From: Thermoproteota archaeon
Lineage (GTDB): Archaea; Korarchaeota; Korarchaeia; Korarchaeales; Korarchaeaceae
Direction: 5' to 3'
Length of the DNA stretch: 64,000 nucleotides
Assembly: GCA_027491395.1 (NCBI GenBank)
Contig: JAOZFI010000041.1
Span: 62,001-126,000, forward strand
Part shown: positions 1-64,000 of the stretch, one piece after another
Layout: each line of letters starts with the position of its first letter
How positions within the stretch are numbered: position 1 is the stretch's first letter
Program-made: the position numbers and the translations under genes
Notes under the pieces: model-generated
Databases searched by the model: none
What the model saw: the letters and a program-made list of their open reading frames with translations, nothing else
What the model was told of the DNA's origin: nothing

Positions 1-37
1 AGCCGCGGATCTGGGTTCTCTCGGATTAGAACAACTC

Positions 38-1048
38 ATGGTTACTCTGTCTACTGTGACGGCGGCAGGAGCCGTAGCAGGCATCCTAAGCTTAATCTCG
101 CTATTCTTCATGTACAAGGGATGGACGGAGATGTGCTATGGGCTTGATGAGCTGTTCTGTACAGTAAGTCGGATAATAAAGTACGGTACCATAGCCTCTC
201 TTGCTCTCCTCCTAATCTCCGTCGGAATGATGTACTCTTCCATCCAGAATACGATGAAAAATCCCGCTGGAGCCTTCTCCACAATTTTAGCAGCCTCCCC
301 CTTACTCATACTATCCGGTCTAGCTGGTCTTGCGGTCTTCCTATCGATTGTCTACGCCTTCTACAAATTGGGCGCGATCTTGGAAATCAATAATCTCAAG
401 GTAGGAGCTGCGCTTCTCCTGATAGGGCCTCTCACTTCAATCTCGAATGTAATCGCCCTATCACTAGGTTTAACTGTGCTGGGACTTATCCTCCTGACTA
501 TCACCACAAATAAGCTGATCAATACCGAGATAGAGGTGGTGGAGGAGGGAGAGATAGATGAAGAGTACGATGAAATGGTGGAGCGCGGGGAACCGAGACC
601 TCCGATAAAGGCGAGAAGGTCGAGGCGGAAGCCGGTCTACGAGGAAATGGAAGAACCTCGCAGGTACGAACCTATGGAGGAGTGGATGGAAGCTCCCGCC
701 CCGCCTCCTAAGCGTAAGGAGGTTGGTGCGCAACTGGTGGGACCCAACGGTTTCGTCGCTAAGCTGGGTCCGGGAATAAGGACCTTCGGAAGGAGGGATT
801 TCGCTGGCTTTGTCCCAGATGAGGATCTTGATTACATCTCTAGGAGGCATTTCGAGATAAGGGTGACTTCACAGGGGTACTTCATAAGGGATCTTGGCAG
901 TCTGAACGGCACTTGGGTTAACGGCAGGAAACTTGCTAGAGGAGAATCCGTCAGACTAACCAACGGTTCAGTAATAGATGTGGCCGAAGTTGTCCGGTTG
1001 AGATTCGTCTCGAGCGAGCCTGAAGACCTAGGTGTCCCATCCCTATGA
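38..1048 (+). CDS. Membrane protein with C-terminal FHA domain (5' end may lie outside window)
   Basis: The N-terminal half has about four or five hydrophobic membrane segments (roughly residues 7-26, 49-68, 83-107, 121-156). A charged, proline-rich linker (165-230) follows, then a forkhead-associated domain (about 240-324). The FHA signature is complete: GR at 251-252, SRRH at 268-271, and the SLNGTWVNG loop around 288-296. FHA domains bind phosphothreonine, so this is probably a membrane-anchored phosphopeptide reader facing the cytoplasm. It overlaps the next gene, a Ser/Thr kinase, by ATGA (1045-1048), so the two are probably translationally coupled and the kinase may phosphorylate its ligands. 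The frame stays open upstream to position 2, so the true start could be before the window. The FHA call is firm; the partner is inferred. Confidence 0.85.
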   Translation: MVTLSTVTAAGAVAGILSLISLFFMYKGWTEMCYGLDELFCTVSRIIKYGTIASLALLLISVGMMYSSIQNTMKNPAGAFSTILAASPLLILSGLAGLAVFLSIVYAFYKLGAILEINNLKVGAALLLIGPLTSISNVIALSLGLTVLGLILLTITTNKLINTEIEVVEEGEIDEEYDEMVERGEPRPPIKARRSRRKPVYEEMEEPRRYEPMEEWMEAPAPPPKRKEVGAQLVGPNGFVAKLGPGIRTFGRRDFAGFVPDEDLDYISRRHFEIRVTSQGYFIRDLGSLNGTWVNGRKLARGESVRLTNGSVIDVAEVVRLRFVSSEPEDLGVPSL

Positions 1049-2142
1049 AGATCCAAGGATCCCTTGGCTCCTATCACGTGATAAAGAGGCTGGGAGGGGG
1101 AGGATTCGCCGACATCCTCCTAGCTAGAGCTGACGAGGAACTGGTCGTCATAAAACTACCTAAAGAAGATGAGATGTCTAGGATGCTCCTAAGGGAGGAG
1201 GCCTCCATCCTGAGGGAGGTATCCACTCCTTCTCCCCACGAGCACATAGTCGCATTCATCGAGTGGATTGACAGGGTGCCTGCTCTGGTGGAGGAATACA
1301 TCCCTGGACCCACTATAGGGGAGGCTTACAGGAGCAGGAGGGCTACACAGAACGATGCGATAAGGGTATCGTTGGGCGTTCTCTCAGCGCTGGAAAGGAT
1401 ACACTCACTGGGCGTGGTTCATGGGGATGTGAAACCCGATAACATAATCCTTCCACGCTCCCTGCACCCTGTTCTCATAGATCTTGGTGTAGCTAGGGCC
1501 GTGGGCAAGAGATCCGTTGCGGGAACCCCGGGATGGAGCGCTCCTGAATTTCTGAGGGGAGAGGTCTCACCAGAAGCTGATATCTACTCGGTTGGGGTTC
1601 TGATCCTCTTTCTAGTGTATGGAACTGATCCTAGAGAGCCTCTGGGACCGGAGGATCTCCCGAAGAATTTATCAGACCATCTCAGGTATGTGCTAGCCAG
1701 GGCACTGGATCCCGATCCCAAGAGGAGGTTCAGCAGCGCGAGGGATATGTCGCTCGCCCTGATGGGGATGAGGCTCCCCTCAGAGTCCGGGCCCAGAATA
1801 GTCGTTCAGGGGAAGACCATACCTCTGAAGGACAGGATAACGATAGGAAGGGTGAAGAGGCAGGGAGGCACGGGGAGAGCGGATGTTAACCTACAGGAGA
1901 TTGGATCAAGGAGATCTCTGCCTCTTGGACCACCTAATGGATGGATAGAGATAGTGAGGGTAGGGGGTGAGTACTGGATAAGCGATAGAGGGGCCCCGGG
2001 CGGGGTATGGGTCTACGAGGGTAATGGGTGGATCAAAGTGCTGGATTACCCATTGAAACACGGTCAGCTGATATCCTTCGGCCTCAGGAGGAGAGGGAGG
2101 GACGTACTCCCCTACATCCCGGCCAGAGTTTACTTAAGGTAA
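1045..2142 (+). CDS. Hanks-type Ser/Thr protein kinase with C-terminal FHA-like domain
   Basis: The kinase core covers about residues 10-255. Visible motifs are a glycine loop GGGGFA (17-22), the ATP lysine in VVIK (K37), a glutamate-rich alpha-C segment near 51, HGDVKPDN (126-133) as catalytic loop, DLG (146-148) replacing DFG, and a GTPGWSAPE activation/APE segment (160-168). Catalytic Asp128, Lys130 and Asn133 are present, so activity is likely. Residues about 260-360 look like a degenerate FHA fold (TIGR near 275, SDRGAPGGVWV late). The start ATG overlaps the stop of the upstream membrane FHA gene, giving a kinase/FHA-receptor pair. No transmembrane segment is seen in the kinase. Substrates are unknown. 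Confidence 0.9.
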   Translation: MKIQGSLGSYHVIKRLGGGGFADILLARADEELVVIKLPKEDEMSRMLLREEASILREVSTPSPHEHIVAFIEWIDRVPALVEEYIPGPTIGEAYRSRRATQNDAIRVSLGVLSALERIHSLGVVHGDVKPDNIILPRSLHPVLIDLGVARAVGKRSVAGTPGWSAPEFLRGEVSPEADIYSVGVLILFLVYGTDPREPLGPEDLPKNLSDHLRYVLARALDPDPKRRFSSARDMSLALMGMRLPSESGPRIVVQGKTIPLKDRITIGRVKRQGGTGRADVNLQEIGSRRSLPLGPPNGWIEIVRVGGEYWISDRGAPGGVWVYEGNGWIKVLDYPLKHGQLISFGLRRRGRDVLPYIPARVYLR

Positions 2143-2181
2143 TCTTTTTACCCGAGTCTAAGTAGATCGCATCGATCGATC

Positions 2182-3012
2182 ATGAGCAACATCAAGGCGC
2201 ATTTTACTCCTCCTAGAGCCGCTGGCATCCCACAACCACCTGAGAATGTTAAGAGGATAAGGAGAAGGATAGCAGTCATGAGCGGGAAGGGAGGCGTTGG
2301 TAAAACTACTGTGTCCGTTAATATAGCTGCAGAGCTGGCTAGGAGGGGATATTCAGTTGGCATACTGGATACAGATCTCACCGGACCTAATGTCCCCAAG
2401 GCACTAGGTCTCATAGATGTTCCCATATACGCTACAAATGAGGGGATCATTCCCGCAGAGGGACCTCTCAAGATGAAGGTCATGTCCTTGGGGTTGATGG
2501 TCAGGGACGGAGATCCCGTAATATGGAGGGGGCCTCTTAAAGCCAAGGCGATTCAAGAGTTCGTGGAAAACGTTAACTGGGGGGATCTCGATTATCTGGT
2601 TGTTGATCTCCCACCTGGCACGGGAGACGAGCCGCTCAGTGTTATGCAGCTCATTCCCCTCCACGGAGTTGTCTTGGTGACCACACCCCAGGAAGTCGCC
2701 CTAATGGATGTAAGGAGGGCCCTCCACATGGTAAGAAAGATGGAATACAAGCCCTTGGGAATAGTGGAGAACATGAGCTACTTCATATGCCCTGGCGGCG
2801 AGAAGGTTAGGATCTTTGGTGAGGGGGGTGGAAGGAAGCTCGCCGAGGAGGAAGGGGTACCCTTCTTAGGGGAGATACCCATTGACCCCAAGGTAGTGGA
2901 GTTCATGGACAGGGGGATGCCCATAGTGCTGGCCGATCCTGAGAATATAGTGTCCAAGGCATTCGAGGAGATAGTCGATAGGATAGAAGAACAGCTGACC
3001 GAAGCTCAATGA
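2182..3012 (+). CDS. Mrp/NBP35-type ATPase, Fe-S carrier family
   Basis: This 276-residue protein is a deviant P-loop ATPase of the Mrp/ApbC/NBP35 family, which loads iron-sulfur clusters onto apoproteins. Seen directly: SGKGGVGKTT (34-43), DTDLTGPNVP (63-72), VDLPPGTGDE (141-150), and the family's ENMSYF...IFGEGGG region (196-217). The usual CPxC in that last region, which holds the bridging cluster, reads CPGG here: Cys203 is present but position 206 is glycine. It may therefore bind a cluster differently or not at all. The gene stands alone, 40 bp after the kinase and 113 bp before citrate synthase. Confidence 0.9.
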   Translation: MSNIKAHFTPPRAAGIPQPPENVKRIRRRIAVMSGKGGVGKTTVSVNIAAELARRGYSVGILDTDLTGPNVPKALGLIDVPIYATNEGIIPAEGPLKMKVMSLGLMVRDGDPVIWRGPLKAKAIQEFVENVNWGDLDYLVVDLPPGTGDEPLSVMQLIPLHGVVLVTTPQEVALMDVRRALHMVRKMEYKPLGIVENMSYFICPGGEKVRIFGEGGGRKLAEEEGVPFLGEIPIDPKVVEFMDRGMPIVLADPENIVSKAFEEIVDRIEEQLTEAQ

Positions 3013-3125
3013 TCCCTATGCATCGGGAAAGTTCCCCTATCAGGTTTTTCTGACCTTTTATTTCCTGCGCCAACCATGTATATGATTAAAAGAAAACGGG
3101 CCGAGCGCATTAGTGGTGATGCTGC

Positions 3126-4292
3126 TTGGCATCGGAGGTTCCTCCTGTATACATCGGTCTTAAGGGCATCTATGTCGCTAAGACGGCTCTCAGCTATATA
3201 GATGGGGAAAGGGGGAGGCTCATCTATAGGGGTTACTCCATTGAGGATCTAGCTGAACACTCTTCGTTCGAGGAGGTCACTTACCTGCTATGGTTCGGTA
3301 AACTACCTAACAGGAAGGAGCTGGAGGAGTTCAAGGAAAGCCTGTCTAAGGAGAGGGAAATACCGGAGGAGGTCGTAGAGATCCTGAAGAAGCTTCCAAA
3401 GAACTCCCATCCCATGGATGTCCTGAAGACCGGAGTAGCTGCCCTTGGTCCCTTCGATCCTGACCTGCCCAGCATATGGGGGCAGCACATTCACGAGAAG
3501 AGAGCGGAGAACCTGAGGATAGCTATCAGGATACTTTCAAAAATGCCTACCATAATGGCCTACTTCCACAGGATGAGAGAGGGTAAAGAAATAGTGCGTC
3601 CGAGGGCAGACCTCAGCCATGCTGCGAACTTCCTTTACATGATGTGGGGCAGGGAGCCCAAGGAGATAGAGGCAAAGCTAATGGATGTGGCCCTCATACT
3701 GCACGCCGACCACGGATTCAATGCATCGACCTTCGCATGCTTGGTTACGGCATCCACCCTCTCTGACCTCTATTCCTCAGTGGTGACAGGTATATCGACC
3801 CTGAAGGGCCCGCTTCATGGAGGTGCTAACGAGCAGGCATTGAAGATGCTGATGGAGATAGGATCCCCGGAGAGAGCCAGAGAGTACATTAAGGCCAAGC
3901 TTGAGAGGAAGGAGAGGATAATGGGATTCGGGCACAGGGTATACAAGGCTTACGATCCAAGGGCTAGAATACTCAAGAAGTACGCGGAGATGCTCGCGAA
4001 GGAAACAGGCCAAGAGAACCTGTTCAATACCGCCCTAGAAGTGGAGAAGGTGATGATCGAGCTCCTCGGGAAGAAAGGCATATTCCCGAATGTGGACTTC
4101 TACTCCGGTCAAGTATATCACATGTTAGGGATCCCCACTGATATCTTCACTCCCATATTCGCTATCTCTAGGACTTCCGGGTGGATAGGACATGTATTCG
4201 AGTACTGGGAGGAGAATGTACTTATAAGGCCAAGAGCTCTGTATGTGGGTCCGATGGAGGCCAAGTACATACCACTCGATGAGAGGCTATAG
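3126..4292 (+). CDS. Citrate synthase family protein
   Basis: This 388-residue enzyme has the size of archaeal citrate synthases, which condense oxaloacetate and acetyl-CoA. Family landmarks are visible: the IDGERGRLIYRGY N-terminus, LHADHGFNAS (about residue 190), GPLHGGANE (His near 230), GFGHRVY (His near 269), NVDFYSG (Asp near 323) and the SRTSGWIGH...RPRA C-terminal block. The catalytic His/His/Asp set is therefore intact. The start is TTG at 3126: an in-frame TGA at 3117 excludes anything upstream, and a GGTGATG ribosome-binding sequence precedes it. Sequence alone cannot separate citrate from 2-methylcitrate synthase. No other TCA gene is adjacent. Confidence 0.92.
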   Translation: MASEVPPVYIGLKGIYVAKTALSYIDGERGRLIYRGYSIEDLAEHSSFEEVTYLLWFGKLPNRKELEEFKESLSKEREIPEEVVEILKKLPKNSHPMDVLKTGVAALGPFDPDLPSIWGQHIHEKRAENLRIAIRILSKMPTIMAYFHRMREGKEIVRPRADLSHAANFLYMMWGREPKEIEAKLMDVALILHADHGFNASTFACLVTASTLSDLYSSVVTGISTLKGPLHGGANEQALKMLMEIGSPERAREYIKAKLERKERIMGFGHRVYKAYDPRARILKKYAEMLAKETGQENLFNTALEVEKVMIELLGKKGIFPNVDFYSGQVYHMLGIPTDIFTPIFAISRTSGWIGHVFEYWEENVLIRPRALYVGPMEAKYIPLDERL

Positions 4293-4310
4293 GGTCGAGA
4301 GCGAAATCCC

Positions 4311-4323
4311 TCCTCCTTTTTGT
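4311..4323 (+). terminator. T-rich terminator after citrate synthase
   Basis: A pyrimidine run ending in TTTTT (4317-4321) follows the citrate synthase stop by about 25 nt. Archaeal RNA polymerase terminates on such T tracts. No stem-loop is needed or seen. Confidence 0.4.
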
Positions 4324-4399
4324 TAAAATAATTTCTATCTTTATGTGAATTCATTCATCCTATGATGATAAGATCCTATTAATATAGCATTATTACAAA

Positions 4400-4412
4400 T
4401 GAAACGGTTTCA
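4400..4412. promoter_or_regulatory. Perfect 13-nt palindrome upstream of the PKD gene
   Basis: TGAAAC-G-GTTTCA is a perfect inverted repeat in the AT-rich spacer. It lies about 30 nt upstream of a TATA-like CTTTATTTA (4442-4450), which in turn precedes the PKD-protein ATG at 4474. Size and position suit a dimeric regulator's operator; this is inference only. Confidence 0.3.
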
Positions 4413-4473
4413 CTAGTAAATCAGAAGTTCATCCGCATCAACCTTTATTTAGGGCTACCAGAGCAATCACCTG

Positions 4474-5976
4474 ATGAGAGCAACGAAAATAACACTTATC
4501 TCAGCCCTGCTATTGCTTACGCTAATGACGGTGGCCGTTTCGGCTGATACAGGATGTCCCGCCGTGGACTCCTCAACCGACGTGGCACCTAGAGTTGTGG
4601 AGATAACGGTGTACAGGATTACCGGAAAGACGGTGGAGCTAATAGGAGTAGTAGAGGACCCGGACAGTGGCTTGAGGGAGTGGATCTGGGATTTCGGTGA
4701 CGGGACGATCGTGAAGAAGACCGGTGGATGGTCCAAGATCGGTGAATCTACCTACAAGATGATGGTGAAGCACACCTACCGCGATTACAGAAGCTACACA
4801 GTTAAGCTCCAAGTGACTGACGACTGGCTCAAGGAATCCAACGTCAAGACGAAGCTGGTCACCATTAAGAAGTCCAACTACAATCCCGTGGTAAAGCTCA
4901 AGAGAGTCTCACCCAATCCAGCCCAGCCCGGTGAAAAGATAGTATTCGAGGTGGAGGGGATAGATCCGGACGGGCATGTGGTTGAGTACTATTGGGACTT
5001 CGGTGACGGGAAGAAGGCTAAAGGGGCTAATCTCACTGTGGTGACTCACTCATACTCTAAGGAGGGTACGTACGTAGTCAAGGTGAAGGCAAAGGATGAT
5101 AAGGGCGCTTACTCCGATCCAGTTACTGAGGAGCTCTACATACGCTCTCAGACCAAACCGAAACCAAAGAACAAACCACCAGTCATAACCGCCGTCAAAT
5201 TCACCCCAGTGGAACCTTCTATGGGAGTTCCCGTGACCTTCAGGGCCACCGCCTCCGATCCGGAGGGAGATAGACTTACATTTCAGTGGAACTTCGGCGA
5301 CGGTACTATAAAGAACGGGGGTCCGCAGATGACTCATATATACAAGAAGGAAGGGGCCTACACGGTTAAGGTGAAGGCGATAGATTCTAAGGGTGTCTCT
5401 TCCCCGTATTACACGGTCAGCGTGGCTGTAAAGGGTAACAAGCCGCCTCAGGCATCCATAGTCGAGGTGAGAACTAGGGACAACATTACCTTCCTGTTCC
5501 AAGGCATGGGTGTTGACCCTGATGGTCAGGTAGTCGCCTACGAATGGGACTTCGGTGACGGGAAGAAGCTCAGAGGGGAGCTGGAGGGGAACTCCATCCC
5601 TCATAAGTTCATCAACCACACCTACACCTCTAGCGGCAACTACACCGTGAAGTTCAGGGTCAAGGATGATAAGGGCGCTTGGTCCCCTTGGATCTCCAAG
5701 AGAATTATGGCCTTCATCCCAGAGAAGGTCAGCTCGGCCTCGTGGGCTGGCTCCGACTTCGGTAACTTGGAGATCGCTGCCGGTCTGGGTACCCTAATAG
5801 TTGTAGGGGCCGGTTATCTAGCCTATAGGGACTCCAAGAGCAACGCCTTCGTCGAGAAATCTAGGGAGAGGGCTAGGAGATCCCGCAGATTGGCGGTGAA
5901 AAAGTCCACCAGAAAAAGACCGAGGAACGGATCTAACGACGCGAGAAGGAGAAGGAGGCCTTGGCCAGCCTCCTAA
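4474..5976 (+). CDS. Secreted/surface-anchored PKD-repeat protein
   Basis: A signal peptide occupies about residues 1-24, with a hydrophobic core and an AVSAD cleavage region. Four PKD-type beta-sandwich repeats follow (about 45-130, 140-228, 235-325, 327-415). Each has the hallmark (W/F)xFGDG: WDFGDGT, WDFGDGK, WNFGDGT, WDFGDGK. A C-terminal transmembrane helix (about 430-448) is followed by a strongly basic tail rich in RRR and KK (455-500) that would sit in the cytoplasm. PKD repeats usually mediate cell-surface protein or polysaccharide contacts, so this is probably an envelope or adhesion protein. The last 15 residues are unusually arginine-rich. No catalytic domain is seen. Confidence 0.88.
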   Translation: MRATKITLISALLLLTLMTVAVSADTGCPAVDSSTDVAPRVVEITVYRITGKTVELIGVVEDPDSGLREWIWDFGDGTIVKKTGGWSKIGESTYKMMVKHTYRDYRSYTVKLQVTDDWLKESNVKTKLVTIKKSNYNPVVKLKRVSPNPAQPGEKIVFEVEGIDPDGHVVEYYWDFGDGKKAKGANLTVVTHSYSKEGTYVVKVKAKDDKGAYSDPVTEELYIRSQTKPKPKNKPPVITAVKFTPVEPSMGVPVTFRATASDPEGDRLTFQWNFGDGTIKNGGPQMTHIYKKEGAYTVKVKAIDSKGVSSPYYTVSVAVKGNKPPQASIVEVRTRDNITFLFQGMGVDPDGQVVAYEWDFGDGKKLRGELEGNSIPHKFINHTYTSSGNYTVKFRVKDDKGAWSPWISKRIMAFIPEKVSSASWAGSDFGNLEIAAGLGTLIVVGAGYLAYRDSKSNAFVEKSRERARRSRRLAVKKSTRKRPRNGSNDARRRRRPWPAS

Positions 5977-5990
5977 TATTCCACGCGTTA

Positions 5991-6581
5991 TCATATTTTT
6001 CCTTTAGATCTCCTCATCCTGTACTCCTTCACCAAAGATACGACTTCCCTGAATCTCGGGTGATTTGAGCTGCCTAAAAGCTCGTAAACTGCCGACTCCG
6101 AGGTCGTTAAGTAAACGCCTTCCTGTAGCAGCCTCGCGAGCGTTACCTCCTTATCCTCAGGAAATGTCGAGCCAGTGGCATCGCTGACTAAATGTACCTC
6201 CAGACCGTGGGCGGCAGCGCTCAGTGCGGTCTGAAGTACGCAAATGTGAGTTTCTATCCCAGTAAGTAGGACCTTTTTCCTCCCTAAGCTGAGCAGCCTT
6301 TCTTTAATCATCTCATCCCCGAACGCATCGAAGGAGGTCTTCTCGATCTTCTCGCCTAGCAGCTCATCCACCCCTTGGACGGTCTTGCCGAGTTTCTCGG
6401 GGGCCTGTTCAGTCCCCACCACGGGCATGCCTAAAAGCTTGGATACCTTGGCCAGTAAGGTTATGGCACCCACTATGGACGCAAATTCCCTGATTACCTT
6501 GGAGAAAGGCTCTTGCACATCTATAACAAGTAAAAAGGTGTTCTCAGGATCTAGTCTCCCGGGTAAATGGCTTCTAGGCAT
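5991..6581 (-). CDS. Isochorismatase-family cysteine hydrolase
   Basis: The protein has the cysteine-hydrolase fold of isochorismatase, nicotinamidase and YcaC relatives. The candidate triad is visible: Asp in VIDVQE near the start, Lys in EKTSFDAF, and Cys in ETHICVLQTAL, where the cis-peptide and nucleophile sit. I chose the ATG at 6581 (MPRSHLPG), just before conserved sequence; a longer reading to 6620 is open. It overlaps the end of the upstream methyltransferase by about 30 bp and is last in a reverse-strand operon (radical SAM, winged helix, methyltransferase, this gene). The substrate cannot be told from sequence. Confidence 0.85.
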   Translation of the reverse strand: MPRSHLPGRLDPENTFLLVIDVQEPFSKVIREFASIVGAITLLAKVSKLLGMPVVGTEQAPEKLGKTVQGVDELLGEKIEKTSFDAFGDEMIKERLLSLGRKKVLLTGIETHICVLQTALSAAAHGLEVHLVSDATGSTFPEDKEVTLARLLQEGVYLTTSESAVYELLGSSNHPRFREVVSLVKEYRMRRSKGKI

Positions 6582-7144
6582 AAGAAGTTGGGAACCCCTT
6601 CTTCTATTAAGGTATGGCATTCACTCATCGGGAGGAAACCGCCTCCTCTGAGGAGAGAGAGGAGTTCTTCTCTACTTAGAAAGCTTGCGTAGGAATAAAT
6701 GGAACCAGATCTTCCTCTCTCAGAGTATCGTCTCCCTAGAGGTGAGTTCGAAGGAATTATACATACGTAAAGGCAGCCTCTCTTCTTAAGGACCCTAGCG
6801 ATCTCTTTAATGGCCGCATCCCTATCCTCTAGGAAACAGAGGGTGACCACTAGAATGATGCATGAAAAAGACGAGTCCCTGAAGGGGAGCGATTCCGCCT
6901 TACCTTGAACGACCTCTAAGCCCCTCCTACTTGCCAGCAACAGAGGAGAGTAAGCAGCATCCAACCCTACCTCCACTCGAAGAGGCCCCGCGAATCTCCC
7001 AGTCCCGACACCTATCTCTAAGCACGGGCCGTCCTTTCTTAGCAAGCTCTCCAGACAGGAGAGTTCAGTCAAGTAGATATCCCTATTCTCCTCGTACCAC
7101 TTGTCGTATCGCTCAACTATCTTCTCGAAGGCCTTCCAGCTCAT
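6551..7144 (-). CDS. Class I SAM-dependent methyltransferase
   Basis: This 197-residue protein has the Methyltransf_11 layout. Motif I is LEIGVGTGRFA (about residues 42-52), an acidic GLDAAYSP follows as motif II, then GKAESLPFRDSSF (motif III region) and an IARVLKKRGCLYV strand. These bind S-adenosylmethionine; the acceptor is unknown. It overlaps the upstream winged-helix gene by 32 bp and the downstream isochorismatase-like gene by about 30 bp, so it is tightly co-expressed. Small-molecule methylation is the most likely role for this subfamily. Confidence 0.85.
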   Translation of the reverse strand: MSWKAFEKIVERYDKWYEENRDIYLTELSCLESLLRKDGPCLEIGVGTGRFAGPLRVEVGLDAAYSPLLLASRRGLEVVQGKAESLPFRDSSFSCIILVVTLCFLEDRDAAIKEIARVLKKRGCLYVCIIPSNSPLGRRYSERGRSGSIYSYASFLSREELLSLLRGGGFLPMSECHTLIEEGVPNFLCLEAIYPGD

Positions 7145-7406
7145 GGGGTACCAAGCACCTCAGTATGACTCTAACTTCCCTCCTCTCTGAGAGCCTATAT
7201 AATCTGACCCTACCTAGCCTGACTTCCTCCAGTATCTCCGCCGACTTCAAGGCTTCTAAGTTCCTCTCGGCTGAGCTATAAGATATATTAAGGGTCCTGG
7301 CTATCTTGCTTATGTTCATCCCTCCTTTTGCTGAGGACAGGAGCCTGAGGATCCTCACCCTGATCCTATTCGAGAAGGCCTCGACCAAGAGATCGTCCCA
7401 GTTCAA
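7113..7406 (-). CDS. Small winged-helix DNA-binding protein (ArsR/MarR-like)
   Basis: This 97-residue protein is one winged-helix domain. RIRVRILRLLS starts helix 1, ISKIARTLNISYSSAERNLEAL is the helix-turn-helix, and VRLGRVRLYRLSE is the wing. No metal-binding cysteine pair is present, so metal sensing is unlikely. It sits 9 nt after the radical SAM gene and overlaps the methyltransferase. It probably regulates its own operon or acts locally. Confidence 0.8.
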   Translation of the reverse strand: MNWDDLLVEAFSNRIRVRILRLLSSAKGGMNISKIARTLNISYSSAERNLEALKSAEILEEVRLGRVRLYRLSERREVRVILRCLVPHELEGLREDS

Positions 7407-7415
7407 GCGATCACC

Positions 7416-8477
7416 TTACGGGATTATCTCCGTAGTGTTATCGTAGGGAGGATAATATATCTCCTCTCGCTTCACCACGCCTTCCTCTATGAGAGATCTT
7501 ATTTCACCTACTCTTGACAAGACCTCGTCTATAGTCGCTTTAGTAACGGAGCACACGTCTCTGAAACCCTTCTCACCCCAATGTCTCTCCATGTAGGTGT
7601 AGAGGCATCTCCCTCCACAGTACTTGAAGTAGCTACAGCTCGTACAGGGCTCTCCTATGATAACCTTCCTCAGAATACCGCTCCTCACATCTCCCACAAC
7701 TGCCCACTCGGAGTCAACAGCGATGGGACAAGCCACTATCCTCCCGTCTGGGAGTAGGGTGAAAGTCTCAGAACCCGCGCCACAGGGAGGGCTCCTCCAC
7801 TCACCGAAGAGGGCCACCTTGGCTATCCCTAGAAACGGGACTATTCCTGTGACCTCCCCCTGCCTCATCCTCTCAACCCACAGGGAGACCAGTCTCCTTA
7901 TTCCAGGAAGGTATGAGTTATCAGCCCATTTCCTGAAATCCCACGGCTCGGTCCATATAACATTCAATTGCCAGTGGACATGGTCAAACAAACCAAGCTT
8001 GAGCAAATGAGTTACCTCCTCGAATATATCGCTGCGATCCCAGACAGTCATCCTAGCTATTAGGTCACCGCCATACCCAAGCTCCCTTAGGCGCTTGGCC
8101 GTTTTCAACACGGTATCGTAGTTCCCCTTGCCCCGGTAGTGGTCATTAACCTCCCTTCTTCCATCTATGGAGAGAAGTATGGCATCGAATCTCAACCAAT
8201 AATCCTCCTGCAGATTATCGAAGAGTGTCCCATTGGTTTGGATTATGAAACGCCTCCTAGGCCCTAGGGCATCCATGACATTCTCGATAAGTTTGGGATT
8301 GATCAGGGGCTCTCCACCATAAAAAGCGACATCCGCATCCAAGCTCTTGACTAGGGCTATCAGATCTTTTAGCTCGTACTGCTCCTTCGGGGGAACCAGA
8401 TGTGGAGGGAAGCTCCCTCCGCAGTAGGAGCACTTCAGATTACAGAGTCCGGTTGTGGTCACTATTAGGAGCGTCAT
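7416..8477 (-). CDS. Radical SAM/SPASM protein, AF1365-like (putative peptide-modifying)
   Basis: The radical SAM cluster motif CNLKCSYC is close to the N-terminus, followed by the FYGGEP SAM-binding strand. A C-terminal cysteine-rich SPASM-like part includes CTSCSYFKYCGGRC and a later Cys. The overall pattern, including HWQLNVIWTEPW, resembles the archaeal AF1365 family that is annotated as putatively peptide-modifying. I recall this resemblance and have not computed it. The open frame begins at TTG 8492, but a TATA-like GCTTATAGTT near 8511 predicts an RNA start around 8486, which favours ATG 8477. It heads the operon with a regulator, a methyltransferase and a hydrolase. I found no precursor-peptide ORF beside it. 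Confidence 0.82.
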   Translation of the reverse strand: MTLLIVTTTGLCNLKCSYCGGSFPPHLVPPKEQYELKDLIALVKSLDADVAFYGGEPLINPKLIENVMDALGPRRRFIIQTNGTLFDNLQEDYWLRFDAILLSIDGRREVNDHYRGKGNYDTVLKTAKRLRELGYGGDLIARMTVWDRSDIFEEVTHLLKLGLFDHVHWQLNVIWTEPWDFRKWADNSYLPGIRRLVSLWVERMRQGEVTGIVPFLGIAKVALFGEWRSPPCGAGSETFTLLPDGRIVACPIAVDSEWAVVGDVRSGILRKVIIGEPCTSCSYFKYCGGRCLYTYMERHWGEKGFRDVCSVTKATIDEVLSRVGEIRSLIEEGVVKREEIYYPPYDNTTEIIP

Positions 8478-8492
8478 AATCGAACGCTCCAA

Positions 8493-8710
8493 GTCCTCTC
8501 CACATAACTATAAGCTTTGCTTGTTTTTCTGAGGGAAATGGGCTGATTGAATGGTGAAATGGTGTACTGCTTACTCTTTAAAAATAATTTCATTTAATAT
8601 TCATATACCCCTATTATAAATCTAATTTACCGGTTTATCACATCTTTATTTTGCTAAATTGACGAAATGAAACGAAAATCTTAAATATAAGCTCGGGATT
8701 AATAATCACG
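8493..8710. other. AT-rich spacer upstream of the hairpin RNA candidate
   Basis: There is no coding frame here. The stretch holds the reverse-strand promoter of the radical SAM operon (near 8505-8515), an AT-rich block (8577-8690) and the forward promoter of the hairpin RNA candidate. Part of it may be regulatory; I see no repeats or tRNA. Confidence 0.6.
8673..8690 (+). promoter_or_regulatory. Strong BRE/TATA promoter for the hairpin RNA candidate
   Basis: A purine-rich BRE-like CGAAAAT (8673-8679) directly precedes a near-consensus archaeal TATA box TTAAATATAA (8681-8690). With 25 nt from box centre to start, transcription would begin at about 8711. That is the first base of the long inverted repeat. 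Confidence 0.7.
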
Positions 8711-8820
8711 GAGGAGGAATGGGGGGGTGAGAGGATGATCCCGGGGAGGAGGATCGGGCCTTAGATCCCCTCTCGGGGTGATCCTACCCTTCCACTCCTC
8801 CTCTCTGCACCAGCATTTTT
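8711..8820 (+). ncRNA. Candidate structured RNA: 38-bp imperfect hairpin with own promoter and T-tract
   Basis: The 5' arm 8711-8755 pairs with 8764-8803 around an 8-nt loop. By hand I count 38 pairs, five of them G-U (8723, 8724, 8739, 8744, 8746). Interruptions are an A-C mismatch at 8719, a GAG bulge at 8729-8731, a G-G mismatch at 8737, and bulged A8747 and A8750. The five G-U pairs would become A-C mismatches on the opposite strand, so the structure fits a forward transcript, which matches the TATA box. ATTTTT at 8815-8820 could end transcription. No tRNA, SRP or RNase P signature is seen. It might alternatively be part of a long leader of the SAM synthetase gene, but that gene has its own TATA. 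Confidence 0.65.
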
Positions 8821-8840
8821 GGGTAATGTGGCCGATGGAA

Positions 8841-8850
8841 GATTTATCAA
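8841..8850 (+). promoter_or_regulatory. TATA-like box of the SAM synthetase gene
   Basis: GATTTATCAA is centred about 25 nt before 8871 and 35 nt before the ATG. An AGGTGAT ribosome-binding sequence (8871-8877) lies just ahead of the ATG at 8881. Confidence 0.5.
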
Positions 8851-8880
8851 TTTCTTATCCGGCCCTTAGTAGGTGATTTC

Positions 8881-10083
8881 ATGCTGAAGGTCTCCAAATG
8901 TAACAAGCTCCCCATGGACAGGCAACCCATTGAGATTGTTGAGAGAAAGGGCAAGGGCCATCCAGATACGATCACAGACGGTATAATGGAGAGGGTAGCT
9001 TTGGAGCTGAATAAGGAGTATCTCAGGAAGTTCGGTGGTATCCTCCATTACAACGCGGATAAGTCGCTGTTGGCTGCAGGCGTTACCGAGCCACAGTTCG
9101 GTGGAGGCAAGGTAATTGAACCCATGCTGATTGTTTTCGGTGACAGAGCCACTGTCTCCTATGCGGGAGAGTCCATAGACTTAGAAAAGATCGTCGTGAA
9201 CGCAGCTAAGAGCTGGATAAGGGAGAACCTACGGTTCGTCGATCCCGACGAGCATGTCCGCTATCAGATAGAGCTAAAACAGGGGAGTGCTGAGCTGACA
9301 GACATATTCAGGCGAGGCTCCGAGATAATGGGCGCCAACGATACATCAGCAGCTGTGGGCTATGCTCCACTCTCCAGAACTGAGAGGGTGGTTTTGGAGC
9401 TGGAGAAGTATCTGAACTCCCCAGAGTTCAAGAAGGAATTCGAGGAGACCGGTGAGGATATAAAGGTCATGGGAAGCCGGCACAACAATCACTTGGATCT
9501 GACCATAGCGCTCGCTTTCGTGGACAGGTTCGTTTCCAGCGAGCCAGAGTACTTCAGGAGTAAGCAAGAGGTCTTGGACAGGATTAACTCCTTCCTGAAG
9601 GAGAGGTTCGCGAATGACTTCGATAAAATCGATGTTCACATTAACACGCTAGATGTGGAGGGCAGGGGAGTACACGGTGTGTACCTGACCGTCTTAGGCA
9701 CTTCTGCCGAGGGAGGCGATTCGGGCCAGGTCGGCAGGGGGAACGGGGTCAACGGAGTCATCCCCCTGATGAGACCTAGGAGCTCGGAGGCGGCTGCCGG
9801 GAAGAACCCCGTCAGTCATGTAGGTAAGATATACAATGCATACACACACGAAATAGCTAGAAAGATAGTTAAGGAAGTGGAAGAAGTTCAGGAAGTCTAC
9901 GTCTGGCTGCTGAGCAGGATAGGAAAACCGATAAATGAGCCAGCGCTGGCCGCGGCGGAGGTGTACACCGAGGCGAACTTTGAGGACATAAAGGGGCAGA
10001 TAGAGGAGATCATTGCGTCAGAACTCGATAACATAGGGGAGTTCGTCAACAGGCTCATAGACGGGATGGTCCCCGTCTATTGA
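8881..10083 (+). CDS. mat: Archaeal-type S-adenosylmethionine synthetase
   Basis: This 400-residue protein is the archaeal class of methionine adenosyltransferase, which makes SAM from methionine and ATP and differs strongly from bacterial MetK. Recognisable blocks are VERKGKGHPDTITDGIMER near the start, HYNADKSLLAAG, FGGGKVIEP, GSRHNNHLDLT, and a glycine-rich EGGDSGQVGRGNGVNG followed by MRPRSSEAAAGKNPVSHVGK. Length and order match the family. SAM supply is relevant here because the window holds at least four radical SAM enzymes, methyltransferases, SahH and a SAM-hydroxide adenosyltransferase. It converges on the helicase gene with a 7-bp overlap. Confidence 0.95.
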   Translation: MLKVSKCNKLPMDRQPIEIVERKGKGHPDTITDGIMERVALELNKEYLRKFGGILHYNADKSLLAAGVTEPQFGGGKVIEPMLIVFGDRATVSYAGESIDLEKIVVNAAKSWIRENLRFVDPDEHVRYQIELKQGSAELTDIFRRGSEIMGANDTSAAVGYAPLSRTERVVLELEKYLNSPEFKKEFEETGEDIKVMGSRHNNHLDLTIALAFVDRFVSSEPEYFRSKQEVLDRINSFLKERFANDFDKIDVHINTLDVEGRGVHGVYLTVLGTSAEGGDSGQVGRGNGVNGVIPLMRPRSSEAAAGKNPVSHVGKIYNAYTHEIARKIVKEVEEVQEVYVWLLSRIGKPINEPALAAAEVYTEANFEDIKGQIEEIIASELDNIGEFVNRLIDGMVPVY

Positions 10084-13000
10084 CCGCTCAGCGCCAAGTA
10101 GGTGAGGTATAGAGACCTCACTCTATCCTCCACTATTTCTCTGACCTTCTCCCTCAAGTACTTGGTGTATCTCCTCCAGTCGACCCCACTCCTCTCCTCA
10201 ATCTTACTCACAGACCTCTTGATCTCAACCAAAGCATCTTTTAGAGAGCGCTTTATCCCCCACATTCTCTTCGCTACCTCTTCCAAGGAGACGGGCGAGA
10301 TCCCTAGGAAGTCCTCCACCAATGGTCTCAATTCAACTACCTTTCCCTCGGATCTCAGTCCTTGGAGCACATAGACTAGGGTCTTCTGCCCCAGCATGGT
10401 TAGATCTCTAGTAAGGGAAGCGAAGTCCCAGCATATCAGTGCGAAACCCTCGTTAACGGCTTTCTCCAACCCAGATAGATCATAACTCTGCCCTTCAAAG
10501 AATTCCTTGGCTATCGTCTGGATACCCACATCCTCACCATCGAACACGGCTATAACCCCGAGGGTCACCGCGTCGGAGATGGGCATAACCACAGCATCCA
10601 TCGTCAGGATCTTGTGGGCCCTAGACGGCTTCGGAACGAGAAACTCCCTTCCCTCTAGGATCACAGATATTCTCTGCTTCAACAGGAGATAGCCAAGCGC
10701 CCTCTCGGCGAACTTCATGGCCAGATCCCACCTCAACCCCGAGACCACTAGCTCGTAATGGGCCTGATCATCTATCAGCATCATCAACACTTCAGATAGA
10801 TCGTCTGGCTGGAACCTTTCCACGTCCTTAAGCACCGCTGACCAATCTAACTGCTCGAGAAGACCAGCTGATTCAGGTTCGTGGAGAAGCAAAATTTTCT
10901 TATCCCCGATGTTCGTTACCTCGTAGGCTATTGCATCTATGGGTATCCCCTTCGAGACCCTCATGACCAGCATTAGAGTCGCTAGGCCTATTCTCAGCCA
11001 AGTCAGGTCCTCGCCGGGATCGAGCTCGATCGATAGTCCATAGGTGTAATCCCTATAAACACCCCCGGTGGGTCCTATGACCGGGAGGGACTTGCTCTCC
11101 CTTATGAACAGGGTCTTACCATCTAGGGGGACTGGCCTAACCTTGGAGGAGGTCACCTTCCAGTAGACCCTGTTAGGGACCTTCGTTTTCACTCCGAACC
11201 CGTCGGTGGGAGGATCCACAACGCACACCACCTCACTCCCGATCCTCCCTCTGTAATAATCGTCTATCATGTCCGCTCTCTCTCCCCACTCCGCCTTGGT
11301 CCTCTCGTACTCCTCTATCACGAAGGCGAGCGGATCGAAGGAGTAGATCGTAGAGTAGTTCAGGGGCTCCTCTATTATCCCTGTTATGACCCTCCCCCTC
11401 CTGAGGAAGTCAACCACCACAGAATCGTTGCTATAGTCTATGGATCCCGGCTGAAATCTCTCGACCAAGTCGCAGTGCCCTATGTCTTCCAAGTATCGGA
11501 GATTGCCGTCCTCCCTCAGCGCTCGCTTGAACCCGTAGGGCGGCCCGAACTCATAGAAGTTGAGGTTATCCCAGACCCTCTTCCCACGCTGGGTGAGGCC
11601 TGATGGGGAAATGAGCCCTAACTCCTTTAGGAGATTTATCTCCTCCTGATCCAGTTGATCCCGGAGCCGAGGATGGACGAACTTGTAGAGCCCCTCGAAT
11701 AGTATGGAGTACTTGTTCTTCGGATTGACGAGGGCGACCTCCAGGGGGAGCTGAAGCCACTGCTCCACGGCCTCCACGCCTCTCAGAAGGAGCTCCTTGT
11801 CCCATCTGTACATGGGAAAGATCACCGTCTCCGTCCAACCCAACTCCTCTCTCCTGCCCTTCCTGCCCTCTCTCTGCTTGAATTCGCGGACACTCTCTGG
11901 CATGCCCAAGTGGACTACCCTCACCACCGTTCCGATGTCCAATCCTTGGGATAGCGTTCTGGGGCTTATCAGGACCTTGATCCCTCCCCTCCGAGCCGCT
12001 TCCTCTATCTCCTCCCTCTCCTCCTTAGAAACTAAGTGATGATGAGAGGCGACATCCTCCATTCCAAATTCCGTTTTGAGTCTCCTCTTCAGACTTTCCG
12101 CAGACCTTATGCCCCTAGTGAAGACTAGAGTGACCCCATCGTCCTCGGAGTAGTGGTATATCACCTCAGCCGGATCCATCTCGGGCTGGGGAACTTCAAT
12201 GCCAACGGATCTTAAGAGTTCAACCACTCGATATACATCCCTTTCAAACCTCTTATAATCGGCGATCGCCTCCCTCAGGTCCCCACCTATTGGAAGACTA
12301 AGGAGCTCATCCCTGTACCTCTGAACGACCTCCCAGATCCGCTCCATGTTCTTGCCCAGGACGAGGTAGACCTCGTTTCTCACCCTGAACGGTTTTCCCC
12401 TTATGATCACGGTCTCCCTAGCGTTTATCGACGTCAAACACTCAGCAAGTTCCTCTGGATTCCCCAGCGTCGCGGTGAGGATCACGAATTGGGGGGACTT
12501 CTCCACCAAGAGGGAAATTATCCTCATCATGGAGACTATGAGGGCGAGCTCCCTAGGCCCGTAGAAATCGAGCTCGTCCACCACCAGTAGGTCCATACCT
12601 CTCACGAAGTCAGATAAGTAGGATCCCTTCGTGGCCATCCTCTTTAGATCCGTCATGAAAAAAGCCGGATTCGTTATCAGGAGATCGATATTCGAGATCT
12701 TGGTCCTCAAACCGCTCCTCCCCAACTCCTTGATCAAGATGGTCCTCCTCCTCGCATCTATCACTTGGGAGCTGATGCCCAGCGCCTTGGAGTACTCCTC
12801 GAGCCTCCTTACCTGGTCGTTAGCTAATGCTAGGGTCGGGTATATGGCCAGTGCCCGCTTGCCCTTAGCGGCGTAGAAGAACCAAGCCTCCGTCTTGCCG
12901 CTACCGGTCCCGGAAATCAGGATGACGTTTTTACCCTCCTCCAGTGCCTTGAGAGCTTCGACTTGGTGCGAGTAGAGTCTCATGTCAGCGATCTCCGAGG

Positions 13001-13142
13001 GTTTACCAGGATAGGATCTAAGTGAGGGGGCTAGGTCCCCGAAGGTCAGGTCGATCCTCTCGGGTTTGATCTCTTCCTCTGAATAGGTCCTGTAGTTGTA
13101 ACCTAGGAACTCCAAGAGGGTTGAGGAGGATACGCGAGTCAA
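10077..13142 (-). CDS. Large superfamily 2 DEAD/DEAH-type helicase
   Basis: This 1021-residue protein has a two-domain SF2 helicase core in residues 1-450. GTGSGKT (78-84) is motif I, DELD (189-192) is the DExx box, TATLGNP (from 223) is motif III, SQGLDIG is motif V, and QREGRKGRR is motif VI. The remaining 550 residues contain no motif I recognise and lack the clustered cysteines of DUF1998-type helicases. The pattern recalls Lhr/Hrq1-like nucleic-acid translocases. It lies downstream of nurA-herA-mre11-rad50 and hsp20 on the same strand, so a DNA-repair role is plausible but inferred. Confidence 0.85.
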   Translation of the reverse strand: MTRVSSSTLLEFLGYNYRTYSEEEIKPERIDLTFGDLAPSLRSYPGKPSEIADMRLYSHQVEALKALEEGKNVILISGTGSGKTEAWFFYAAKGKRALAIYPTLALANDQVRRLEEYSKALGISSQVIDARRRTILIKELGRSGLRTKISNIDLLITNPAFFMTDLKRMATKGSYLSDFVRGMDLLVVDELDFYGPRELALIVSMMRIISLLVEKSPQFVILTATLGNPEELAECLTSINARETVIIRGKPFRVRNEVYLVLGKNMERIWEVVQRYRDELLSLPIGGDLREAIADYKRFERDVYRVVELLRSVGIEVPQPEMDPAEVIYHYSEDDGVTLVFTRGIRSAESLKRRLKTEFGMEDVASHHHLVSKEEREEIEEAARRGGIKVLISPRTLSQGLDIGTVVRVVHLGMPESVREFKQREGRKGRREELGWTETVIFPMYRWDKELLLRGVEAVEQWLQLPLEVALVNPKNKYSILFEGLYKFVHPRLRDQLDQEEINLLKELGLISPSGLTQRGKRVWDNLNFYEFGPPYGFKRALREDGNLRYLEDIGHCDLVERFQPGSIDYSNDSVVVDFLRRGRVITGIIEEPLNYSTIYSFDPLAFVIEEYERTKAEWGERADMIDDYYRGRIGSEVVCVVDPPTDGFGVKTKVPNRVYWKVTSSKVRPVPLDGKTLFIRESKSLPVIGPTGGVYRDYTYGLSIELDPGEDLTWLRIGLATLMLVMRVSKGIPIDAIAYEVTNIGDKKILLLHEPESAGLLEQLDWSAVLKDVERFQPDDLSEVLMMLIDDQAHYELVVSGLRWDLAMKFAERALGYLLLKQRISVILEGREFLVPKPSRAHKILTMDAVVMPISDAVTLGVIAVFDGEDVGIQTIAKEFFEGQSYDLSGLEKAVNEGFALICWDFASLTRDLTMLGQKTLVYVLQGLRSEGKVVELRPLVEDFLGISPVSLEEVAKRMWGIKRSLKDALVEIKRSVSKIEERSGVDWRRYTKYLREKVREIVEDRVRSLYLTYLALSGQ

Positions 13143-13147
13143 GGGAT

Positions 13148-13624
13148 CTACCTTTTGGAGATCCTCACCTCTAGGATGCCATTCCTGTATGTGGCCTTTG
13201 TTCTCTTGGGATCTATCTCGATAGGAAGCTGGAACCTCTTGTGGAGATCACCGGCCCTTATGGTGATCTCCCTTCCCTTCACCCTGACCGATATGTCCTC
13301 CTTCCTTATGCCTGGTACATCGGCGACTATTATTATCTCCTCATCAAGCTCGATCACATCAATCCTCTGCTCCTCCAGCTCCAAAGGAGCACCTCCCCCC
13401 TCAACACCCTCACCACCGAGATCACCCGTGTCAGAGGGGTATCCCACATCGAACCCCCCTGAGGGGAGATCCTCGTTCCAACCAGATACATCGCCATTGA
13501 CGAATCTTGAGAGATCCTCATCCATCTTCTTGAGTAGATCTATCATGTCCTTTATGAAGTGATCGAAGGGATCGTCGTAAGGCCTCTTCTTTTTTTCGTC
13601 GCCCAAGGGATTCCCCGCCAACAA
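13148..13624 (-). CDS. Small heat-shock protein, Hsp20/alpha-crystallin family
   Basis: The C-terminal 90 residues form an alpha-crystallin domain: DVIELDEEIIIVADVPGIRKEDISV, then the NGILEVRI signature. An acidic, glycine-rich N-terminal half (about 1-75) is typical of these holdase chaperones, which bind unfolding proteins without ATP. The apparent start is one of two adjacent TTG codons (13624/13621). A TATA-like GATTAAATAG sits about 27 nt upstream and overlaps the rad50 stop, suggesting its own leaderless transcript inside the repair gene cluster. The helicase gene follows after only 5 nt. Confidence 0.9.
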   Translation of the reverse strand: MLAGNPLGDEKKKRPYDDPFDHFIKDMIDLLKKMDEDLSRFVNGDVSGWNEDLPSGGFDVGYPSDTGDLGGEGVEGGGAPLELEEQRIDVIELDEEIIIVADVPGIRKEDISVRVKGREITIRAGDLHKRFQLPIEIDPKRTKATYRNGILEVRISKR

Positions 13625-13641
13625 TGAGCCGGAGGACCTAT

Positions 13642-16359
13642 TTAATCACTAACATGGGTGCCCTCATCGACGACCTCGACGGATGACACCTCTCCAGACT
13701 TGCTGACCAGTATGGAGTGGGAGGCTATGTCCCTGAACCTAGGAGAGTGCGTGACCACTATCAGCTGGGGTACATTGAGGGAGGACATGGTTTCAACTAG
13801 TGCATTGATCCTCTCCTCATCTAGGTGAATGGTCGGCTCGTCCAAGAGGAATGTCTCTACCCTCGACATCATGAGAAATCGAGCTATCGCCAGCCTTAAC
13901 GCCAAGGCGAGGGATATCTTCTCCCCACCGCTCAACCTGTCGAAAGAGAACACCGTTCTTCCTCGTTTCAGGCTTGGAGTGAAGTCATCATCCAGCGTCA
14001 CGGAGTCGTATTCGAAGTTAAATGAGCTGAATATGATGTTAAGTTCCTCCTCCACGGCGGGTCTCGCCCTGTCCCTTATCAGAGGCTGGATCCCCCTATC
14101 CCTGCTGAAGACCTCCCTGACCTTGAGGATCTTCAGCCTGAAGGCCTCTAACGACTCTTTCTTCCCCATCAACTCCCTCAATCTGGATTCCTTCTTCTTG
14201 ATAATCTCCGTCCTCTTATCTATCTCCTCAATCTTCCCCCGAATTCGGCTCCTCTTCTGAGTGAGGGAGTTAAGCTTACTCTTCAGGTAATCTATCTCTC
14301 TCTTGATTTTCTCAAGCTCTGAGAGATCGAAGGAAAGCTCTTCTATCTCTCTCTGGATGGACGAAAGTTCTCCTTCCAATTCGAGCTTCCTCTTCTCCAG
14401 TTCTTTCACCTCGGAGGCAAGTCCATCCTTCGTGGACAGGATACCTCTGAGCCTCTGTACCTCCTTCACAGCGGAAAGAGCCTCCCTGTATTTCCCCTCA
14501 ACTGACTCCAGTTGCAAGCCCAAGGACGTGAGCTTCTCTTCTAAATCCTTCTTGAGCCTCTCCAACTTTTCTCTCAATTTATCCACGTCTCTCTCACTCA
14601 GTTCTTCTCTAATTTCCTCTATCCTGATCAGCAGGGCTTCCCTTTCCGCTAGATCCCTCCTGAGGGTCTCTAGTTCGGCCCTCAACGCGCTCAGGCGAGA
14701 CACCTTCTCCCTCAGAGGGAATATCTTCTCCCTGAGTGAGGTAAACTGATCGCTGATCTCCGATATTTCCCTCTCCAAGGACTCAAGCTCATTCTTCTTG
14801 GCGATGATTCCTTCCAAGTTAAAGGAGCTCAGCCCCTTGTATTTCGATAAGATGTTTTCCTTTCTCTCCCTTATGGATCTAAGCTCCCTCTCCTTATCCA
14901 TTATCAGGGAATCTATTTCCCCTATCTCGCGCTCCAATTCGTCCTTCAGCTTCTCCACGGAACTGGGATCTAGCTTGGACCCGCAGAGGGGACATCTGTC
15001 GATATCCCCCTCCAGATCCGAAAGATACCGGAATGCCTGTTCCTTCCTCTGAAGTAATCTCGACCTCTCCTCGATGATACTACTTAATTCCTTATCCAAG
15101 TAGTCCAACTCACCCTCTAACTTGGAAAGTTCCTCGGAGAGGATCCTTTCACCCTCCTCCGGATCCTCTATCCACCTGCCAAGCAGCTCGGACAGGCTTG
15201 AGAGGGCCTCCTTAACCTCACGCCTGTGCTCCACCATCTTGCGCTCTAGCTGAGATCTCTTACTCTCTAACTGCCTGAGACGTTCCTCCATGCCGGCTAG
15301 AAGAACCTCCTCCTGCTGGAGCCTTTCAATTTCCCGGCTGAGTTTGGACACCTTCTCCCTAAGGATGCTCAAAGAGGAGACCCTCTCCTCATACTTCGCG
15401 AGTTCTCGTCGCATCCTCTCTAAACGCCTGACCTCCTCATCTAGCGGAGCGATCTCAGCCAAGAGACCCCTCACGTACTCGAGCTCCTCGTACATGGAAG
15501 CCTTGATCTCCAGATCTCTCATTCTAAGGAGCTCACGCTCCAGATCCATCAATCTCTTCTTCTTAACATCGAACTGTTTCGATACCTCGCTTAGTCTCCT
15601 CCTTAAAGACTCTTCCTTGGTCTTGAGCTCCCTATACTTGAGATTCTTTTGTTCCAAATCCTCTCTAGTTTTCTCCAGCCTCTCCATCTCCCTGTTCAGT
15701 AGTTCCTCCTCCTTTGAAGTTTTCTGGAGATCCTCAAGCAGTTCCTCCTTCTCAGATTCTAGGGATGCTCTCTCTTTGAAGACATCCCCGATACCTTTGA
15801 TCTCACTATCTACCGACTGGAGATCGGCGTCCAAGCGACTTATCACATCCCTCAGCCCCTCCCATATCCTCTCCAGCATCTCTATGCCGAGGAGCCTCCC
15901 CACCAACTCCCTCCTTCTCGAAGGAGTCTGTTCGAGGAGCTGGGCTATCTCGCCCTGCCTGACGTAGATGGCTTGGAGGAATGTCTCTCTGCTTATACCC
16001 AGCAGGGCCTCGATCTGCCTGTTCACCTTACTTTGATCCCTCTGGAGGAGTCTTCTCCCATCTGTCACATCGTGTATGGAGGCCGATGAAATCCCTCCCC
16101 TCTCCCTCTCCCTGATCAGGAGATACCTCCGGCCATCCAGCTCGAACTCGAGTTGAACCCTCATCCTACGCGCGCCGGATCTGATCAGGTTCTCATGCTT
16201 GCCCACGCTCCTAGGATACAGGGCGTAAGCTATCGCCTCCAGTATGGTCGTTTTACCCGCGCCGTTCTCCCCTATTATCGCATTTATCCCGTCCGAGAAC
16301 GTTACCTCTGTCTTCTCGTGCGAACCAAAGTTCTCCATTACTAATCGCTTTATCCTCAT
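13642..16359 (-). CDS. rad50: Rad50 DNA double-strand-break repair ATPase
   Basis: This 905-residue SMC-like protein has an N-terminal Walker A GENGAGKT (30-37) and two long heptad coiled-coil arms flanking a zinc hook CPLC near residue 455. The C-terminal lobe carries the ABC signature LSGGEK (about 808) and Walker B FLLDEP (about 839) with the D-loop. All parts of a functional Rad50 are present. Its ATG overlaps the mre11 stop by ATGA (16356-16359). With Mre11 it tethers and resects broken DNA ends, feeding HerA-NurA. Confidence 0.97.
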   Translation of the reverse strand: MRIKRLVMENFGSHEKTEVTFSDGINAIIGENGAGKTTILEAIAYALYPRSVGKHENLIRSGARRMRVQLEFELDGRRYLLIRERERGGISSASIHDVTDGRRLLQRDQSKVNRQIEALLGISRETFLQAIYVRQGEIAQLLEQTPSRRRELVGRLLGIEMLERIWEGLRDVISRLDADLQSVDSEIKGIGDVFKERASLESEKEELLEDLQKTSKEEELLNREMERLEKTREDLEQKNLKYRELKTKEESLRRRLSEVSKQFDVKKKRLMDLERELLRMRDLEIKASMYEELEYVRGLLAEIAPLDEEVRRLERMRRELAKYEERVSSLSILREKVSKLSREIERLQQEEVLLAGMEERLRQLESKRSQLERKMVEHRREVKEALSSLSELLGRWIEDPEEGERILSEELSKLEGELDYLDKELSSIIEERSRLLQRKEQAFRYLSDLEGDIDRCPLCGSKLDPSSVEKLKDELEREIGEIDSLIMDKERELRSIRERKENILSKYKGLSSFNLEGIIAKKNELESLEREISEISDQFTSLREKIFPLREKVSRLSALRAELETLRRDLAEREALLIRIEEIREELSERDVDKLREKLERLKKDLEEKLTSLGLQLESVEGKYREALSAVKEVQRLRGILSTKDGLASEVKELEKRKLELEGELSSIQREIEELSFDLSELEKIKREIDYLKSKLNSLTQKRSRIRGKIEEIDKRTEIIKKKESRLRELMGKKESLEAFRLKILKVREVFSRDRGIQPLIRDRARPAVEEELNIIFSSFNFEYDSVTLDDDFTPSLKRGRTVFSFDRLSGGEKISLALALRLAIARFLMMSRVETFLLDEPTIHLDEERINALVETMSSLNVPQLIVVTHSPRFRDIASHSILVSKSGEVSSVEVVDEGTHVSD

Positions 16360-17543
16360 GATCCCTCCTCCATGAGGCCGAGAACCCCATTGACGAACGC
16401 CTCTCCCCTCTTGCCCTCCCTGTACCAGAGATCGAAGATCCTCAGGGCCAGAGCTCTCACCTCTTGGTCCAGATCTAGAGATGCTACTGCGTTCTGGACC
16501 AGCTCCTCCAAGCCAACTCCGGTGAGGAGACCCTTCTCCTCACCCTCCTCAGTGATTCTGCTCTCCCTGACGATCACGTAGAGAGAGAGGTCCATTAGAG
16601 CCCTCCTGATCTCGAGAGTAGGCATGCCCGGCCTCACGTCTCCCTTCAACGAGAGCTTTCCATACACCACGGGCCTCTCATCGAACTCTTGGGACGTTAA
16701 CTGCTTTTTCAATCCCTCTATCAGGACGTATAGGTCTTGGGTATTGATCAGGGTCTCTGAGAAGTACAGGAAAGGCCTAGTACTCAACCTCAACTCCTCC
16801 ATTTCGATGCAGCCCTTGTCGATCTTCACGGAAAGCACGTACTTCCCCTCTCCAGCTAGGGGGATCTCCCTGGTCTCTATGACCTCCGTGGATCCCGAAT
16901 AGGCGAATATCCTTTTACCACTCCTCCTGACCACCTTATTATGGTAGTGACCCATGGCGACGTAGTCGAAGGAACTCTTGGCTATCTCGGAGAAATCGAC
17001 TTCCGGATAGATGGCTTTTATCATCCCTCTTACGCCCTGATGGAGCATCAAAACCTTGGGACAGCTCTCACAGAGATTCTTGGCTTTTCTGTCTAAGCTC
17101 TCTACTGTGTCAGCTATCTTGACTCCCCTGCTGGCGTAGGGGGCGCCAGCCACCACTACATCACCGATCCTGACCGCGCCGGGCCCCAGTCTCACGAAAA
17201 GCTTCCCGTACCCTAACCTCTCGAAGAGCTTCCTCAGGTTTATCAGAGGTGAGGCTATCCTCTTCCTGACGGTATCCGGTCCCAGTTCGTGGTTCCCTTC
17301 TACTATCGCGATGGGTATGTCTCTCTCCACTATCCTCAGCAAGCCCTCGAAGGCCCTAACGAAGGCCCTGGGATGGGGTCTGTAGCTGTCGAAAAGGTCT
17401 CCGGTATGTATCACAAGATCAGGATCCTGCTGGAGCGCCAGATCTACAGCCATGTCGAACGCCTTGTAGAGGTCCTCCTCCCTCTCGGCCAGATGGAACT
17501 GGGCCTTCCCGAGGTGATTATCGGACATGTGGACTATCCTCAA
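16356..17543 (-). CDS. mre11: Mre11 nuclease of the Mre11-Rad50 complex
   Basis: Metallophosphoesterase motifs are visible in order: RIVHMSDNHLG (Asp and His ligands), HTGDLFD, EGNHE, a later HQGVRG, and GHYHNK. These hold the two-metal centre of Mre11, a 3'-5' exonuclease and endonuclease. An open frame reaches 17615, but that would overlap herA by 70 nt. TTG at 17543 directly starts the conserved RIVHMSDNH and is preceded by GGGGGGT, so I prefer it, giving about 395 residues. It lies between herA and rad50, with overlapping or touching boundaries. Confidence 0.95.
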   Translation of the reverse strand: MRIVHMSDNHLGKAQFHLAEREEDLYKAFDMAVDLALQQDPDLVIHTGDLFDSYRPHPRAFVRAFEGLLRIVERDIPIAIVEGNHELGPDTVRKRIASPLINLRKLFERLGYGKLFVRLGPGAVRIGDVVVAGAPYASRGVKIADTVESLDRKAKNLCESCPKVLMLHQGVRGMIKAIYPEVDFSEIAKSSFDYVAMGHYHNKVVRRSGKRIFAYSGSTEVIETREIPLAGEGKYVLSVKIDKGCIEMEELRLSTRPFLYFSETLINTQDLYVLIEGLKKQLTSQEFDERPVVYGKLSLKGDVRPGMPTLEIRRALMDLSLYVIVRESRITEEGEEKGLLTGVGLEELVQNAVASLDLDQEVRALALRIFDLWYREGKRGEAFVNGVLGLMEEGS

Positions 17544-17545
17544 GT

Positions 17546-19162
17546 TTACCCCCCTATGGAGTCGTAGTACTCGTCGGTAGATGCGCTCAACCTCTTCCTC
17601 AGGCCTTCCCTCCACATCTCATAGGCTTTCAGGCTCTCCCCTCCCCTCTTCCCCTCGAACAGCCTCACCTTGACTAATGCTGGTATCCTCACCATAGGCC
17701 CCACCACCACGGCCTCGCCCACATCGAGGGAGGGCAGATAGGAGACCATCTCCTCGCTCAGGAACTCGGTTGCCCTCCTCACGTATGCCTGGTCTTCGGG
17801 TTCCACGACCCTCAGTATTATCTTGTTGACCATCTGGGAGAGGACATCGGAGTTGAGCCTCTTGGGCCTCTGACTGACGAGGCACAGACCGACCCCGAAC
17901 TTCCTGCCCTCCTTGGCTATAGATGCAGCAGCTGACGACGTGTAGGTATGCTCCACCGATGGTATGAGGGCGTGAGCCTCTTCCAAGACCGCGAAGACTG
18001 GTGTTGGAAAGTCCTCGTACCCCTTCTGTATCCTCTTCAGCTTCGCCCTCATGAGGATGGTATATAAGGTCTTCCCCACCACGACGTCGGTGAGATCCGA
18101 ATCCAAATGACCTAGATCCACTATTACCAACTTCCCGTAGTTCAGGTGGTCCACCAGTTCGCCGGCAGCCGGCCTGAGGACCCTCCCGTACTTCGACCTC
18201 ACGAAGTCCACCTTAGCTAGGAGGCTCTCGACGCTCCCCCTGTCGCTGCTAGGAAATGCTATGAGAAATCTATCATCGGAATCCTTCTCCCTTAAGGACA
18301 GCTGTATTATGGCCTGCATACCGGCCAGGAAGTTATCCATCTCAGCTTCGATCTCAGCCCTCCTCAGGTACTCTCCAAGCCTTTCCCTGATGAGGAGCTC
18401 CTTTGCCCTCTTGTAAGCGGCCTTCAGGTAGATGAACTGCTTGGGTGCATTATCGTAGGTAACTCCCAGCAGACCACCTAGCTCCTCGACTGTGAGAGTG
18501 TTGGGATCTAGGACGGGATCCACTGTCTCTACCTCGCAGTGGGGACATCCGAACGTCATGCCCGTATACTCCGAGTGCACATCGAACAGTATGGCTACTC
18601 CTCCCATCCTGACTATCTCCTCCAAGATTACGGCCACCGAGTTGGACTTACCGCCACCAGTAACGGCCAGCACGGCTAGATGCCTAGAGATAAGCTCATC
18701 TGGATCCAAATGGACGACTACATCGCCCCTCGTCAGGAGATTCCCCAGCTTTATCCCCTCTCTACCCTCAGGAGGGGCGAAGATCCTTCTCAAGAGGTCT
18801 GCCGGGGCCTTCCTCACGAGAGCCCCCGTTGGAGGAGGCGCCCTAGGGAGGCCAGCTAAATCGCTTCCCGAGAGCACCCCTATCATTCTTATGGTCGCCT
18901 TCAACCAGTCGGATGGTGATCCCACCACTTCAAGTATCGTATCGTAGTAGTTCGCTTGGAGGAGATCACTCCTAGCCAGCTCCAACGCCCCCCTAACCAC
19001 GTTACTGATCATACCCATCAGTTGGGACTCCTCGCTGTCTATCACAACGTAGTCCCCCACCTTGGGCACCACACCAGCATAGGCTATCATCTCGGCCTGC
19101 ACGGGCGTGGAGTTAGGAGCGATTCTCCCCAAAACGTCACTCTCCAATTCTCTCCCTCCCAC
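17546..19162 (-). CDS. herA: HerA hexameric DNA translocase/helicase
   Basis: This 538-residue protein has an N-terminal HAS beta-barrel, a RecA-like core with Walker A AVTGGGKSNS (about 167-176), Walker B VFAVLEEAHAL (about 393-403) and an arginine-rich KEGRKFG segment, plus SQRPKRL. HerA forms a hexamer that pumps DNA and works with NurA to resect ends after Mre11-Rad50. A CPHC pair shortly after the DVHSEY strand is noticeable and may be a small zinc loop. The start is GTG at 19162, behind an excellent GGAGGTGA. It overlaps the nurA 3' end by 26 bp. Confidence 0.96.
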   Translation of the reverse strand: MGGRELESDVLGRIAPNSTPVQAEMIAYAGVVPKVGDYVVIDSEESQLMGMISNVVRGALELARSDLLQANYYDTILEVVGSPSDWLKATIRMIGVLSGSDLAGLPRAPPPTGALVRKAPADLLRRIFAPPEGREGIKLGNLLTRGDVVVHLDPDELISRHLAVLAVTGGGKSNSVAVILEEIVRMGGVAILFDVHSEYTGMTFGCPHCEVETVDPVLDPNTLTVEELGGLLGVTYDNAPKQFIYLKAAYKRAKELLIRERLGEYLRRAEIEAEMDNFLAGMQAIIQLSLREKDSDDRFLIAFPSSDRGSVESLLAKVDFVRSKYGRVLRPAAGELVDHLNYGKLVIVDLGHLDSDLTDVVVGKTLYTILMRAKLKRIQKGYEDFPTPVFAVLEEAHALIPSVEHTYTSSAAASIAKEGRKFGVGLCLVSQRPKRLNSDVLSQMVNKIILRVVEPEDQAYVRRATEFLSEEMVSYLPSLDVGEAVVVGPMVRIPALVKVRLFEGKRGGESLKAYEMWREGLRKRLSASTDEYYDSIGG

Positions 19163-20264
19163 TCACCTCCGGAACTAGGAGGTTCCTCGCTAGGTGGGAC
19201 ATGAGATCTCTCCCTATCTTGGCGAGCTCGTGTACCCTCCTAAGGTGATAAGGGTACCCCCTCACAGAGTATCTAGCTAGAGAACCCAGCAGCTCTTCCA
19301 AGAACGATTCATCAGCATCCCCGAGTACCTCCACCCTCAGCGGGTTGGTAGCCCTCTCGAGCCTAGCGTAGGTCAACGTGATCCGGTAGGTATCTTCGAT
19401 TCCCGAGTACTCAGGGAATCGAAGTTCGGCTGACTTAGGGCTCAGGTAGCCAGATTCCAGGCTGGTATATCTCCTCACAACCTCCATATCTGGTAGGCGC
19501 GAGTTAAAGTAGAGCCTGCTGCCTGATCTCTTCGCCACAGCCACCAGAATACCCCCTCCTCTCCTCAGAAGTTCGTTCAGGCTGGAGAGCATCTCGTACC
19601 TTTCTATGAAGGCCATCGTCCTCCTAACCTCGTCCCTCTCGGGCGGTCTCCCCTTCTCATCCTCCAGCACCGAGGTCACGATCTCCTCTATCATGCTCGA
19701 GATGTCCATGAGGTGCGTGTGGGAGAGCAGTCCTTGGGTGAGATCCACGCCCAAGGCCGACTCAACCTCCCTCAAGATCCTCCTCATGGGGTAGGGCACC
19801 TTCTGACCGTAAGGAGTGGACCACAACCCCCTGTCGACCATGGCCAAGAAGGAGCCATCCATGAGCAGGATCTCCGGCTCTAGCTCTAAGGATCTGAGGG
19901 CCATCTTGATCTCCATGGTCTCTCGGCAGAAGGAGACCCTCTCCCTGTAGTGATAGTCGTCCATCACCCCTATCTGGTACTTTCTACCGATCACAGGCTC
20001 GCTATCCTTCATGAAGAGGGAAGCTGAGACCACGAAGATCACCTGGCCTAGGGTGAGGTAGTCGCTGTTGTTGCTCCCATCGACGGCAGCTATCCTCTCC
20101 ATCTTCCCCCGCCCTATACCGCTCCTCCACTCCCTTCTTATCACCGAGAGCAGGGCGTCACCTTCCACTCCGCTTTTCGGGAAGAGAAAGGAGGACACCC
20201 GTGATCTGGCCTCGATCAATGCCTCCTCTATTGACTCAAAGGGCAGCCCTGACTCAACCACCAT
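19137..20264 (-). CDS. nurA: NurA 5'-3' nuclease
   Basis: The NurA fold is recognisable from IAAVDGSNNSDYL (metal-binding Asp62), LLMDGSFLA (Asp136) and the position first in a HerA-Mre11-Rad50 operon. NurA is a manganese-dependent nuclease that degrades the 5' strand in complex with HerA. At 375 residues it is of normal family length. Its ATG at 20264 is 25 nt from the centre of an AT-rich element (20285-20294) that also faces the divergent acyl-CoA synthetase gene, predicting a leaderless mRNA. Confidence 0.9.
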   Translation of the reverse strand: MVVESGLPFESIEEALIEARSRVSSFLFPKSGVEGDALLSVIRREWRSGIGRGKMERIAAVDGSNNSDYLTLGQVIFVVSASLFMKDSEPVIGRKYQIGVMDDYHYRERVSFCRETMEIKMALRSLELEPEILLMDGSFLAMVDRGLWSTPYGQKVPYPMRRILREVESALGVDLTQGLLSHTHLMDISSMIEEIVTSVLEDEKGRPPERDEVRRTMAFIERYEMLSSLNELLRRGGGILVAVAKRSGSRLYFNSRLPDMEVVRRYTSLESGYLSPKSAELRFPEYSGIEDTYRITLTYARLERATNPLRVEVLGDADESFLEELLGSLARYSVRGYPYHLRRVHELAKIGRDLMSHLARNLLVPEVSGRERIGE

Positions 20265-20284
20265 TCCAGCTAACTCACGACTGC

Positions 20285-20294
20285 TAAATTTTAA
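20285..20294. promoter_or_regulatory. Shared divergent TATA element, nurA / ACD alpha
   Basis: TAAATTTTAA is nearly self-complementary and lies 25 nt from the nurA ATG and about 25 nt from a start site that would serve the gene at 20324. No second TATA is visible in the 59-bp spacer. Confidence 0.5.
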
Positions 20295-20323
20295 CGTGTT
20301 CCAGTGATTACCTAGGGGATAAT

Positions 20324-21706
20324 TTGGGAGAGCTGGACGTCTTCTTCAAGCCGAGATCGGTGGCTGTCATAGGCGCATCTAGGAACCCTGAGAGAGTTGG
20401 ACACGTCATCCTGAAGAGGCTGATAGAGATAGGGTTCCCGGGGAGGATATACCCAGTGAATCCGAAGGCAGACCAGATACTGGGGCTCAACTGCTACCCT
20501 AGGGTCTCGGACATACCTGGCGATATCGACTTGGCGGTCATAGCTCTGAGGGCCGACCTCACCCCCTCAGCCCTAGAGGAGGCGGCTGAGAAGGGGGCCA
20601 AGGGCGCCATCGTGGTGTCTGGGGGATTCTCCGAGATAGGGAATGAACAGTTGGAGAGGAAACTGCTTGAGGTGGCGAAGAGGCATGGTGTGAGGGTGAT
20701 AGGCCCGAACTGCTTGGGGGTATTTGACCCCAAGGACAGGATAGATACCCTTTTCCTCCCGGAGGAGGTCATACCCCGGCCACGCCCCGGGGAGGTCTCG
20801 ATAATTACGCAGAGCGGAAGCCTGGGAAGTACCCTCCTCACGATGATCAGGAAGGAGGGGAGGGGGATGAGCAAGTTCGTGAGCTACGGCAACAGGCTGG
20901 ATGTGGATGAGGGGGACCTGATTTTGTACTTGGCGGAGGACGATGACACCAAGGTCATCGCGGCCTACATAGAGGGTGTGGCCGACGGGAGGAAGTTCAT
21001 GGAGTCTATAAGGGAGGCTTCAAAGAGGAAACCCGTGGTCGTCCTTAAAGGTGGAAGGACCTCGTCAGGAGACAGGGCCGTGAGGAGCCACACGGGATCC
21101 TTAGCCGGGAGGAGCGATATATTCCAGGCAGCGGTCCTTCAGAGCGGAGGGATCTTAGTCAGCACTTTGAACGAGTTTGTGGACGTTCCGGTGGCCCTAG
21201 CGACCCAACCACCCATGTTCGGGGACAGGGTAGCAGTACTGACGAACGGTGGCGGATTCGGGATACTGGCGGTGGATGCCTTGGAGGTCAGGGGCTTCAG
21301 GGTAACTCCCCCCTCCGAGCAGCTGATGAGGAAATTGAGGGAAATGCTTCCCTCGTACTACCCAGTGGGCAATCCGACGGACCTTACCGGCGACTCCACA
21401 CCGGAGCAGTTCTTGGAGGCTGGACTAGCCTTCGTTGAGAGCGGCGAATATGATGCCCTTTTCCTCATACCCCTGTTCGGGGTCCCCGGGATGGTTCCGG
21501 ACAAGACCGAGAGGCTATTGCTGGAGTTGGTCGAGAGATCCAATATACCAGTGGTGGCCACTGCAGTCCCTACAACCCCTGACGTCGAGGAGGTACTTCA
21601 CAGGATGGAGAAGAGGGGGATACCGATCTACCCGACCCCAGAGAGAGCAGCTGCAGCACTTTACGGGCTCAGGCAGTACGGTCGCTCGGTAGCCCGATCC
21701 CGATGA
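20324..21706 (+). CDS. ADP-forming acetyl/acyl-CoA synthetase, alpha subunit
   Basis: This 460-residue protein has the three alpha-subunit domains: CoA-binding Rossmann (FFKPRSVAVIGASRNP, GPNCLGVF), then two succinyl-CoA-synthetase-like lobes. The phosphorylated histidine lies in SHTGSLAG (His near 255), so catalysis is possible. Such enzymes convert acyl-CoA, ADP and phosphate to acid and ATP, which is the energy-saving last step of peptide and sugar fermentation. The ATP-grasp beta subunit is not adjacent. IorAB at 59-61.5 kb would supply aryl-acyl-CoA. The start is TTG at 20324 behind AGGGGAT. Confidence 0.92.
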   Translation: MGELDVFFKPRSVAVIGASRNPERVGHVILKRLIEIGFPGRIYPVNPKADQILGLNCYPRVSDIPGDIDLAVIALRADLTPSALEEAAEKGAKGAIVVSGGFSEIGNEQLERKLLEVAKRHGVRVIGPNCLGVFDPKDRIDTLFLPEEVIPRPRPGEVSIITQSGSLGSTLLTMIRKEGRGMSKFVSYGNRLDVDEGDLILYLAEDDDTKVIAAYIEGVADGRKFMESIREASKRKPVVVLKGGRTSSGDRAVRSHTGSLAGRSDIFQAAVLQSGGILVSTLNEFVDVPVALATQPPMFGDRVAVLTNGGGFGILAVDALEVRGFRVTPPSEQLMRKLREMLPSYYPVGNPTDLTGDSTPEQFLEAGLAFVESGEYDALFLIPLFGVPGMVPDKTERLLLELVERSNIPVVATAVPTTPDVEEVLHRMEKRGIPIYPTPERAAAALYGLRQYGRSVARSR

Positions 21707-21747
21707 ACAAATTTTTTATCCCGTCCCTCGAGGATTCACGGTGATGC

Positions 21748-22458
21748 ATGTTGCCCGGTTTTTGGGAGAGACTCAAGACGAGCATCGAGGCCAAGTTGAA
21801 TAAGCTGTTGGACAACTTCGAGGACCCCCGAGAGCAACTGGATTACGCGTACGACAAGCTCGTACAGCAGCTCCACGATGTGGAGATGGCCCTATCTAGG
21901 GCGATCACCGCTAGGAAGAAGCTGGAGTTCGAGCTGGAGAGGATAGATGAGAAGATAGAGGACCTCGATGATAAGGCCAAGAGGGCCCTCAAGGCCGGTA
22001 GGGAAGATCTGGCCAGGAAGGCCCTAGAGAGAAAGCTCATTCTGGTCAGACAGAAGAAGATATTGGAGGAAAGGATAGCTGACATGAAGGAGGACGAGGA
22101 GAAACTGCTGGAGGTGAGGGACAAGCTCAAGACGAAGATAGACCTGTTCAAGGCAAAGAAGGAGCAGCTCAAGGCGGAATACGAGGCCTCCAAGGCTCAG
22201 GTGGAGGTTCAGGAGATGGTCACCGGACTGTCCGAGGACTTCACATCGGCTGCCGAGATAATAGAGAGGGCCGAGGACAAGGTCAACGAGATGAAAGCTA
22301 GGGCCGCAGCTCTGGACGAACTGGTTGCCACCGGAGGGGCTCTCGATGTCTTGGAACCTGAGGAGAAGGACGAGATAGAGAGGGAACTGGGTAAGATTGA
22401 GCTCCAGAGCGAGCTCGAAGAAGAATTGAGGAGATTGAAGGAGGAAGTTGGGGGCTGA
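21748..22458 (+). CDS. PspA/IM30-family membrane-remodelling protein
   Basis: Almost the whole 236-residue protein is charged alpha-helical coiled coil, with the family's N-terminal helix FWERLKTSIEAKLNKLLDNFEDPREQLDYAY. PspA/IM30/Vipp1 proteins are ESCRT-III-like; they polymerise on stressed membranes and limit leakage. The gene starts at ATG 21748 after GGTGATGC and is followed 6 nt later by a small membrane winged-helix protein, probably in one operon. A snf7-type ESCRT-III relative is the alternative, but the N-terminal signature favours PspA. Confidence 0.85.
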   Translation: MLPGFWERLKTSIEAKLNKLLDNFEDPREQLDYAYDKLVQQLHDVEMALSRAITARKKLEFELERIDEKIEDLDDKAKRALKAGREDLARKALERKLILVRQKKILEERIADMKEDEEKLLEVRDKLKTKIDLFKAKKEQLKAEYEASKAQVEVQEMVTGLSEDFTSAAEIIERAEDKVNEMKARAAALDELVATGGALDVLEPEEKDEIERELGKIELQSELEEELRRLKEEVGG

Positions 22459-22464
22459 TCCCAG

Positions 22465-22872
22465 TTGCCCTCTCTCAGGGATTTTTTAGCTTATGGAGCG
22501 GGAGCTATCCTGATTTTCTTCGGCTTGGTCTTCCTGATAGCAAGTTCCTACAACCCCTCTAGGGTCTTGCCGGGATTTACCATGCTGCTCTTGGGAGGAG
22601 CAGCCATATACGCTAATATGATGGTTAAAAGGGCCCAAGTATCTGAGGAACTTCTCGAGGCGAGGGTGATAAGGCTCGCTAGGAGGAAAGGAGGGTACGT
22701 GACCGTTGCAGATGTGGCAGCTGACCTGAACCTCCCAGTCGACACGGCCAAGCAGGTCTTGGAGAGGCTAGAGAGGAGGGGCCTAGCATTTCTGGACTTC
22801 AAAAGGATAGGAGATGAGGGGGTAGAGGTGTACAGGATACTGGGCACCAGCAGCTCCGATGAGGAATCATGA
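22465..22872 (+). CDS. Small two-helix membrane protein with winged-helix domain
   Basis: Two transmembrane helices lie at about residues 9-30 and 36-52, followed by a cytoplasmic winged helix (about 68-125). The recognition region is VTVADVAADLNLPVDTAKQVLERLERRG, and the basic-hydrophobic wing is FLDFKRIGDEGVEVYRIL. It starts at TTG 22465, 6 nt after the PspA-like gene. The arrangement suggests a membrane-bound sensor or partner for PspA, comparable in logic to the PspA/PspC/PspF response although not homologous to those regulators as far as I can see. It converges on and overlaps the next gene by 6 bp. Confidence 0.75.
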   Translation: MPSLRDFLAYGAGAILIFFGLVFLIASSYNPSRVLPGFTMLLLGGAAIYANMMVKRAQVSEELLEARVIRLARRKGGYVTVADVAADLNLPVDTAKQVLERLERRGLAFLDFKRIGDEGVEVYRILGTSSSDEES

Positions 22873-23196
22873 GACCGGTGTGCCCGGCGGGACCTTCTCC
22901 TCAGGGGTCAGCAGAACGGGTCTGCCCCCTCCCACCACCGCGGCGAGTAGCATACCCTGCGACTCTATGCCCATGAACTTCCTCGGTTGCAGGTTCGTCA
23001 CGACGACTATCTGTTTACCCATTAGGCTCTCGGGCTCGTAGTGCTCTGCCAGGCCCGCGACCAGCTGTCTTCGTTCATTGCCTAAATCCACTACCAACTT
23101 TATGAGCTTCCTGCTGCCTTCAACCCTCTCTGCCTCTATTATCTCTCCAACCCTCAAATCCAGTTTTTTAAAGTCCGAAAACGAGACGTAACCCAT
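22867..23196 (-). CDS. Stand-alone tRNA-binding domain (MetRS beta / CsaA-like)
   Basis: The protein of about 110 residues is one OB-fold tRNA-binding domain: FKKLDLRVGEIIEAERV, then KLVVDLGNERRQLVAGLAEHY and TNLQPRKFMGIESQGMLLAA. These are hallmarks of the Trbp111/CsaA/MetRS C-terminal family. The MetRS gene at 53006-54685 lacks this domain, so this gene probably supplies it in trans. I chose the second ATG (MGYVSF, 23196) because it starts the conserved sequence; 23205 is also possible. Confidence 0.88.
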   Translation of the reverse strand: MGYVSFSDFKKLDLRVGEIIEAERVEGSRKLIKLVVDLGNERRQLVAGLAEHYEPESLMGKQIVVVTNLQPRKFMGIESQGMLLAAVVGGGRPVLLTPEEKVPPGTPVS

Positions 23197-23263
23197 GGAA
23201 CCCACCCACTCTACGTGAAAGGTACTATTTTTAAATCAGTAAGAAGAACGTTACTCCTGTAAA

Positions 23264-23282
23264 GGACCGCTAGAAACGGTCC
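23264..23282 (+). promoter_or_regulatory. Short hairpin in the presumed 5' leader of the beta-CASP RNase gene
   Basis: GGACCG and CGGTCC form a perfect 6-bp stem with a 7-nt loop, CTAGAAA. It lies between the only TATA-like element (about 23226-23238) and the start codon at 23305, so it should be in the mRNA leader. Self-regulation by the RNase is an inference. Confidence 0.45.
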
Positions 23283-23304
23283 GAGATAAGAGGTGAGAAA
23301 GAGA

Positions 23305-24576
23305 ATGGGAAAGATATCTGTGACTGCGCTGGGTGGAACCCGTGAAGTAGGCAAGAGCGCACTCTTGCTTGAGGCAGGAGGTACGAGGGTGCTGCTGGAT
23401 TACGGCATGAAGCTAATACCCAAGGAGCACCCCGAGTTCCCTCCTATACCTGAGAAAGTGGATGCTGTCCTGCTGACTCACGCGCATTTGGATCACTCTG
23501 GATCGCTGCCCAGGCTGGTTAGCCATGGACACGACGTACCCATCTACGGGATAGACATCACTAGGGAGTACTCCGAGCTTCTGCTGTACGATGCCATAAA
23601 GGTGGCGAAGCTGAAGGGCCATCACATAGGGTACGGACCGAAAGAGGTGAGGAGGATCCTGAATAATTTCAGGCCAGTGGAATTCAACGTTCCCTTCAGG
23701 GTGGGCGACTTGGAGGTCACCGCCGTAAATGCTGGCCACATACCCGGCAGCGCCATGTTCCATATAAAGTACGACGGGACGAGCGTCCTGTACACGGGAG
23801 ACTTCAATACAGTATCTTCTAGGCTGATGCCTCCAGCTGGCATCGATGACATACCGCCGGTAGACATACTCATAACGGAATCCACCTATGCTAGGAAGGA
23901 GCACCCGCCCAGAGCGAAGCAGGAACTCCTACTCAAGGAGATAGTGATAGAAACCCTGAAGTCCAGCGGGACGGCCATAGTCGCTGGATTCGCGATAGGC
24001 AGGCTTCTGGAGGTCGCCATGGCTCTGAGGGCTAGGGGGTTCAAGGGAAGGCTCTTCCTAGATGGGATGGCCCGGAAAAGCACGGAGATAACAGAGTACT
24101 TCTCGAACAGGGTTAGGGACGCTGACGACCTGAAGCTAGCCGTGAGGACCATAACTTCCGTGAGGAACTGGCACATGAGGAAGAAGATAACCAAGAGGCC
24201 CAATGTGGTGCTGACCACTTCAGGTATGCTCGAGGGCGGCCCAGTTCACTACTATGTGAAGGAGAGGAAGGAGGACGAGAACAGCACCATAACCCTGACA
24301 GGCTACCAAGTGGACGGAACCGAGGGAAGGAGGCTGATAGAGGAGGGCAGGATGGAGATAGAGGGAGAAGAAACGTGGATAATGATGAAGGTAAACCAGC
24401 TCAACTTTTCTGCCCACGCCAGTAGGTCCGGTATACTCAAGCTCATCAGGGAACTGAAGCCAGAGAGCATAATGGTGGTCCATGGGGAGGAATCGGAAGA
24501 GTTCGCCAACGAGCTAGAGGATAAGATGGGAATGGCGGCCTTCTCTCCAGAGCTAGGCGAGGAGGTCATATTCTAA
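23305..24576 (+). CDS. Beta-CASP metallo-beta-lactamase RNase (aCPSF2/RNase J-like)
   Basis: Motif 2 THAHLDHSG, motif 3 NAGHIPGSA, motif 4 YTGDFN, and the C-terminal FSAHAS and VHGE motifs of beta-CASP nucleases are all visible. At about 423 residues, with no N-terminal KH domains, it matches the shorter archaeal aCPSF2 or aRNase J class, which cuts or trims RNA. The ATG at 23305 is favoured over GTG 23293 because AGGTGAG lies 8 nt before it. A leader hairpin precedes the gene. It acts in the cytoplasm in RNA processing and decay. Confidence 0.9.
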   Translation: MGKISVTALGGTREVGKSALLLEAGGTRVLLDYGMKLIPKEHPEFPPIPEKVDAVLLTHAHLDHSGSLPRLVSHGHDVPIYGIDITREYSELLLYDAIKVAKLKGHHIGYGPKEVRRILNNFRPVEFNVPFRVGDLEVTAVNAGHIPGSAMFHIKYDGTSVLYTGDFNTVSSRLMPPAGIDDIPPVDILITESTYARKEHPPRAKQELLLKEIVIETLKSSGTAIVAGFAIGRLLEVAMALRARGFKGRLFLDGMARKSTEITEYFSNRVRDADDLKLAVRTITSVRNWHMRKKITKRPNVVLTTSGMLEGGPVHYYVKERKEDENSTITLTGYQVDGTEGRRLIEEGRMEIEGEETWIMMKVNQLNFSAHASRSGILKLIRELKPESIMVVHGEESEEFANELEDKMGMAAFSPELGEEVIF

Positions 24577-24578
24577 AA

Positions 24579-24830
24579 TCACACCCTTATCCCCACTATC
24601 CTAACCTTGGCCTCCTTCACCCCCTCAACGCTCTCCGCCGCCTTCTTTATCGCTAACGCGAGAAGATCTGCATAAGGGCAGAAAGGAGTCGTGAGAGTGA
24701 ACTCCACTGTCACCACACCGCCTTTCTCCTCTACTTTCTTTATCAGGCCAGCATCCACCATGCTCACTTTGAGCTCCGGATCCTTGACCTTCCTCAAAGC
24801 CTCCCATACCTTCCTCTCAATCTCCTTCAC
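24579..24830 (-). CDS. MIP18/PaaD-like (DUF59) small protein
   Basis: This 83-residue protein is one MIP18 domain: KVKDPELKVSMVDAGLI, then LTTPFCPYADLL with the conserved Cys, then a C-terminal VEGVKEAKVRIVG strand. The family helps insert iron-sulfur clusters into target proteins and often partners Mrp-type ATPases. It overlaps the end of a radical SAM gene, which itself needs a cluster, so maturation of that enzyme is a reasonable inference. Confidence 0.88.
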   Translation of the reverse strand: MKEIERKVWEALRKVKDPELKVSMVDAGLIKKVEEKGGVVTVEFTLTTPFCPYADLLALAIKKAAESVEGVKEAKVRIVGIRV

Positions 24831-25905
24831 TCCTCCTCATCTCCCTCAGGATGAAATCTAGGGGAAAGATTTGCAACACCTTCCTGTCGTCTGTGGGCAT
24901 GACCTCCACGAGCCTCCCATCCAAACCGAATTCCCGAACTTCCTTGGCGATATCTTGGAAGGTGTATGGATCTATGAGGAGCTTACCTCCGGAGATCACG
25001 CCTCCGTATTTGGTTGAGAGATATAGGAGAGCCTCCTCCGGGCCCTCGATCTCCCCGTAGATAAGGGTGCCCTCATCAGTCGGCTCTTCATACTCCTTCG
25101 CGACATTCTTGGCCCTCCTAGCCCACCTCATCCTCACCTGATATTCCTTCTGGAGGGCCGGGCAATAGTAACCCATGATGCCTGTCTCCCTCTCGACGAA
25201 CTCCAACACCTCCCTCGCAGCCTCCGCACTTCCCTGAACAGCAACCTCGCTGTCCGTCTTGGGCCTTAAACCCATCTTTAGCAATCTATTCCTGTTAGAT
25301 GGCGTGAATTCCAGCTCGTTGAGGTTTATGAAGCTGGCGCCTATCCTGTCTAGGTAGGAAGCGAGTTCCTTCAGCTTCGACACCCAAGGCTCTCTAGGTA
25401 TAGAGGGCATCTCCGCTCCTACGGTGAATCCCTCGTCTAAGGCTAGTACCATCCTCTCCCAGATCCTCCTATCCCAGCTGTGAAATCTGATCTCATCCAA
25501 CCCGGCATCCCTCAGAATGGACAGACTTCTCTCATCTATCCCCACGGCGTTGGTGTACATGTGCGTATGGAAAGAGTCGCCAAACCTGTCCTTCAAGATC
25601 TGGACGTAGTGGGCCACTTTGTCTACTACTAGCGAGGGTTCTCCGCCAGTGATCCCAGCACCTAAGGCGGAAACGAGTTCCGCCTCCCTGATCACATCTT
25701 CATCGCTAGATACTGGGTTCTCGTCAACCAGCACCAAGTCCTTGTCGCGGCGCCACTCGGAGATCGTGCAGTATGGACAGGACTCGTAGAGGGGGCACTT
25801 ACCGGTCACGAATAGGACTATCTTAGCCCCTTCCCAGCAGAGCCCGCAGCCCCTGCTCCAGCCCCTAACCCTGAGCGCACCTAGAGGAAGTTCCTCCATG
25901 ATCAT
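24817..25905 (-). CDS. Radical SAM protein, COG2108-like, CX5CX2C cluster motif
   Basis: The cluster motif is [12 protein letters not shown] (Cys37, Cys43, Cys46), that is C-x5-C-x2-C rather than the usual C-x3-C-x2-C. A further CGLC pair (20 and 23) lies just before it. ITGGEPSLV is the SAM-binding GGE strand, and YTNAVG and LNELEFTP follow in barrel order. It resembles COG2108, related to pyruvate formate-lyase activases but of unknown function. It overlaps sahH (ATGA) upstream and a MIP18 gene downstream, so it is co-expressed with SAM-cycle and cluster-assembly functions. Confidence 0.82.
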
Positions 25906-27140
25906 CCACGCCAGCTCTTCAAGTATCTCTCCTGCTCTTTTGTTAGGGTATCTATCTCTATCCCCATGGACGCCAGCTTGAGCCTAGCCACCTCCTCATC
26001 TATGCTCCTCGGAACCGAGTGCACCTCTGGCTTTAGGTTCCTCCCCTCTTTGATCAGGTACTCGACAGCTAGGGCCTGATTGGAGAAGCTCATGTCCATG
26101 ACCTCGCTTGGATGCCCCTCCGCAGCAACCAGATTCACGAGTCTGCCCTCCGCCAACAGGTAGATCCTCCTCCCGTTGGGAAGCAAGTACTCTTTCACGT
26201 TATCCCTCATCCCCCTCTTGGAGAGGGCCATTAGCTCCAAGTCCTTGACCGATACCTCCACATCGAAGTGTCCCGCATTAGCCAGAATGGCTCCGTCCTT
26301 CATCAGGCTTATGTGCTCCGCTTTAATTACATCCTTGTTTCCCGTGGCGGTTACGAAGATGTCCCCTACCTTAGCCGCCTCCTTCATTGGCATAACTAAG
26401 TAGCCGTCCATGGCAGCCATCAGGGCCTTTATGGGATCGATCTCCGTTACTATGACCTTGGCACCCATTCCGCGGGCTCTCATGGCTATTCCCCGACCGA
26501 CATGTCCGTATCCGGCTACCACGAAGTATTTACCGGCTATCATAACATTAGTCGCCCTCAGAATACCGTCGATCGTACTCTGGCCAGTTCCATAGACGTT
26601 ATCGAAGTTCCACTTAGTCTCCGCGTTGTTAACCGCTATAACCGGGTACTTGAGCACCCCATCCCTAGCTAGGGACTCTATCCTGAGGACACCAGTGGTG
26701 GTCTCCTCGGTCCCGCCGATCACATCGTCAGCGAATCCCTTCTCGTGGGCCATCACCGTAATGTCCCCACCATCGTCCATCGTGATGTGAGGTTTGCAGC
26801 TCAACGCTTTCTCTATTGCCCAGAAGTACTCTTCCTCGCTCATCCCCCTCCAAGCGTACACATCTATTCCCCCCTCTGAGAGGGCCGCCGCGACGTCATC
26901 CTGAGTGGAGAGGGGATTCGATGCCGACAGGCAGACCTCCGCCCCACCCTCCTTCAATGTCAATACTAGGACAGCCGTTTCCTTGGTGACATGGAGGCAC
27001 GCAGCTATTCTGATGCCCTCTAAGGGCCTCTCCTTGGAGAATCTCTCCGATATTGTGTCCAACACGGGCATATGGGCCTTGGCCCATTCTATTTTCAACG
27101 CGCCCTTCTCAGCTAGGCCGGGATCCTTGACCTTAGGCAT
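25902..27140 (-). CDS. ahcY: S-adenosylhomocysteinase
   Basis: This 412-residue SahH hydrolyses or interconverts S-adenosylhomocysteine, relieving product inhibition of methyltransferases. Seen: the [11 protein letters not shown]-terminus, DDGGDITV, the catalytic lysine region [18 protein letters not shown], the NAD-binding [22 protein letters not shown], and NAGHFDVEV near the C-terminus. Its length is typical of archaeal forms. It heads an operon with the radical SAM and MIP18 genes. Confidence 0.95.
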
Positions 27141-27176
27141 GTCGCATCGCTTAGCTAGTAGGTGAGGAAATAAAAA

Positions 27177-27398
27177 TCACTCCCTCTTTGCTATCTGGAC
27201 CAGCCAGTGATCCCCTCTCTTCACGACGGCCTTTAATATGTGACCGGTCCTCTTTACCCAGTCGTAAACCTCGTCTACCGATTCCTTATCATTAATGAGA
27301 AAGTTTACCGTCTCACCTGGGGAGGCTTTCTTCACGGTCTTCGCTATCTGTATTATCGGATAGGGGCTCCTCTTACCCCTCAGATCGATGGTCCTCAT
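27177..27398 (-). CDS. TusA/SirA-like protein lacking the catalytic cysteine
   Basis: This 73-residue protein keeps the TusA fold: an N-terminal IDLRGKRSPYPIIQIAKTV and a C-terminal VKRTGHILKAVV strand-helix pattern. TusA proteins carry persulfide sulfur on the Cys of their CPxP motif; here the motif is SPYP with Ser11, so sulfur transfer in the usual way is not possible. Its start ATGA overlaps the stop of the acetyltransferase gene. A regulatory or different carrier role is possible but unknown. Confidence 0.75.
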   Translation of the reverse strand: MRTIDLRGKRSPYPIIQIAKTVKKASPGETVNFLINDKESVDEVYDWVKRTGHILKAVVKRGDHWLVQIAKRE

Positions 27399-27925
27399 AT
27401 TCTCACAACCCTCCTCCCTAGCACCTCCTCAACGAGGGCCTCCTCCACCCCTTCATCTAACATCTTGTACATCAGATAGGCATCCTCCCCATCAGCATAG
27501 TAGGCGGGAATTATCCCGAGCTTCTTGTAGCCCATACCGTCGTACAGTTTTATCGCGGGCTCGTTGGAGACCCTTACCTCGAGGTAAACCGCGTCAGCCC
27601 CGTATCCCTTCAGACCCTTCTCCGCTCCCTCCATTAGTGCCTTGCCTATACCCTTCCTCCTGTGCTTCTTGCTCACAGCTATGGAGAGGACGTGGCCAAG
27701 CAGGATAGTCTGATCCCTAGCGTAATAGCTCTCGACCCTGCACATCACGTATCCAACGACCTTACCGTCATCGTCTTCCGCCACCAAGAAGCTGTTCGGG
27801 AACCTCCTGTAGTTCTCTATGAAGAAATAGCTGGGGTAGTTCTCAGGCAAGAAGACCCTGTTGATGCGCTCAACCTCCTCCAAGTCCTCGGGCTTGAAGG
27901 GTCTTATCCTGTAGCCTTGGAGCAT
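27395..27925 (-). CDS. RimI-like GNAT N-acetyltransferase
   Basis: This is a GNAT-fold protein with the acetyl-CoA loop HRRKGIGKALM, a preceding VLSIAVSKK strand, and YLEVRVSNEPAIKLYDGMGYKK, all typical of archaeal N-alpha-acetyltransferases (RimI/Ard1-like). It probably acetylates protein N-termini. An open frame begins at 27949, but that codon lies upstream of the predicted RNA start; the TATA-like CATATATTTTAA at 27947-27959 places transcription near 27929, so the ATG at 27925 is the likely start. The TusA-like gene overlaps its end. Confidence 0.88.
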   Translation of the reverse strand: MLQGYRIRPFKPEDLEEVERINRVFLPENYPSYFFIENYRRFPNSFLVAEDDDGKVVGYVMCRVESYYARDQTILLGHVLSIAVSKKHRRKGIGKALMEGAEKGLKGYGADAVYLEVRVSNEPAIKLYDGMGYKKLGIIPAYYADGEDAYLMYKMLDEGVEEALVEEVLGRRVVRI

Positions 27926-27946
27926 CACATGGAATTTCAACGAGAT

Positions 27947-27959
27947 CATATATTTTAAA
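27947..27959. promoter_or_regulatory. Shared divergent TATA element, GNAT / M50 protease
   Basis: CATATATTTTAAA lies midway between start codons at 27925 (reverse) and 27980 (forward), about 26-28 nt from each. Both mRNAs would be leaderless or nearly so. Confidence 0.55.
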
Positions 27960-27979
27960 CGAATGGTGCAGGATCTCTT

Positions 27980-29050
27980 ATGTCGAAAATACCACCCTCA
28001 GTGGAGGATGTAGTGGCTAAGAGTTTCGAAGTGAAAGATGTGGTCTATTATGAGGATAAGGTGGAGTTCTTACTGCAGGAGATAAGCCCCTTCGAGACCG
28101 GGCCCCTTTTCAAGAGTCTGTATATGAAGTTAACCGAGATGGACCTTCTCCCCAAGCTGTTTCACGATGGGGAGAATCTCAAGTTGCTCGTATTCCCCAT
28201 TCCCGAAAAGCTGGGTGTCAGTGATAAGTTGAGATATGCCCTCTCTGCGGTTACCGTCGCTGCTGTCCTCTTCTCTGCTTGGATTATCTCAGATGGAACT
28301 GCCTCTCTCTTGAGAGAATTAGGGATGCAGGTGGATATACTCAGCTCCACAATCTTCCACTCGCTCGGGATACTGGCCTTCCTGCTGGTGCACGAGCTGG
28401 GCCACTCGCTCAGGTGGGAGGGCAAGTACAAGGTGGACCTGATGATTCCGGCGCCTCCCCCTCCCCTCGGATTCGGCACCTTGGGGGACCTGCTCGTGAG
28501 GGACAGGCCCTTCATCAACAGGGAAGAGCAGCAGGATGTGGCGCTTTACGGTTTACTAGCGGGCCTCTCGATCGGTTTGATAATCTCCCTCTTGGGGCTC
28601 CTCCAATCGGTTCCCGTTCCATCGGATGTAGCTTCAACTTGGATAGAGGAAGGGAAAGCTGGAATGCTACCGACCCCCCTCGTCTTCCTGCTGATGGAAG
28701 TCGCCCTCTCTCCTGGCGGCGGGAACATGTTCCTGCTGTCACCTCTGGCGCTCGCCGGTTTGGGTGCCCTGCTGATATCTTTCTTCCTGTCAATGCCCAT
28801 CATCCCATGGGACGGAGGTCACGTAGCCAGTTCACTCACCGGAGGCAGGATGAGATGGCTCGAATGGATAGCAGTCTTGGGGATGATACTCATCAACCCA
28901 CTATTGGGCGCCCTGATGCTGATAGCCAAGTTGATGCCAGCCTATCCTGCGGTGTTGGATGAGTATAGTGAGGTACCGCAGAGAAAGAAGAGGAGAGGAT
29001 TATTCCTTTACCTGCTAATATTAATGATCTCGGTGCCCGTCCTCCAATAA
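27980..29050 (+). CDS. Intramembrane M50-family metalloprotease (site-2-protease-like)
   Basis: HELGH (138-142) in a transmembrane helix gives the zinc site, and PWDGGH (from 276) supplies the third ligand Asp278, in a variant of the LDG motif. Several hydrophobic segments (about 85-103, 125-142, 188-210, 252-274, 292-315, 337-354) make it an integral membrane protein. The cytoplasmic N-terminal 80 residues resemble those of EGY1-like archaeal and plastid relatives. It would cut membrane-embedded substrates; none is identified here. A coiled-coil gene follows after 32 nt. Confidence 0.88.
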   Translation: MSKIPPSVEDVVAKSFEVKDVVYYEDKVEFLLQEISPFETGPLFKSLYMKLTEMDLLPKLFHDGENLKLLVFPIPEKLGVSDKLRYALSAVTVAAVLFSAWIISDGTASLLRELGMQVDILSSTIFHSLGILAFLLVHELGHSLRWEGKYKVDLMIPAPPPPLGFGTLGDLLVRDRPFINREEQQDVALYGLLAGLSIGLIISLLGLLQSVPVPSDVASTWIEEGKAGMLPTPLVFLLMEVALSPGGGNMFLLSPLALAGLGALLISFFLSMPIIPWDGGHVASSLTGGRMRWLEWIAVLGMILINPLLGALMLIAKLMPAYPAVLDEYSEVPQRKKRRGLFLYLLILMISVPVLQ

Positions 29051-29082
29051 ATTAAAAACTAACTTTCCACAGGCAGGATTGG

Positions 29083-29898
29083 ATGGACCACGAAGATTAC
29101 GACGAGAAGCTAGCTGAAAAGGAGGAGCTAGAGGAGAGGATAACCGAGCTCAGAGATCTGGTCACTAAATTAAGCGCCGAGACCGAGAAGCTAAACACGA
29201 GACATGAGACCCTCCTAAAGGGTATAGAGGACCTCCAGAGAAGGAAACTATCATTGGAGGACGAGATAACAAGGAGAAGGGCTGAACTGAGCCATCTAGA
29301 ATCCCAGATCGAGGAGTTGGAGAGGGACTTGGATGTTCTCAAGGAGGGGAGGGAGAGACTCAGGTCCGAGTACAACTCCCTAGAGTCCAGAAAATCGGTG
29401 CTGGAATCGGAGGTGTCTTCGCTTGGGGCTAAAATAGAATCCATGAGGAGAGAGGAATCTTCCCTGAAGGAGAGGATAAAGGAGCTCAGAAACCAAGTGA
29501 GGAAGCTTGAGAGCCAGAAGACTGTCCTGCTGGGAGAGATAGAGGAGCTCAGAAACATAAGGAACGACCTAGCCGAGGATATAAGGAAGATGGCCGAACA
29601 CATAAAGGAAGCCGCTCGAAACCTTACATCAGGCAGTGGACCACTGATCGAGGAGCTAAGGAAGATGTCCGACACGCTCAGGGACTACAAATCCGGACTG
29701 AATGGTCTGTCAGAGGAGTTGAGGGACCTCTCATCCTTCTTATCCAATCTTGAGTCTAGGCAGAGGCTATTAGAAACTCTGGATAGGGAAATCGAGGCGA
29801 GGAGAGCTAGGATAGACCTACTAAGGGCGGAAGAGGAGAGGTTGAGGAGATCCATATCCCAACTGGGCGGGCGCGGACTCGAGCCCCAAGAGGGATAA
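29083..29898 (+). CDS. Coiled-coil protein of unknown function
   Basis: I do not recognise a family. Nearly all 271 residues form charged heptad-repeat helix rich in Glu, Lys, Arg and Leu, with a short break around residues 175-190 (LTSGSGPLIEE). There is no signal peptide, membrane helix or catalytic motif. TATA-like AATTAAAAA (29049-29057) about 30 nt before the ATG suggests its own leaderless transcript. Its length and coil suggest a scaffold or filament. I see no evidence that it is a CdvA or SMC fragment. Confidence 0.7.
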   Translation: MDHEDYDEKLAEKEELEERITELRDLVTKLSAETEKLNTRHETLLKGIEDLQRRKLSLEDEITRRRAELSHLESQIEELERDLDVLKEGRERLRSEYNSLESRKSVLESEVSSLGAKIESMRREESSLKERIKELRNQVRKLESQKTVLLGEIEELRNIRNDLAEDIRKMAEHIKEAARNLTSGSGPLIEELRKMSDTLRDYKSGLNGLSEELRDLSSFLSNLESRQRLLETLDREIEARRARIDLLRAEEERLRRSISQLGGRGLEPQEG

Positions 29899-29937
29899 GT
29901 TAAAAATGAGGCATCCGACTAACACGGGGTATCTGCT

Positions 29938-30195
29938 ATGAGCGCGGAAAAGGCAGAGAAGGTAATCAGGGAAATAGAGGTTAAACCCTCCGTCCTAGAG
30001 CAGATCAAGAAGGAGGTCCAGAGATCCAAGGTAGTCACGCCTCAATCCCTCGCCCTGAAGTATAATATCCGGGTGAGTGTCGCTAGGAGATTACTGCGCG
30101 AGTTCGAGAAGGAGGGGCTCGTAATATATGTCGATGGCAATTCGAGGATAAGGATTTATAGGGGAACCAAGGCTAAGGCCCCGAAGGAGGGGTGA
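29938..30195 (+). CDS. rps25e: Ribosomal protein S25e
   Basis: This 85-residue protein matches S25e: KKEVQRSKVVTPQSLALKYNIRVSVARRLLREFEKEGLV is its winged-helix core and a basic C-terminus follows. It sits on the small subunit head. Among archaea S25e is mainly found in TACK and related lineages, which supports the taxonomic reading. Confidence 0.9.
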   Translation: MSAEKAEKVIREIEVKPSVLEQIKKEVQRSKVVTPQSLALKYNIRVSVARRLLREFEKEGLVIYVDGNSRIRIYRGTKAKAPKEG

Positions 30196-30212
30196 ACTCT
30201 TAACCCTTCTTT

Positions 30213-30632
30213 GTGAATTTTCCCTCCTCGGGGGTGAAACTATATTTGAGGAATAGATCAGAAGGGGTAGAGAAGTATCTTATATACATCAGATCCGGCA
30301 GTTTATTAAAAGAAGTTTCCGTAGAATTCCTGAGGCACCTCTCCCCTATAACGATAGAGAGGCTCTACAGGAACCTCCCGCTGCAGGGCATGGTGGTAAG
30401 GGACAACAACCTGATATACATCTCAGCCCCCATAGATACGAGGTTGGAGAAACCGAGGAATCGACTGAGGAAAGGGCATGTGGCCTATTCTCCCTCTAAG
30501 AAGATGATAATGATAGCATTGGAGGACGTTAGACTCAATGAAAGCGTTAACTCGCTCGGTAGAGTGGTCGAGGGGCTGGAAGAGCTTGAAAAACTGAGAA
30601 CCGGCAATATGGTGAGGTTGGAGAGGGAATGA
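30213..30632 (+). CDS. Cyclophilin-like fold protein (DUF369-type)
   Basis: The C-terminal half, RKGHVAYSPSKKMIMIALED followed by NSLGRVVEGLEELEKLRTGNMVRL, matches the small cyclophilin-like family of TM1367 (PF04126), known for its fold but not its function. The start is uncertain: GTG 30213 is the first open codon, and GTG 30234 (VKLYLRN) begins the natural first strand. Its stop overlaps the next gene's ATG by 4 nt, so it is probably coupled to the metallo-hydrolase. Confidence 0.65.
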   Translation: MNFPSSGVKLYLRNRSEGVEKYLIYIRSGSLLKEVSVEFLRHLSPITIERLYRNLPLQGMVVRDNNLIYISAPIDTRLEKPRNRLRKGHVAYSPSKKMIMIALEDVRLNESVNSLGRVVEGLEELEKLRTGNMVRLERE

Positions 30633-31282
30633 TCTCCTTTCTCTGGAAGGGATGCTCGGCGATCCTACTCAGGGTGCAGGACCTCAACCTGCTGATGGAT
30701 CCGGGCGATCACTTCGCCATAGAGGAGCTACACAGCATCGCTGCTTGGGTGGATGCCGTATTCTATACCCACGAGCACACCGGGCACTTCGATCCGGATT
30801 TTCTCAGCTCTCTGATAAGGGAATTCTCCCCGTACATGATCGTGAATAAGGGGGTCTTCAGGACCATAAGGAGGTGGGTGGACTGGGATCGACTGATCAA
30901 GCTGAAGGAAGGGGAGAGTACCGAGGTTCTAGGGATTAGAGTTCACGCGCTCAGGGCCGTGCATCCCGGAGTTCATCCCGTGGTGTTCCTGCTGGAGATC
31001 GGAGGTAAAGCAATATTTCACGGCGATAGCTCGGGATTCTCCCACATGTTCGAGGCCTTTTCCCCTGTGGATCTGGCCTTCGTACCCTCAGGGAGTCCCT
31101 CCCCAAATGCCAATCCTAAGGAGGCAGTGAGGATAATCAGGGCCCTAGTACCTAGAGTAGTAGTACCTTTCCACGGGGACTCCTCGGAGCTCCAAGAAGT
31201 GGAGAAGAGGGTGAGGTTGGCGAATCTCAACACCGAGGTGGTCTTGCCCGAGCCCGGCGAGCTGATCACGCTCGAGATTTGA
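30629..31282 (+). CDS. Metallo-beta-lactamase-fold protein with altered HxHxDH motif
   Basis: This 217-residue MBL-fold protein resembles the UPF0173 group. The metal motif reads THEHTGHFD, so His48, His50 and His53 are present but the usual Asp is Gly52, which would remove one ligand of the second metal. HPGVHP, HGDSSG and PFHGDS give further candidate ligands. It might be a one-metal hydrolase or have lost activity. A UPF0173 protein with a complete motif lies at 42005. It converges on thiL with a 17-bp overlap. Confidence 0.78.
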   Translation: MISFLWKGCSAILLRVQDLNLLMDPGDHFAIEELHSIAAWVDAVFYTHEHTGHFDPDFLSSLIREFSPYMIVNKGVFRTIRRWVDWDRLIKLKEGESTEVLGIRVHALRAVHPGVHPVVFLLEIGGKAIFHGDSSGFSHMFEAFSPVDLAFVPSGSPSPNANPKEAVRIIRALVPRVVVPFHGDSSELQEVEKRVRLANLNTEVVLPEPGELITLEI

Positions 31283-32237
31283 AGTGTTCCCATCCCCCCT
31301 CCTCAACTTCCTCTACCTTACCATCCAGTCTCACGAAGACTCCCCTATCCTCCACCACTCTACCGATCCTGATTAGGGAGAGGCCCTCCTTGGAGAATTC
31401 CTCCTCTAGAGAATAGACCCTGTCTTGAGGAACGGAGAATACTATCTCATACTCCTCTCCTCCATGAAAAGCTACCTCCACCGGATCGATCCTTCCCTTA
31501 GAAGCGAGCATCTCCACCATTGGGTGGAGAGGAATCCTCTCAACTAAGAATCCAAATCCACTCGCTCTAGAGAGTTCCTCGAGCGACCAATAGAGCCCGT
31601 CGCTGCTATCAACTGATGATGAGGCATAAGCTGATGCAGCGATACCCTCTTGGATTCGAGCTATCGGTTCGTAAGCCGCCTTCAAGGCTTCAACCCTCAC
31701 ATCGCTTGGCAAGTCCATGCCCCCGAGGAGGTGCTGGAAGGCCAGCCAAGTGAGTCCAAACCAACCCGTAGTGAACAGCACATCTCCCGGCTTTGCTCCA
31801 GACCTCTTCACCAAGTTACTCTCGATTTTACCCACTGCGAAGCCTGCAATCACGAGTTCTCTCGATTCTCCAAGGTCCCCACCGACGAAGTAGGCGCCGA
31901 ATTCCCTAGATCCCTCCTCCAATCCCTTCACCACAGAGATAAACTCCTCGTCGCTCATATCCCTGCTTAGTCCAGCGGAGGCCATGAAGAAGAGAGGTCT
32001 AGCTCCCTTAGCAGCCAGATCTGAGAAGTTGGAGACCACGCACTTCCTGGCCAACTGCCTGAGGCTCATCCCCGGTAATAGATCGGTCGCCTCAGCCACC
32101 ATGTCGGTATTAAACACGTAGATCCCATCGACCAGCCTCCTAGCTGAAGCATCATCTCTACCGGGTTCTAGAAGCTCCTCAGGATCCCTACTGATGATCT
32201 CTCTGATCAGATCGATGAGTTCCCTTTCCGGTCTCAC
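31266..32237 (-). CDS. thiL: Thiamine-monophosphate kinase
   Basis: This 323-residue ThiL phosphorylates thiamine monophosphate to the diphosphate cofactor. Seen: GRDDASA, VFNTDMVAEATDLLPGMS, a KCVVSNFSDLAAKGARPLFF ATP/metal block, YFVGGDLGES, VDSSDGLYWSLEEL and AFHGGEEYEI, in family order. The GTG start at 32237 lies about 26 nt from a shared TATA element. TPP is needed by IorA, encoded at 59.6-61.5 kb. Confidence 0.92.
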   Translation of the reverse strand: MRPERELIDLIREIISRDPEELLEPGRDDASARRLVDGIYVFNTDMVAEATDLLPGMSLRQLARKCVVSNFSDLAAKGARPLFFMASAGLSRDMSDEEFISVVKGLEEGSREFGAYFVGGDLGESRELVIAGFAVGKIESNLVKRSGAKPGDVLFTTGWFGLTWLAFQHLLGGMDLPSDVRVEALKAAYEPIARIQEGIAASAYASSSVDSSDGLYWSLEELSRASGFGFLVERIPLHPMVEMLASKGRIDPVEVAFHGGEEYEIVFSVPQDRVYSLEEEFSKEGLSLIRIGRVVEDRGVFVRLDGKVEEVEEGGWEHFKSRA

Positions 32238-32254
32238 GATACGAAGATCCCGAC

Positions 32255-32266
32255 TAAATGTTAAAT
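32255..32266. promoter_or_regulatory. Shared divergent TATA element, thiL / COG2403 gene
   Basis: TAAATGTTAAAT lies about 25 nt from the thiL GTG (32237) and about 35 nt from the ATG at 32298, which has a GGTGG ribosome-binding sequence. The 60-bp spacer has no other TATA. Confidence 0.45.
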
Positions 32267-32297
32267 CTCTTTCCTAATGAGGAGGCTAGGTGGTCGC

Positions 32298-33619
32298 ATG
32301 GTTAAGAAGGTCGTCATAATGGGGGCCGCAGGCCGCGATTTCCACAACTTCAACGTCTTCTTCCGGGACAATGAGGATTACCGGGTGGTCGCCTTCACGG
32401 CGGCCCAGCTACCCGATATAGCAGGCAGGATATACCCGCCCGAGCTGGCAGGTAGGCTTTACCCAGAGGGCATACCCATAGTCCCGGAGGAGGATCTCCC
32501 TAGGCTGATAAGGGAGCAGAGAGTTGACTTAGTCGTCTTCTCTTACAGCGACGTCTCTCACCAGTACTTGATGGAAAGGGCTGCGGTAGCTCAGGCCAAC
32601 GGCGCCGATTTCATGCTGCTAGGTCCTAAGAGCACCATGCTTGAGTCGGAGAAGCCCATCATTGCTGTCACAGCCGTCAGGACGGGGGCTGGGAAGAGCC
32701 CAACCAGCCGGAGGATATCCAAGATACTGAAACAGAGAGGGCTCAAGGTAGCGGTAGTCAGGCATCCTATGCCCTACGGAGACCTGAAGAAGCAAGTGGT
32801 CCAGAAATTCACCTCCCTAGGGACCTAGACAGGTATAACGCCACTATTGAGGAGAGAGAGGACTACGAACCTCATCTGAAGCTGGGCAACGTGGTTCTGG
32901 CTGGAGTGGACTACGAGAAGGTGCTAAGGGAAGCGGAGAAGGAGGGAGACGTGATCCTGTGGGACGGTGGAAACAACGACTTCCCGTTCTTCAAGCCGGA
33001 CCTGATGATCACGGTAGCCGATCCCCTCAGAGCAGGGCATGAGCTTACATACTGGCCTGGCAGCGTGAACATCAGGATGGCGGATGTGGTAATAATAAGC
33101 AAGGTGGACACGGCAAGCTACACCCAAGTAAACGAGATCCTTGAGAACTTAGAGAGGGTCAACCCTAAGGCTAGAGTGATCACCGCCGCCATGCCCTATA
33201 TGGTCGAGGAGCCCGAGCTGGTGGAGGGCCGGAGGGTAGTGGTGGTGGAGGACGGCCCGACGGTCACCCACGGCGAGATGGGCTACGGTGCTGGATATTT
33301 GATGGCGAAGAGGCTTCATGCTGAAGTAATTGATCCCAGACCCTACGCAGTCGGGTCCATAAAGGAGGTATACGATAAGTACCCGCATCTGGGACCCGTG
33401 CTACCGGCGATGGGCTACAGCAATAGGCAGATGCGTGAGCTGGAGGAGACGATTAACGCGATACCTGCGGAAGCGGTTGTCCTAGGAACACCAACTGACT
33501 TGGGCAGGTATCTGAAGATAGACAAGCCAACGGCCCATGTGAAGTATGAACTACAAGAGATAGGGCCACTCACCTTGGACAAGGTAATCGACGATTTCCT
33601 AGAAAGGGTGAGACTTTGA
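32298..33619 (+). pseudogene. COG2403 / cyclic 2,3-diphosphoglycerate synthetase-like GTPase, frameshifted
   Basis: Two frames together make one full-length protein. Frame 1 (32298-32828) ends KQVVQKFTSLGT-stop. The next frame continues without loss from GAC at 32822: DLDRYNATIEEREDYEPHLK, running to 33619. The break lies at or near the GGG run 32820-32822; adding one G would restore the frame. The P-loop TGAGKSPTSRR and the later DVILWDGGNNDFPF and ISKVDTASY are conserved. No other decay is seen, so a sequencing or assembly deletion is likely; a real frameshift or recoding is the alternative. Family members are cPGS or predicted GTPases of uncertain role. Confidence 0.85.
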
Positions 33620-34368
33620 ATGGAAGGGAGAGGAGGATCTGGCTCCTCACATGGAAGGAGTTCAAGGAAGCTTTGGAGGATACGGACCTAGTTATACTAC
33701 CCATGGGCGTCAGCGAGGCTCATGGAAACCACCTGCCTCTGGGCACTGACTTCATCATACCTGAATGGATAGCGGAGTGGCTGGCCGAGGAGCTGAATGC
33801 ACTGATCGCACCCCCCATAAGATACGGGGTCGTTACTGGCCTCTCTGGGTATTGGGGGTCTATGAGCGTGAGGGAGAGCACCTTGGAGGCGCTCACGTAC
33901 GACGTACTGACCGAACTCTCCAACAACGGATTCGAGCGGGTGATAATACTCAACGGTCACGGTGGTTCCGGTCAAGTTAGGGCGATCACCAATGCCATGA
34001 AGAGAGCTTGGAGGGAATTGGGCCTCAAGAGTCTGATGGTGATGTGGTGGGAGCTCTCCTCAGACATCACGGAGGAACTGCTCGGTGGCAGTGGCGGACA
34101 CGCGGGTGTCGATGAGACAGCTATGGTGATGGCAGTTGATCCTAGCCTAGTGAAGGGGAAGATGGAGAAGGAGGAGATATACAGGTTGAGGAAGGGTATA
34201 TCCCCCACGCCGATGCCCGGATCCATACTCTCATATGACGACGGGTTCGTCGATGCCATCCCGTCCCCCGACAAAGCGGAAGAGTTCGCTAAGAAGCTAC
34301 TTGAGAGAATAAAGGAGGAAATAGAGAAGATCTTGGATGGATGGGACAGACAGGACATTCTGGTATAA
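33616..34368 (+). CDS. Creatininase-family amidohydrolase
   Basis: This 250-residue protein has the family metal ligands: PMGVSEAHGNHLPLGTD (Glu, His, Asp), ILNGHGGSG (His), and GGHAGVDETAM (Glu). The family includes creatininase and the archaeal FAPy deformylase of riboflavin and F420 synthesis. Which activity applies cannot be settled here. The start is TTG overlapping the upstream TGA at 33616-33619, implying coupling to the COG2403 gene, which further argues that gene is meant to be read through. Confidence 0.85.
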   Translation: MNGRERRIWLLTWKEFKEALEDTDLVILPMGVSEAHGNHLPLGTDFIIPEWIAEWLAEELNALIAPPIRYGVVTGLSGYWGSMSVRESTLEALTYDVLTELSNNGFERVIILNGHGGSGQVRAITNAMKRAWRELGLKSLMVMWWELSSDITEELLGGSGGHAGVDETAMVMAVDPSLVKGKMEKEEIYRLRKGISPTPMPGSILSYDDGFVDAIPSPDKAEEFAKKLLERIKEEIEKILDGWDRQDILV

Positions 34369-34376
34369 ACGCGGCT

Positions 34377-35093
34377 CTAGATCAAACTATTCCTCCAATT
34401 TTTGGCCCTGAGAACTATCCTCTTGATCATAGCAGTTTCGAACATTCTCCTCTCATCGGGGTACAGCAGCAGGTAGGGTGTATCTTCCCTCAGCCCAGGG
34501 ATTACTCTATGGAGGGGCCTGGTGTCAGAGATGTGTACAGCCACGCCAACGAGCTTCCTATGAGCTAACATAATGGCTGGAGTATGATCGTGAATGTACA
34601 CGACGCCCAACCTTGGATCCGCAAGTCTATCCGCTATTTCCTTGGAATTACTACCAATCAGCTCAAACGCTGCGTACTGATCCCTGCCCAACCTAGTCAC
34701 TAGGGCTTGAAGCTTCCTTGCGGCGACTAACGGATTGCCCTCGTAAGGTCTCTGGGAGGGTCTGATGACCAGGAAATCAGCATTTATGGAGTAAGCGAGC
34801 CTCATAGCCTCCTCAACACTCTTGATGGAGGCCTCCGCTATGTGGGGATTAGTGCTGAACACGTTCACATCGCTCACAGGAGATCTCACTGCCACTATCG
34901 TGTCAAGTTCCCTCACAACCGTTCTCAGGTGGGATATGACTGACCTGTGGAGCAGGGATGGCAGGTAGCGCGGAGGCTCCGTGGAGACCACGACACCCTC
35001 GCATCCGGACCTGACCAGTAGCATGACCACCTCAGGGAGCTCAGCTCCCCACATGAAGTCAGTCGAACACAAAAGCCTCAAACCCTTCGTCAA
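34377..35093 (-). CDS. Xylose-isomerase-like TIM-barrel protein
   Basis: The pattern is that of sugar phosphate isomerase/AP-endonuclease-2-like barrels: an alternating strand-helix layout, DVNVFSTNPHIAEASIKSVEEAMRLAYSI, FLVIRPSQ, FELIGSN, VVYIHDHTP, and HISDTRPLHRVIPG near the C-terminus. Metal ligands are less complete than in endonuclease IV. It starts at TTG 35093 behind GGGGGTAA. I first considered the RNase P p30 subunit, but the barrel motifs fit this family better. Function is unknown. Confidence 0.6.
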   Translation of the reverse strand: MTKGLRLLCSTDFMWGAELPEVVMLLVRSGCEGVVVSTEPPRYLPSLLHRSVISHLRTVVRELDTIVAVRSPVSDVNVFSTNPHIAEASIKSVEEAMRLAYSINADFLVIRPSQRPYEGNPLVAARKLQALVTRLGRDQYAAFELIGSNSKEIADRLADPRLGVVYIHDHTPAIMLAHRKLVGVAVHISDTRPLHRVIPGLREDTPYLLLYPDERRMFETAMIKRIVLRAKNWRNSLI

Positions 35094-35697
35094 GATTACC
35101 CCCTTGCTTCCGGGTAGAATTTCGATCCTTGTAGGTATATAATTTTGATCTTAAATATGCAAGATTTACCCATCTCTGGCCCCAATGGTTCGAGATATCT
35201 TTTTCAAAACGATGATTTACTGAAAATTATTCTGAGACAGGTATTCTAAGATCTTACAACCAATCTGTCACAATATAGGGGCTCTCATCGGGAGGGAAAG
35301 GTTATTATACGGCTATAGAAGATGAAAGGTCACAGCATAGATTTGTTCTTAGATACCCCAAGTATTCTATCTCCTTGCATGATACCAAATCCGTTAATGC
35401 TATCATCAATAATATACACACTAAAATTTATTTAGGATAGTAAATTTCAATAAAATAGAATTATTCAATACAACAATGGATAAATATACATTGTTAGATT
35501 TATATTCTTTCTGAGCATTGGAAACCCTTCTATCATTTACTGGATTGTAGAGGGATACCATACCACTGATAAGGCTATCGAGATATAGGCAATTACTTCG
35601 ATCGATCGATTCTTCGCCGAGAAAATAGAAAAGCTTATATTTAATCTTCCATTGTTTGAATACGGCCCTATAAGGGTTTGTCAAGAGGTGAGACTAT
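35094..35697. other. 604-bp AT-rich non-coding spacer upstream of the histone gene
   Basis: I see no convincing gene; the one open frame (87 codons, reverse) is AT-biased and resembles no protein I know. The stretch holds several TATA-like elements, a GATCGATCGAT run near 35600, and the histone promoter at its right end. It is clearly more AT-rich than its neighbours. Possibilities are a replication origin, a small RNA or decayed sequence, and none is demonstrated. Confidence 0.55.
35634..35645 (+). promoter_or_regulatory. Histone gene TATA box
   Basis: CTTATATTTAAT preceded by purine-rich AGAAAAG resembles BRE plus TATA. It lies about 58 nt before the histone ATG, which has AAGAGGTGAG as ribosome-binding site. 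Confidence 0.6.
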
Positions 35698-35928
35698 ATG
35701 CCCCAGAAGCCTGCCAAGCATCTACCCCTTGCTCCCGTATACCGGATCATAAAGGAGGCCGGCGCTGAGAGGGTCAGCGATGACGCTAAGGCCAGGCTAG
35801 CCTACTATCTTGAGAAGTTCGCTTACGAGGTAGGCAAGTACGCTGTTGACCTAGCCAGACACGCCAAGAGGAAGACCGTCACCGACAGAGACATCGAGCT
35901 GGCCGTAGAGGCCATCTGGAAGAAGTAA
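35698..35928 (+). CDS. Archaeal histone
   Basis: This 76-residue protein is one histone fold: LPLAPVYRIIKEAGAERVSDDAKARLAYYLEKFA, then a long central helix with KYAVDLARHAKRKTVTDRDIELA and a final short helix. The paired R-T/D contact (KTVTDRDIE) typical of archaeal histones is present, and tails are minimal. It wraps chromosomal DNA. It has a strong promoter and ribosome-binding site, as expected for an abundant protein. Confidence 0.96.
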   Translation: MPQKPAKHLPLAPVYRIIKEAGAERVSDDAKARLAYYLEKFAYEVGKYAVDLARHAKRKTVTDRDIELAVEAIWKK

Positions 35929-36029
35929 GCCGGCCTCCCTAACCCTCTTTCTTTTAACTCGATTATACGGCCTCATCGGAACTGGGAACTACTCCTTTCA
36001 TAATAGTCTAACTCGTTCAACTGTGAAAC

Positions 36030-36103
36030 GGGCCCGGGGGGACTTGAACCCCCGACCTGCGGCTCCGAAGGCCGCCGCTCTATCCTTGCTGAGCTACGGG
36101 CCC
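36030..36103 (-). tRNA. tRNA-Arg (anticodon TCG)
   Basis: The reverse strand folds as a standard cloverleaf: acceptor GGGCCCG/CGGGCCC, D arm GCTC/GAGC, anticodon stem GCGGC/GCCGC with loop CTTCGGA (anticodon TCG, arginine), and T arm GGGGG/CCCCC with TTCAAGT. It is 74 nt with no intron, and the 3' CCA is not encoded. The anticodon would read CGN codons, of which CGA is the exact match. Confidence 0.95.
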
Positions 36104-36147
36104 CCAGAAGATGGGATCCTTCGGGCTTAATAGTGTATGCCCTCTAG

Positions 36148-37335
36148 TCACTCTCCCTTCCCACCCTTAATCACCTGTCTGCTGAAGAAGTAGGCCCCTA
36201 CTAGCAGCATCACCACCGATAATACGAGCAAGGTCCAATCACCCTCTGCCAGCTTGGCTCCGACCAGACCGAAGAATGTAGCTCTTGGGACGATTGCTAG
36301 TACATTCGCCAATACGAAGACGAGGAAATTCATCCCGACAGCTCCGGCCACGTAAGAGGTGACATCTAAGGGAAGAAATGGGATAAGCCTAGTTATGAAG
36401 ACCAGCCAGCCACCCCACCTGTCAAACCACGAGTAGACCTTCCTCAACAGGTCCTCCCTTATGTAGTACTCTAGGATCCTCTTTCCCAAAGCCCTAGCGA
36501 TGAAGTAGTTGATGATCGAGCCGACAGCTATCCCCATACCACCATATATCCCCACCTCAACAGGACTCATGCCCAAAGCCCCAGCAGCGACTAGGACAGC
36601 ATCCGCAGGTATGGGTGAGATCACGGCTTGGAGAATCATCGCAGCGAAGAGACCTATTGCCCCATGTCTCCTGACGAAAGAAGAGATCTCCTCTGCCATG
36701 GCTTGATAATGTTCCAGATGCTCTCCTATGAATCTGACTTGATACACATTGCCGAGAAGAGCTAAGGAGGTGAGGAAGCCAAAGCTGCTAGGCCTCATAC
36801 TCAGTTTACTCAGGAAAATAACGACCACGAATCCCTCCAGCAAGTAGAGCCCCCAAAATGGAGAAGGAGGTTCAGCAATCAGTTGAGCCAGTACGGGTGG
36901 TAGGGAGGCTATCGAGGAGATCGCTATGGCCCTCCTAATGGAAACCCCAGATGAGGTCAGCAAGGCCATGGAAAGGCCGCTCCCCCCAAACCCTATCGAG
37001 CTAACGCCTTGAGCGAATCCAGACACAAAACCATCCATAGCATCAGGATTTCGACCTTCTTCTACAGAGAGAAGTCCCCACCTGAGAAAAGCTACAGCTA
37101 AAAGTCCGATTAATGAGAGACCAGCTACTATTAACCCTCCCATAGTGGGATCGACGTAATTCAGCCACCCTCTCAGTAAGAAGGTTAGTAACGAGGAGGT
37201 CATCAGGGCAGATACCGCCGCCTTAGGCTCCAACCCCTCCCTAGCTAGGTATATCCCCGGTATTCCAGCGAGGTGTCCCGAGGGAAGGGGCCATACGGGT
37301 ATCCACTCTAGGAGCCCGGCGGCGTACTCCAGCAT
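36148..37335 (-). CDS. Fusion of a UppP/BacA-like domain and a DedA-family domain
   Basis: Residues 1-200 match undecaprenyl-pyrophosphate phosphatase topology: GLLEWIPVWPLPSGHLAG (7-24) is the first active-site motif, and GFAQGVSSIGFGGSGLSMALL (106-126) aligns with the second (canonical PGxSRSGxT), but its arginine is glycine. Residues 215-390 are a DedA/SNARE-associated domain: QAVISPIPADAVLVAAGALG (236-255) and FITRLIPFLPLDVTSYVAG (313-331) with the key Arg316. BacA-type enzymes dephosphorylate lipid-carrier pyrophosphate, and some DedA proteins flip the monophosphate. One polypeptide could thus recycle a polyprenyl (dolichyl) carrier. Loss of the arginine makes phosphatase activity uncertain. 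The ATG is 25 nt from a shared TATA. Confidence 0.75.
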   Translation of the reverse strand: MLEYAAGLLEWIPVWPLPSGHLAGIPGIYLAREGLEPKAAVSALMTSSLLTFLLRGWLNYVDPTMGGLIVAGLSLIGLLAVAFLRWGLLSVEEGRNPDAMDGFVSGFAQGVSSIGFGGSGLSMALLTSSGVSIRRAIAISSIASLPPVLAQLIAEPPSPFWGLYLLEGFVVVIFLSKLSMRPSSFGFLTSLALLGNVYQVRFIGEHLEHYQAMAEEISSFVRRHGAIGLFAAMILQAVISPIPADAVLVAAGALGMSPVEVGIYGGMGIAVGSIINYFIARALGKRILEYYIREDLLRKVYSWFDRWGGWLVFITRLIPFLPLDVTSYVAGAVGMNFLVFVLANVLAIVPRATFFGLVGAKLAEGDWTLLVLSVVMLLVGAYFFSRQVIKGGKGE

Positions 37336-37354
37336 ATGCAGGATGATAAAGTTT

Positions 37355-37365
37355 CAAATATTAAT
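37355..37365. promoter_or_regulatory. Shared divergent TATA element, UppP-DedA fusion / TIM-barrel gene
   Basis: CAAATATTAAT lies midway in the 46-bp spacer between ATG 37335 (reverse) and ATG 37382 (forward), about 22-25 nt from each. Confidence 0.5.
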
Positions 37366-37381
37366 AGTGGTTGGTGGCTTG

Positions 37382-38182
37382 ATGGTCGACTTCACCTACG
37401 GGGGGATGAACAACCCCCATAGAGACCTGATGGAGGAGATAGAATCCATTCTGGAGCTCGGTTTGGATTACGTAGAAATAACGGTCGAATGGCCCTATTC
37501 ATGGGTAGACACGATTCTCAATCATATAGTCGAGCTGAATGATCTGGCCAGTTCTCACAACTCCTTTTACCTGATACACTCCCCTTGGTACTTGGAGGTA
37601 GGCCATCCCTATGATGAGGTTAGGAAGGGGGCCCTCAAGGAGGCTTTCAAGGTCTTAGATATCGCCGCCAGACTGGAATCCCCCTACGCAACCTTTCACC
37701 CCTTCACCCCAGGATGGCTAGCCGCCATCAGGGAGAAGGCTAGGGAGTTCAATGTAGCGGGTTTCAGGGAGCTGGTTGCATATTCCAAGGAGAAGGGGGT
37801 TCAAGTACTGGTCGAGAATGTGGATCACGGTGCCTTCAGGTCGCCCTCCGATATAAGGTACCTAGTGGATAACGTTCCAGAGCTGTTCGTCACCCTCGAT
37901 ATCGGACACACCTTCCTCAATGGAGGTGTGGATAAGCTCAAATCCTACATAAACAAGCTCGGCAGTGAGATCATGCATCTACACGCCCACGACAATGACC
38001 TCAACAGGGATCTTCACCTCCCCATAGGAGCTGGCAGGATACCGTGGAATGAGACTGTTGAGGAGATCAGGTCTTGGGGATACAAGGGTACGGTGACATT
38101 GGAACCCCACGTATCGGACATTGACTACTTAAGGATATCTAGGGATAAGCTCTCATCCCTACTTGAGGCTCCAAGCCACTAA
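37382..38182 (+). CDS. Sugar phosphate isomerase/epimerase-like TIM-barrel protein
   Basis: This is an AP-endonuclease-2/xylose-isomerase-like barrel with metal-binding residues at strand ends: EITVEWPYSW, YLIHSPWYLEVGHP, ATFHPFTPG, VLVENVDHG, VTLDIGHTF, MHLHAHDNDLNRDLHLPIGAGRIPW, and VTLEPHV. The full Glu/His/Asp ligand set suggests an active metalloenzyme on sugars or polyols; endonuclease activity is less likely. I chose ATG 37382 over 37343 because the TATA position would exclude the latter. It converges on the PAP2-like gene with a 24-bp overlap. Confidence 0.78.
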   Translation: MVDFTYGGMNNPHRDLMEEIESILELGLDYVEITVEWPYSWVDTILNHIVELNDLASSHNSFYLIHSPWYLEVGHPYDEVRKGALKEAFKVLDIAARLESPYATFHPFTPGWLAAIREKAREFNVAGFRELVAYSKEKGVQVLVENVDHGAFRSPSDIRYLVDNVPELFVTLDIGHTFLNGGVDKLKSYINKLGSEIMHLHAHDNDLNRDLHLPIGAGRIPWNETVEEIRSWGYKGTVTLEPHVSDIDYLRISRDKLSSLLEAPSH

Positions 38183-38725
38183 ACATGTGGCAGAGGTTAT
38201 TAGGACGGAGACCACCATGCCCAGCAGGATCTGACCCAGTGTGTGGGAGCCTGATCTCCATCTGGACCAAGCCAAAACGGGGACCAAGGCCATCAGCAGA
38301 GCTCCTAGGGGATAATTCCCTAAGATCATTAAGAAGGTGGCCGGACCAGCTAGGCCCGCCATGTGAACACTCACCTTGGTGGCGCAGTGATTGATCACGG
38401 CTATTGCTAGTGTGACCGCCAGATAAGATAGGGAGAGAACGGCCATCGGGCATGAGCCCAGTGATGTAAGCAATACAGTGGCTACAGAATAGCAGACTAT
38501 GGCCTGAGCGAAAAAGGGACCTCTAGCGTACCTATCCGGGACGAGGATGTCCATCTCCCCTGAGAGAGACTTCTTCACAACGTTGGCCACGGGGCAGATG
38601 ACGATCAACAGGAAGGACACTATGAGGCTCAAGAGATCTGGGTACATGGCATAGACTCCTAGAGACGAGATGGCTGCTATGGTCACCGGTGACAGCAGCA
38701 GGGCTATGGCTCTGTGAGTGTCCAT
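38159..38725 (-). CDS. PAP2-like membrane protein, probably lipid-phosphatase related
   Basis: Six hydrophobic segments span the 188 residues. The order KKSLSGEMDILVPDR (motif 1 region), KVSVHMAGLAGPATF (in the place of SGH) and SRWRSGSHTLGQILLG (R-x5-H of motif 3, with Gln where Asp is usual) matches the PAP2 phosphatase superfamily. Ser and Asp variations mean activity is uncertain. Lipid-linked pyrophosphate is a plausible substrate because a UppP-DedA fusion is nearby. Its ATG lies 25 nt from a TATA shared with dtdA. Confidence 0.65.
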   Translation of the reverse strand: MDTHRAIALLLSPVTIAAISSLGVYAMYPDLLSLIVSFLLIVICPVANVVKKSLSGEMDILVPDRYARGPFFAQAIVCYSVATVLLTSLGSCPMAVLSLSYLAVTLAIAVINHCATKVSVHMAGLAGPATFLMILGNYPLGALLMALVPVLAWSRWRSGSHTLGQILLGMVVSVLITSATCLVAWSLK

Positions 38726-38744
38726 CGGTGGCCAATCCTAGGTT

Positions 38745-38756
38745 GATTTAAAAAAG
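38745..38756. promoter_or_regulatory. Shared divergent TATA element, PAP2-like gene / dtdA
   Basis: GATTTAAAAAAG is centred 25 nt from the reverse ATG (38725) and 27 nt from the forward ATG (38777). Both mRNAs are predicted leaderless. Confidence 0.6.
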
Positions 38757-38776
38757 AGTTTCCCCGCCTAAAACCT

Positions 38777-39631
38777 ATGAAAACGAAAGTTTCCCTCCTT
38801 TACTCATTGAGAGATCCAGCGGGCAGGAACATGGCCTCCGAGATAAGTGAGAGGTTGGGGGAGCAATTCGATTTGAGAGGTAAGAGCATAGAGTTAGTCA
38901 GCTTCGAGAGGGAGATTCTCTACGTAAAAAGCTGTGAGGAGCTTGGAGTATCCGATTTTGACTACGTGGTGGTACTCTCTAGGCATAGCGGTACCCCTCA
39001 CAGACCCATACTTACTGCTCATGTCCCTGGGAACTTCGGTCGGGCTAAGTATGGGGGCGAGTCCTTCAAGCTGGGCATAGCAATACCCTCCCTCATGAAG
39101 GAGTACTTGGTGGCCGCCTCTAAGAGGGTGGAAGGGACGGGATATTCTGTGGGATTCGAGCCGACCCACCATGGTCCCACCATCGAAAAGCCCATAGCCT
39201 TCTTGGAGATAGGCTGCGATGAGGAAGCTTGGAACGATCCCAATGGAATAAGAATGGCAGCGGAATCCGTAGTAGAGGCGCTGGAGAACTGGACCGTGGG
39301 TAAATACATCCCGACAATAGCTTTTGGTGGCCCACACGTGAACGACCACTTCACTAGGGTGGAACTCAAGACGATGTATGCGATCGGCCACACGGCGAGG
39401 AAGCTAGATGCCAGCTGGGTCGATGTTACCATGGTAAGGCAGGCGATCGAGAGGAACGGAGAACCGCCCGAAATGGCCATAGTCGATAACAAGGGTTTGA
39501 AGGGAGAGGATCGGGAGAGGATAGAGACGGCTTTAAGGGAGATCGGACTGAGGATGGTTAGGGTAAAAAAACTCCTGAGGGAGGGAATTGAGGTCTGGGA
39601 AGAGCAGGGGGGTCAAAAGGAAGAAGTATAG
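38777..39631 (+). CDS. dtdA: Archaeal D-aminoacyl-tRNA deacylase
   Basis: This 284-residue protein matches the archaeal/plant DtdA (DTD2) family: LLYSLRDPAGRNMA at the start, VVLSRHSGTPHRPILTAHVPGNFG, FEPTHHGPT, FGGPHVNDHFT and a GHTARKLD segment. The enzyme removes D-amino acids and aldehyde adducts from tRNA and uses zinc. It is unrelated to bacterial DTD. The ATG is 27 nt from the TATA centre, giving a leaderless message. The next gene overlaps its 3' end by 44 nt. Confidence 0.93.
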   Translation: MKTKVSLLYSLRDPAGRNMASEISERLGEQFDLRGKSIELVSFEREILYVKSCEELGVSDFDYVVVLSRHSGTPHRPILTAHVPGNFGRAKYGGESFKLGIAIPSLMKEYLVAASKRVEGTGYSVGFEPTHHGPTIEKPIAFLEIGCDEEAWNDPNGIRMAAESVVEALENWTVGKYIPTIAFGGPHVNDHFTRVELKTMYAIGHTARKLDASWVDVTMVRQAIERNGEPPEMAIVDNKGLKGEDRERIETALREIGLRMVRVKKLLREGIEVWEEQGGQKEEV

Positions 39632-39950
39632 AACCCCCTTCTTCTTCGATAGAACGGTTCCTAGAGACCTCTACTTCTCCATCCAGAGGAGACTGAACTA
39701 TCTAGGATACGGAGCTGTCTGGCAACCAAGAAGCGCGGTTAAGGGCAGGAATAGGGATATAAGGGAGATACTAGATTACTGCGTGGCTAGGGGGATAAAA
39801 CTGTACATCACATTTTCAAGGAGAATTACCATTCCACCTGAATACGAAAATAAAATAAAACTAATTAGGCTTAAAGGTGGAAGAAAGAAAACTATAAATA
39901 AGATTTTGGCTCTTTTATTTATAGAGCTCGCTTCTAGGGAAAAGAATTAA
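39588..39950 (+). CDS. Small protein of unknown function, possibly PIN-like
   Basis: I do not recognise it securely. The 120 residues begin very basic (RSGKSRGVKRKK), then PFFFDRTVPRDLYFSIQRRLNYLG, DIREILDYCVARGIKLYITFSR and a Lys-rich C-terminus. An acidic residue at the end of the first strand, a helix, then a second strand after REILDY recalls small DUF5615/Mut7-C PIN-like nucleases, but the match is weak. It begins at TTG inside dtdA, behind GAGGGA, and its 3' half is AT-rich compared with its neighbours. Confidence 0.5.
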   Translation: MRSGKSRGVKRKKYRTPFFFDRTVPRDLYFSIQRRLNYLGYGAVWQPRSAVKGRNRDIREILDYCVARGIKLYITFSRRITIPPEYENKIKLIRLKGGRKKTINKILALLFIELASREKN

Positions 39951-39990
39951 TAAACCGGTGACCCATTGAACTCGGGGAGGATATAGGGAA

Positions 39991-40305
39991 TTGCTGAGTT
40001 TCCGGCCTTCCGAGGATGAGGAAGGTGAAAGTAGACGTATCGTAGTCAGGAGACTCGTATTGGATGTAGTAAAGCCACACAACCCTAACATAGTCGACAT
40101 GGCCGAGGGGCTCTCCGAGCTGAAGGGAGTCAAGAAGGTGGATATAGAGGTGAAGGATTACGACTCCACGATCGAGAGGCTGAAGATAATCTTGGAGGGA
40201 GACGACCTAGACTACGACGAGATAGTGAAGGTGATCAGGTACTACGGGGGGAATGTGGCGAGCCTCGATGGGGTTACGGTCGAGACCGAGTCTGGATCGG
40301 AGTGA
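39991..40305 (+). CDS. DUF211 family protein
   Basis: Residues 17-100 match DUF211: VVRRLVLDVVKPHNPNIVDMAEGLSEL, GVKKVDIEVKDYDSTIERLKIILEGDDLDYDEI, then YYGGNVASLDGV. This is a small ferredoxin-like fold found mainly in archaea; known structures show an oligomer, but the role is unclear. The start is TTG 39991, the only possible initiator in frame. The 3' end overlaps the methylthiotransferase gene by about 50 nt. Confidence 0.85.
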   Translation: MLSFRPSEDEEGESRRIVVRRLVLDVVKPHNPNIVDMAEGLSELKGVKKVDIEVKDYDSTIERLKIILEGDDLDYDEIVKVIRYYGGNVASLDGVTVETESGSE

Positions 40306-41620
40306 GTTCAGGTTCTATCTGGAGACTCACGGCTGCTCAATGAACAGATCAGACTCCCAAATAATGGAAAGCCTGCTCAAGAAGGCAGGCTGGACAAGAG
40401 TGGATAGACCGGAGGAAGCTGACGTTCTCATTCTGAACACATGTAATGTGAAGAAGCCCACTGAGCAGAGGATGCTTCACAGGGCCAAGGTGCTATCAGA
40501 GTATGGTCCCCTCATAGCGGCAGGATGCATGGCTAAGTCTCAACCCGAGCTGCTCAGGCCCTACTCTAAGGTCTTGATGGCGCCCAGATCCATAGATAGC
40601 ATTGTAGAGGCCGCATTCTTAGCTCTAGAGGGGAAAGAGGGGGAGTTCTTGGAGTGGAAGAGGCTGGATAAGGCCTCATATGATAGGGACCCCGCGAATC
40701 TAATCGGGATAGTTCCCATCGCCGAGGGCTGTCTAGGTTCCTGCACTTACTGCATAACTAAGCTGGCTAGGGGAGGACTGACTAGCTTCCCCAAGGAGAG
40801 CATCATCGACAGAATCTGGGACTTCCTGAACAGGGGGGTAGTGGAGATCTGGTTGACAGCGGAGGACACCGGGGTGTATGGTTGGGATATCGGGACCGAT
40901 CTACCGGACCTATTGGACGGTATCACCTCGCTTAAGGGGGAGTTCAGGATCAGGGTTGGAATGATGACCCCTAACTCCGCCCTGAGGATAGCTGATAGGT
41001 TGCTCGACTCATTCGAGAGCCCTAAACTGTACAAATTCTTCCATTTACCGGTTCAGAGCGGTTCAAACAGGATCCTCAGGTTGATGGGAAGGGACTACAC
41101 GGTGGAGGAGTTCATCTCCCTAGTGAAGCGCATAAGGGAGTGGTACGAGGACTCCACCATAAGCACTGACATCATAGTTGGATTCCCAGGTGAAACGGAG
41201 GACGATTTCCATCGAACTCTGAAGCTCTTGGAGGAGATAGAGCCGGATGTAGTGAACCTGAGCAGGTTTGGACCCAGACCCAAGACGAAGGCCGCCTCAT
41301 TACCCCAACTCCCCGCTAGCGTGATCAAGAGGAGAAGCAAGGTGGCGATGGAACTGATAGAGGAGATAAAGGAGAGAAGGAACGAGAGGTTTTTGGGGAG
41401 GGATCTGGTGGTACTCGCCTCAGAGATCACCCCTAAGGGGACTCAAGGCAGGACCCCTTCATACAAACCCGTGGCCTTGGGGCAGGTCGAACCCGGATAC
41501 TTCTATGAAGTCATCATCGAGGGCTTCAAGGGCAACTACTTGCTAGGGCGGGTTGTAAGAAGACTCGGGAGGGCGGGCCTCAACTTTAACGTCCAAGTAG
41601 AGGAGTGCCCGTCTAGATAA
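40253..41620 (+). CDS. tRNA N6-threonylcarbamoyladenosine methylthiotransferase (e-MtaB type)
   Basis: All MTTase parts are present. The N-terminal UPF0004 domain has three cysteines (ETHGCSMNRSD, LNTCNVK, AAGCMAK). The radical SAM core has CLGSCTYC and a C-terminal TRAM domain ends the protein. This form makes ms2t6A37 in tRNAs that read ANN codons, using two Fe-S clusters. The archaeal/eukaryotic e-MtaB (CDKAL1-like) assignment rests on overall pattern and on KPTEQRMLHRAK. The start is ATG 40253 or 40268, both inside DUF211. Confidence 0.9.
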   Translation: MWRASMGLRSRPSLDRSEFRFYLETHGCSMNRSDSQIMESLLKKAGWTRVDRPEEADVLILNTCNVKKPTEQRMLHRAKVLSEYGPLIAAGCMAKSQPELLRPYSKVLMAPRSIDSIVEAAFLALEGKEGEFLEWKRLDKASYDRDPANLIGIVPIAEGCLGSCTYCITKLARGGLTSFPKESIIDRIWDFLNRGVVEIWLTAEDTGVYGWDIGTDLPDLLDGITSLKGEFRIRVGMMTPNSALRIADRLLDSFESPKLYKFFHLPVQSGSNRILRLMGRDYTVEEFISLVKRIREWYEDSTISTDIIVGFPGETEDDFHRTLKLLEEIEPDVVNLSRFGPRPKTKAASLPQLPASVIKRRSKVAMELIEEIKERRNERFLGRDLVVLASEITPKGTQGRTPSYKPVALGQVEPGYFYEVIIEGFKGNYLLGRVVRRLGRAGLNFNVQVEECPSR

Positions 41621-41646
41621 GTCCCGTGAAAAAGGTAGATGGGAGA

Positions 41647-42015
41647 TCAAGACCTGTCTAACCCGCTCTTCACCTCCACCGCATTTTGCTGCTTGGGCTT
41701 AAACAGCTTGACTAGGGCCTTGTACACATTCCAAGCCCACGTCTCATCTGAGAATCCTACCACATTGACGGTAGCGTAAGAGTGTTCCGGCCATGTGTGT
41801 ATGGCTACGTAACCCTTTCTCATCATGAGGAAGCCGCTTACGCCATACGGCTCGAACTCGTGTACGTGCACATGTACGCTCTCCTCTCCGACCTCCTCAG
41901 CTAACCTCCTCAGCATCTCCTCCATGAGGGAGGGGGAATCCAATATCTCCCTATCCTCCACATCGTAGAGCTCCGCGATCACCTGCGTCTCTTTAGGCCT
42001 TACTTCAGAGTTCAT
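41647..42015 (-). CDS. SpeD-like protein lacking the pyruvoyl-forming serine
   Basis: The 122 residues align with archaeal AdoMet/arginine decarboxylases: KETQVIAELYDVEDREIL, VHVHVHEFEPYGVSGFLMM, then AIHTWPEHSYATVNVVGF. In active SpeD the segment before IHTWPE is ESHxS and its Ser becomes the pyruvoyl group after self-cleavage. Here it reads RKGYVA, so that Ser is Gly and the Glu is Lys. The proton-donor Cys in the following TCG is also missing. Decarboxylation by the known mechanism is therefore not expected. It overlaps the UPF0173 gene by 11 bp. Role unknown. Confidence 0.85.
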   Translation of the reverse strand: MNSEVRPKETQVIAELYDVEDREILDSPSLMEEMLRRLAEEVGEESVHVHVHEFEPYGVSGFLMMRKGYVAIHTWPEHSYATVNVVGFSDETWAWNVYKALVKLFKPKQQNAVEVKSGLDRS

Positions 42016-42676
42016 AGCTCTCTCCCGGTTTCAGAGCTATCACTTCACAGTCCAGACCCTCCTCCCTGAGCAACTCCCTCAGTTCCTCCGGCCTGCCCTT
42101 GAGGACCGGGAATGTCTCGTAGTGCATGGGAATCACCTTCTTAACTCCGAGAAGCTCTATAGCCTTGGCTGCCTCGAGGGGCCCCATCACGAAGTGACCA
42201 CCTATGGGCAGAAGCGCCAGATCTGGCCTGTACAGCTCACCTATTAACTTCATGTCGTAGAAGACGCCCGTATCACCAGCGTGATATATTCTCTTACCGT
42301 CTAACTCCACCACGACACCAGTAGGGGCTCCAATGGGACTGCTGTGGACGGCGGTCGTCAGGACCATCCTCACTCCATCTACCTCGAAGAATCCACCTAT
42401 GTTAGCTCCCACGGTCTTCTCGACACCTCTGTTCCCGGCCTCCATCGCGATCTCGTAGATACTAACGATTGTTCCTCCATGGGATTTCGCCAGCTTAACG
42501 GCGTCGTCGAGACCGTGATCCCCATGAGCGTGCGTCACCACGTAGATATCAGCTCCCTTACACTGGTCTATTGATATAGGGGACTGAGGGTTGCCCTCTA
42601 TCCATGGATCTATGAGCACCCTCTTACTGCCCTCCAGTAGGAAGGCCGAGTGTCCTAAGAATGTGACCTTGACCAT
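42005..42676 (-). CDS. UPF0173 metal-dependent hydrolase
   Basis: This 223-residue MBL-fold protein has a complete THAHGDH motif and the family's FLGHSAFLLEG start, HSSPIGAPTG, YHAGDTGVFYDM, LPIGGHFVMGP and IPMHYETFP. It is a probable two-metal hydrolase of unknown substrate; UPF0173 members are widespread. A GGGGTGAT ribosome-binding sequence precedes ATG 42676. The SpeD-like gene follows with overlap, implying one transcript. Confidence 0.9.
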   Translation of the reverse strand: MVKVTFLGHSAFLLEGSKRVLIDPWIEGNPQSPISIDQCKGADIYVVTHAHGDHGLDDAVKLAKSHGGTIVSIYEIAMEAGNRGVEKTVGANIGGFFEVDGVRMVLTTAVHSSPIGAPTGVVVELDGKRIYHAGDTGVFYDMKLIGELYRPDLALLPIGGHFVMGPLEAAKAIELLGVKKVIPMHYETFPVLKGRPEELRELLREEGLDCEVIALKPGESYEL

Positions 42677-42716
42677 CTTATCACCCCGCAGGGAGTCCCA
42701 CGGAAAGAGATAACTC

Positions 42717-43373
42717 TTACTCCCGCCAACCCATCGCGCGCTTCAGCCTCTCTAAGATGCTCCTTCTCCTTTCCCTCTTAGTATCCCTCTCTACCCTCGA
42801 GAGGGCCGTGAGGATTTTCGTCCTTATGGAGCTCCTCTTCTCAACCCTCAGCATCCCAGCTAGGAAGGCGAAGACGTCATCCTTAGACGCGTTCTTCGAG
42901 AGGGAAGTTACGAGGGCCTCCCTGACCTTAGGAGAGGGGTCCTCCCTGAATGTCCTCAGCAGTTCTAAGGGAACCTCTCCCTCGTCGAAGAGCTTGGAAG
43001 CGCACTTGAGGTATGCCACCCTCACCTCAGGATTGGGATCCTCAGCCCAGTTCCTCAGCGATTCAATGGTCTCCCTGTCACATATCTCACGGAGAACCAG
43101 CAAAGCGAGGTCCCCTAAGACTCCATCGACGAGCTGTTCCCTCAGTATATTGAGAAGGGCGTCCTTAGTTAACTGCTTTGTAATGTATCCTTCTAGAGCC
43201 CTAGCCAATCTGAGCATCTCGGAGGCCATGCGCTCGTCGCAGACACCTTCTTCCTCACATTCTCTTATAATCTTCAGAATAACATTCATCCCATTATCTA
43301 AATCTCCTGATAACAATTGTGAAATTGAATTATACAACACTTGAACGTAGTGCTCAAACCTTTCTGAAGCCAT
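42717..43373 (-). CDS. HEAT-like helical-repeat protein
   Basis: About 218 residues of antiparallel helices. HEAT-like units are visible around NWAEDPNPEVRVAYLKCASKL, FREDPSPKVREALVTSLSKN and MLRVEKRSSIRTKILTALSRV. Such repeats serve protein-protein contacts. The N-terminal 90 residues are helical without a clear repeat, and the C-terminus is basic (RDTKRERRR). The start is ATG 43373, 27 nt from a TATA element shared with the tetraether-synthase-like gene; 43391 lies too close upstream. Partner unknown. Confidence 0.7.
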   Translation of the reverse strand: MASERFEHYVQVLYNSISQLLSGDLDNGMNVILKIIRECEEEGVCDERMASEMLRLARALEGYITKQLTKDALLNILREQLVDGVLGDLALLVLREICDRETIESLRNWAEDPNPEVRVAYLKCASKLFDEGEVPLELLRTFREDPSPKVREALVTSLSKNASKDDVFAFLAGMLRVEKRSSIRTKILTALSRVERDTKRERRRSILERLKRAMGWRE

Positions 43374-43393
43374 CTGACCTAACTGGCGCAAGC

Positions 43394-43405
43394 GTTTATT
43401 ATAAG
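43394..43405. promoter_or_regulatory. Shared divergent TATA element, HEAT gene / tetraether-synthase-like gene
   Basis: GTTTATTATAAG is 27 nt from the HEAT ATG and about 26 nt from the forward start site expected before GTG 43436. It is the only AT-rich element in the 62-bp spacer. Confidence 0.55.
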
Positions 43406-43435
43406 TTGACCACCACTATCCTGCGGTGATAAAAG

Positions 43436-45178
43436 GTGGTTGTGGAAATACCGGCGCCGCGGTTCATTGAAGTCGATGGTAGGAAGATTGCAATAGGCGG
43501 TCCGCGGCCGAAGCTCAGGGAGGGGGAGAAATTACTCAGACATACATCATCGGTGTGTCCGGTTTGCTATAGGTTACTACCCGCAATCATATTCGAGAGG
43601 GATGGGGCTGTTTACATAAGGAAGGAGTGCCCCGAGCACGGAGAGTTCGAAGACCTTTACTGGGGAGATGCCGAGATGTTCAAGAGGGCCATGGAGTTCG
43701 AGGTTCCCGGAAGGGGGATCTACCCCCCCCACACCGAACTCCTCGCCCCATGTCCCTTCTCCTGCGGCATATGCCCGGCCCACCAGAACACGACGGCCCT
43801 AGCGAACTTGGTGGTGACCAACAGGTGTAACCTCGATTGCTGGTACTGCTTTTTCTACGCCGAGAAGGCCGGTTACGTGTATGAACCCACCTTGGAGGAG
43901 ATAGATAAGATGGTAGATCTCCTCATAAAGGAGAAGCCAGCCCATGGGAATGCCATCCAGATAACGGGCGGAGAGCCCACCCTGAGGGAGGATCTGGTTG
44001 AGATAGTTAGGCTCCTCAGGAGGAAGGGCATCACTCACATACAACTCAACACCCAGGGCATCATCTTCGTGGAGAAACCTTGGCTCATGAGGGAGCTGAG
44101 GGAAGCAGGGGTCAACACTATATACATGAGCTTCGATGGAGTCACCCCTGAAGCCAACCCCAAGAACCACTGGGAGATCCCGTACATACTAGAGGCCGCC
44201 AGGAAGGCGGGCATGACGAGTTTAGTGCTCGTTCCCACCGTGATAAAGGGGATAAATGATCACGAGGTAGGTGACATGGTCAGGTTCGCCGCCTACAATA
44301 TAGATGTCGTCAGAGGAGTGAATTACCAGCCGGTCTCCCTCACCGGACAGATGCCCAAGGCCGAGAGGGAGAAGTATAGGATAACTATCCCAGATGTCAT
44401 AAGGAAGATAGAGGAGCAGACCGATGGACAGATATACAGGGAGGCTTGGTATCCGGTTCCGTTCACCGTGGCCGTGAGCGAGTTCATCGAGGCCGTGACC
44501 GGCGAGCCCAAGCTCATGATGACCAATCACCCCGCCTGCGGGATGGCCACCTACGTCTTCCCAGTGTTCGAGAGGGTCGATGGTAAGAAGAGGGTAACTA
44601 GATTCATCCCGATAACGGACTTCGTTGATGTAGATGGCTTTTATCAGTTCCTCAAGGAAAAGGCTAGGGAGATCAAGGAGGAGCACAAGAACAGGTGGCT
44701 CACCCTCCTCAAGGTGGTAGCTAAACTCCCAAGTTTCATAGAGAAGGACAAGCAACCCCCAGGCATTAACCTCATCGGAATACTCAGGAAGATAATACTC
44801 CAGAGGAGCTATAAGGCGCTAGGAGAGTTCCACTACAAGTCGCTCTTCTTGGGAATGATGCACTTCATGGACCTGTACAACTACGATGTCCAGAGGGTGA
44901 TGAGGTGTGACATACACTATCTCTCTCCTGATGGTAGGGTAATACCCTTCTGTACCTACAACGTGCTCTCTGACCTCTACAGGGACAAGATAATCAAGGA
45001 GTACTCGATGAGCTTCGAGGAATACGAGCGCAAGTACGGAAAGGGATTGATAGGCGCTGAGAGTAAGTACAGGAGGGACATTCCAAAGCTGGAGAATACT
45101 GAGATATACGTGAGAACCTACGAGCCCTTCTTCCACAAGTTCAGAAGGCTTCCCGCTATAGTGAGGAAATCCCAGTGA
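43436..45178 (+). CDS. Tetraether synthase (Tes)-like radical SAM protein
   Basis: Cysteine blocks appear in the order known for MJ0619/Tes: CPVC (41-44) with CPEHG (65), CPFSCGICPAH (106-115), radical SAM CNLDCWYC (131-138), the GGEPTLRE strand, later CGMATYVFP, and C-terminal MRCDIHYLSPDGRVIPFC. Tes joins two archaeal diether lipids through their chain ends to make membrane-spanning GDGT lipids, using several Fe-S clusters. At 580 residues it is of family size. A geranylgeranyl reductase follows after 6 nt, which strongly supports a lipid role. The start is GTG 43436 or 43442, behind GGTGAT. Confidence 0.85.
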   Translation: MVVEIPAPRFIEVDGRKIAIGGPRPKLREGEKLLRHTSSVCPVCYRLLPAIIFERDGAVYIRKECPEHGEFEDLYWGDAEMFKRAMEFEVPGRGIYPPHTELLAPCPFSCGICPAHQNTTALANLVVTNRCNLDCWYCFFYAEKAGYVYEPTLEEIDKMVDLLIKEKPAHGNAIQITGGEPTLREDLVEIVRLLRRKGITHIQLNTQGIIFVEKPWLMRELREAGVNTIYMSFDGVTPEANPKNHWEIPYILEAARKAGMTSLVLVPTVIKGINDHEVGDMVRFAAYNIDVVRGVNYQPVSLTGQMPKAEREKYRITIPDVIRKIEEQTDGQIYREAWYPVPFTVAVSEFIEAVTGEPKLMMTNHPACGMATYVFPVFERVDGKKRVTRFIPITDFVDVDGFYQFLKEKAREIKEEHKNRWLTLLKVVAKLPSFIEKDKQPPGINLIGILRKIILQRSYKALGEFHYKSLFLGMMHFMDLYNYDVQRVMRCDIHYLSPDGRVIPFCTYNVLSDLYRDKIIKEYSMSFEEYERKYGKGLIGAESKYRRDIPKLENTEIYVRTYEPFFHKFRRLPAIVRKSQ

Positions 45179-45184
45179 GCCAAA

Positions 45185-46342
45185 TTGTACGACGTAGCTG
45201 TTGTGGGTGCCGGCCCTACTGGGGCCGCCCTATCTCATTTCCTGTCCTCCAAGGGGTTCACGGTACTCGTCATAGAGAAGGATCCACAGCCCGGGATTAG
45301 AACCATCTGTGGCGAGTATCTGCCAGATCCTAGTTCACTCAAGTTGGAGGGAGATGTCGCCTCGGCCTATTTGGACTTTTTCGAACCGTTCATCGTGCAC
45401 AGAATGGAAAGGATAGTGATGGAGATAGGGAACAGGGAATTCGAGACCAATTATGCTGGATACTCCGTGGATAGGAGGGCAATGATCGTCTCTAGGCTAG
45501 AAGAGTCCTTGGCAGAGGGAACCATCCTCAAAACTGGAGAGGCTTTCATCACGGCTCGGTTCGTGGATGATGCTTACGAGGTGAGGACGTCCAAGGACAG
45601 GTACAGGGCGAGGTACCTAGTAGGGGCGGATGGATTCGATAGCAGAGTTGCCAAGCTGATAAACGGGAGTACAACACTCAAGTGCGACGATCTTGCGCTA
45701 GCCTTCTCCACTGAGGTCACGATGGAGATGAATGAGCCTGACGTGATGAGGTTAGTGATAAGCGAGTCATTGGCTCCAGGTACCTACGCTTGGGTTATCC
45801 CTAGGTCCGAGAACACTGCGAACGTTGGGGTTGGTGTCAGGCTCAATATGATCAACGGGTTTGACCCCAAGAGAGCTCTCAAGGAACATCTTGCTAGGCT
45901 GAATGCAACGGTCGAACCTGAGCTCAGGGGCAGATACGTCCCGGCCGGGGGCATGCTAGGCAAGGTTCAAGAAGGGGGAATTTTCCTCGCAGGAGATTCG
46001 GCTGGCATGACGGTTCCCTCCAACGGTGGGGGCATGCATACGGGCATAATAGCCGCATACCTCTTAACCAGATCGCTGGCGGATGACAGGCCGGAGGGCT
46101 ACGTGCCCTCCGTTGACAGGGTAGTTAGGCCGATGGTGGACACGGGCCTCATCCACAGGAGGGCCGCCGACTTCCTGCTGAGGACTGGCCTCCTGTGGAG
46201 AACCCTAAGGTTTCTACCCCATTCTTTAGTCGAGGAAGTGATAAGGGTGGAGCGCGGGCCATATTATCCCCTGCTCAAACTACTTTCCTCGCTCTACGGG
46301 CAAGTAAGGGGCAAAGTCGGTAGCTATCCAGCCTGTAGATAG
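45185..46342 (+). CDS. Geranylgeranyl reductase-family flavoprotein
   Basis: This 385-residue FAD protein has VVGAGPTGAALSHFL (about 6-20), an ERxR-like segment before CGEYLPD, and a second FAD motif GGIFLAGDSAGMTVPSNGGGM. Archaeal relatives saturate the double bonds of geranylgeranyl lipid chains. It starts at TTG 45185, 6 nt after the Tes-like gene, so saturation and cross-linking of chains may be co-regulated. Its 3' end overlaps a convergent gene by 68 bp. Confidence 0.9.
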   Translation: MYDVAVVGAGPTGAALSHFLSSKGFTVLVIEKDPQPGIRTICGEYLPDPSSLKLEGDVASAYLDFFEPFIVHRMERIVMEIGNREFETNYAGYSVDRRAMIVSRLEESLAEGTILKTGEAFITARFVDDAYEVRTSKDRYRARYLVGADGFDSRVAKLINGSTTLKCDDLALAFSTEVTMEMNEPDVMRLVISESLAPGTYAWVIPRSENTANVGVGVRLNMINGFDPKRALKEHLARLNATVEPELRGRYVPAGGMLGKVQEGGIFLAGDSAGMTVPSNGGGMHTGIIAAYLLTRSLADDRPEGYVPSVDRVVRPMVDTGLIHRRAADFLLRTGLLWRTLRFLPHSLVEEVIRVERGPYYPLLKLLSSLYGQVRGKVGSYPACR

Positions 46343-47393
46343 GATCCTCACACTCATCACATACCAAGACTACATCGAACTCGCTGGAATATGCCAGAGA
46401 ATCCTCAATCGACGTGATTATCCCCCCTCCTCTCCTCAAGGAAGAGATGAGCCATCTGATCTCGTCCTTTATCTGGTACGGTGCCCTTTCCTCCGTGAGA
46501 GGGCTGAGCAAGGGAGTGATAACCACGAAATCTCTCCTCTCGTAGGCAACTGATTGGAGCAAGGTGATCAAGGAGGTCGCATCCTTGCCCGCAGTTGATA
46601 GCCCTGAGGCATCTATTATCAGGACGCCCGCCACTTCGGGCAGCGCCTCATGCAGCAAAGATCCATCCTCACCGAACAGCTGTCTCAGCAGAGACCTACC
46701 TGGCTCCGGGATCCTTATGTCATCTAGCAGTGAGACGTCACCCGTCTTCAGGACCTCACTTATAACGGAAGGATTCACTCCGATCAGGTAAGAGAGGAGG
46801 AGAGATGCCGTCATGTAATAGGATGGCCCGAGACTACCAGCATGGCTGAATCTGAGATCTTCTGGCCTAGCGATCTTAATTTCAGTGTTTTTCAGCCTAT
46901 CAGCAGCGTCACCGCTCCAGTCGACTAGGATCACCCTCCTATTGGTGGAGATGAGGGAGGCCAGCGATATCGCTAGGGAACTTGCCAGACCTACGGATTT
47001 GCAGACAGTTAGTACCGACTTGAACGAGAGAGATAACAGGTCCTGCTCACTCTGATGCTCGTCCTCTTCCCTCATCTCATCTTTAGAGATCGACATCGTG
47101 GAGATGAAGGTGAGCAGCAGCAATAGGGGGAATAGTAGTGACCCCAAGGCTAGAGGGACGTAGTACCTCAGATCAACGTTACCTCTGATCCTGAAACCAA
47201 AATAGAAGAGAATACTCGCTATGGAGATGTTAATCAATCTCTGAGGCATCCTCACAGGCCATATCCTCACAATCTCCACAGAAAGGAACAAGAACCCGAG
47301 TATCAGGAGTAGTAGGGATAGCACACCTTCAGGCCCCTTGAAGATCCTCTTGAAAAGGGAGAGTAAGGAGATCACGCCTCCAACTCTCCCCAC
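46275..47393 (-). CDS. Membrane protein of unknown function with degenerate ATPase-like domain
   Basis: I do not recognise this family. Three transmembrane helices lie at about residues 22-42, 50-67 and 75-98. A cytoplasmic part follows with strands RRVILVDWSGD (about 155) and VAGVLIIDASG (about 255), and VVLVCDE near the C-terminus. The ILVDWSG strand recalls HerA/VirB4-type ATPases, but there is no GxxxxGK(S/T) loop before it. It overlaps the upstream PEP-synthase-like gene by 22 bp, so the two form an operon with the SAM-hydroxide adenosyltransferase. Role unknown. Confidence 0.7.
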   Translation of the reverse strand: MGRVGGVISLLSLFKRIFKGPEGVLSLLLLILGFLFLSVEIVRIWPVRMPQRLINISIASILFYFGFRIRGNVDLRYYVPLALGSLLFPLLLLLTFISTMSISKDEMREEDEHQSEQDLLSLSFKSVLTVCKSVGLASSLAISLASLISTNRRVILVDWSGDAADRLKNTEIKIARPEDLRFSHAGSLGPSYYMTASLLLSYLIGVNPSVISEVLKTGDVSLLDDIRIPEPGRSLLRQLFGEDGSLLHEALPEVAGVLIIDASGLSTAGKDATSLITLLQSVAYERRDFVVITPLLSPLTEERAPYQIKDEIRWLISSLRRGGGIITSIEDSLAYSSEFDVVLVCDECEDPIYRLDSYRLCPLLARRARKVV

Positions 47394-49033
47394 TTTGATA
47401 GAAGTAGCTCTAGGTATCTGAGTTTCTCGAGGAGATACCTCATCTCAGCCCGGTGAATGACTTCCATTTGTCCCTCTACAGACTCAACGCCTAGCAGGAA
47501 GCCCTCCACTCCAGCGGACAGGGCCTCACTTATCAGATCAACCGAAGGAACCTCCTCTTTCAGATCTACCATGAGATGGTCGAAGCGGGAGGCTAGGGAG
47601 AGGGATGCACTGAACCCCTCGAGATTCACTGGCAGTACAGCGCCATCGTAGATGTCAGACAGCTCATCGGACATCAGCACCAATTCTGCCTTTCCTAAGT
47701 AGATTAAGAACTCAGAGCTCGGAGAAGACGCTGCAATAGAAAAAAGCTTTTCTTTGGCTTCCTTAGGGTTATCTGCTACCACTAACACCTTAACCTCACC
47801 TAAATCCCCTATGTTTGAGGGGTCCCTCAAGATAACGATGTGATCTCCAGGGCCTAATCCGCTCAGCTCGTCCACTTCTACGATCCAGCCGTCCACCAGC
47901 CCTCTCGGGAGTTCCGCCGGGTACCTGACGTAGATCTTGGAGGCCACCAGCGCGACCGGGGAGATCTCCACCTCCCTCGGAGCTACCTTTCCCGGGCGAG
48001 TGAGGGGCTCCGCCTTCTTCACCTCCTTTGATCTCTCCTCCTTAATTTCCCTGACTTCCCTCCTCTCCTCCAGCCAATTAATGACCTTCCTCTCCAACGG
48101 CTTAACAGGCGGCCTCTCCGGCTCCTTGTGGGCCTGTATCACGAATAGAACGTCCGTGCCCTCCTGAATTACCCACTCCATAAGAGTGGGGGTCCCCAAG
48201 ATCAGTGAGAGATCAGAGGATGTTCTAGCTATTTCCTCTATCTCCCCTCCCTTCACCGAGGGCTCCATCCACAGGTGATGGGGGACCTCCACCTCACGTA
48301 TGCCCTGAGGGCTGGGTACGAGCTTAATCTTCTTCTCACTCAGCTCACTCTCCACGACCTCCATGAGGTCCATGCTGATCCTGAACCTGTCCTTCGGAAC
48401 TCCATTCATCGATCCCCAAGTCGACTCAACTAGGATCTCATTTCTCCTCCTGGCGGGACAGCAGATGGCGATCCCACTCGATCTCGGAAAGATGACCTTC
48501 TGTATCATTATCGCTAGATCCAGATCCTCCGGATATACGCCGAGATCCATCATCCTAGCTATGGCCTTAAGTGAGAAGGAGCTACCCAGTACCCTCTGGA
48601 TGGATCTCACGATCCCTTTTTTCGTTGGCTCGTCGTACCACACGCCCATCCTGCCCTTGAGGTCCCCATCGACGAGCTCGGATGCATAAGGGGACGGTCT
48701 AGCGACAATCATTTTCTCGACATTACCTGCGATGGAGTCCATTATCCCATCCAACAGATCCTCGGGGATCGATAGGGAGCTTATCTTTGATCTGACCTCC
48801 TTCTCAAGTTCAAAGGCCTTCTCCGGCCTGTCCGAGTCCATCACTATCCTAGAGAGCTTGAAAATGTCGTGTCTTATCCCGGACTCCGACATCAACTGGG
48901 ATATCACATCGCTGGGTATGATGACAGTGAAGGGAACCCTAGCACCGGTGCCCTTCACCTTGGACAGGTTCCAAGCCTTCAACCCCACCTCCATCTCAGT
49001 GTGCTTGGGGACATCATCCAAACTGATTAGCAA
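47372..49033 (-). CDS. PEP-synthase-like ATP-grasp paralogue without phosphohistidine domain
   Basis: Residues 1-230 follow the nucleotide-binding domain of PEP synthase/PPDK: ISLDDVPKH, GLKAWNLSKVK, VPFTVIIPSDV, IVARPSPYASELVDGDLKG (canonical VRSSATAED), IMIQKVIFPRSSGIAI, and ILVESTWGSMNGV. The second Arg/Ser positions are altered (RPS). I see no GGxTSHxA phosphohistidine loop; a charged linker (about 310-355) and a C-terminal barrel-like remnant follow. It is not expected to make PEP. The start is TTG 49033: GGGGGTGAT lies just before it, and this avoids the 35-bp overlap of the 49072 reading. A membrane protein gene follows with overlap. Confidence 0.7.
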   Translation of the reverse strand: MLISLDDVPKHTEMEVGLKAWNLSKVKGTGARVPFTVIIPSDVISQLMSESGIRHDIFKLSRIVMDSDRPEKAFELEKEVRSKISSLSIPEDLLDGIMDSIAGNVEKMIVARPSPYASELVDGDLKGRMGVWYDEPTKKGIVRSIQRVLGSSFSLKAIARMMDLGVYPEDLDLAIMIQKVIFPRSSGIAICCPARRRNEILVESTWGSMNGVPKDRFRISMDLMEVVESELSEKKIKLVPSPQGIREVEVPHHLWMEPSVKGGEIEEIARTSSDLSLILGTPTLMEWVIQEGTDVLFVIQAHKEPERPPVKPLERKVINWLEERREVREIKEERSKEVKKAEPLTRPGKVAPREVEISPVALVASKIYVRYPAELPRGLVDGWIVEVDELSGLGPGDHIVILRDPSNIGDLGEVKVLVVADNPKEAKEKLFSIAASSPSSEFLIYLGKAELVLMSDELSDIYDGAVLPVNLEGFSASLSLASRFDHLMVDLKEEVPSVDLISEALSAGVEGFLLGVESVEGQMEVIHRAEMRYLLEKLRYLELLLSKWGELEA

Positions 49034-49037
49034 GACA

Positions 49038-49808
49038 TCACCCCCACCTGAACTCAATACTGTCACCCACATCGACCCCGAGGAAGTCGGCGGCGCTGCC
49101 CCTAGCTAACGAGAGTTCCAGCAGATCCGTGCTTCCTCTTATCACCAGGAGGCCCTTACCCCCGTAATGGGTGGATCTCACAGCTTTGGCCCACGAATGC
49201 GGGGTGATCACTTCGATCTTCTCCGCGCCCACCTTACCCCATCTCACGTTAGTTACCACGTTCCCGAAGCCGTCCACGTTGAGCACTTCCCCCTTAAGGT
49301 ATCTGTCTCCCTCCTCCACCTTCCACAGATCCAAAACCTCCATGGATCTCTTCCTGAATCCCAAGTCGTCGGGAGACTTGCCGCACGCTAACATCGCAGA
49401 CACGGGAGCGAAAACATCTCTCCCATCGAAGGTGCCCGTCCTCCTCTCAGCTAGACCGGTCCCCCTCATGTCTATCTTGAAGATCTCGTACTCTCCCATT
49501 TCTTGAACTACTGGCCAAAAGAGACCGTTATCCGGACCCACAAAGGTGAGAGGGCCGGCCTTCACTATTATCGGATCCCTAGCAGTTCCCACCCCGGGAT
49601 CCACAACTCCCAAGACGATGGATCCCCTCTCTATCCAACGGTACGCCTGCCAGAGGATGAATGCTCCATGCTTTATGTTGAACTTCTTGACCCCGTGAGA
49701 TATATCGACTAGATCGACCTTGGGGCACTGGGTACGGATCACTCCTTTCATTGCCCCTACGTAATAGTCCTCGGTACCGAAATCAGTGATGAGGTATATC
49801 GAGGTCAT
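49038..49808 (-). CDS. SAM hydroxide adenosyltransferase / SAM hydrolase (DUF62)
   Basis: This 256-residue protein has YLITDFGTEDYYVGAMKGVI, VLGVVDPGVGT, FVGPDNGLF, a Asp-Arg-His-like TGTFDGRDVFAP, and C-terminal VLNVDGFGNVVTNV. The family splits SAM to adenosine and methionine using water and is related to fluorinase and chlorinase. Its function in archaea may be to limit SAM or to salvage. ATG 49808 is 27 nt from the centre of a TATA shared with the small membrane protein gene. It is first in an operon with the PEP-synthase-like gene. Confidence 0.92.
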   Translation of the reverse strand: MTSIYLITDFGTEDYYVGAMKGVIRTQCPKVDLVDISHGVKKFNIKHGAFILWQAYRWIERGSIVLGVVDPGVGTARDPIIVKAGPLTFVGPDNGLFWPVVQEMGEYEIFKIDMRGTGLAERRTGTFDGRDVFAPVSAMLACGKSPDDLGFRKRSMEVLDLWKVEEGDRYLKGEVLNVDGFGNVVTNVRWGKVGAEKIEVITPHSWAKAVRSTHYGGKGLLVIRGSTDLLELSLARGSAADFLGVDVGDSIEFRWG

Positions 49809-49828
49809 CGATTAGAAGGGGTGCCATC

Positions 49829-49840
49829 CTTTTTAATTAT
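49829..49840. promoter_or_regulatory. Shared divergent TATA element, DUF62 / small membrane protein
   Basis: CTTTTTAATTAT is about 27 nt from both the reverse ATG (49808) and the forward ATG (49862), in a 53-bp spacer. Confidence 0.6.
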
Positions 49841-49861
49841 GATATGGATGGACCGAGTGCT

Positions 49862-50062
49862 ATGAGCCTAAAGGGTCTGCTGTTCTGGCTTGCTGGATCC
49901 CTAGCACTTCTCCTATCCCTATTCACGCTAGTTGCCGATGAGTACACTCTCCTATTGATATTGAGATGCCTATCATTCCTTTTCCTGTTTGGAGTCGGAG
50001 TTCTGCTCCTCATAATCGCCAAGAAACTGCTTACTCTCTCCCCACCTCCTCCCGCTGCCTGA
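49862..50062 (+). CDS. Small two-helix membrane protein
   Basis: This 66-residue protein has two hydrophobic helices (about 4-24 and 28-52) separated by a short DEYT turn, and ends in a proline-rich tail LSPPPPAA. It resembles no family known to me. The ATG at 49862 is at the predicted RNA start; the open frame from 49844 begins upstream of it. Its end overlaps the convergent thpR gene by 32 bp. Existence rests on the promoter and coherent topology, so it is moderately sure. Confidence 0.55.
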   Translation: MSLKGLLFWLAGSLALLLSLFTLVADEYTLLLILRCLSFLFLFGVGVLLLIIAKKLLTLSPPPPAA

Positions 50063-50615
50063 GCTTGACGCCGTATAACGTCTCGTATATCGGCCCCTGC
50101 GGAGTGAGGGTGCTTTTCTTGAACCTCACCTCCTTGACCTCTATGACTCCTATGTCAACATCCGAGATCCTCCTTATTATCTCAGGCAGATCGCCGGAGT
50201 AGCCTTTGACCCTAGCAATGGTTAGATGGGGCTCGAATCCCTTTGTCTCCCTTCTGAAGCCTAACTTGGCTAGGGACCTGTCGAGCTCCTTGGCCATCCC
50301 GATGAAAACGTCTCTTCCCTCATCCACACCTATCCATACGACGTTCGGCCTGCTCACCTTGGGAAAGGCTCCAACTCCTCTGAGGTGCATGGGGAAGGGC
50401 TCAAAGGATTCGAGCACCTCTCTCATGATGGAAACCACCAGCTCTATCCTCGATTCATCGACATTACCCAAGAACTTCAAGGTGAAGTGGAGGTTCTGCC
50501 TCTCCACGGGTCTGAGCTTTGCGCTCGAGGAGAGGATCTCCCTCTGGACCCTAACTATCTTGGACACTATCTCAGGATCCTCGACATCTATGGAGATGAA
50601 GCTGCGTATCCCCAC
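50031..50615 (-). CDS. thpR: RNA 2',3'-cyclic phosphodiesterase / 2'-5' RNA ligase family
   Basis: Two HxTx motifs, NLHFTLKFLG and FEPHLTIARVK, mark the 2H phosphoesterase fold. Start (IRSFISIDVED) and length (194) match ThpR. The family opens 2',3'-cyclic phosphates on RNA and can ligate tRNA halves in vitro. It follows the cupin gene by 13 nt on the same strand. Confidence 0.92.
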   Translation of the reverse strand: MGIRSFISIDVEDPEIVSKIVRVQREILSSSAKLRPVERQNLHFTLKFLGNVDESRIELVVSIMREVLESFEPFPMHLRGVGAFPKVSRPNVVWIGVDEGRDVFIGMAKELDRSLAKLGFRRETKGFEPHLTIARVKGYSGDLPEIIRRISDVDIGVIEVKEVRFKKSTLTPQGPIYETLYGVKLRQREEVGRE

Positions 50616-50628
50616 TATCTTCCCTCCT

Positions 50629-50985
50629 TCACCTGAGCTCTGGAGGTACGCCCTCGTTAGGTATCATACAGAGGAACAGAATCTCCTCATACGCGAAATA
50701 CTCGTGAGGAAGATCGGGAGGTACGTATATGACATTCCCCTCCTTGACCTCGAATTCCTGATTCCCGATCCTTATCTTCCCCCTCCCCTTCAGTACAAGG
50801 ATCTCGTGCTCCCACGGGTGGCTGTGCTCAGGTATGTGCCCTCCAGCCTCCACCCTAAATATCCTCATCGAGAAGTTGGGTGCCCCGTCCTTAGGGGAGA
50901 GCACCCACTTGATGTAGGTCTTCTCAGCTTGGGGGACCGGTTGGAAAGGGATAGAGTCGATATCCTTGATCACGGGCCGGGACAT
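50629..50985 (-). CDS. Cupin-domain protein
   Basis: This single small cupin of about 118 residues has motif 1 GGHIPEHSHPWEHEILVLKG (His, His, Glu, His metal ligands) and motif 2 GNVIYVPPDLPHEY (His). The complete ligand set predicts a bound divalent metal. A TATA-like TTTTTATACG near 51009-51018 puts the start of transcription by the ATG at 50985, so that ATG is preferred to TTG 50994. Substrate unknown. thpR follows. Confidence 0.87.
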   Translation of the reverse strand: MSRPVIKDIDSIPFQPVPQAEKTYIKWVLSPKDGAPNFSMRIFRVEAGGHIPEHSHPWEHEILVLKGRGKIRIGNQEFEVKEGNVIYVPPDLPHEYFAYEEILFLCMIPNEGVPPELR

Positions 50986-51088
50986 ATGCCTCAAGGTCGG
51001 TGCAACGTATAAAAATGGGGCTCAGTCCTAAAGCGTATAATCACCCCTCATAGATCACCTCCGACATCATCGCCCCATCTGATGAACA

Positions 51089-51976
51089 TCAAACCGTTAT
51101 TAACTCGAACTCCATCTTAGACCCTACTAGGGCGAGCAGGTCTTCCATCCTAGAGGGCATTATCAAGGCACCGGCAGCGTTTCTGTGCCCGCCACCTCCC
51201 AGTCTCTCAGCTACTTCTAGGGCCGAGAGCGGAGAATCTTCTCGACTCCTTAAGGAGAGCCTCAAGGCTCCATCGGATCCGGTAGTGATGGTCCCGAAGA
51301 ACTTGTATCTCTTAGCCGCTAGTTGTATGACAGGCACTAGGTAGGATGGGAGGCTCTCTATTCTTACCAAGAGAGCATCTCTTCCCTCCAAAGATAGTAA
51401 CTCCCCTAATCGATCCCCGTACTCCCTCCATATGAGATCCACTTCTCTCTTCACCGCGGGAAGGTTAACCAGCTCATCACTTGTCGTGGGAGGGTGTAAC
51501 AAGAGATCTCTCGCAACTTTGATGAGATCAGATCTCTTCCTCTTGAAGATCTTCCTGATGGCGGCCGTAAAGAGGGCGGAGGACAGATCTAGGTTACCCG
51601 TATCCGTCTGATCAACTAGATCTACGGTACGAGAGAGATCCTCCACTTGAGGTTCGCACTCCCTCAGTATGTCATACAGGAGCCTCGCCGTGGACGGATA
51701 CTCCGGCATGAGAAAGGCTGTTCCCACCCTGTCAAGGAGGGTGAGGTTGGACTCGTGATGATCCACGAGTATTCTAGTACCGCCCCTCGGGGGAGGCAGG
51801 TCTAGGACGATATCGAAGCTCTCTAGCGACTCCCTTATCTCGTAGGGCGCGGAGAAGTGGATCTCGAGGTCCTCCGGATGTATCAATGCCATGAGGGAGG
51901 CTGAGAATAGACCATCTAGGTCCTCCCCGTGGCTAGCTACCTTGATCCTTCCACCCTTCGAGACCAGCTCGAACAT
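51089..51976 (-). CDS. DHH/DHHA1 phosphoesterase
   Basis: DHH motifs are visible: ASHGEDLDGLFSASL (DxDG-like), IVLDLPPP, LVDHHES, LVDQTDTGN, and the DHHA1 end LGGGGHRNAAGALI. Such proteins degrade short oligonucleotides or cyclic dinucleotides (RecJ/NrnA/GdpP relatives). At 295 residues without extra domains, an archaeal NrnA-like or RecJ-like nuclease is the likely type. It diverges from ribL across a 74-bp spacer with one TATA element. Confidence 0.88.
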   Translation of the reverse strand: MFELVSKGGRIKVASHGEDLDGLFSASLMALIHPEDLEIHFSAPYEIRESLESFDIVLDLPPPRGGTRILVDHHESNLTLLDRVGTAFLMPEYPSTARLLYDILRECEPQVEDLSRTVDLVDQTDTGNLDLSSALFTAAIRKIFKRKRSDLIKVARDLLLHPPTTSDELVNLPAVKREVDLIWREYGDRLGELLSLEGRDALLVRIESLPSYLVPVIQLAAKRYKFFGTITTGSDGALRLSLRSREDSPLSALEVAERLGGGGHRNAAGALIMPSRMEDLLALVGSKMEFELITV

Positions 51977-52016
51977 TTCACCGGCTCTCCCCTTCTCAGA
52001 TCCATCGCGCGTATCG

Positions 52017-52026
52017 ACTTTAAAAC
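52017..52026. promoter_or_regulatory. Shared divergent TATA element, DHH protein / ribL
   Basis: CTTTAAAACA lies about 30 nt before GTG 52051/ATG 52054 and about 45 nt from the reverse ATG at 51976, which has GGTGAA just ahead of it. Confidence 0.45.
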
Positions 52027-52053
52027 ATTAACAGGGTGAGTGCGTAGAGAGTG

Positions 52054-52521
52054 ATGGGACGCAGGGTCTTAGTGGCTGGCACATTCGACCTAATCCACGA
52101 GGGTCATATCAAGATGCTTTGGGAAGCTAAGAAACTCGCCGGCAAGGATGGGGAGCTCGTGGTGGTCATCGCGAGAGACGATAATGTGATGAGGTTCAAG
52201 GGAAGATTCCCGGTGATAAGAGAGTCGTCTAGGGCCTACATAGTGAAAAACCTGAAACCGGTCGATCGAGTCGTTCTGGGTGAGAAAGAGCCCTTAGACT
52301 CCATAGTGAAGATAAGACCGGACGTAATAGCCCTAGGATACGATCAATGGGCCGAGGAGAGATGGCTTAGGGAAGAGCTGAGGAAGAGAGGTATGGAGAT
52401 CGAAGTGGTGAGGCTTCCGAGGTTCGGGGACAGCTCAAGTTCTTCGATAATCGATAAGATAGTGAGACTGTTCTGTTCAGACAAGGAGCCTCGAAATGGC
52501 GGAGGAGAGTCTAAGAGCTAG
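52054..52521 (+). CDS. ribL: FAD synthase (archaeal RibL-type cytidylyltransferase family)
   Basis: This 155-residue nucleotidyltransferase has GTFDLIHEGHI (the HxGH motif), a KNLKPVDRVVLGE segment, DVIALGYDQW, and a terminal SSSSSIIDKI (ISSTxI-like). These match archaeal RibL, which makes FAD from FMN and ATP. Related cytidylyltransferases cannot be excluded entirely. ATG 52054 or GTG 52051 may start it. Its 3' end overlaps the convergent helical gene by 45 bp. Confidence 0.85.
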   Translation: MGRRVLVAGTFDLIHEGHIKMLWEAKKLAGKDGELVVVIARDDNVMRFKGRFPVIRESSRAYIVKNLKPVDRVVLGEKEPLDSIVKIRPDVIALGYDQWAEERWLREELRKRGMEIEVVRLPRFGDSSSSSIIDKIVRLFCSDKEPRNGGGESKS

Positions 52522-52941
52522 AGCTTCTGCTTCTCCCCTGTCGATCAAACCATTTTCCACATCCAGCTTGGTCCACAGCTCCGCCCCGATTTCCTTGACC
52601 TCCTCACTCCACCTCCACCTCCTCATGAGTGAGAAGGCGAGATCTATGAGATCCCTAACTATTCCACAGGCGGTCTCCTGAATTCCATCTTCCGTGTCGT
52701 AACATAACCTGACTCCCAGCGGTATCAGGTAAGACAGGCCGCACACCAATGTCCTGAGATCACCACCCTTCCAATCCTTCAGGTGACCTACTAGCTCGAA
52801 GAACAGATACCTGAGATAACCCTCGGCCCTGCTTAGCTTTCTCACCCTCTCCTTCGGATCCTCCTCCTTCAAGAGGTCCTCGACGCAGGAGAGGAACTCC
52901 TCGTTCACCTCGTAGATGCAGGAGTTCACATCTTCAACCAT
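52477..52941 (-). CDS. All-helical protein of unknown function
   Basis: I do not recognise it. About 154 residues of amphipathic helix contain KEEDPKERVRKLSRAEGYLRYLFFELV and a WRWSEEVKEIGAELWTKLD segment near the C-terminus, with four cysteines spread without a metal-site spacing. No membrane segment is clear. Start ATG 52941 (MVEDVN) is favoured because the shared TATA at 52969-52978 places the RNA start near 52948; the 52965 reading would begin upstream of it. Confidence 0.6.
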   Translation of the reverse strand: MVEDVNSCIYEVNEEFLSCVEDLLKEEDPKERVRKLSRAEGYLRYLFFELVGHLKDWKGGDLRTLVCGLSYLIPLGVRLCYDTEDGIQETACGIVRDLIDLAFSLMRRWRWSEEVKEIGAELWTKLDVENGLIDRGEAEALALRLSSAISRLLV

Positions 52942-52968
52942 AGTGATCCATGCTGAATTGAGCACAGG

Positions 52969-52978
52969 CTTAAAATTC
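52969..52978. promoter_or_regulatory. Shared divergent TATA element, helical protein / MetRS
   Basis: CTTAAAATTC lies between ATG 52941 (reverse) and ATG 53006 (forward), about 32 nt from each. No other AT-rich element is in the 64-bp spacer. Confidence 0.5.
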
Positions 52979-53005
52979 TTGATAGCGCCATTTGCGGGAG
53001 CGAAG

Positions 53006-54685
53006 ATGAGGTGGATAGTGGCCTCGGCATGGCCCTACATAAATGCTGTGCCCCATCTGGGCACCCTCATACAAGTACTCTCCTCCGATGTGTACGCTAG
53101 GTACAGGAGGAAGAAAGGGGACTCGGTGGTCTTTGTATCAGGTTCCGACGAGCATGGAACTCCCATAGAAATAGAGGCGATAAGGAAAGGGATAAGTCCT
53201 AAGGAGCTCACTGACAAGATGCACTCTTACGTCTCGGATCTCTTCAATAGGTTCGGGATAAGCTACGACAACTACACGAGAACGGAGAGCCCAACTCATG
53301 TGAAGTTCGTTCAGGAGTTCTACATGAGGGTCTACGAGAACGGACACATCTTCGAGAAGGAGACGGAACAGCTTTACTGCCCCAACGACAAGATGTTCCT
53401 GCCCGACAGGTTCGTGATCGGGACATGCCCCTACTGCGGGTACGAGAAGGCCCACGGCGACCAGTGCGATAGGTGCGGGAGGCTCCTGAACCCGACCGAC
53501 CTGATCAACCCGAGGTGTGCCATATGCGGTGCTGAACCGGAACTCAGGAGGACGAAGCACTGGTTCTTCGATCTACCCAAATTCTCCGGTAAACTCAAGG
53601 AGTACGTAGAGTCGAACGAGCAGCTTCCAGATAACGCGAGGTCCATGTCCCTCTCAATGATAGAGGACGGCCTGAAACCCAGATCAATAACTAGGGATAA
53701 CAAGTGGGGTATCCCAGCTCCCTTCCCCGGGGCCGAGGGGAAGACGATCTACGTGTGGATGGAAGCGGTGTTGGGCTACGTCTCAGCGGTGAAGGAGTAC
53801 TTCGAGAGACTCGGCAAACCGGAGGAGTTCGACGAGTTCTGGAAGGGGAAGGACACCAAATCGATCTACTTCATAGGGAAGGACAACATACCCTTCCACA
53901 CCCTGATATTTCCAGCGCTGCTAATGGCCAGTGAGGAAGGGTACGTCCTGCCCTATAACGTAGCATCCACGGAATTCCTCCTCTTCGAGGGGGAGAAATT
54001 CTCCAAGAGGGAGAGGATAGGTATATGGCTAGACGAGGCCCTAGCCCTGCTTCCCGCCGATTACTGGCGTTTCTACATGATATACATAAGGCCCGAAACA
54101 AAGGACGCCAACTTCGCTTGGGACGACATGGTGGCCAAGATCAACGACGAGCTGAACGATACCTTAGGCAATTTGATCCACAGAGTGCTCTCCTTCATCA
54201 AGTCTAGGTACAGCGGAATCGTTCCAGATGCCCAGCTCGACGAGGAGTCGGAAGAGATGCTGAAGGAAGCTAAAGAGATAGCTGAAAGGATTGAGGACAG
54301 CATAGAGAGGGTCAAGTTGAGGGACGCCCTCAAGGAATTCCTAGAGATGGCACGACTTGGAAACAGGTTCTTCAACAGCAGGGAGCCTTGGAGGGACATA
54401 AGGGAGAACAAACCACGTGCTGACTCCACCGTGGTTGCCTCGTTCAATCTGCTGAAGGCTATGGCCTCCTACATGCACATATTCATGCCCTTCTCGGCTG
54501 AGAGGCTGTGGAGGATGATGGGTCTTGACGGTGAACCCGCGCCCTTCTCTGACGCATTCAACATCGTAACCGGAGTCCAGCTGGGGGAAGTGGAACCCCT
54601 GTTCCACAAGGTCAATAAGGAGGAGTTGCAGGAAAAGCTGGAGGAAGTCCGAGAGAGGGGAGAGGTTCTCTCGGCTAGAGAATGA
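53006..54685 (+). CDS. metG: Methionyl-tRNA synthetase, catalytic and anticodon-binding parts
   Basis: This is a class I synthetase of about 559 residues. The HIGH-like motif is PYINAVPHLGTL and the KMSKS-like motif is KFSKRERIG. A double zinc insert has CPNDK...CPYCGYEKAHGDQCDRCG...CAICG. The helical anticodon-binding domain ends the protein, with no OB-fold extension; that domain is encoded separately at 22867-23196. ATG 53006 starts the natural MRWIVASAWPY; the frame stays open to 52916 but lies over the promoter. Confidence 0.95.
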   Translation: MRWIVASAWPYINAVPHLGTLIQVLSSDVYARYRRKKGDSVVFVSGSDEHGTPIEIEAIRKGISPKELTDKMHSYVSDLFNRFGISYDNYTRTESPTHVKFVQEFYMRVYENGHIFEKETEQLYCPNDKMFLPDRFVIGTCPYCGYEKAHGDQCDRCGRLLNPTDLINPRCAICGAEPELRRTKHWFFDLPKFSGKLKEYVESNEQLPDNARSMSLSMIEDGLKPRSITRDNKWGIPAPFPGAEGKTIYVWMEAVLGYVSAVKEYFERLGKPEEFDEFWKGKDTKSIYFIGKDNIPFHTLIFPALLMASEEGYVLPYNVASTEFLLFEGEKFSKRERIGIWLDEALALLPADYWRFYMIYIRPETKDANFAWDDMVAKINDELNDTLGNLIHRVLSFIKSRYSGIVPDAQLDEESEEMLKEAKEIAERIEDSIERVKLRDALKEFLEMARLGNRFFNSREPWRDIRENKPRADSTVVASFNLLKAMASYMHIFMPFSAERLWRMMGLDGEPAPFSDAFNIVTGVQLGEVEPLFHKVNKEELQEKLEEVRERGEVLSARE

Positions 54686-55390
54686 TTAGCTCCCCTTCTC
54701 AACCCTCACCCTTATCTTGACCTCTCCAGAGGCTATGGGATGTCCCGGCTTCAGCGCCTGCACCACTACAACGTATGTGGTGTTGTCTGTCACATTAGCG
54801 CTCCAATCCAAGACGGCCTTGCCTTCAGAATCAGTATGAGTCACGGAGGTCACGGTGGCGTTGGGTCCCATGGTGAGGGCTATGAGCTTGGCCCCCTTGA
54901 CGGGCTTCCCCTCCATCTTTACGGTAGCATACACCTTACTGGAGACGGTGGTGTACTGCTTCTCAGCCGTCACATTGATGAAGGCGGACAGGTTTTCCTC
55001 CGTCTCTAGGGTAATGTTCAGAGGAGCGCCCCCGAACACGTTGAAATAGGCATCTTCCTCGACGGTGCTACCGAGATTTGCCACCACCCTCAGCGAATAG
55101 TGGCCTATTCTGTAACTTCCTTCATCGATCGGGATGGTAGCGCTCACTACTTTGCTTGGTTGCAAGCTCTTGGACTCTATGGTCATGTTCCTCTCGAGGT
55201 CCACGACATCCACTCTTACGGATGACGGAGGGCTGGGAAAAGACACTGTGAACCGGAGTTCTCCCCCTAAGGGGACCGTATCCTTGTTAAGAGAGATCTT
55301 GAACTTAGGTGCCGTTACCACCGGCCAAGATAGGAGCAGAGCCACGAAGACGAGATTTAGCAGTAGAACTATCTTGGTCTTGGTCTCCAT
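54686..55390 (-). CDS. Secreted beta-sandwich protein of unknown function
   Basis: A signal peptide or N-terminal anchor spans residues 6-27. About 205 residues of beta-rich sequence follow, with two Ig/CARDB-like sandwiches (about 30-120 and 125-230). Phrases such as LGGELRFTVSF and DSEGKAVLDW fit such folds. There are several NxT/NxS sites (NMT, NIT, NLS, NVT, NAT, NTT), consistent with an N-glycosylated envelope protein. No catalytic motif and no C-terminal anchor are seen. Its stop abuts the metG stop. Confidence 0.7.
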   Translation of the reverse strand: METKTKIVLLLNLVFVALLLSWPVVTAPKFKISLNKDTVPLGGELRFTVSFPSPPSSVRVDVVDLERNMTIESKSLQPSKVVSATIPIDEGSYRIGHYSLRVVANLGSTVEEDAYFNVFGGAPLNITLETEENLSAFINVTAEKQYTTVSSKVYATVKMEGKPVKGAKLIALTMGPNATVTSVTHTDSEGKAVLDWSANVTDNTTYVVVVQALKPGHPIASGEVKIRVRVEKGS

Positions 55391-55476
55391 TCCTCGGTCC
55401 CATGGTAGGGAAACCTCCCTTAATTAATGATTATCGTTCCCACGAACTTTTATTTTCCTCTAGCTGTTTCACCTAG

Positions 55477-56574
55477 GTGCGTGGTGAACTGATCTCAGAC
55501 AAAGGACTGGAAAAGATAGAGAGCCCAAGATACATCATTTTCGGTCCGAATGCTCTGGGAAGGACAGCTGAGATACTGCACAGCTTGGGTCTCATCGGGA
55601 CGGCCGTGGTGGTCAGCGGATCCAGCGTGACGGCCAATGTGGCTAGGGACCTTATCGACATGTTGGAGGGCGACATGAAAGTTTACCACGTCGTAGCCCG
55701 TCAGGGAGGTATAGATGATGTCCTCGAGGTTATCAAGGAGGCGGAAGAGAGGAACACTGACTTCCTAATAGGGGTGGGAGGCGGTAAACCCCTAGATGTC
55801 ACTAAGCTAGCTGCAGCTAAGCTCGGGGTCAGGTACGCCGTGGTCCCCACCTCAGCGAGTCACGACGGAATCGCATCGCCTGCGGTGAATTTCTCCCTGT
55901 CAAAGCAGGCTGAAACCAGATTCGGTGGGGTTAGAGGGATGGAAGCACCCACAGCGGTTATTGCCGACACCCGAGTGATAAATAAAGCCCCACCTGAGAC
56001 ATTCAAATCCGGATTCGGCGACTTGGTGGCCAAGTTCACGGCCGTTAGGGATTGGGAGTTAGCTCATAAGCTGAAGGATGAACCGTATAGCGAGTATGCC
56101 GCCTCGATGTCGCTGCTCAGTGCCAAGATAGCGACAGATCACGCCTCTGAGATAAAATCGGGATTGGAGGAGTCCACTAGGATCTTGGTAAAGGCATTGA
56201 TAGGCAGCGGCGTGGCCATAAGCATAGCCGGGAGCTCGAGGCCTGCCAGCGGTAGTGAGCACATGTTCAGCCACGCCTTAGATGCGATAGCTGTCGAGGA
56301 GGGCGTCAAACCCGCACCTCACGGGATACAGGTGGCCTTGGGAACGATAATGATGGCCTACCTCCAAGGTCAGGACTGGAAATGGATAAAGGAAAAGCTC
56401 AGAGAGGCAGGCGTACCAACAACAGCGGAGGAAGCTGGCTTAAGGCCCGATCTCGTGGTAAAGGCCCTGACAGTGGCTCACAAGATAAGGGACAGGTACA
56501 CCATACTCGGGGTGACAGGGCTCACCCCAACCGCGGCCGAAAAGCTGGCTAGAGCAACTGGAGTAATACGATAA
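55477..56574 (+). CDS. egsA: sn-glycerol-1-phosphate dehydrogenase
   Basis: This 365-residue iron-alcohol-dehydrogenase-fold enzyme sets the stereochemistry of archaeal lipids by reducing DHAP to sn-glycerol-1-phosphate. Visible motifs are IGVGGGKPLDVTKLAA, VPTSASHDGIASP, the metal-binding GFGDLVAKFTAVRDWELA, SGSEHMFSHALD and APHGIQVALGT. It starts at GTG 55477, about 27 nt from a TATA-like CTTTTATTTTC, so it is leaderless. It is functionally linked to the Tes-like/GGR pair at 43.4-46.3 kb. Confidence 0.95.
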   Translation: MRGELISDKGLEKIESPRYIIFGPNALGRTAEILHSLGLIGTAVVVSGSSVTANVARDLIDMLEGDMKVYHVVARQGGIDDVLEVIKEAEERNTDFLIGVGGGKPLDVTKLAAAKLGVRYAVVPTSASHDGIASPAVNFSLSKQAETRFGGVRGMEAPTAVIADTRVINKAPPETFKSGFGDLVAKFTAVRDWELAHKLKDEPYSEYAASMSLLSAKIATDHASEIKSGLEESTRILVKALIGSGVAISIAGSSRPASGSEHMFSHALDAIAVEEGVKPAPHGIQVALGTIMMAYLQGQDWKWIKEKLREAGVPTTAEEAGLRPDLVVKALTVAHKIRDRYTILGVTGLTPTAAEKLARATGVIR

Positions 56575-57226
56575 TGATAGAGATCAGGACGCTTATCAGA
56601 ATTATGGAACCCACGAAGGTCGAGGTGAACTTTAGCGAGTACTTGAGAGCATCCTCTCTATCCAGTCCGATGGTCACGGCGTGCACTCTGTAGGAGAGGT
56701 AGGTGAACCAGCCGAGGGATGCTAGGGCCAATACCAAGGAGATTATCGGCGGGAAAGACACAAGATACGAGAATATCTCTGAAAATACGGTTAATAAAAG
56801 ACCTCTCCAAGTGGAACCCTCGCATGAGATGACCCTGCCCGGTGATATCATCAGCACCAACGTATTGAGAACCCCCACAATGGTGAGCGGAAGGGAGCAG
56901 AGGGCCATCAGGTAGTGGTATTTCCTGAGCCTCATCCTAGCCCTCCTAGCTACGGAGATCCCCGAGACGACTGAGGATATCCCCCAGCTCACTGCCGTTA
57001 TGACCCACATGTAGAGGAGCAGGAGCTGTTTCACATGGATGAACATCGCCACCCTCTCTGTCATGACAGAGGAAGAGCAGGTTATCCTCACTCCCAGCGT
57101 CGAGAGGGTCAAGGCATCCACAATCAAGAAGAGGAGGAGAGAGACGGTTGCCGGCAGTAAGCTGGCGTTTAATCCAAGATCCCTCAACTCATCCCTCTTG
57201 CCTAGCAGGAACCCGAGCAGATTCAT
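56549..57226 (-). CDS. Polytopic membrane protein (Yip1-like)
   Basis: Five hydrophobic segments (about 24-46, 66-90, 105-128, 155-175, 200-223) with short loops resemble the Yip1/YIP-domain layout, though without a decisive motif. The 225 residues contain no catalytic pattern. It overlaps the abce1 stop by 4 nt and so is translated from that operon; its end overlaps egsA by 26 bp. A link to translation is only positional. Confidence 0.65.
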   Translation of the reverse strand: MNLLGFLLGKRDELRDLGLNASLLPATVSLLLFLIVDALTLSTLGVRITCSSSVMTERVAMFIHVKQLLLLYMWVITAVSWGISSVVSGISVARRARMRLRKYHYLMALCSLPLTIVGVLNTLVLMISPGRVISCEGSTWRGLLLTVFSEIFSYLVSFPPIISLVLALASLGWFTYLSYRVHAVTIGLDREDALKYSLKFTSTFVGSIILISVLISIIIVLLQLL

Positions 57227-59001
57227 GGGTAGTACCTCCCAGTTGCCCTCGCCAGTTGGTCCATCTTGGAGCCGGGTTTGTTGACTCTAGGTCTGCCTGT
57301 GTCGGGATCGCGCCTGAAGGTAACATCGACGTCCTTTAGGAACTCGTTAAGTCCTTCTCTGGAATCCATGGGCTTGCTAGCGTGACCTTCAACTCCAGGT
57401 TGTCCGGAGAAGACCATAATCCTATCAACCACTGCTTCTATTGTGAGGAGGTCATGCTCCACGACGATCACGGCCTTATTCTCTCCCTGAATCCTCCTCC
57501 TGATAGCCTTCGCTGCCGCGAACCTAGCTTCTACATCTAAGAACGCGCTGGGCTCGTCTATCAGGTAGATATCGGCCTCTCTACCCAAGCAAACTGCGAT
57601 GGCGACCTTCTGAAGCTCTCCACCGCTGAGCTCATCCAGGTACCTGTCCAGCAGCCTCTCTATTCCCAGCCTCCTGACCACCTCCGCTCTGAAGTATGGG
57701 CTTGAGTAGCTAGATCCAGCCACCTTGCGTAGGAGGGACTCCACGGTGCCCTCATACGTGGGTTTCACGTGCTGAGGCTTGTAAGAGACCTTTATGCCCT
57801 CGGTCATTACGGTACCCTGATCAGGACTGAGCTCACCCGCTAACATCCTCACGAAGGTGGTCTTCCCTATTCCATTGGGGCCAACCGCCACGACCACCTC
57901 TCCGGCGTAGACTTCGCCCTCCTCAACATGGAGGCTGAACCCATTCAATCTCTTCTCCAAACTGGTGTACACTACAACGGGGTTCTCTGAAATCTCAGGG
58001 CTGCCCACCCTAGGCAAGAAGGAGATGGGCTCTTCCCTGAATCTGACGTTGTCATCCGGGAGGTATCCGTCCAGGAAGATGTTTATTCCCTCCCTAGTGG
58101 AGTGGGGATGACTGACCACCCCGTAAACCCCGGGTTCCCCGTAAAGTATGTGAACGTAGTCGCTGAGGTAATCCAGCACTGCTAGGTCATGCTCCACCAG
58201 CATAATGGATTTACCGTCCTCTTGGAGCCTCCTTATCAGCTTAGCGGCCCTCATCCTCTGATAAACATCCAAGTAGTTAGTCGGCTCGTCCAGCACGTAG
58301 ACATCAGCATCCCTCACGTAGGCCGCCGCTAAAGCTAGTCTCTGGAGCTCACCACCGCTCAGCTCCCCTACTCTCCTATCCTTGAGCTTACCCAATCCTA
58401 GAAAGTCCATTGCTTCATCTAGGACCCCCCTTTCATCCACCTTCTCGAGGACTTCGATGACCCGCCCCTTCACGACTTGAGGTATCTTATCTATCCTCTC
58501 GGGCTTGTTCACGACCCTTATCTGACCATCAGCGAGTCTCTTCAGATAATCTTGGAGTTCAGAACCCCTGAAATGCCTTATCACCTCATCCCAATCCGGT
58601 TCATCGTCCACCCTGCCTAGGTTGGGCTTTATCCTGCCCGACAGAATGGATATGGAGGTGGTCTTGCCCACCCCGTTCGGACCCACAAGACCCACGATCC
58701 TGCCGGGCCTCACTATAGGTAGCCTGAAGAGGGTGAACCCATTCACCCCGTACCTGTGTACCTCCTCACCCTCCACTGGGGCAGGTAGGTTAACGACAGA
58801 GATGGCAGAGAACGGGCACTTCTTGACGCATATTCCACATCCCGTGCACAGCTCCTCATCTATGACTAGGAGATCATCCTCCAACCTGATGGTCTCCTCG
58901 ACGCCCATTCTGACCTCTGGACAGTACTTTATGCACTCCAAGCCGCACTTGCGCGGGTTACACCTGTCCCTATCTACTACAGCTATCCTCCTAGCGGGCA
59001 A
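57223..59001 (-). CDS. Ribosome recycling ATPase ABCE1 (RLI)
   Basis: This 592-residue protein has two N-terminal [4Fe-4S] sites (CNPRKCGLECIKYCPE and CTGCGICVKKCPF). Two ABC domains follow, with Walker A GPNGVGKTT and GPNGIGKTT, signatures LSGGELQR and LSGGELQK, Walker B VYVLDEPTNYLD and IYLIDEPSAFLD, and the hinge regions. All ABCE1 parts are intact. It splits ribosomes after termination. A membrane protein gene overlaps its end. Confidence 0.97.
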   Translation of the reverse strand: MPARRIAVVDRDRCNPRKCGLECIKYCPEVRMGVEETIRLEDDLLVIDEELCTGCGICVKKCPFSAISVVNLPAPVEGEEVHRYGVNGFTLFRLPIVRPGRIVGLVGPNGVGKTTSISILSGRIKPNLGRVDDEPDWDEVIRHFRGSELQDYLKRLADGQIRVVNKPERIDKIPQVVKGRVIEVLEKVDERGVLDEAMDFLGLGKLKDRRVGELSGGELQRLALAAAYVRDADVYVLDEPTNYLDVYQRMRAAKLIRRLQEDGKSIMLVEHDLAVLDYLSDYVHILYGEPGVYGVVSHPHSTREGINIFLDGYLPDDNVRFREEPISFLPRVGSPEISENPVVVYTSLEKRLNGFSLHVEEGEVYAGEVVVAVGPNGIGKTTFVRMLAGELSPDQGTVMTEGIKVSYKPQHVKPTYEGTVESLLRKVAGSSYSSPYFRAEVVRRLGIERLLDRYLDELSGGELQKVAIAVCLGREADIYLIDEPSAFLDVEARFAAAKAIRRRIQGENKAVIVVEHDLLTIEAVVDRIMVFSGQPGVEGHASKPMDSREGLNEFLKDVDVTFRRDPDTGRPRVNKPGSKMDQLARATGRYYP

Positions 59002-59005
59002 AAAA

Positions 59006-59614
59006 TCACCTCGGGGGGGATACAGATTCCCTCCCGAGGTCGAAGGCTCTCAAATTTAAATCCCTATATCTGGAGGGAGAGACCTCCTCCAAGGCTTCCC
59101 TGAGGACCCCTTCTGGGAAGGGCAGCACTCCGGTGGCCTGAGCGGCTCCGAGCATCACGGTATTCGCGACTATGTAATCACCAGCCTTCTTCGCTATATC
59201 GTATGCATTCAGCACCATTATCTGCTTGGGATTGAGTCTCCTCATGAGCTCCAAGATCTCATCGAAGCTGGGTATGGGAAACCTCTCCAAGTACGCCCCC
59301 ACAGGGGGGATCACGTGGTTATTCATGACCACCGTGGTCCTTTCCGAGATGTATGGTGCTTGCCTGAGCCCCTCGAGCGGTTCCAAGGCTATCAGCAGGT
59401 CGAGCGTTCCCTCAAGTATGAGGGGGCTGGATACGTCACTTCCAATCCTTAACTCGGTTCTTATAGATCCGTACCTCTGGGAGAGGCCGTGGACCTCGCT
59501 CTGGGCGAAGTTAAGACCTAGCTTGAGCGCGGCCCTAGCTATCACGTTGGTGGTGAACAGGATGCCTTGCCCACCGACCCCAGCGACTATCACGTTTAAC
59601 TCGCGCACGCTCAT
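59006..59614 (-). CDS. iorB: Indolepyruvate ferredoxin oxidoreductase, beta subunit
   Basis: This 202-residue gamma-type domain begins NVIVAGVGGQGILFTTNVIA, followed by SEVHGLSQRYGSI and VMNNHVIPPVG, as in IorB. With IorA it oxidises aryl pyruvates (from Trp, Phe, Tyr) to aryl-acetyl-CoA with ferredoxin. It follows iorA by 4 nt and precedes abce1 by 4 nt, so all three may share one transcript. Confidence 0.93.
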   Translation of the reverse strand: MSVRELNVIVAGVGGQGILFTTNVIARAALKLGLNFAQSEVHGLSQRYGSIRTELRIGSDVSSPLILEGTLDLLIALEPLEGLRQAPYISERTTVVMNNHVIPPVGAYLERFPIPSFDEILELMRRLNPKQIMVLNAYDIAKKAGDYIVANTVMLGAAQATGVLPFPEGVLREALEEVSPSRYRDLNLRAFDLGRESVSPPR

Positions 59615-59618
59615 ACTC

Positions 59619-61514
59619 TCACACCCCTATCTTCTGCTCCCTCCAATTGAGTGATCCCTCCTGAGGTTCGAAAGCTCCGTACGGGCAGACGGGAACGCAG
59701 GCTCCGCAGCCGAAACACACTGTTGGATCTATTTCTACCAGAGAGCCAGTGTCAACGAAGGCCGGGCAGGCGAAGGTGTTTATGCAGACCCTGCAGTAAG
59801 TGCACTTGTCGGGGTTCACCCTATACGGGACTATCTTCTGCCCCTGTCTCCTGAGCCTAGCCACTGTAAGTAGGGCGCACTCCCTCTTAGTTATCACCAC
59901 AGAGACGCCATCATGCTTCAGGGCATCCCTTATCGCCTTTTCAGTGGCAGCATGATCGTAGGGATCTACTACTTTGACGTAATCGACGCCTATGGATCGA
60001 ACGATCTTCTCTATATCTATGGCGGGGGCCTCATCACCCACCGCATTAACCTCCGTACCCGGGTGAGGCTGGTGGCCTGTCATGGCCGTTATCCTGTTGT
60101 CCATTATCACCACGGTCATTTTCCTCTTATTGTGGACCGCATTTATCAGCGCCGGTATGCCGGCATGGAAGAAGGTGGAATCACCTATCAGCGCGACCAC
60201 GTCCTGATCTGTGGCTACATCTATCCCATTAGCCAAACCTATGGAAGAGCCCATCGCGTGAGTGACATGTTCCACTCTAAACGGCTTCTGGAAAAGCAGG
60301 GCGTAGCAACCTATATCGCCCATGAACGCGGCCCTACCCGCGGCCCTTCTGAGGGCGTACCCCGTAGACCTGTGGGGGCATGCAGGGCACAGGACTGGAG
60401 GCCTCGGAGGGACTTTCTTAAGTATTTCTGAGCTTCTCCTATCTATTTCAGCGAAGTTAACGGGAAGAACGACTCCTAATGCCTTCGACAGTCCCTCTAA
60501 CACGGTTCTCATGGTGTACTCTCCGACCCTAGGCATGTGGCCGGTCAACTTACCTAGGACCTCGACCTCAGGCGCGTAGTCCTTGGCTATGGCCTTCACC
60601 CTCATTTCTAGGTAAGGATCCAGCTCCTCCACTATCAGCACGGTGTTCACGGAGGAGAGGAACTCTCCTATGTCCTTCTCGGGGAGTGGGAAAGTCATTC
60701 CCAGCTTCAGGATCTTGGCGTTCACGTTAACGAGCTTCAGCGCCTCCTTAGCATGGGCGTAGGCGACACCCGAGGTTATGACCCCGAACTCCGCATCGGA
60801 AGCTCCCTCTACTTTAGCATAGGAGGGTGCTACATCCAAGGATATCTCCTTGAGCTTACCCAAAAGCTCCGCGTGATGCTTCCTAGCTATGGCGCCCACT
60901 TGGAGGTACCTATCGGGCTCTGGAGGAACAAACTTGCCCTTGGAGAAGCCAGCCGTTATCTCTCCTAAGCGAACGGGACCTCTCTGATGGCTGATCCTAG
61001 TCGTCGTCCTCACCATTACGGGTATCTTGTACTTGCTGGACAGCTCGAAGGCTTCCTTTGTTAAGTCCTTGGCTTCCTGAGGGTTGGATGGCTCCAACAT
61101 AGGCAATCCAACTGACTCGCTGTAATGCCTGTTGTCCTGCTCGTTCTGACTACTGTGAGCATGGGGGTCGTCCGCTGATACTATGACCATGGCGCCGGTC
61201 ACTCCCGCGTAAGCTAGGGTGAAGATAGCATCGGAGGCAACGTTGAAGCCCACGTGCTTCATCATGGTCAGGGCCTTGAGACCAGACCACGCCGCCCCCA
61301 TCGCAACCTCCGTGGCGACCTTCTCGTTGGCCGACCACTCGAAGTATATGCCTACGCGCTTGGCTACTTTGGCTAGGGCCTCACCTATCTCCGTGCTTGG
61401 TGTACCAGGATAGGCCGCGGCGACGTTCAGGCCTGCCTCCAAGGCCCCTCTTGCGACGGCTTCGTTTCCGAGTAGCACCTCTAGGGTGTTGGCTGGGGCG
61501 AGCAGATCTCCCAT
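59619..61514 (-). CDS. iorA: Indolepyruvate ferredoxin oxidoreductase, alpha subunit
   Basis: This 631-residue protein has the pyrimidine-binding domain first (GNEAVARGALEAGLNVAAAYPGTPSTEI) and the TPP-binding domain later (FMGDIGCYALL, VALIGDSTFFHAG, MDNRITAMTGHQPHPG). Two C-terminal ferredoxin-type motifs follow: CTYCRVCINTFACP, whose spacing is unusual, and CFGCGACVPVCP. CPACPHRST is also present. It ferments aromatic 2-oxo acids; the ACD alpha subunit at 20.3 kb is a plausible next step. A TATA-like element near 61548-61556 precedes the ATG. Confidence 0.95.
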   Translation of the reverse strand: MGDLLAPANTLEVLLGNEAVARGALEAGLNVAAAYPGTPSTEIGEALAKVAKRVGIYFEWSANEKVATEVAMGAAWSGLKALTMMKHVGFNVASDAIFTLAYAGVTGAMVIVSADDPHAHSSQNEQDNRHYSESVGLPMLEPSNPQEAKDLTKEAFELSSKYKIPVMVRTTTRISHQRGPVRLGEITAGFSKGKFVPPEPDRYLQVGAIARKHHAELLGKLKEISLDVAPSYAKVEGASDAEFGVITSGVAYAHAKEALKLVNVNAKILKLGMTFPLPEKDIGEFLSSVNTVLIVEELDPYLEMRVKAIAKDYAPEVEVLGKLTGHMPRVGEYTMRTVLEGLSKALGVVLPVNFAEIDRRSSEILKKVPPRPPVLCPACPHRSTGYALRRAAGRAAFMGDIGCYALLFQKPFRVEHVTHAMGSSIGLANGIDVATDQDVVALIGDSTFFHAGIPALINAVHNKRKMTVVIMDNRITAMTGHQPHPGTEVNAVGDEAPAIDIEKIVRSIGVDYVKVVDPYDHAATEKAIRDALKHDGVSVVITKRECALLTVARLRRQGQKIVPYRVNPDKCTYCRVCINTFACPAFVDTGSLVEIDPTVCFGCGACVPVCPYGAFEPQEGSLNWREQKIGV

Positions 61515-61665
61515 AAAAGCAACCCCATGCAGTAGGCGCTGAGGTAACTTATAATTGTGCGAATAGCCTCACACATCAGAGTCGAAGTGAATATAACGCC
61601 GGAATATAATCAAACAGACGATAATCTTGTGGAATATAGGAAAATTCTTTACTCAATCCAGCCTT

Positions 61666-62985
61666 TTAAGAGGTTGAAAATAGTGACCATCTTACCAGCG
61701 AGTCGGCCGATCTCAGCGCACGGCATGGGGTGGGGTAAGCGGGTATGCCCTTCCTCCTCAAGGAGAGGACCGCCTCCAAGGCCTTCTTTCCACCCATTAT
61801 CACCGGTATTATCGGCTTATCATAAAGATCCCAGAGGTCGTATATCATACTAGCGAACCTCATGGGATCAGAGAGAGCGGTCTCACAATGCAGGGCAATG
61901 ACACCATCCACATCCCTCCTAGACATAAGCACATCCAGCACGCCCCTGTAAACATCGGTCCCAGCTCTACCTGTTATGTCGACAGGATTGGTGGAAAAAT
62001 TCCCACCTTCCGGTACGAACTGCCTCATCTCCTCAATCAGATCATTGCCGGGCTCGGGTAAGTCAAGAATGGAATCAGAAGACATCCCCTTAAGGAGCTT
62101 TCCCGCTCCCCCGCTGTTGGTCACGGCGATGAAGGATCTCCCTTTTATCCTCTTACCGGAAAGCGCCAGGGCCATGTCCAAGGCTGTGATCACATCATCA
62201 GTTATCGGTAGATTACCCTGAAGTCCCTTTAACTCCTCTTTCACCTGATCTGAAGCCGTGAGGATAACCAAGGGCTTCCTTCGGGCTACCTCTTCGACTG
62301 CGGCCTTCAATGAACCTCTATCCTTAACGCTCTCGGCATGCAGCACCAAGGACCTGGTGCTCCTATCTTCGGCTAGATAACTCAGAACTTCACTCTCGCT
62401 GACATCCAGCTTGTCGCCCAGCCCTATCACCGCTGAGAGTCCGACACCTTGGACAGTGGCTAGGCCCATGAGTGCCATTCCTAAGGTACGGGACTCCGTG
62501 ACGAGGCCAACTCCTCCCTCAAGCACCTCCATGGGACCTAGTGTGGCGTTAAGTCGGCTCTTGATGTGGAATATGCCCATAGAGGACGGGCCCAAGATCC
62601 TTATCCCGTGTTTCTGTGCTGACTCGTATATGTCGTAGGAGGAGGGGTCACCTCTCTTCCCAGAAATGACTACGGCTACCTTAACGCCCTTGGCGCCGAG
62701 CTCCCCCATGATCTTCGGGATCCTCTCAACGGGCGACACCAAAATTGCGAGATCTATGTCCTCCGTCACATCCAGAACCGTCTTATAGCATCTGATATCG
62801 TGTATCTCTGCGTACTTGGGATTCACAGGGAATATGGGCCCAGGGAAACCGTACTTAACCAAGTTGGTGAGGACCTCGTAACCCATCTTGCCGGGAGTCT
62901 TGGACACGCCGATAACCGCAATGGATCTGGGCTCAAAGAGGGTTCTCAGTGTATCTTCCTCCACGAAGGAAATCACCTCCCTCAA
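61666..62985 (-). CDS. Acyl-CoA synthetase alpha-like paralogue lacking the catalytic histidine
   Basis: The 439 residues follow the ACD alpha subunit: LFEPRSIAVIGVSKTPGKMG, FPVNPKYAEI, ILGPSSMGIF (usually GPNCLG), VTESRTLGMALM, and SFIAVTNSGGAGKLL. In active subunits the KP-VVxL strand is followed by a glycine-rich loop and SHTGxxAG. Here that stretch reads LTASDQVKEELKGLQGNLPITD, with no histidine. It therefore cannot carry the phosphoryl group in the usual way. It may act with another subunit, bind CoA only, or catalyse something different. Its ATG overlaps the upstream PUA gene stop. Confidence 0.85.
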   Translation of the reverse strand: MREVISFVEEDTLRTLFEPRSIAVIGVSKTPGKMGYEVLTNLVKYGFPGPIFPVNPKYAEIHDIRCYKTVLDVTEDIDLAILVSPVERIPKIMGELGAKGVKVAVVISGKRGDPSSYDIYESAQKHGIRILGPSSMGIFHIKSRLNATLGPMEVLEGGVGLVTESRTLGMALMGLATVQGVGLSAVIGLGDKLDVSESEVLSYLAEDRSTRSLVLHAESVKDRGSLKAAVEEVARRKPLVILTASDQVKEELKGLQGNLPITDDVITALDMALALSGKRIKGRSFIAVTNSGGAGKLLKGMSSDSILDLPEPGNDLIEEMRQFVPEGGNFSTNPVDITGRAGTDVYRGVLDVLMSRRDVDGVIALHCETALSDPMRFASMIYDLWDLYDKPIIPVIMGGKKALEAVLSLRRKGIPAYPTPCRALRSADSLVRWSLFSTS

Positions 62986-63506
62986 CCTGACTCAGCGGCA
63001 ACTGCCCTCCAGATCGCATCTCCGGCGTGATGCAGATTCTTCACGGATCTTCCCCTCTCCTTTATCTGATCCGGCGGTCTGAGAGCCCTGCCTATGGCTA
63101 TGGTTGCCCCTAACCTCTCGTCGACCACGACTACCAAGTCTCCCTCGTCGAAGTTCCCCATGACCTCCTTGATGCCCGGTCCCATGACGTGGGCTCCGCT
63201 GGCTATCGGTTTAACCGCCCCCAAGTCCACTACCACCTTAGGTAGATCGAGACCGAACTTCTCGACGGCCGTAAGGAAGGGTATGAGGTCATTATCCTCA
63301 GTGGGGAGCTCAACGAGCACGGGTTCCCCCTCATAGTAATAGACCTTGGCCATCTTCCCCTTCCATGGAACCTCGAGCACTTGGAGGGAGATCTTCCTTT
63401 TACTGAAGACGTTGCTCATGCTCCTTATCTCCTTGACCGCCCTGTCTATGATGGTCTTACTCTGCTTTACCGTAATCGCGTATTTCCTCCCCGGAATTGC
63501 CCTCAC
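62982..63506 (-). CDS. PUA-domain RNA-binding protein (MCT-1/DUF1947-like)
   Basis: The N-terminal pre-PUA part is SKTIIDRAVKEIRSMSNVF. A C-terminal PUA domain (about 90-165) follows, with VVVDLGAVKPIASGAHVMGPGI and VVVVDERLGATIAIGRAL. The family is related to eukaryotic MCT-1/Tma20 and eIF2D, which act in ribosome recycling and reinitiation. The start is GTG 63506, only 20 nt after the tRNA-Asp 3' end, so the two may be co-transcribed. Function in archaea is inferred. Confidence 0.88.
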   Translation of the reverse strand: MRAIPGRKYAITVKQSKTIIDRAVKEIRSMSNVFSKRKISLQVLEVPWKGKMAKVYYYEGEPVLVELPTEDNDLIPFLTAVEKFGLDLPKVVVDLGAVKPIASGAHVMGPGIKEVMGNFDEGDLVVVVDERLGATIAIGRALRPPDQIKERGRSVKNLHHAGDAIWRAVAAESG

Positions 63507-63525
63507 CTTTGCGAATATAGTGAAA

Positions 63526-63602
63526 TGGCGCCCGGGCCGGGATTTGAACCCGGGTCTGGGGCTCGACAGGCCCCTATGCTAACCGGGCTACACCACCCGG
63601 GC
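63526..63602 (-). tRNA. tRNA-Asp (anticodon GTC), CCA encoded
   Basis: The reverse strand gives acceptor GCCCGGG/CCCGGGC, D arm GTGT/GCAT, anticodon stem GGGGC/GCCCC with loop CTGTCGA (anticodon GTC, aspartate), a 4-nt variable loop, T arm CCGGG/CCCGG with TTCAAAT, discriminator G and an encoded CCA (63526-63528). There is no intron. A TATA-like ATATTTATAATG lies about 35 nt upstream. Confidence 0.95.
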
Positions 63603-63638
63603 ACCGGAGTAGTGGAGGCAACCATCATTATAAATATT

Positions 63639-63998
63639 TCACCGTTTCCGCCTCAGGCGCTCGTAGACCAGCTTCATCTTCAGGGCATCCCTCTCTAACA
63701 AGGGGGACTCAGAGATCACCAGCCACCGGACATCTTTTTCCACCATGAGCTGAGCTAAGGGCTCGAACTCGGGACCATAGCCGGAGCCCAGTTCGTGGTG
63801 CATCCTCTCCCCGTAACCCGACTTAGTGGGCTCCACCTCGGTGAAATGCACGACGAGACCGTCTAATGTGCCCAACCTGCCCTCTATCTCATCTAAGATC
63901 TTCTCGTAGTCTTTCCTGCCCTTGATCACGCCTCCATCCCTCACGTGTATATGGGCGAAGTCCACAGTCGGCACGACACTATCAACACTCTCGGCCAT
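63639..63998 (-). CDS. Endonuclease IV-like protein, C-terminal part (truncated by window)
   Basis: The visible 119 residues match the end of archaeal endonuclease IV: PTVDFAHIHVRDGG (Asp and His ligands), VVHFTEVEPTKSGYGERMHH, and WLVISESPLLERDALKMK. This family cleaves DNA at abasic sites using three zinc ions. The whole N-terminal barrel half is missing because the window ends here, so the Met at 63998 is internal. Confidence 0.8.
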   Translation of the reverse strand: MAESVDSVVPTVDFAHIHVRDGGVIKGRKDYEKILDEIEGRLGTLDGLVVHFTEVEPTKSGYGERMHHELGSGYGPEFEPLAQLMVEKDVRWLVISESPLLERDALKMKLVYERLRRKR

Positions 63999-64000
63999 GG

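Follow-up and report, generated by a model that had tools for sequence, protein, structure and literature searches.

Bacteria offer classic examples of leader peptides encoded within RNA hairpins; in those that stall the ribosome at or near their stop codon, such as TnaC and the speF leader, a short open reading frame (ORF) led by a Shine-Dalgarno (SD) sequence lies in structured leader RNA ahead of a metabolic gene. TnaC ends in a proline codon followed by the stop (Gong et al. 2001, in the passage of PMC6238534 that cites it), as does the micro-ORF described below. Archaea terminate transcription at U-tracts and through FttA/aCPSF1, and it has been proposed that coupling to the ribosome and access of aCPSF1 are mutually exclusive (PMC8116511), which makes a translation-dependent attenuator mechanically possible in these organisms. 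In Methanosarcina mazei, translation extends to small ORFs situated 5' of annotated genes, according to the sections cited here of a Ribo-seq study (PMC11456600). A search of the open-access literature found no conserved archaeal leader peptide within a hairpin and no archaeal example of an attenuator based on leader-peptide stalling. A built-in control leader of this kind is rarely described in archaea, and a conserved leader peptide inside a long hairpin appears to be new there, leader peptides as such being already known. In the 64-kb stretch of DNA analysed here (the window), the gene for S-adenosylmethionine (SAM) synthetase is preceded by a stable hairpin that holds an ORF of nine codons together with its SD, a combination that has persisted in three deep lineages of the heat-loving Korarchaeum.

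The hairpin and the two putative promoters

The features of the locus are collected in Table 1. Folding of plus-strand positions 8700-8825 reproduces exactly the two arms, 38 pairs and loop of the original prediction, at -70.1 kcal/mol and z -5.1, none of 200 shuffled sequences folding as well. This structure holds four G-U pairs and not the five first counted, a fifth arising only when position 8710 is added; the argument that these pairs favour the forward transcript is nevertheless borne out, as the minus strand of the region folds less well (-58.3 kcal/mol, z -4.0). Among all 104-nt stretches on both strands of the window, the hairpin ranks first (z -6.0, GC-corrected), and folding persists at 80 C (-21.7 kcal/mol). 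The window's second most stable fold lies at 53857-53976 on the minus strand (z -4.0 after GC correction).

Table 1. Positions in the window of the hairpin, the micro-ORF and the neighbouring elements.
Feature	Position	Strand	Remarks
Radical SAM/SPASM protein, TIGR04084 (rSAM_AF0577)	7416-8492	-	468 bits; divergent neighbour
P1 TATA box TTAAATA	8681-8687	+	BRE-like purines precede; predicted start near 8710
Hairpin, 38 bp, imperfect	8711-8803	+	arms 8711-8755 / 8764-8803; loop 8756-8763 (8 nt)
Micro-ORF Shine-Dalgarno GGGGGGGTGA	8721-8730	+	upper outer stem
Micro-ORF	8735-8764	+	9 codons, MIPGRRIGP-stop, within 5' arm; stop codon at apical loop
T5 tract	8816-8820	+	possible archaeal terminator of P1 transcript
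P2, SAM synthetase promoter core ATTTATCAATTT	8842-8853	+	promoter-like element
SAM synthetase Shine-Dalgarno GGTGA	8872-8876	+	4 nt before ATG
SAM synthetase (methionine adenosyltransferase, archaeal type)	8881-10083	+	PF01941 535.6 bits; NF003363 628 bits, cut-off 557

In terms of RNA class, no Rfam family matches the hairpin region at gathering score, in keeping with the original prediction, and the permissive matches are noise of the miRNA-like hairpin type. Covariance models of the known SAM riboswitch classes give no match at the hairpin at either gathering or permissive Rfam scores. The archaeal SRP RNA was rejected as an identity, there being no match at the locus and the genome's SRP RNA lying elsewhere (G000:C45:45243-45558), as was a K-turn in the GUGAGA bulge, where the opposite strand, judged by eye, lacks the G-A/A-G tandem and the bulge is not conserved.

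The BRE/TATA element called upstream of the hairpin was located as P1, whose TATA box is identical in all eight genomes that carry the hairpin and lies 52-55 nt 5' of the micro-ORF start codon. The T5 tract was likewise found where it had been placed; six of the eight genomes have four to six consecutive T (T4-T6) after the hairpin, and G003 and G015 have no such run. A second promoter-like element, P2, has a core that is invariant in the eight aligned spacers, 39-40 nt 5' of the SAM synthetase ATG, and genomes devoid of the hairpin have a P2-like element at about the same position. Both the T tract and P2 thus sit between the micro-ORF and SAM synthetase. Based on the position of this element, SAM synthetase is probably also transcribed separately, with a short leader, which makes the hairpin an added upstream unit and not the sole leader. 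The proposal that the RNA is a leader element of SAM synthetase therefore stands as to a conserved, promoter-driven hairpin upstream of the gene, but with P2 intervening, a plain leader role is not established.

A nine-codon reading frame in the 5' arm

The micro-ORF of the window reads ATG ATC CCG GGG AGG AGG ATC GGG CCT TAG. Its SD falls in the outer stem, its start codon at or near the internal loop, codons 2-7 in the inner stem and its stop codon in the apical loop. The original prediction had treated the RNA as non-coding; the hairpin itself is real, but the conserved SD and nine-codon ORF in its 5' arm had been overlooked. Four nucleotides separate GGTGA from the ATG both in the micro-ORF and in SAM synthetase, and pairing to the 16S tail (GGATCACCTCC, taken from two congeners, the G000 assembly having no 16S of its own) is stronger for the former (-13.1 kcal/mol) than for the latter (-8.6 kcal/mol). 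Even a strength of -9 kcal/mol is attained by just 1.2% of the ATGs in the 64-kb window on which these SD statistics are based. Seven of the eight genomes have a micro-ORF SD of -13.1 to -14.0 kcal/mol, the exception being the weak one of G003 (-4.7).

Start and stop codons of the micro-ORF are conserved in the same alignment columns in all eight genomes, and among the mini-ORFs on either strand of the aligned spacers it is the only one of which this holds. The encoded peptides include MIPGRGIGP (G008), MLGRRIGP (G006), MILGRRIGP (G015), MVLGGGIRP (G003) and MVLGGRIGP (G007). The sole indel within the ORF removes one whole codon (in G006), 1-nt indels being common immediately outside it, and in G007 the TAG stop is replaced by TGA and so is still a stop. 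In the deep lineages G015, G003 and G007, 23-27 of 30-31 micro-ORF positions are identical, compared with 23-27 of 41-45 in the 3' arm; for G015 the figures are 27/30 and 23/44. The strong SD, the codon-sized indel and a conservation above that of the paired strand all favour coding. Amino-acid changes (I/V, P/L, R/G, G/R) are about as frequent as synonymous ones, so that codon-level selection on the micro-ORF is weakly shown and not strict. A control mini-ORF of 11 codons on the minus strand (about 8845-8881) is kept in seven of the eight genomes solely through its overlap with the SAM synthetase start and promoter; conserved start and stop codons alone are thus no proof of coding.

Distribution and evolution

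The comparison covered 29 genomes of the phylum, 16 of them from one genus (Korarchaeum). Eight of these 16 carry the hairpin upstream of SAM synthetase (G000, G001, G003, G006, G007, G008, G009 and G015), always in a single copy and always directly 5' of the gene. A covariance model run over the 29 genomes returned these eight copies and no further hairpin, and no copy was found in viral contigs, so that a mobile element was rejected within this set; an exact-pattern search of genome contigs returned three comparable Thermoproteota records and four unrelated bacterial records. The hairpin is absent from G002, G005, G010, G012 and G013, and from the 5' end of SAM synthetase in G011; in G004 and G014 SAM synthetase was not found. 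At the loci compared, gene order is identical with and without the hairpin, which thus represents a clean presence or absence of a roughly 300-bp spacer. In the SAM synthetase tree a single branch (support 66/80) sets the carriers apart, a pattern compatible with, though not strongly supporting, a single gain in the carrier clade.

Examination of related genomes also bears out the covariation that a functional hairpin would predict: in G000, G006, G007, G008 and G015, the outer stem has been rebuilt by two-sided changes that keep its pairing, the count being position-based and inflated by length differences. All eight carriers retain the pairing, although it drops to 26 pairs in G003 and to 22 in G015, where the inner stem is poor.

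The radical SAM/SPASM gene is followed by genes for an ArsR-like HTH protein, a methyltransferase and an isochorismatase-fold protein, and this series is conserved. On the other side, a large DEAD/DEAH helicase-like protein (1021 aa; 10077-13142, minus strand) is convergent with SAM synthetase, an adjacency kept in the genus.

Proposed ribosome-dependent attenuation and its rivals

Because the SD lies in the outer stem, the start at or near the internal loop and the stop in the apical loop, the hairpin cannot be closed while a ribosome is translating the ORF. In all eight carriers, the gene is preceded by a conserved short ORF that has a ribosome-binding site of its own. This ORF overlaps an RNA structure that its translation would disrupt. 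The best explanation of the locus, offered tentatively as a reading that falls somewhat short of probable, is that the hairpin is a leader-peptide (uORF) unit through which ribosome-dependent attenuation acts on SAM synthetase. Transcription would initiate from P1 at the foot of the hairpin; a ribosome would load at the strong SD and translate the nine-codon leader peptide to its Pro-stop end, thereby keeping the 5' arm from pairing, and the full hairpin would close when no ribosome had loaded or when it had departed. This switch between ribosome and hairpin would set the share of P1 transcripts that reach SAM synthetase as opposed to stopping at the T tract, read-through from P1 adding to a basal expression from P2. 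By analogy with TnaC only, it is suggested that the ribosome pauses on reaching the Pro-stop, which lies in the apical loop, and this pause would probably be part of the switch. A more specific version, in which the nascent chain MIPGRRIGP itself stalls the ribosome at the Pro-stop upon sensing SAM, methionine or a polyamine, thereby controlling the expression of SAM synthetase, is doubtful.

Several observations weaken the attenuator reading: P2 is invariant, the hairpin does not occur in several members of the genus, and G003 and G015 lack the T tract. In addition, the micro-ORF has no run of methionine codons with which to sense methionine starvation; its sole Met is the start codon, and a methionine-starvation attenuator was accordingly rejected. 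A translational attenuator with an anti-SD switch was rejected as well, pairing of the 3' arm with the SAM synthetase SD being not clearly beyond that of shuffled sequences (z +0.8 to -2.3, best in G003), so that the analysis yielded no explicit partner for such a switch.

P2 and the T tract make a stand-alone small transcript the strongest rival. An RNA of about 110 nt, started from its own promoter P1 and ended by the T tract present in six of eight genomes, could be a small mRNA or dual-function RNA encoding a trans-acting nine-residue peptide, its adjacency to SAM synthetase, served by its own P2 in all genomes, being only synteny. There is a precedent in M. mazei, where 21% of the sORFs missing from the annotation map to RNAs previously regarded as sRNA candidates, as stated in the cited sections of PMC11456600. 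Nine residues are, however, very short for a role in trans, and G003 and G015 have no T tract, which leaves this rival rather unlikely. The two-sided changes that keep the outer stem paired, together with short invariant stretches in the internal and apical loops, would also suit a structured non-coding leader or a protein-binding RNA, the ORF then being incidental to a conserved RNA motif (GUGAGANNAUG and GGRCCUU), much as the minus-strand mini-ORF, itself a chance one, is conserved in seven of eight genomes. Against this stand the SD at the same 4-nt spacing as in the neighbouring gene, the deletion of exactly one codon, the exchange of stop for stop and the better conservation of the ORF-bearing arm over its partner; neither a K-turn nor an Rfam family is recognised, and an RNA of this type is judged unlikely.

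Precursor genes can be as small as the seven-codon mccA of microcin C7, and the divergent radical SAM/SPASM enzyme has further relatives that are peptide maturases; the micro-gene could thus encode a precursor modified by this enzyme. That enzyme adjoins SAM synthetase also in genomes that have no micro-ORF, however, and the peptide contains neither a leader part nor any Cys, Tyr, Trp, Asp or Thr, which renders a precursor role highly improbable.

Comparison with known systems

The Korarchaeum hairpin shares with SAM riboswitches and other metK RNA leaders the presence of a structured RNA before a SAM synthetase gene. It differs from the riboswitches in being a single long hairpin with an ORF, devoid of an Rfam match and of a multi-helix aptamer. 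The C-terminal G-R-R-I-G-P of the micro-ORF resembles, by eye only, the SecM-type arrest motif GIRAGP; in comparison with SecM, the micro-ORF lacks the upstream arrest residues, no secretion gene adjoins it and the G003 peptide ends in GGGIRP, so that the resemblance serves as a lead and not as a test. The 5'-UTR small ORFs of M. mazei are, in the cited sections of PMC11456600, catalogued without a conserved hairpin or a shown mechanism. By comparison with TnaC and the speF leader, in turn, the micro-ORF is without known sensing residues and its stalling is putative; the Korarchaeum unit is archaeal, only nine codons long and separated from its gene by a second promoter. It thereby constitutes a small, testable system in which to ask whether archaea use ribosome-dependent attenuation.
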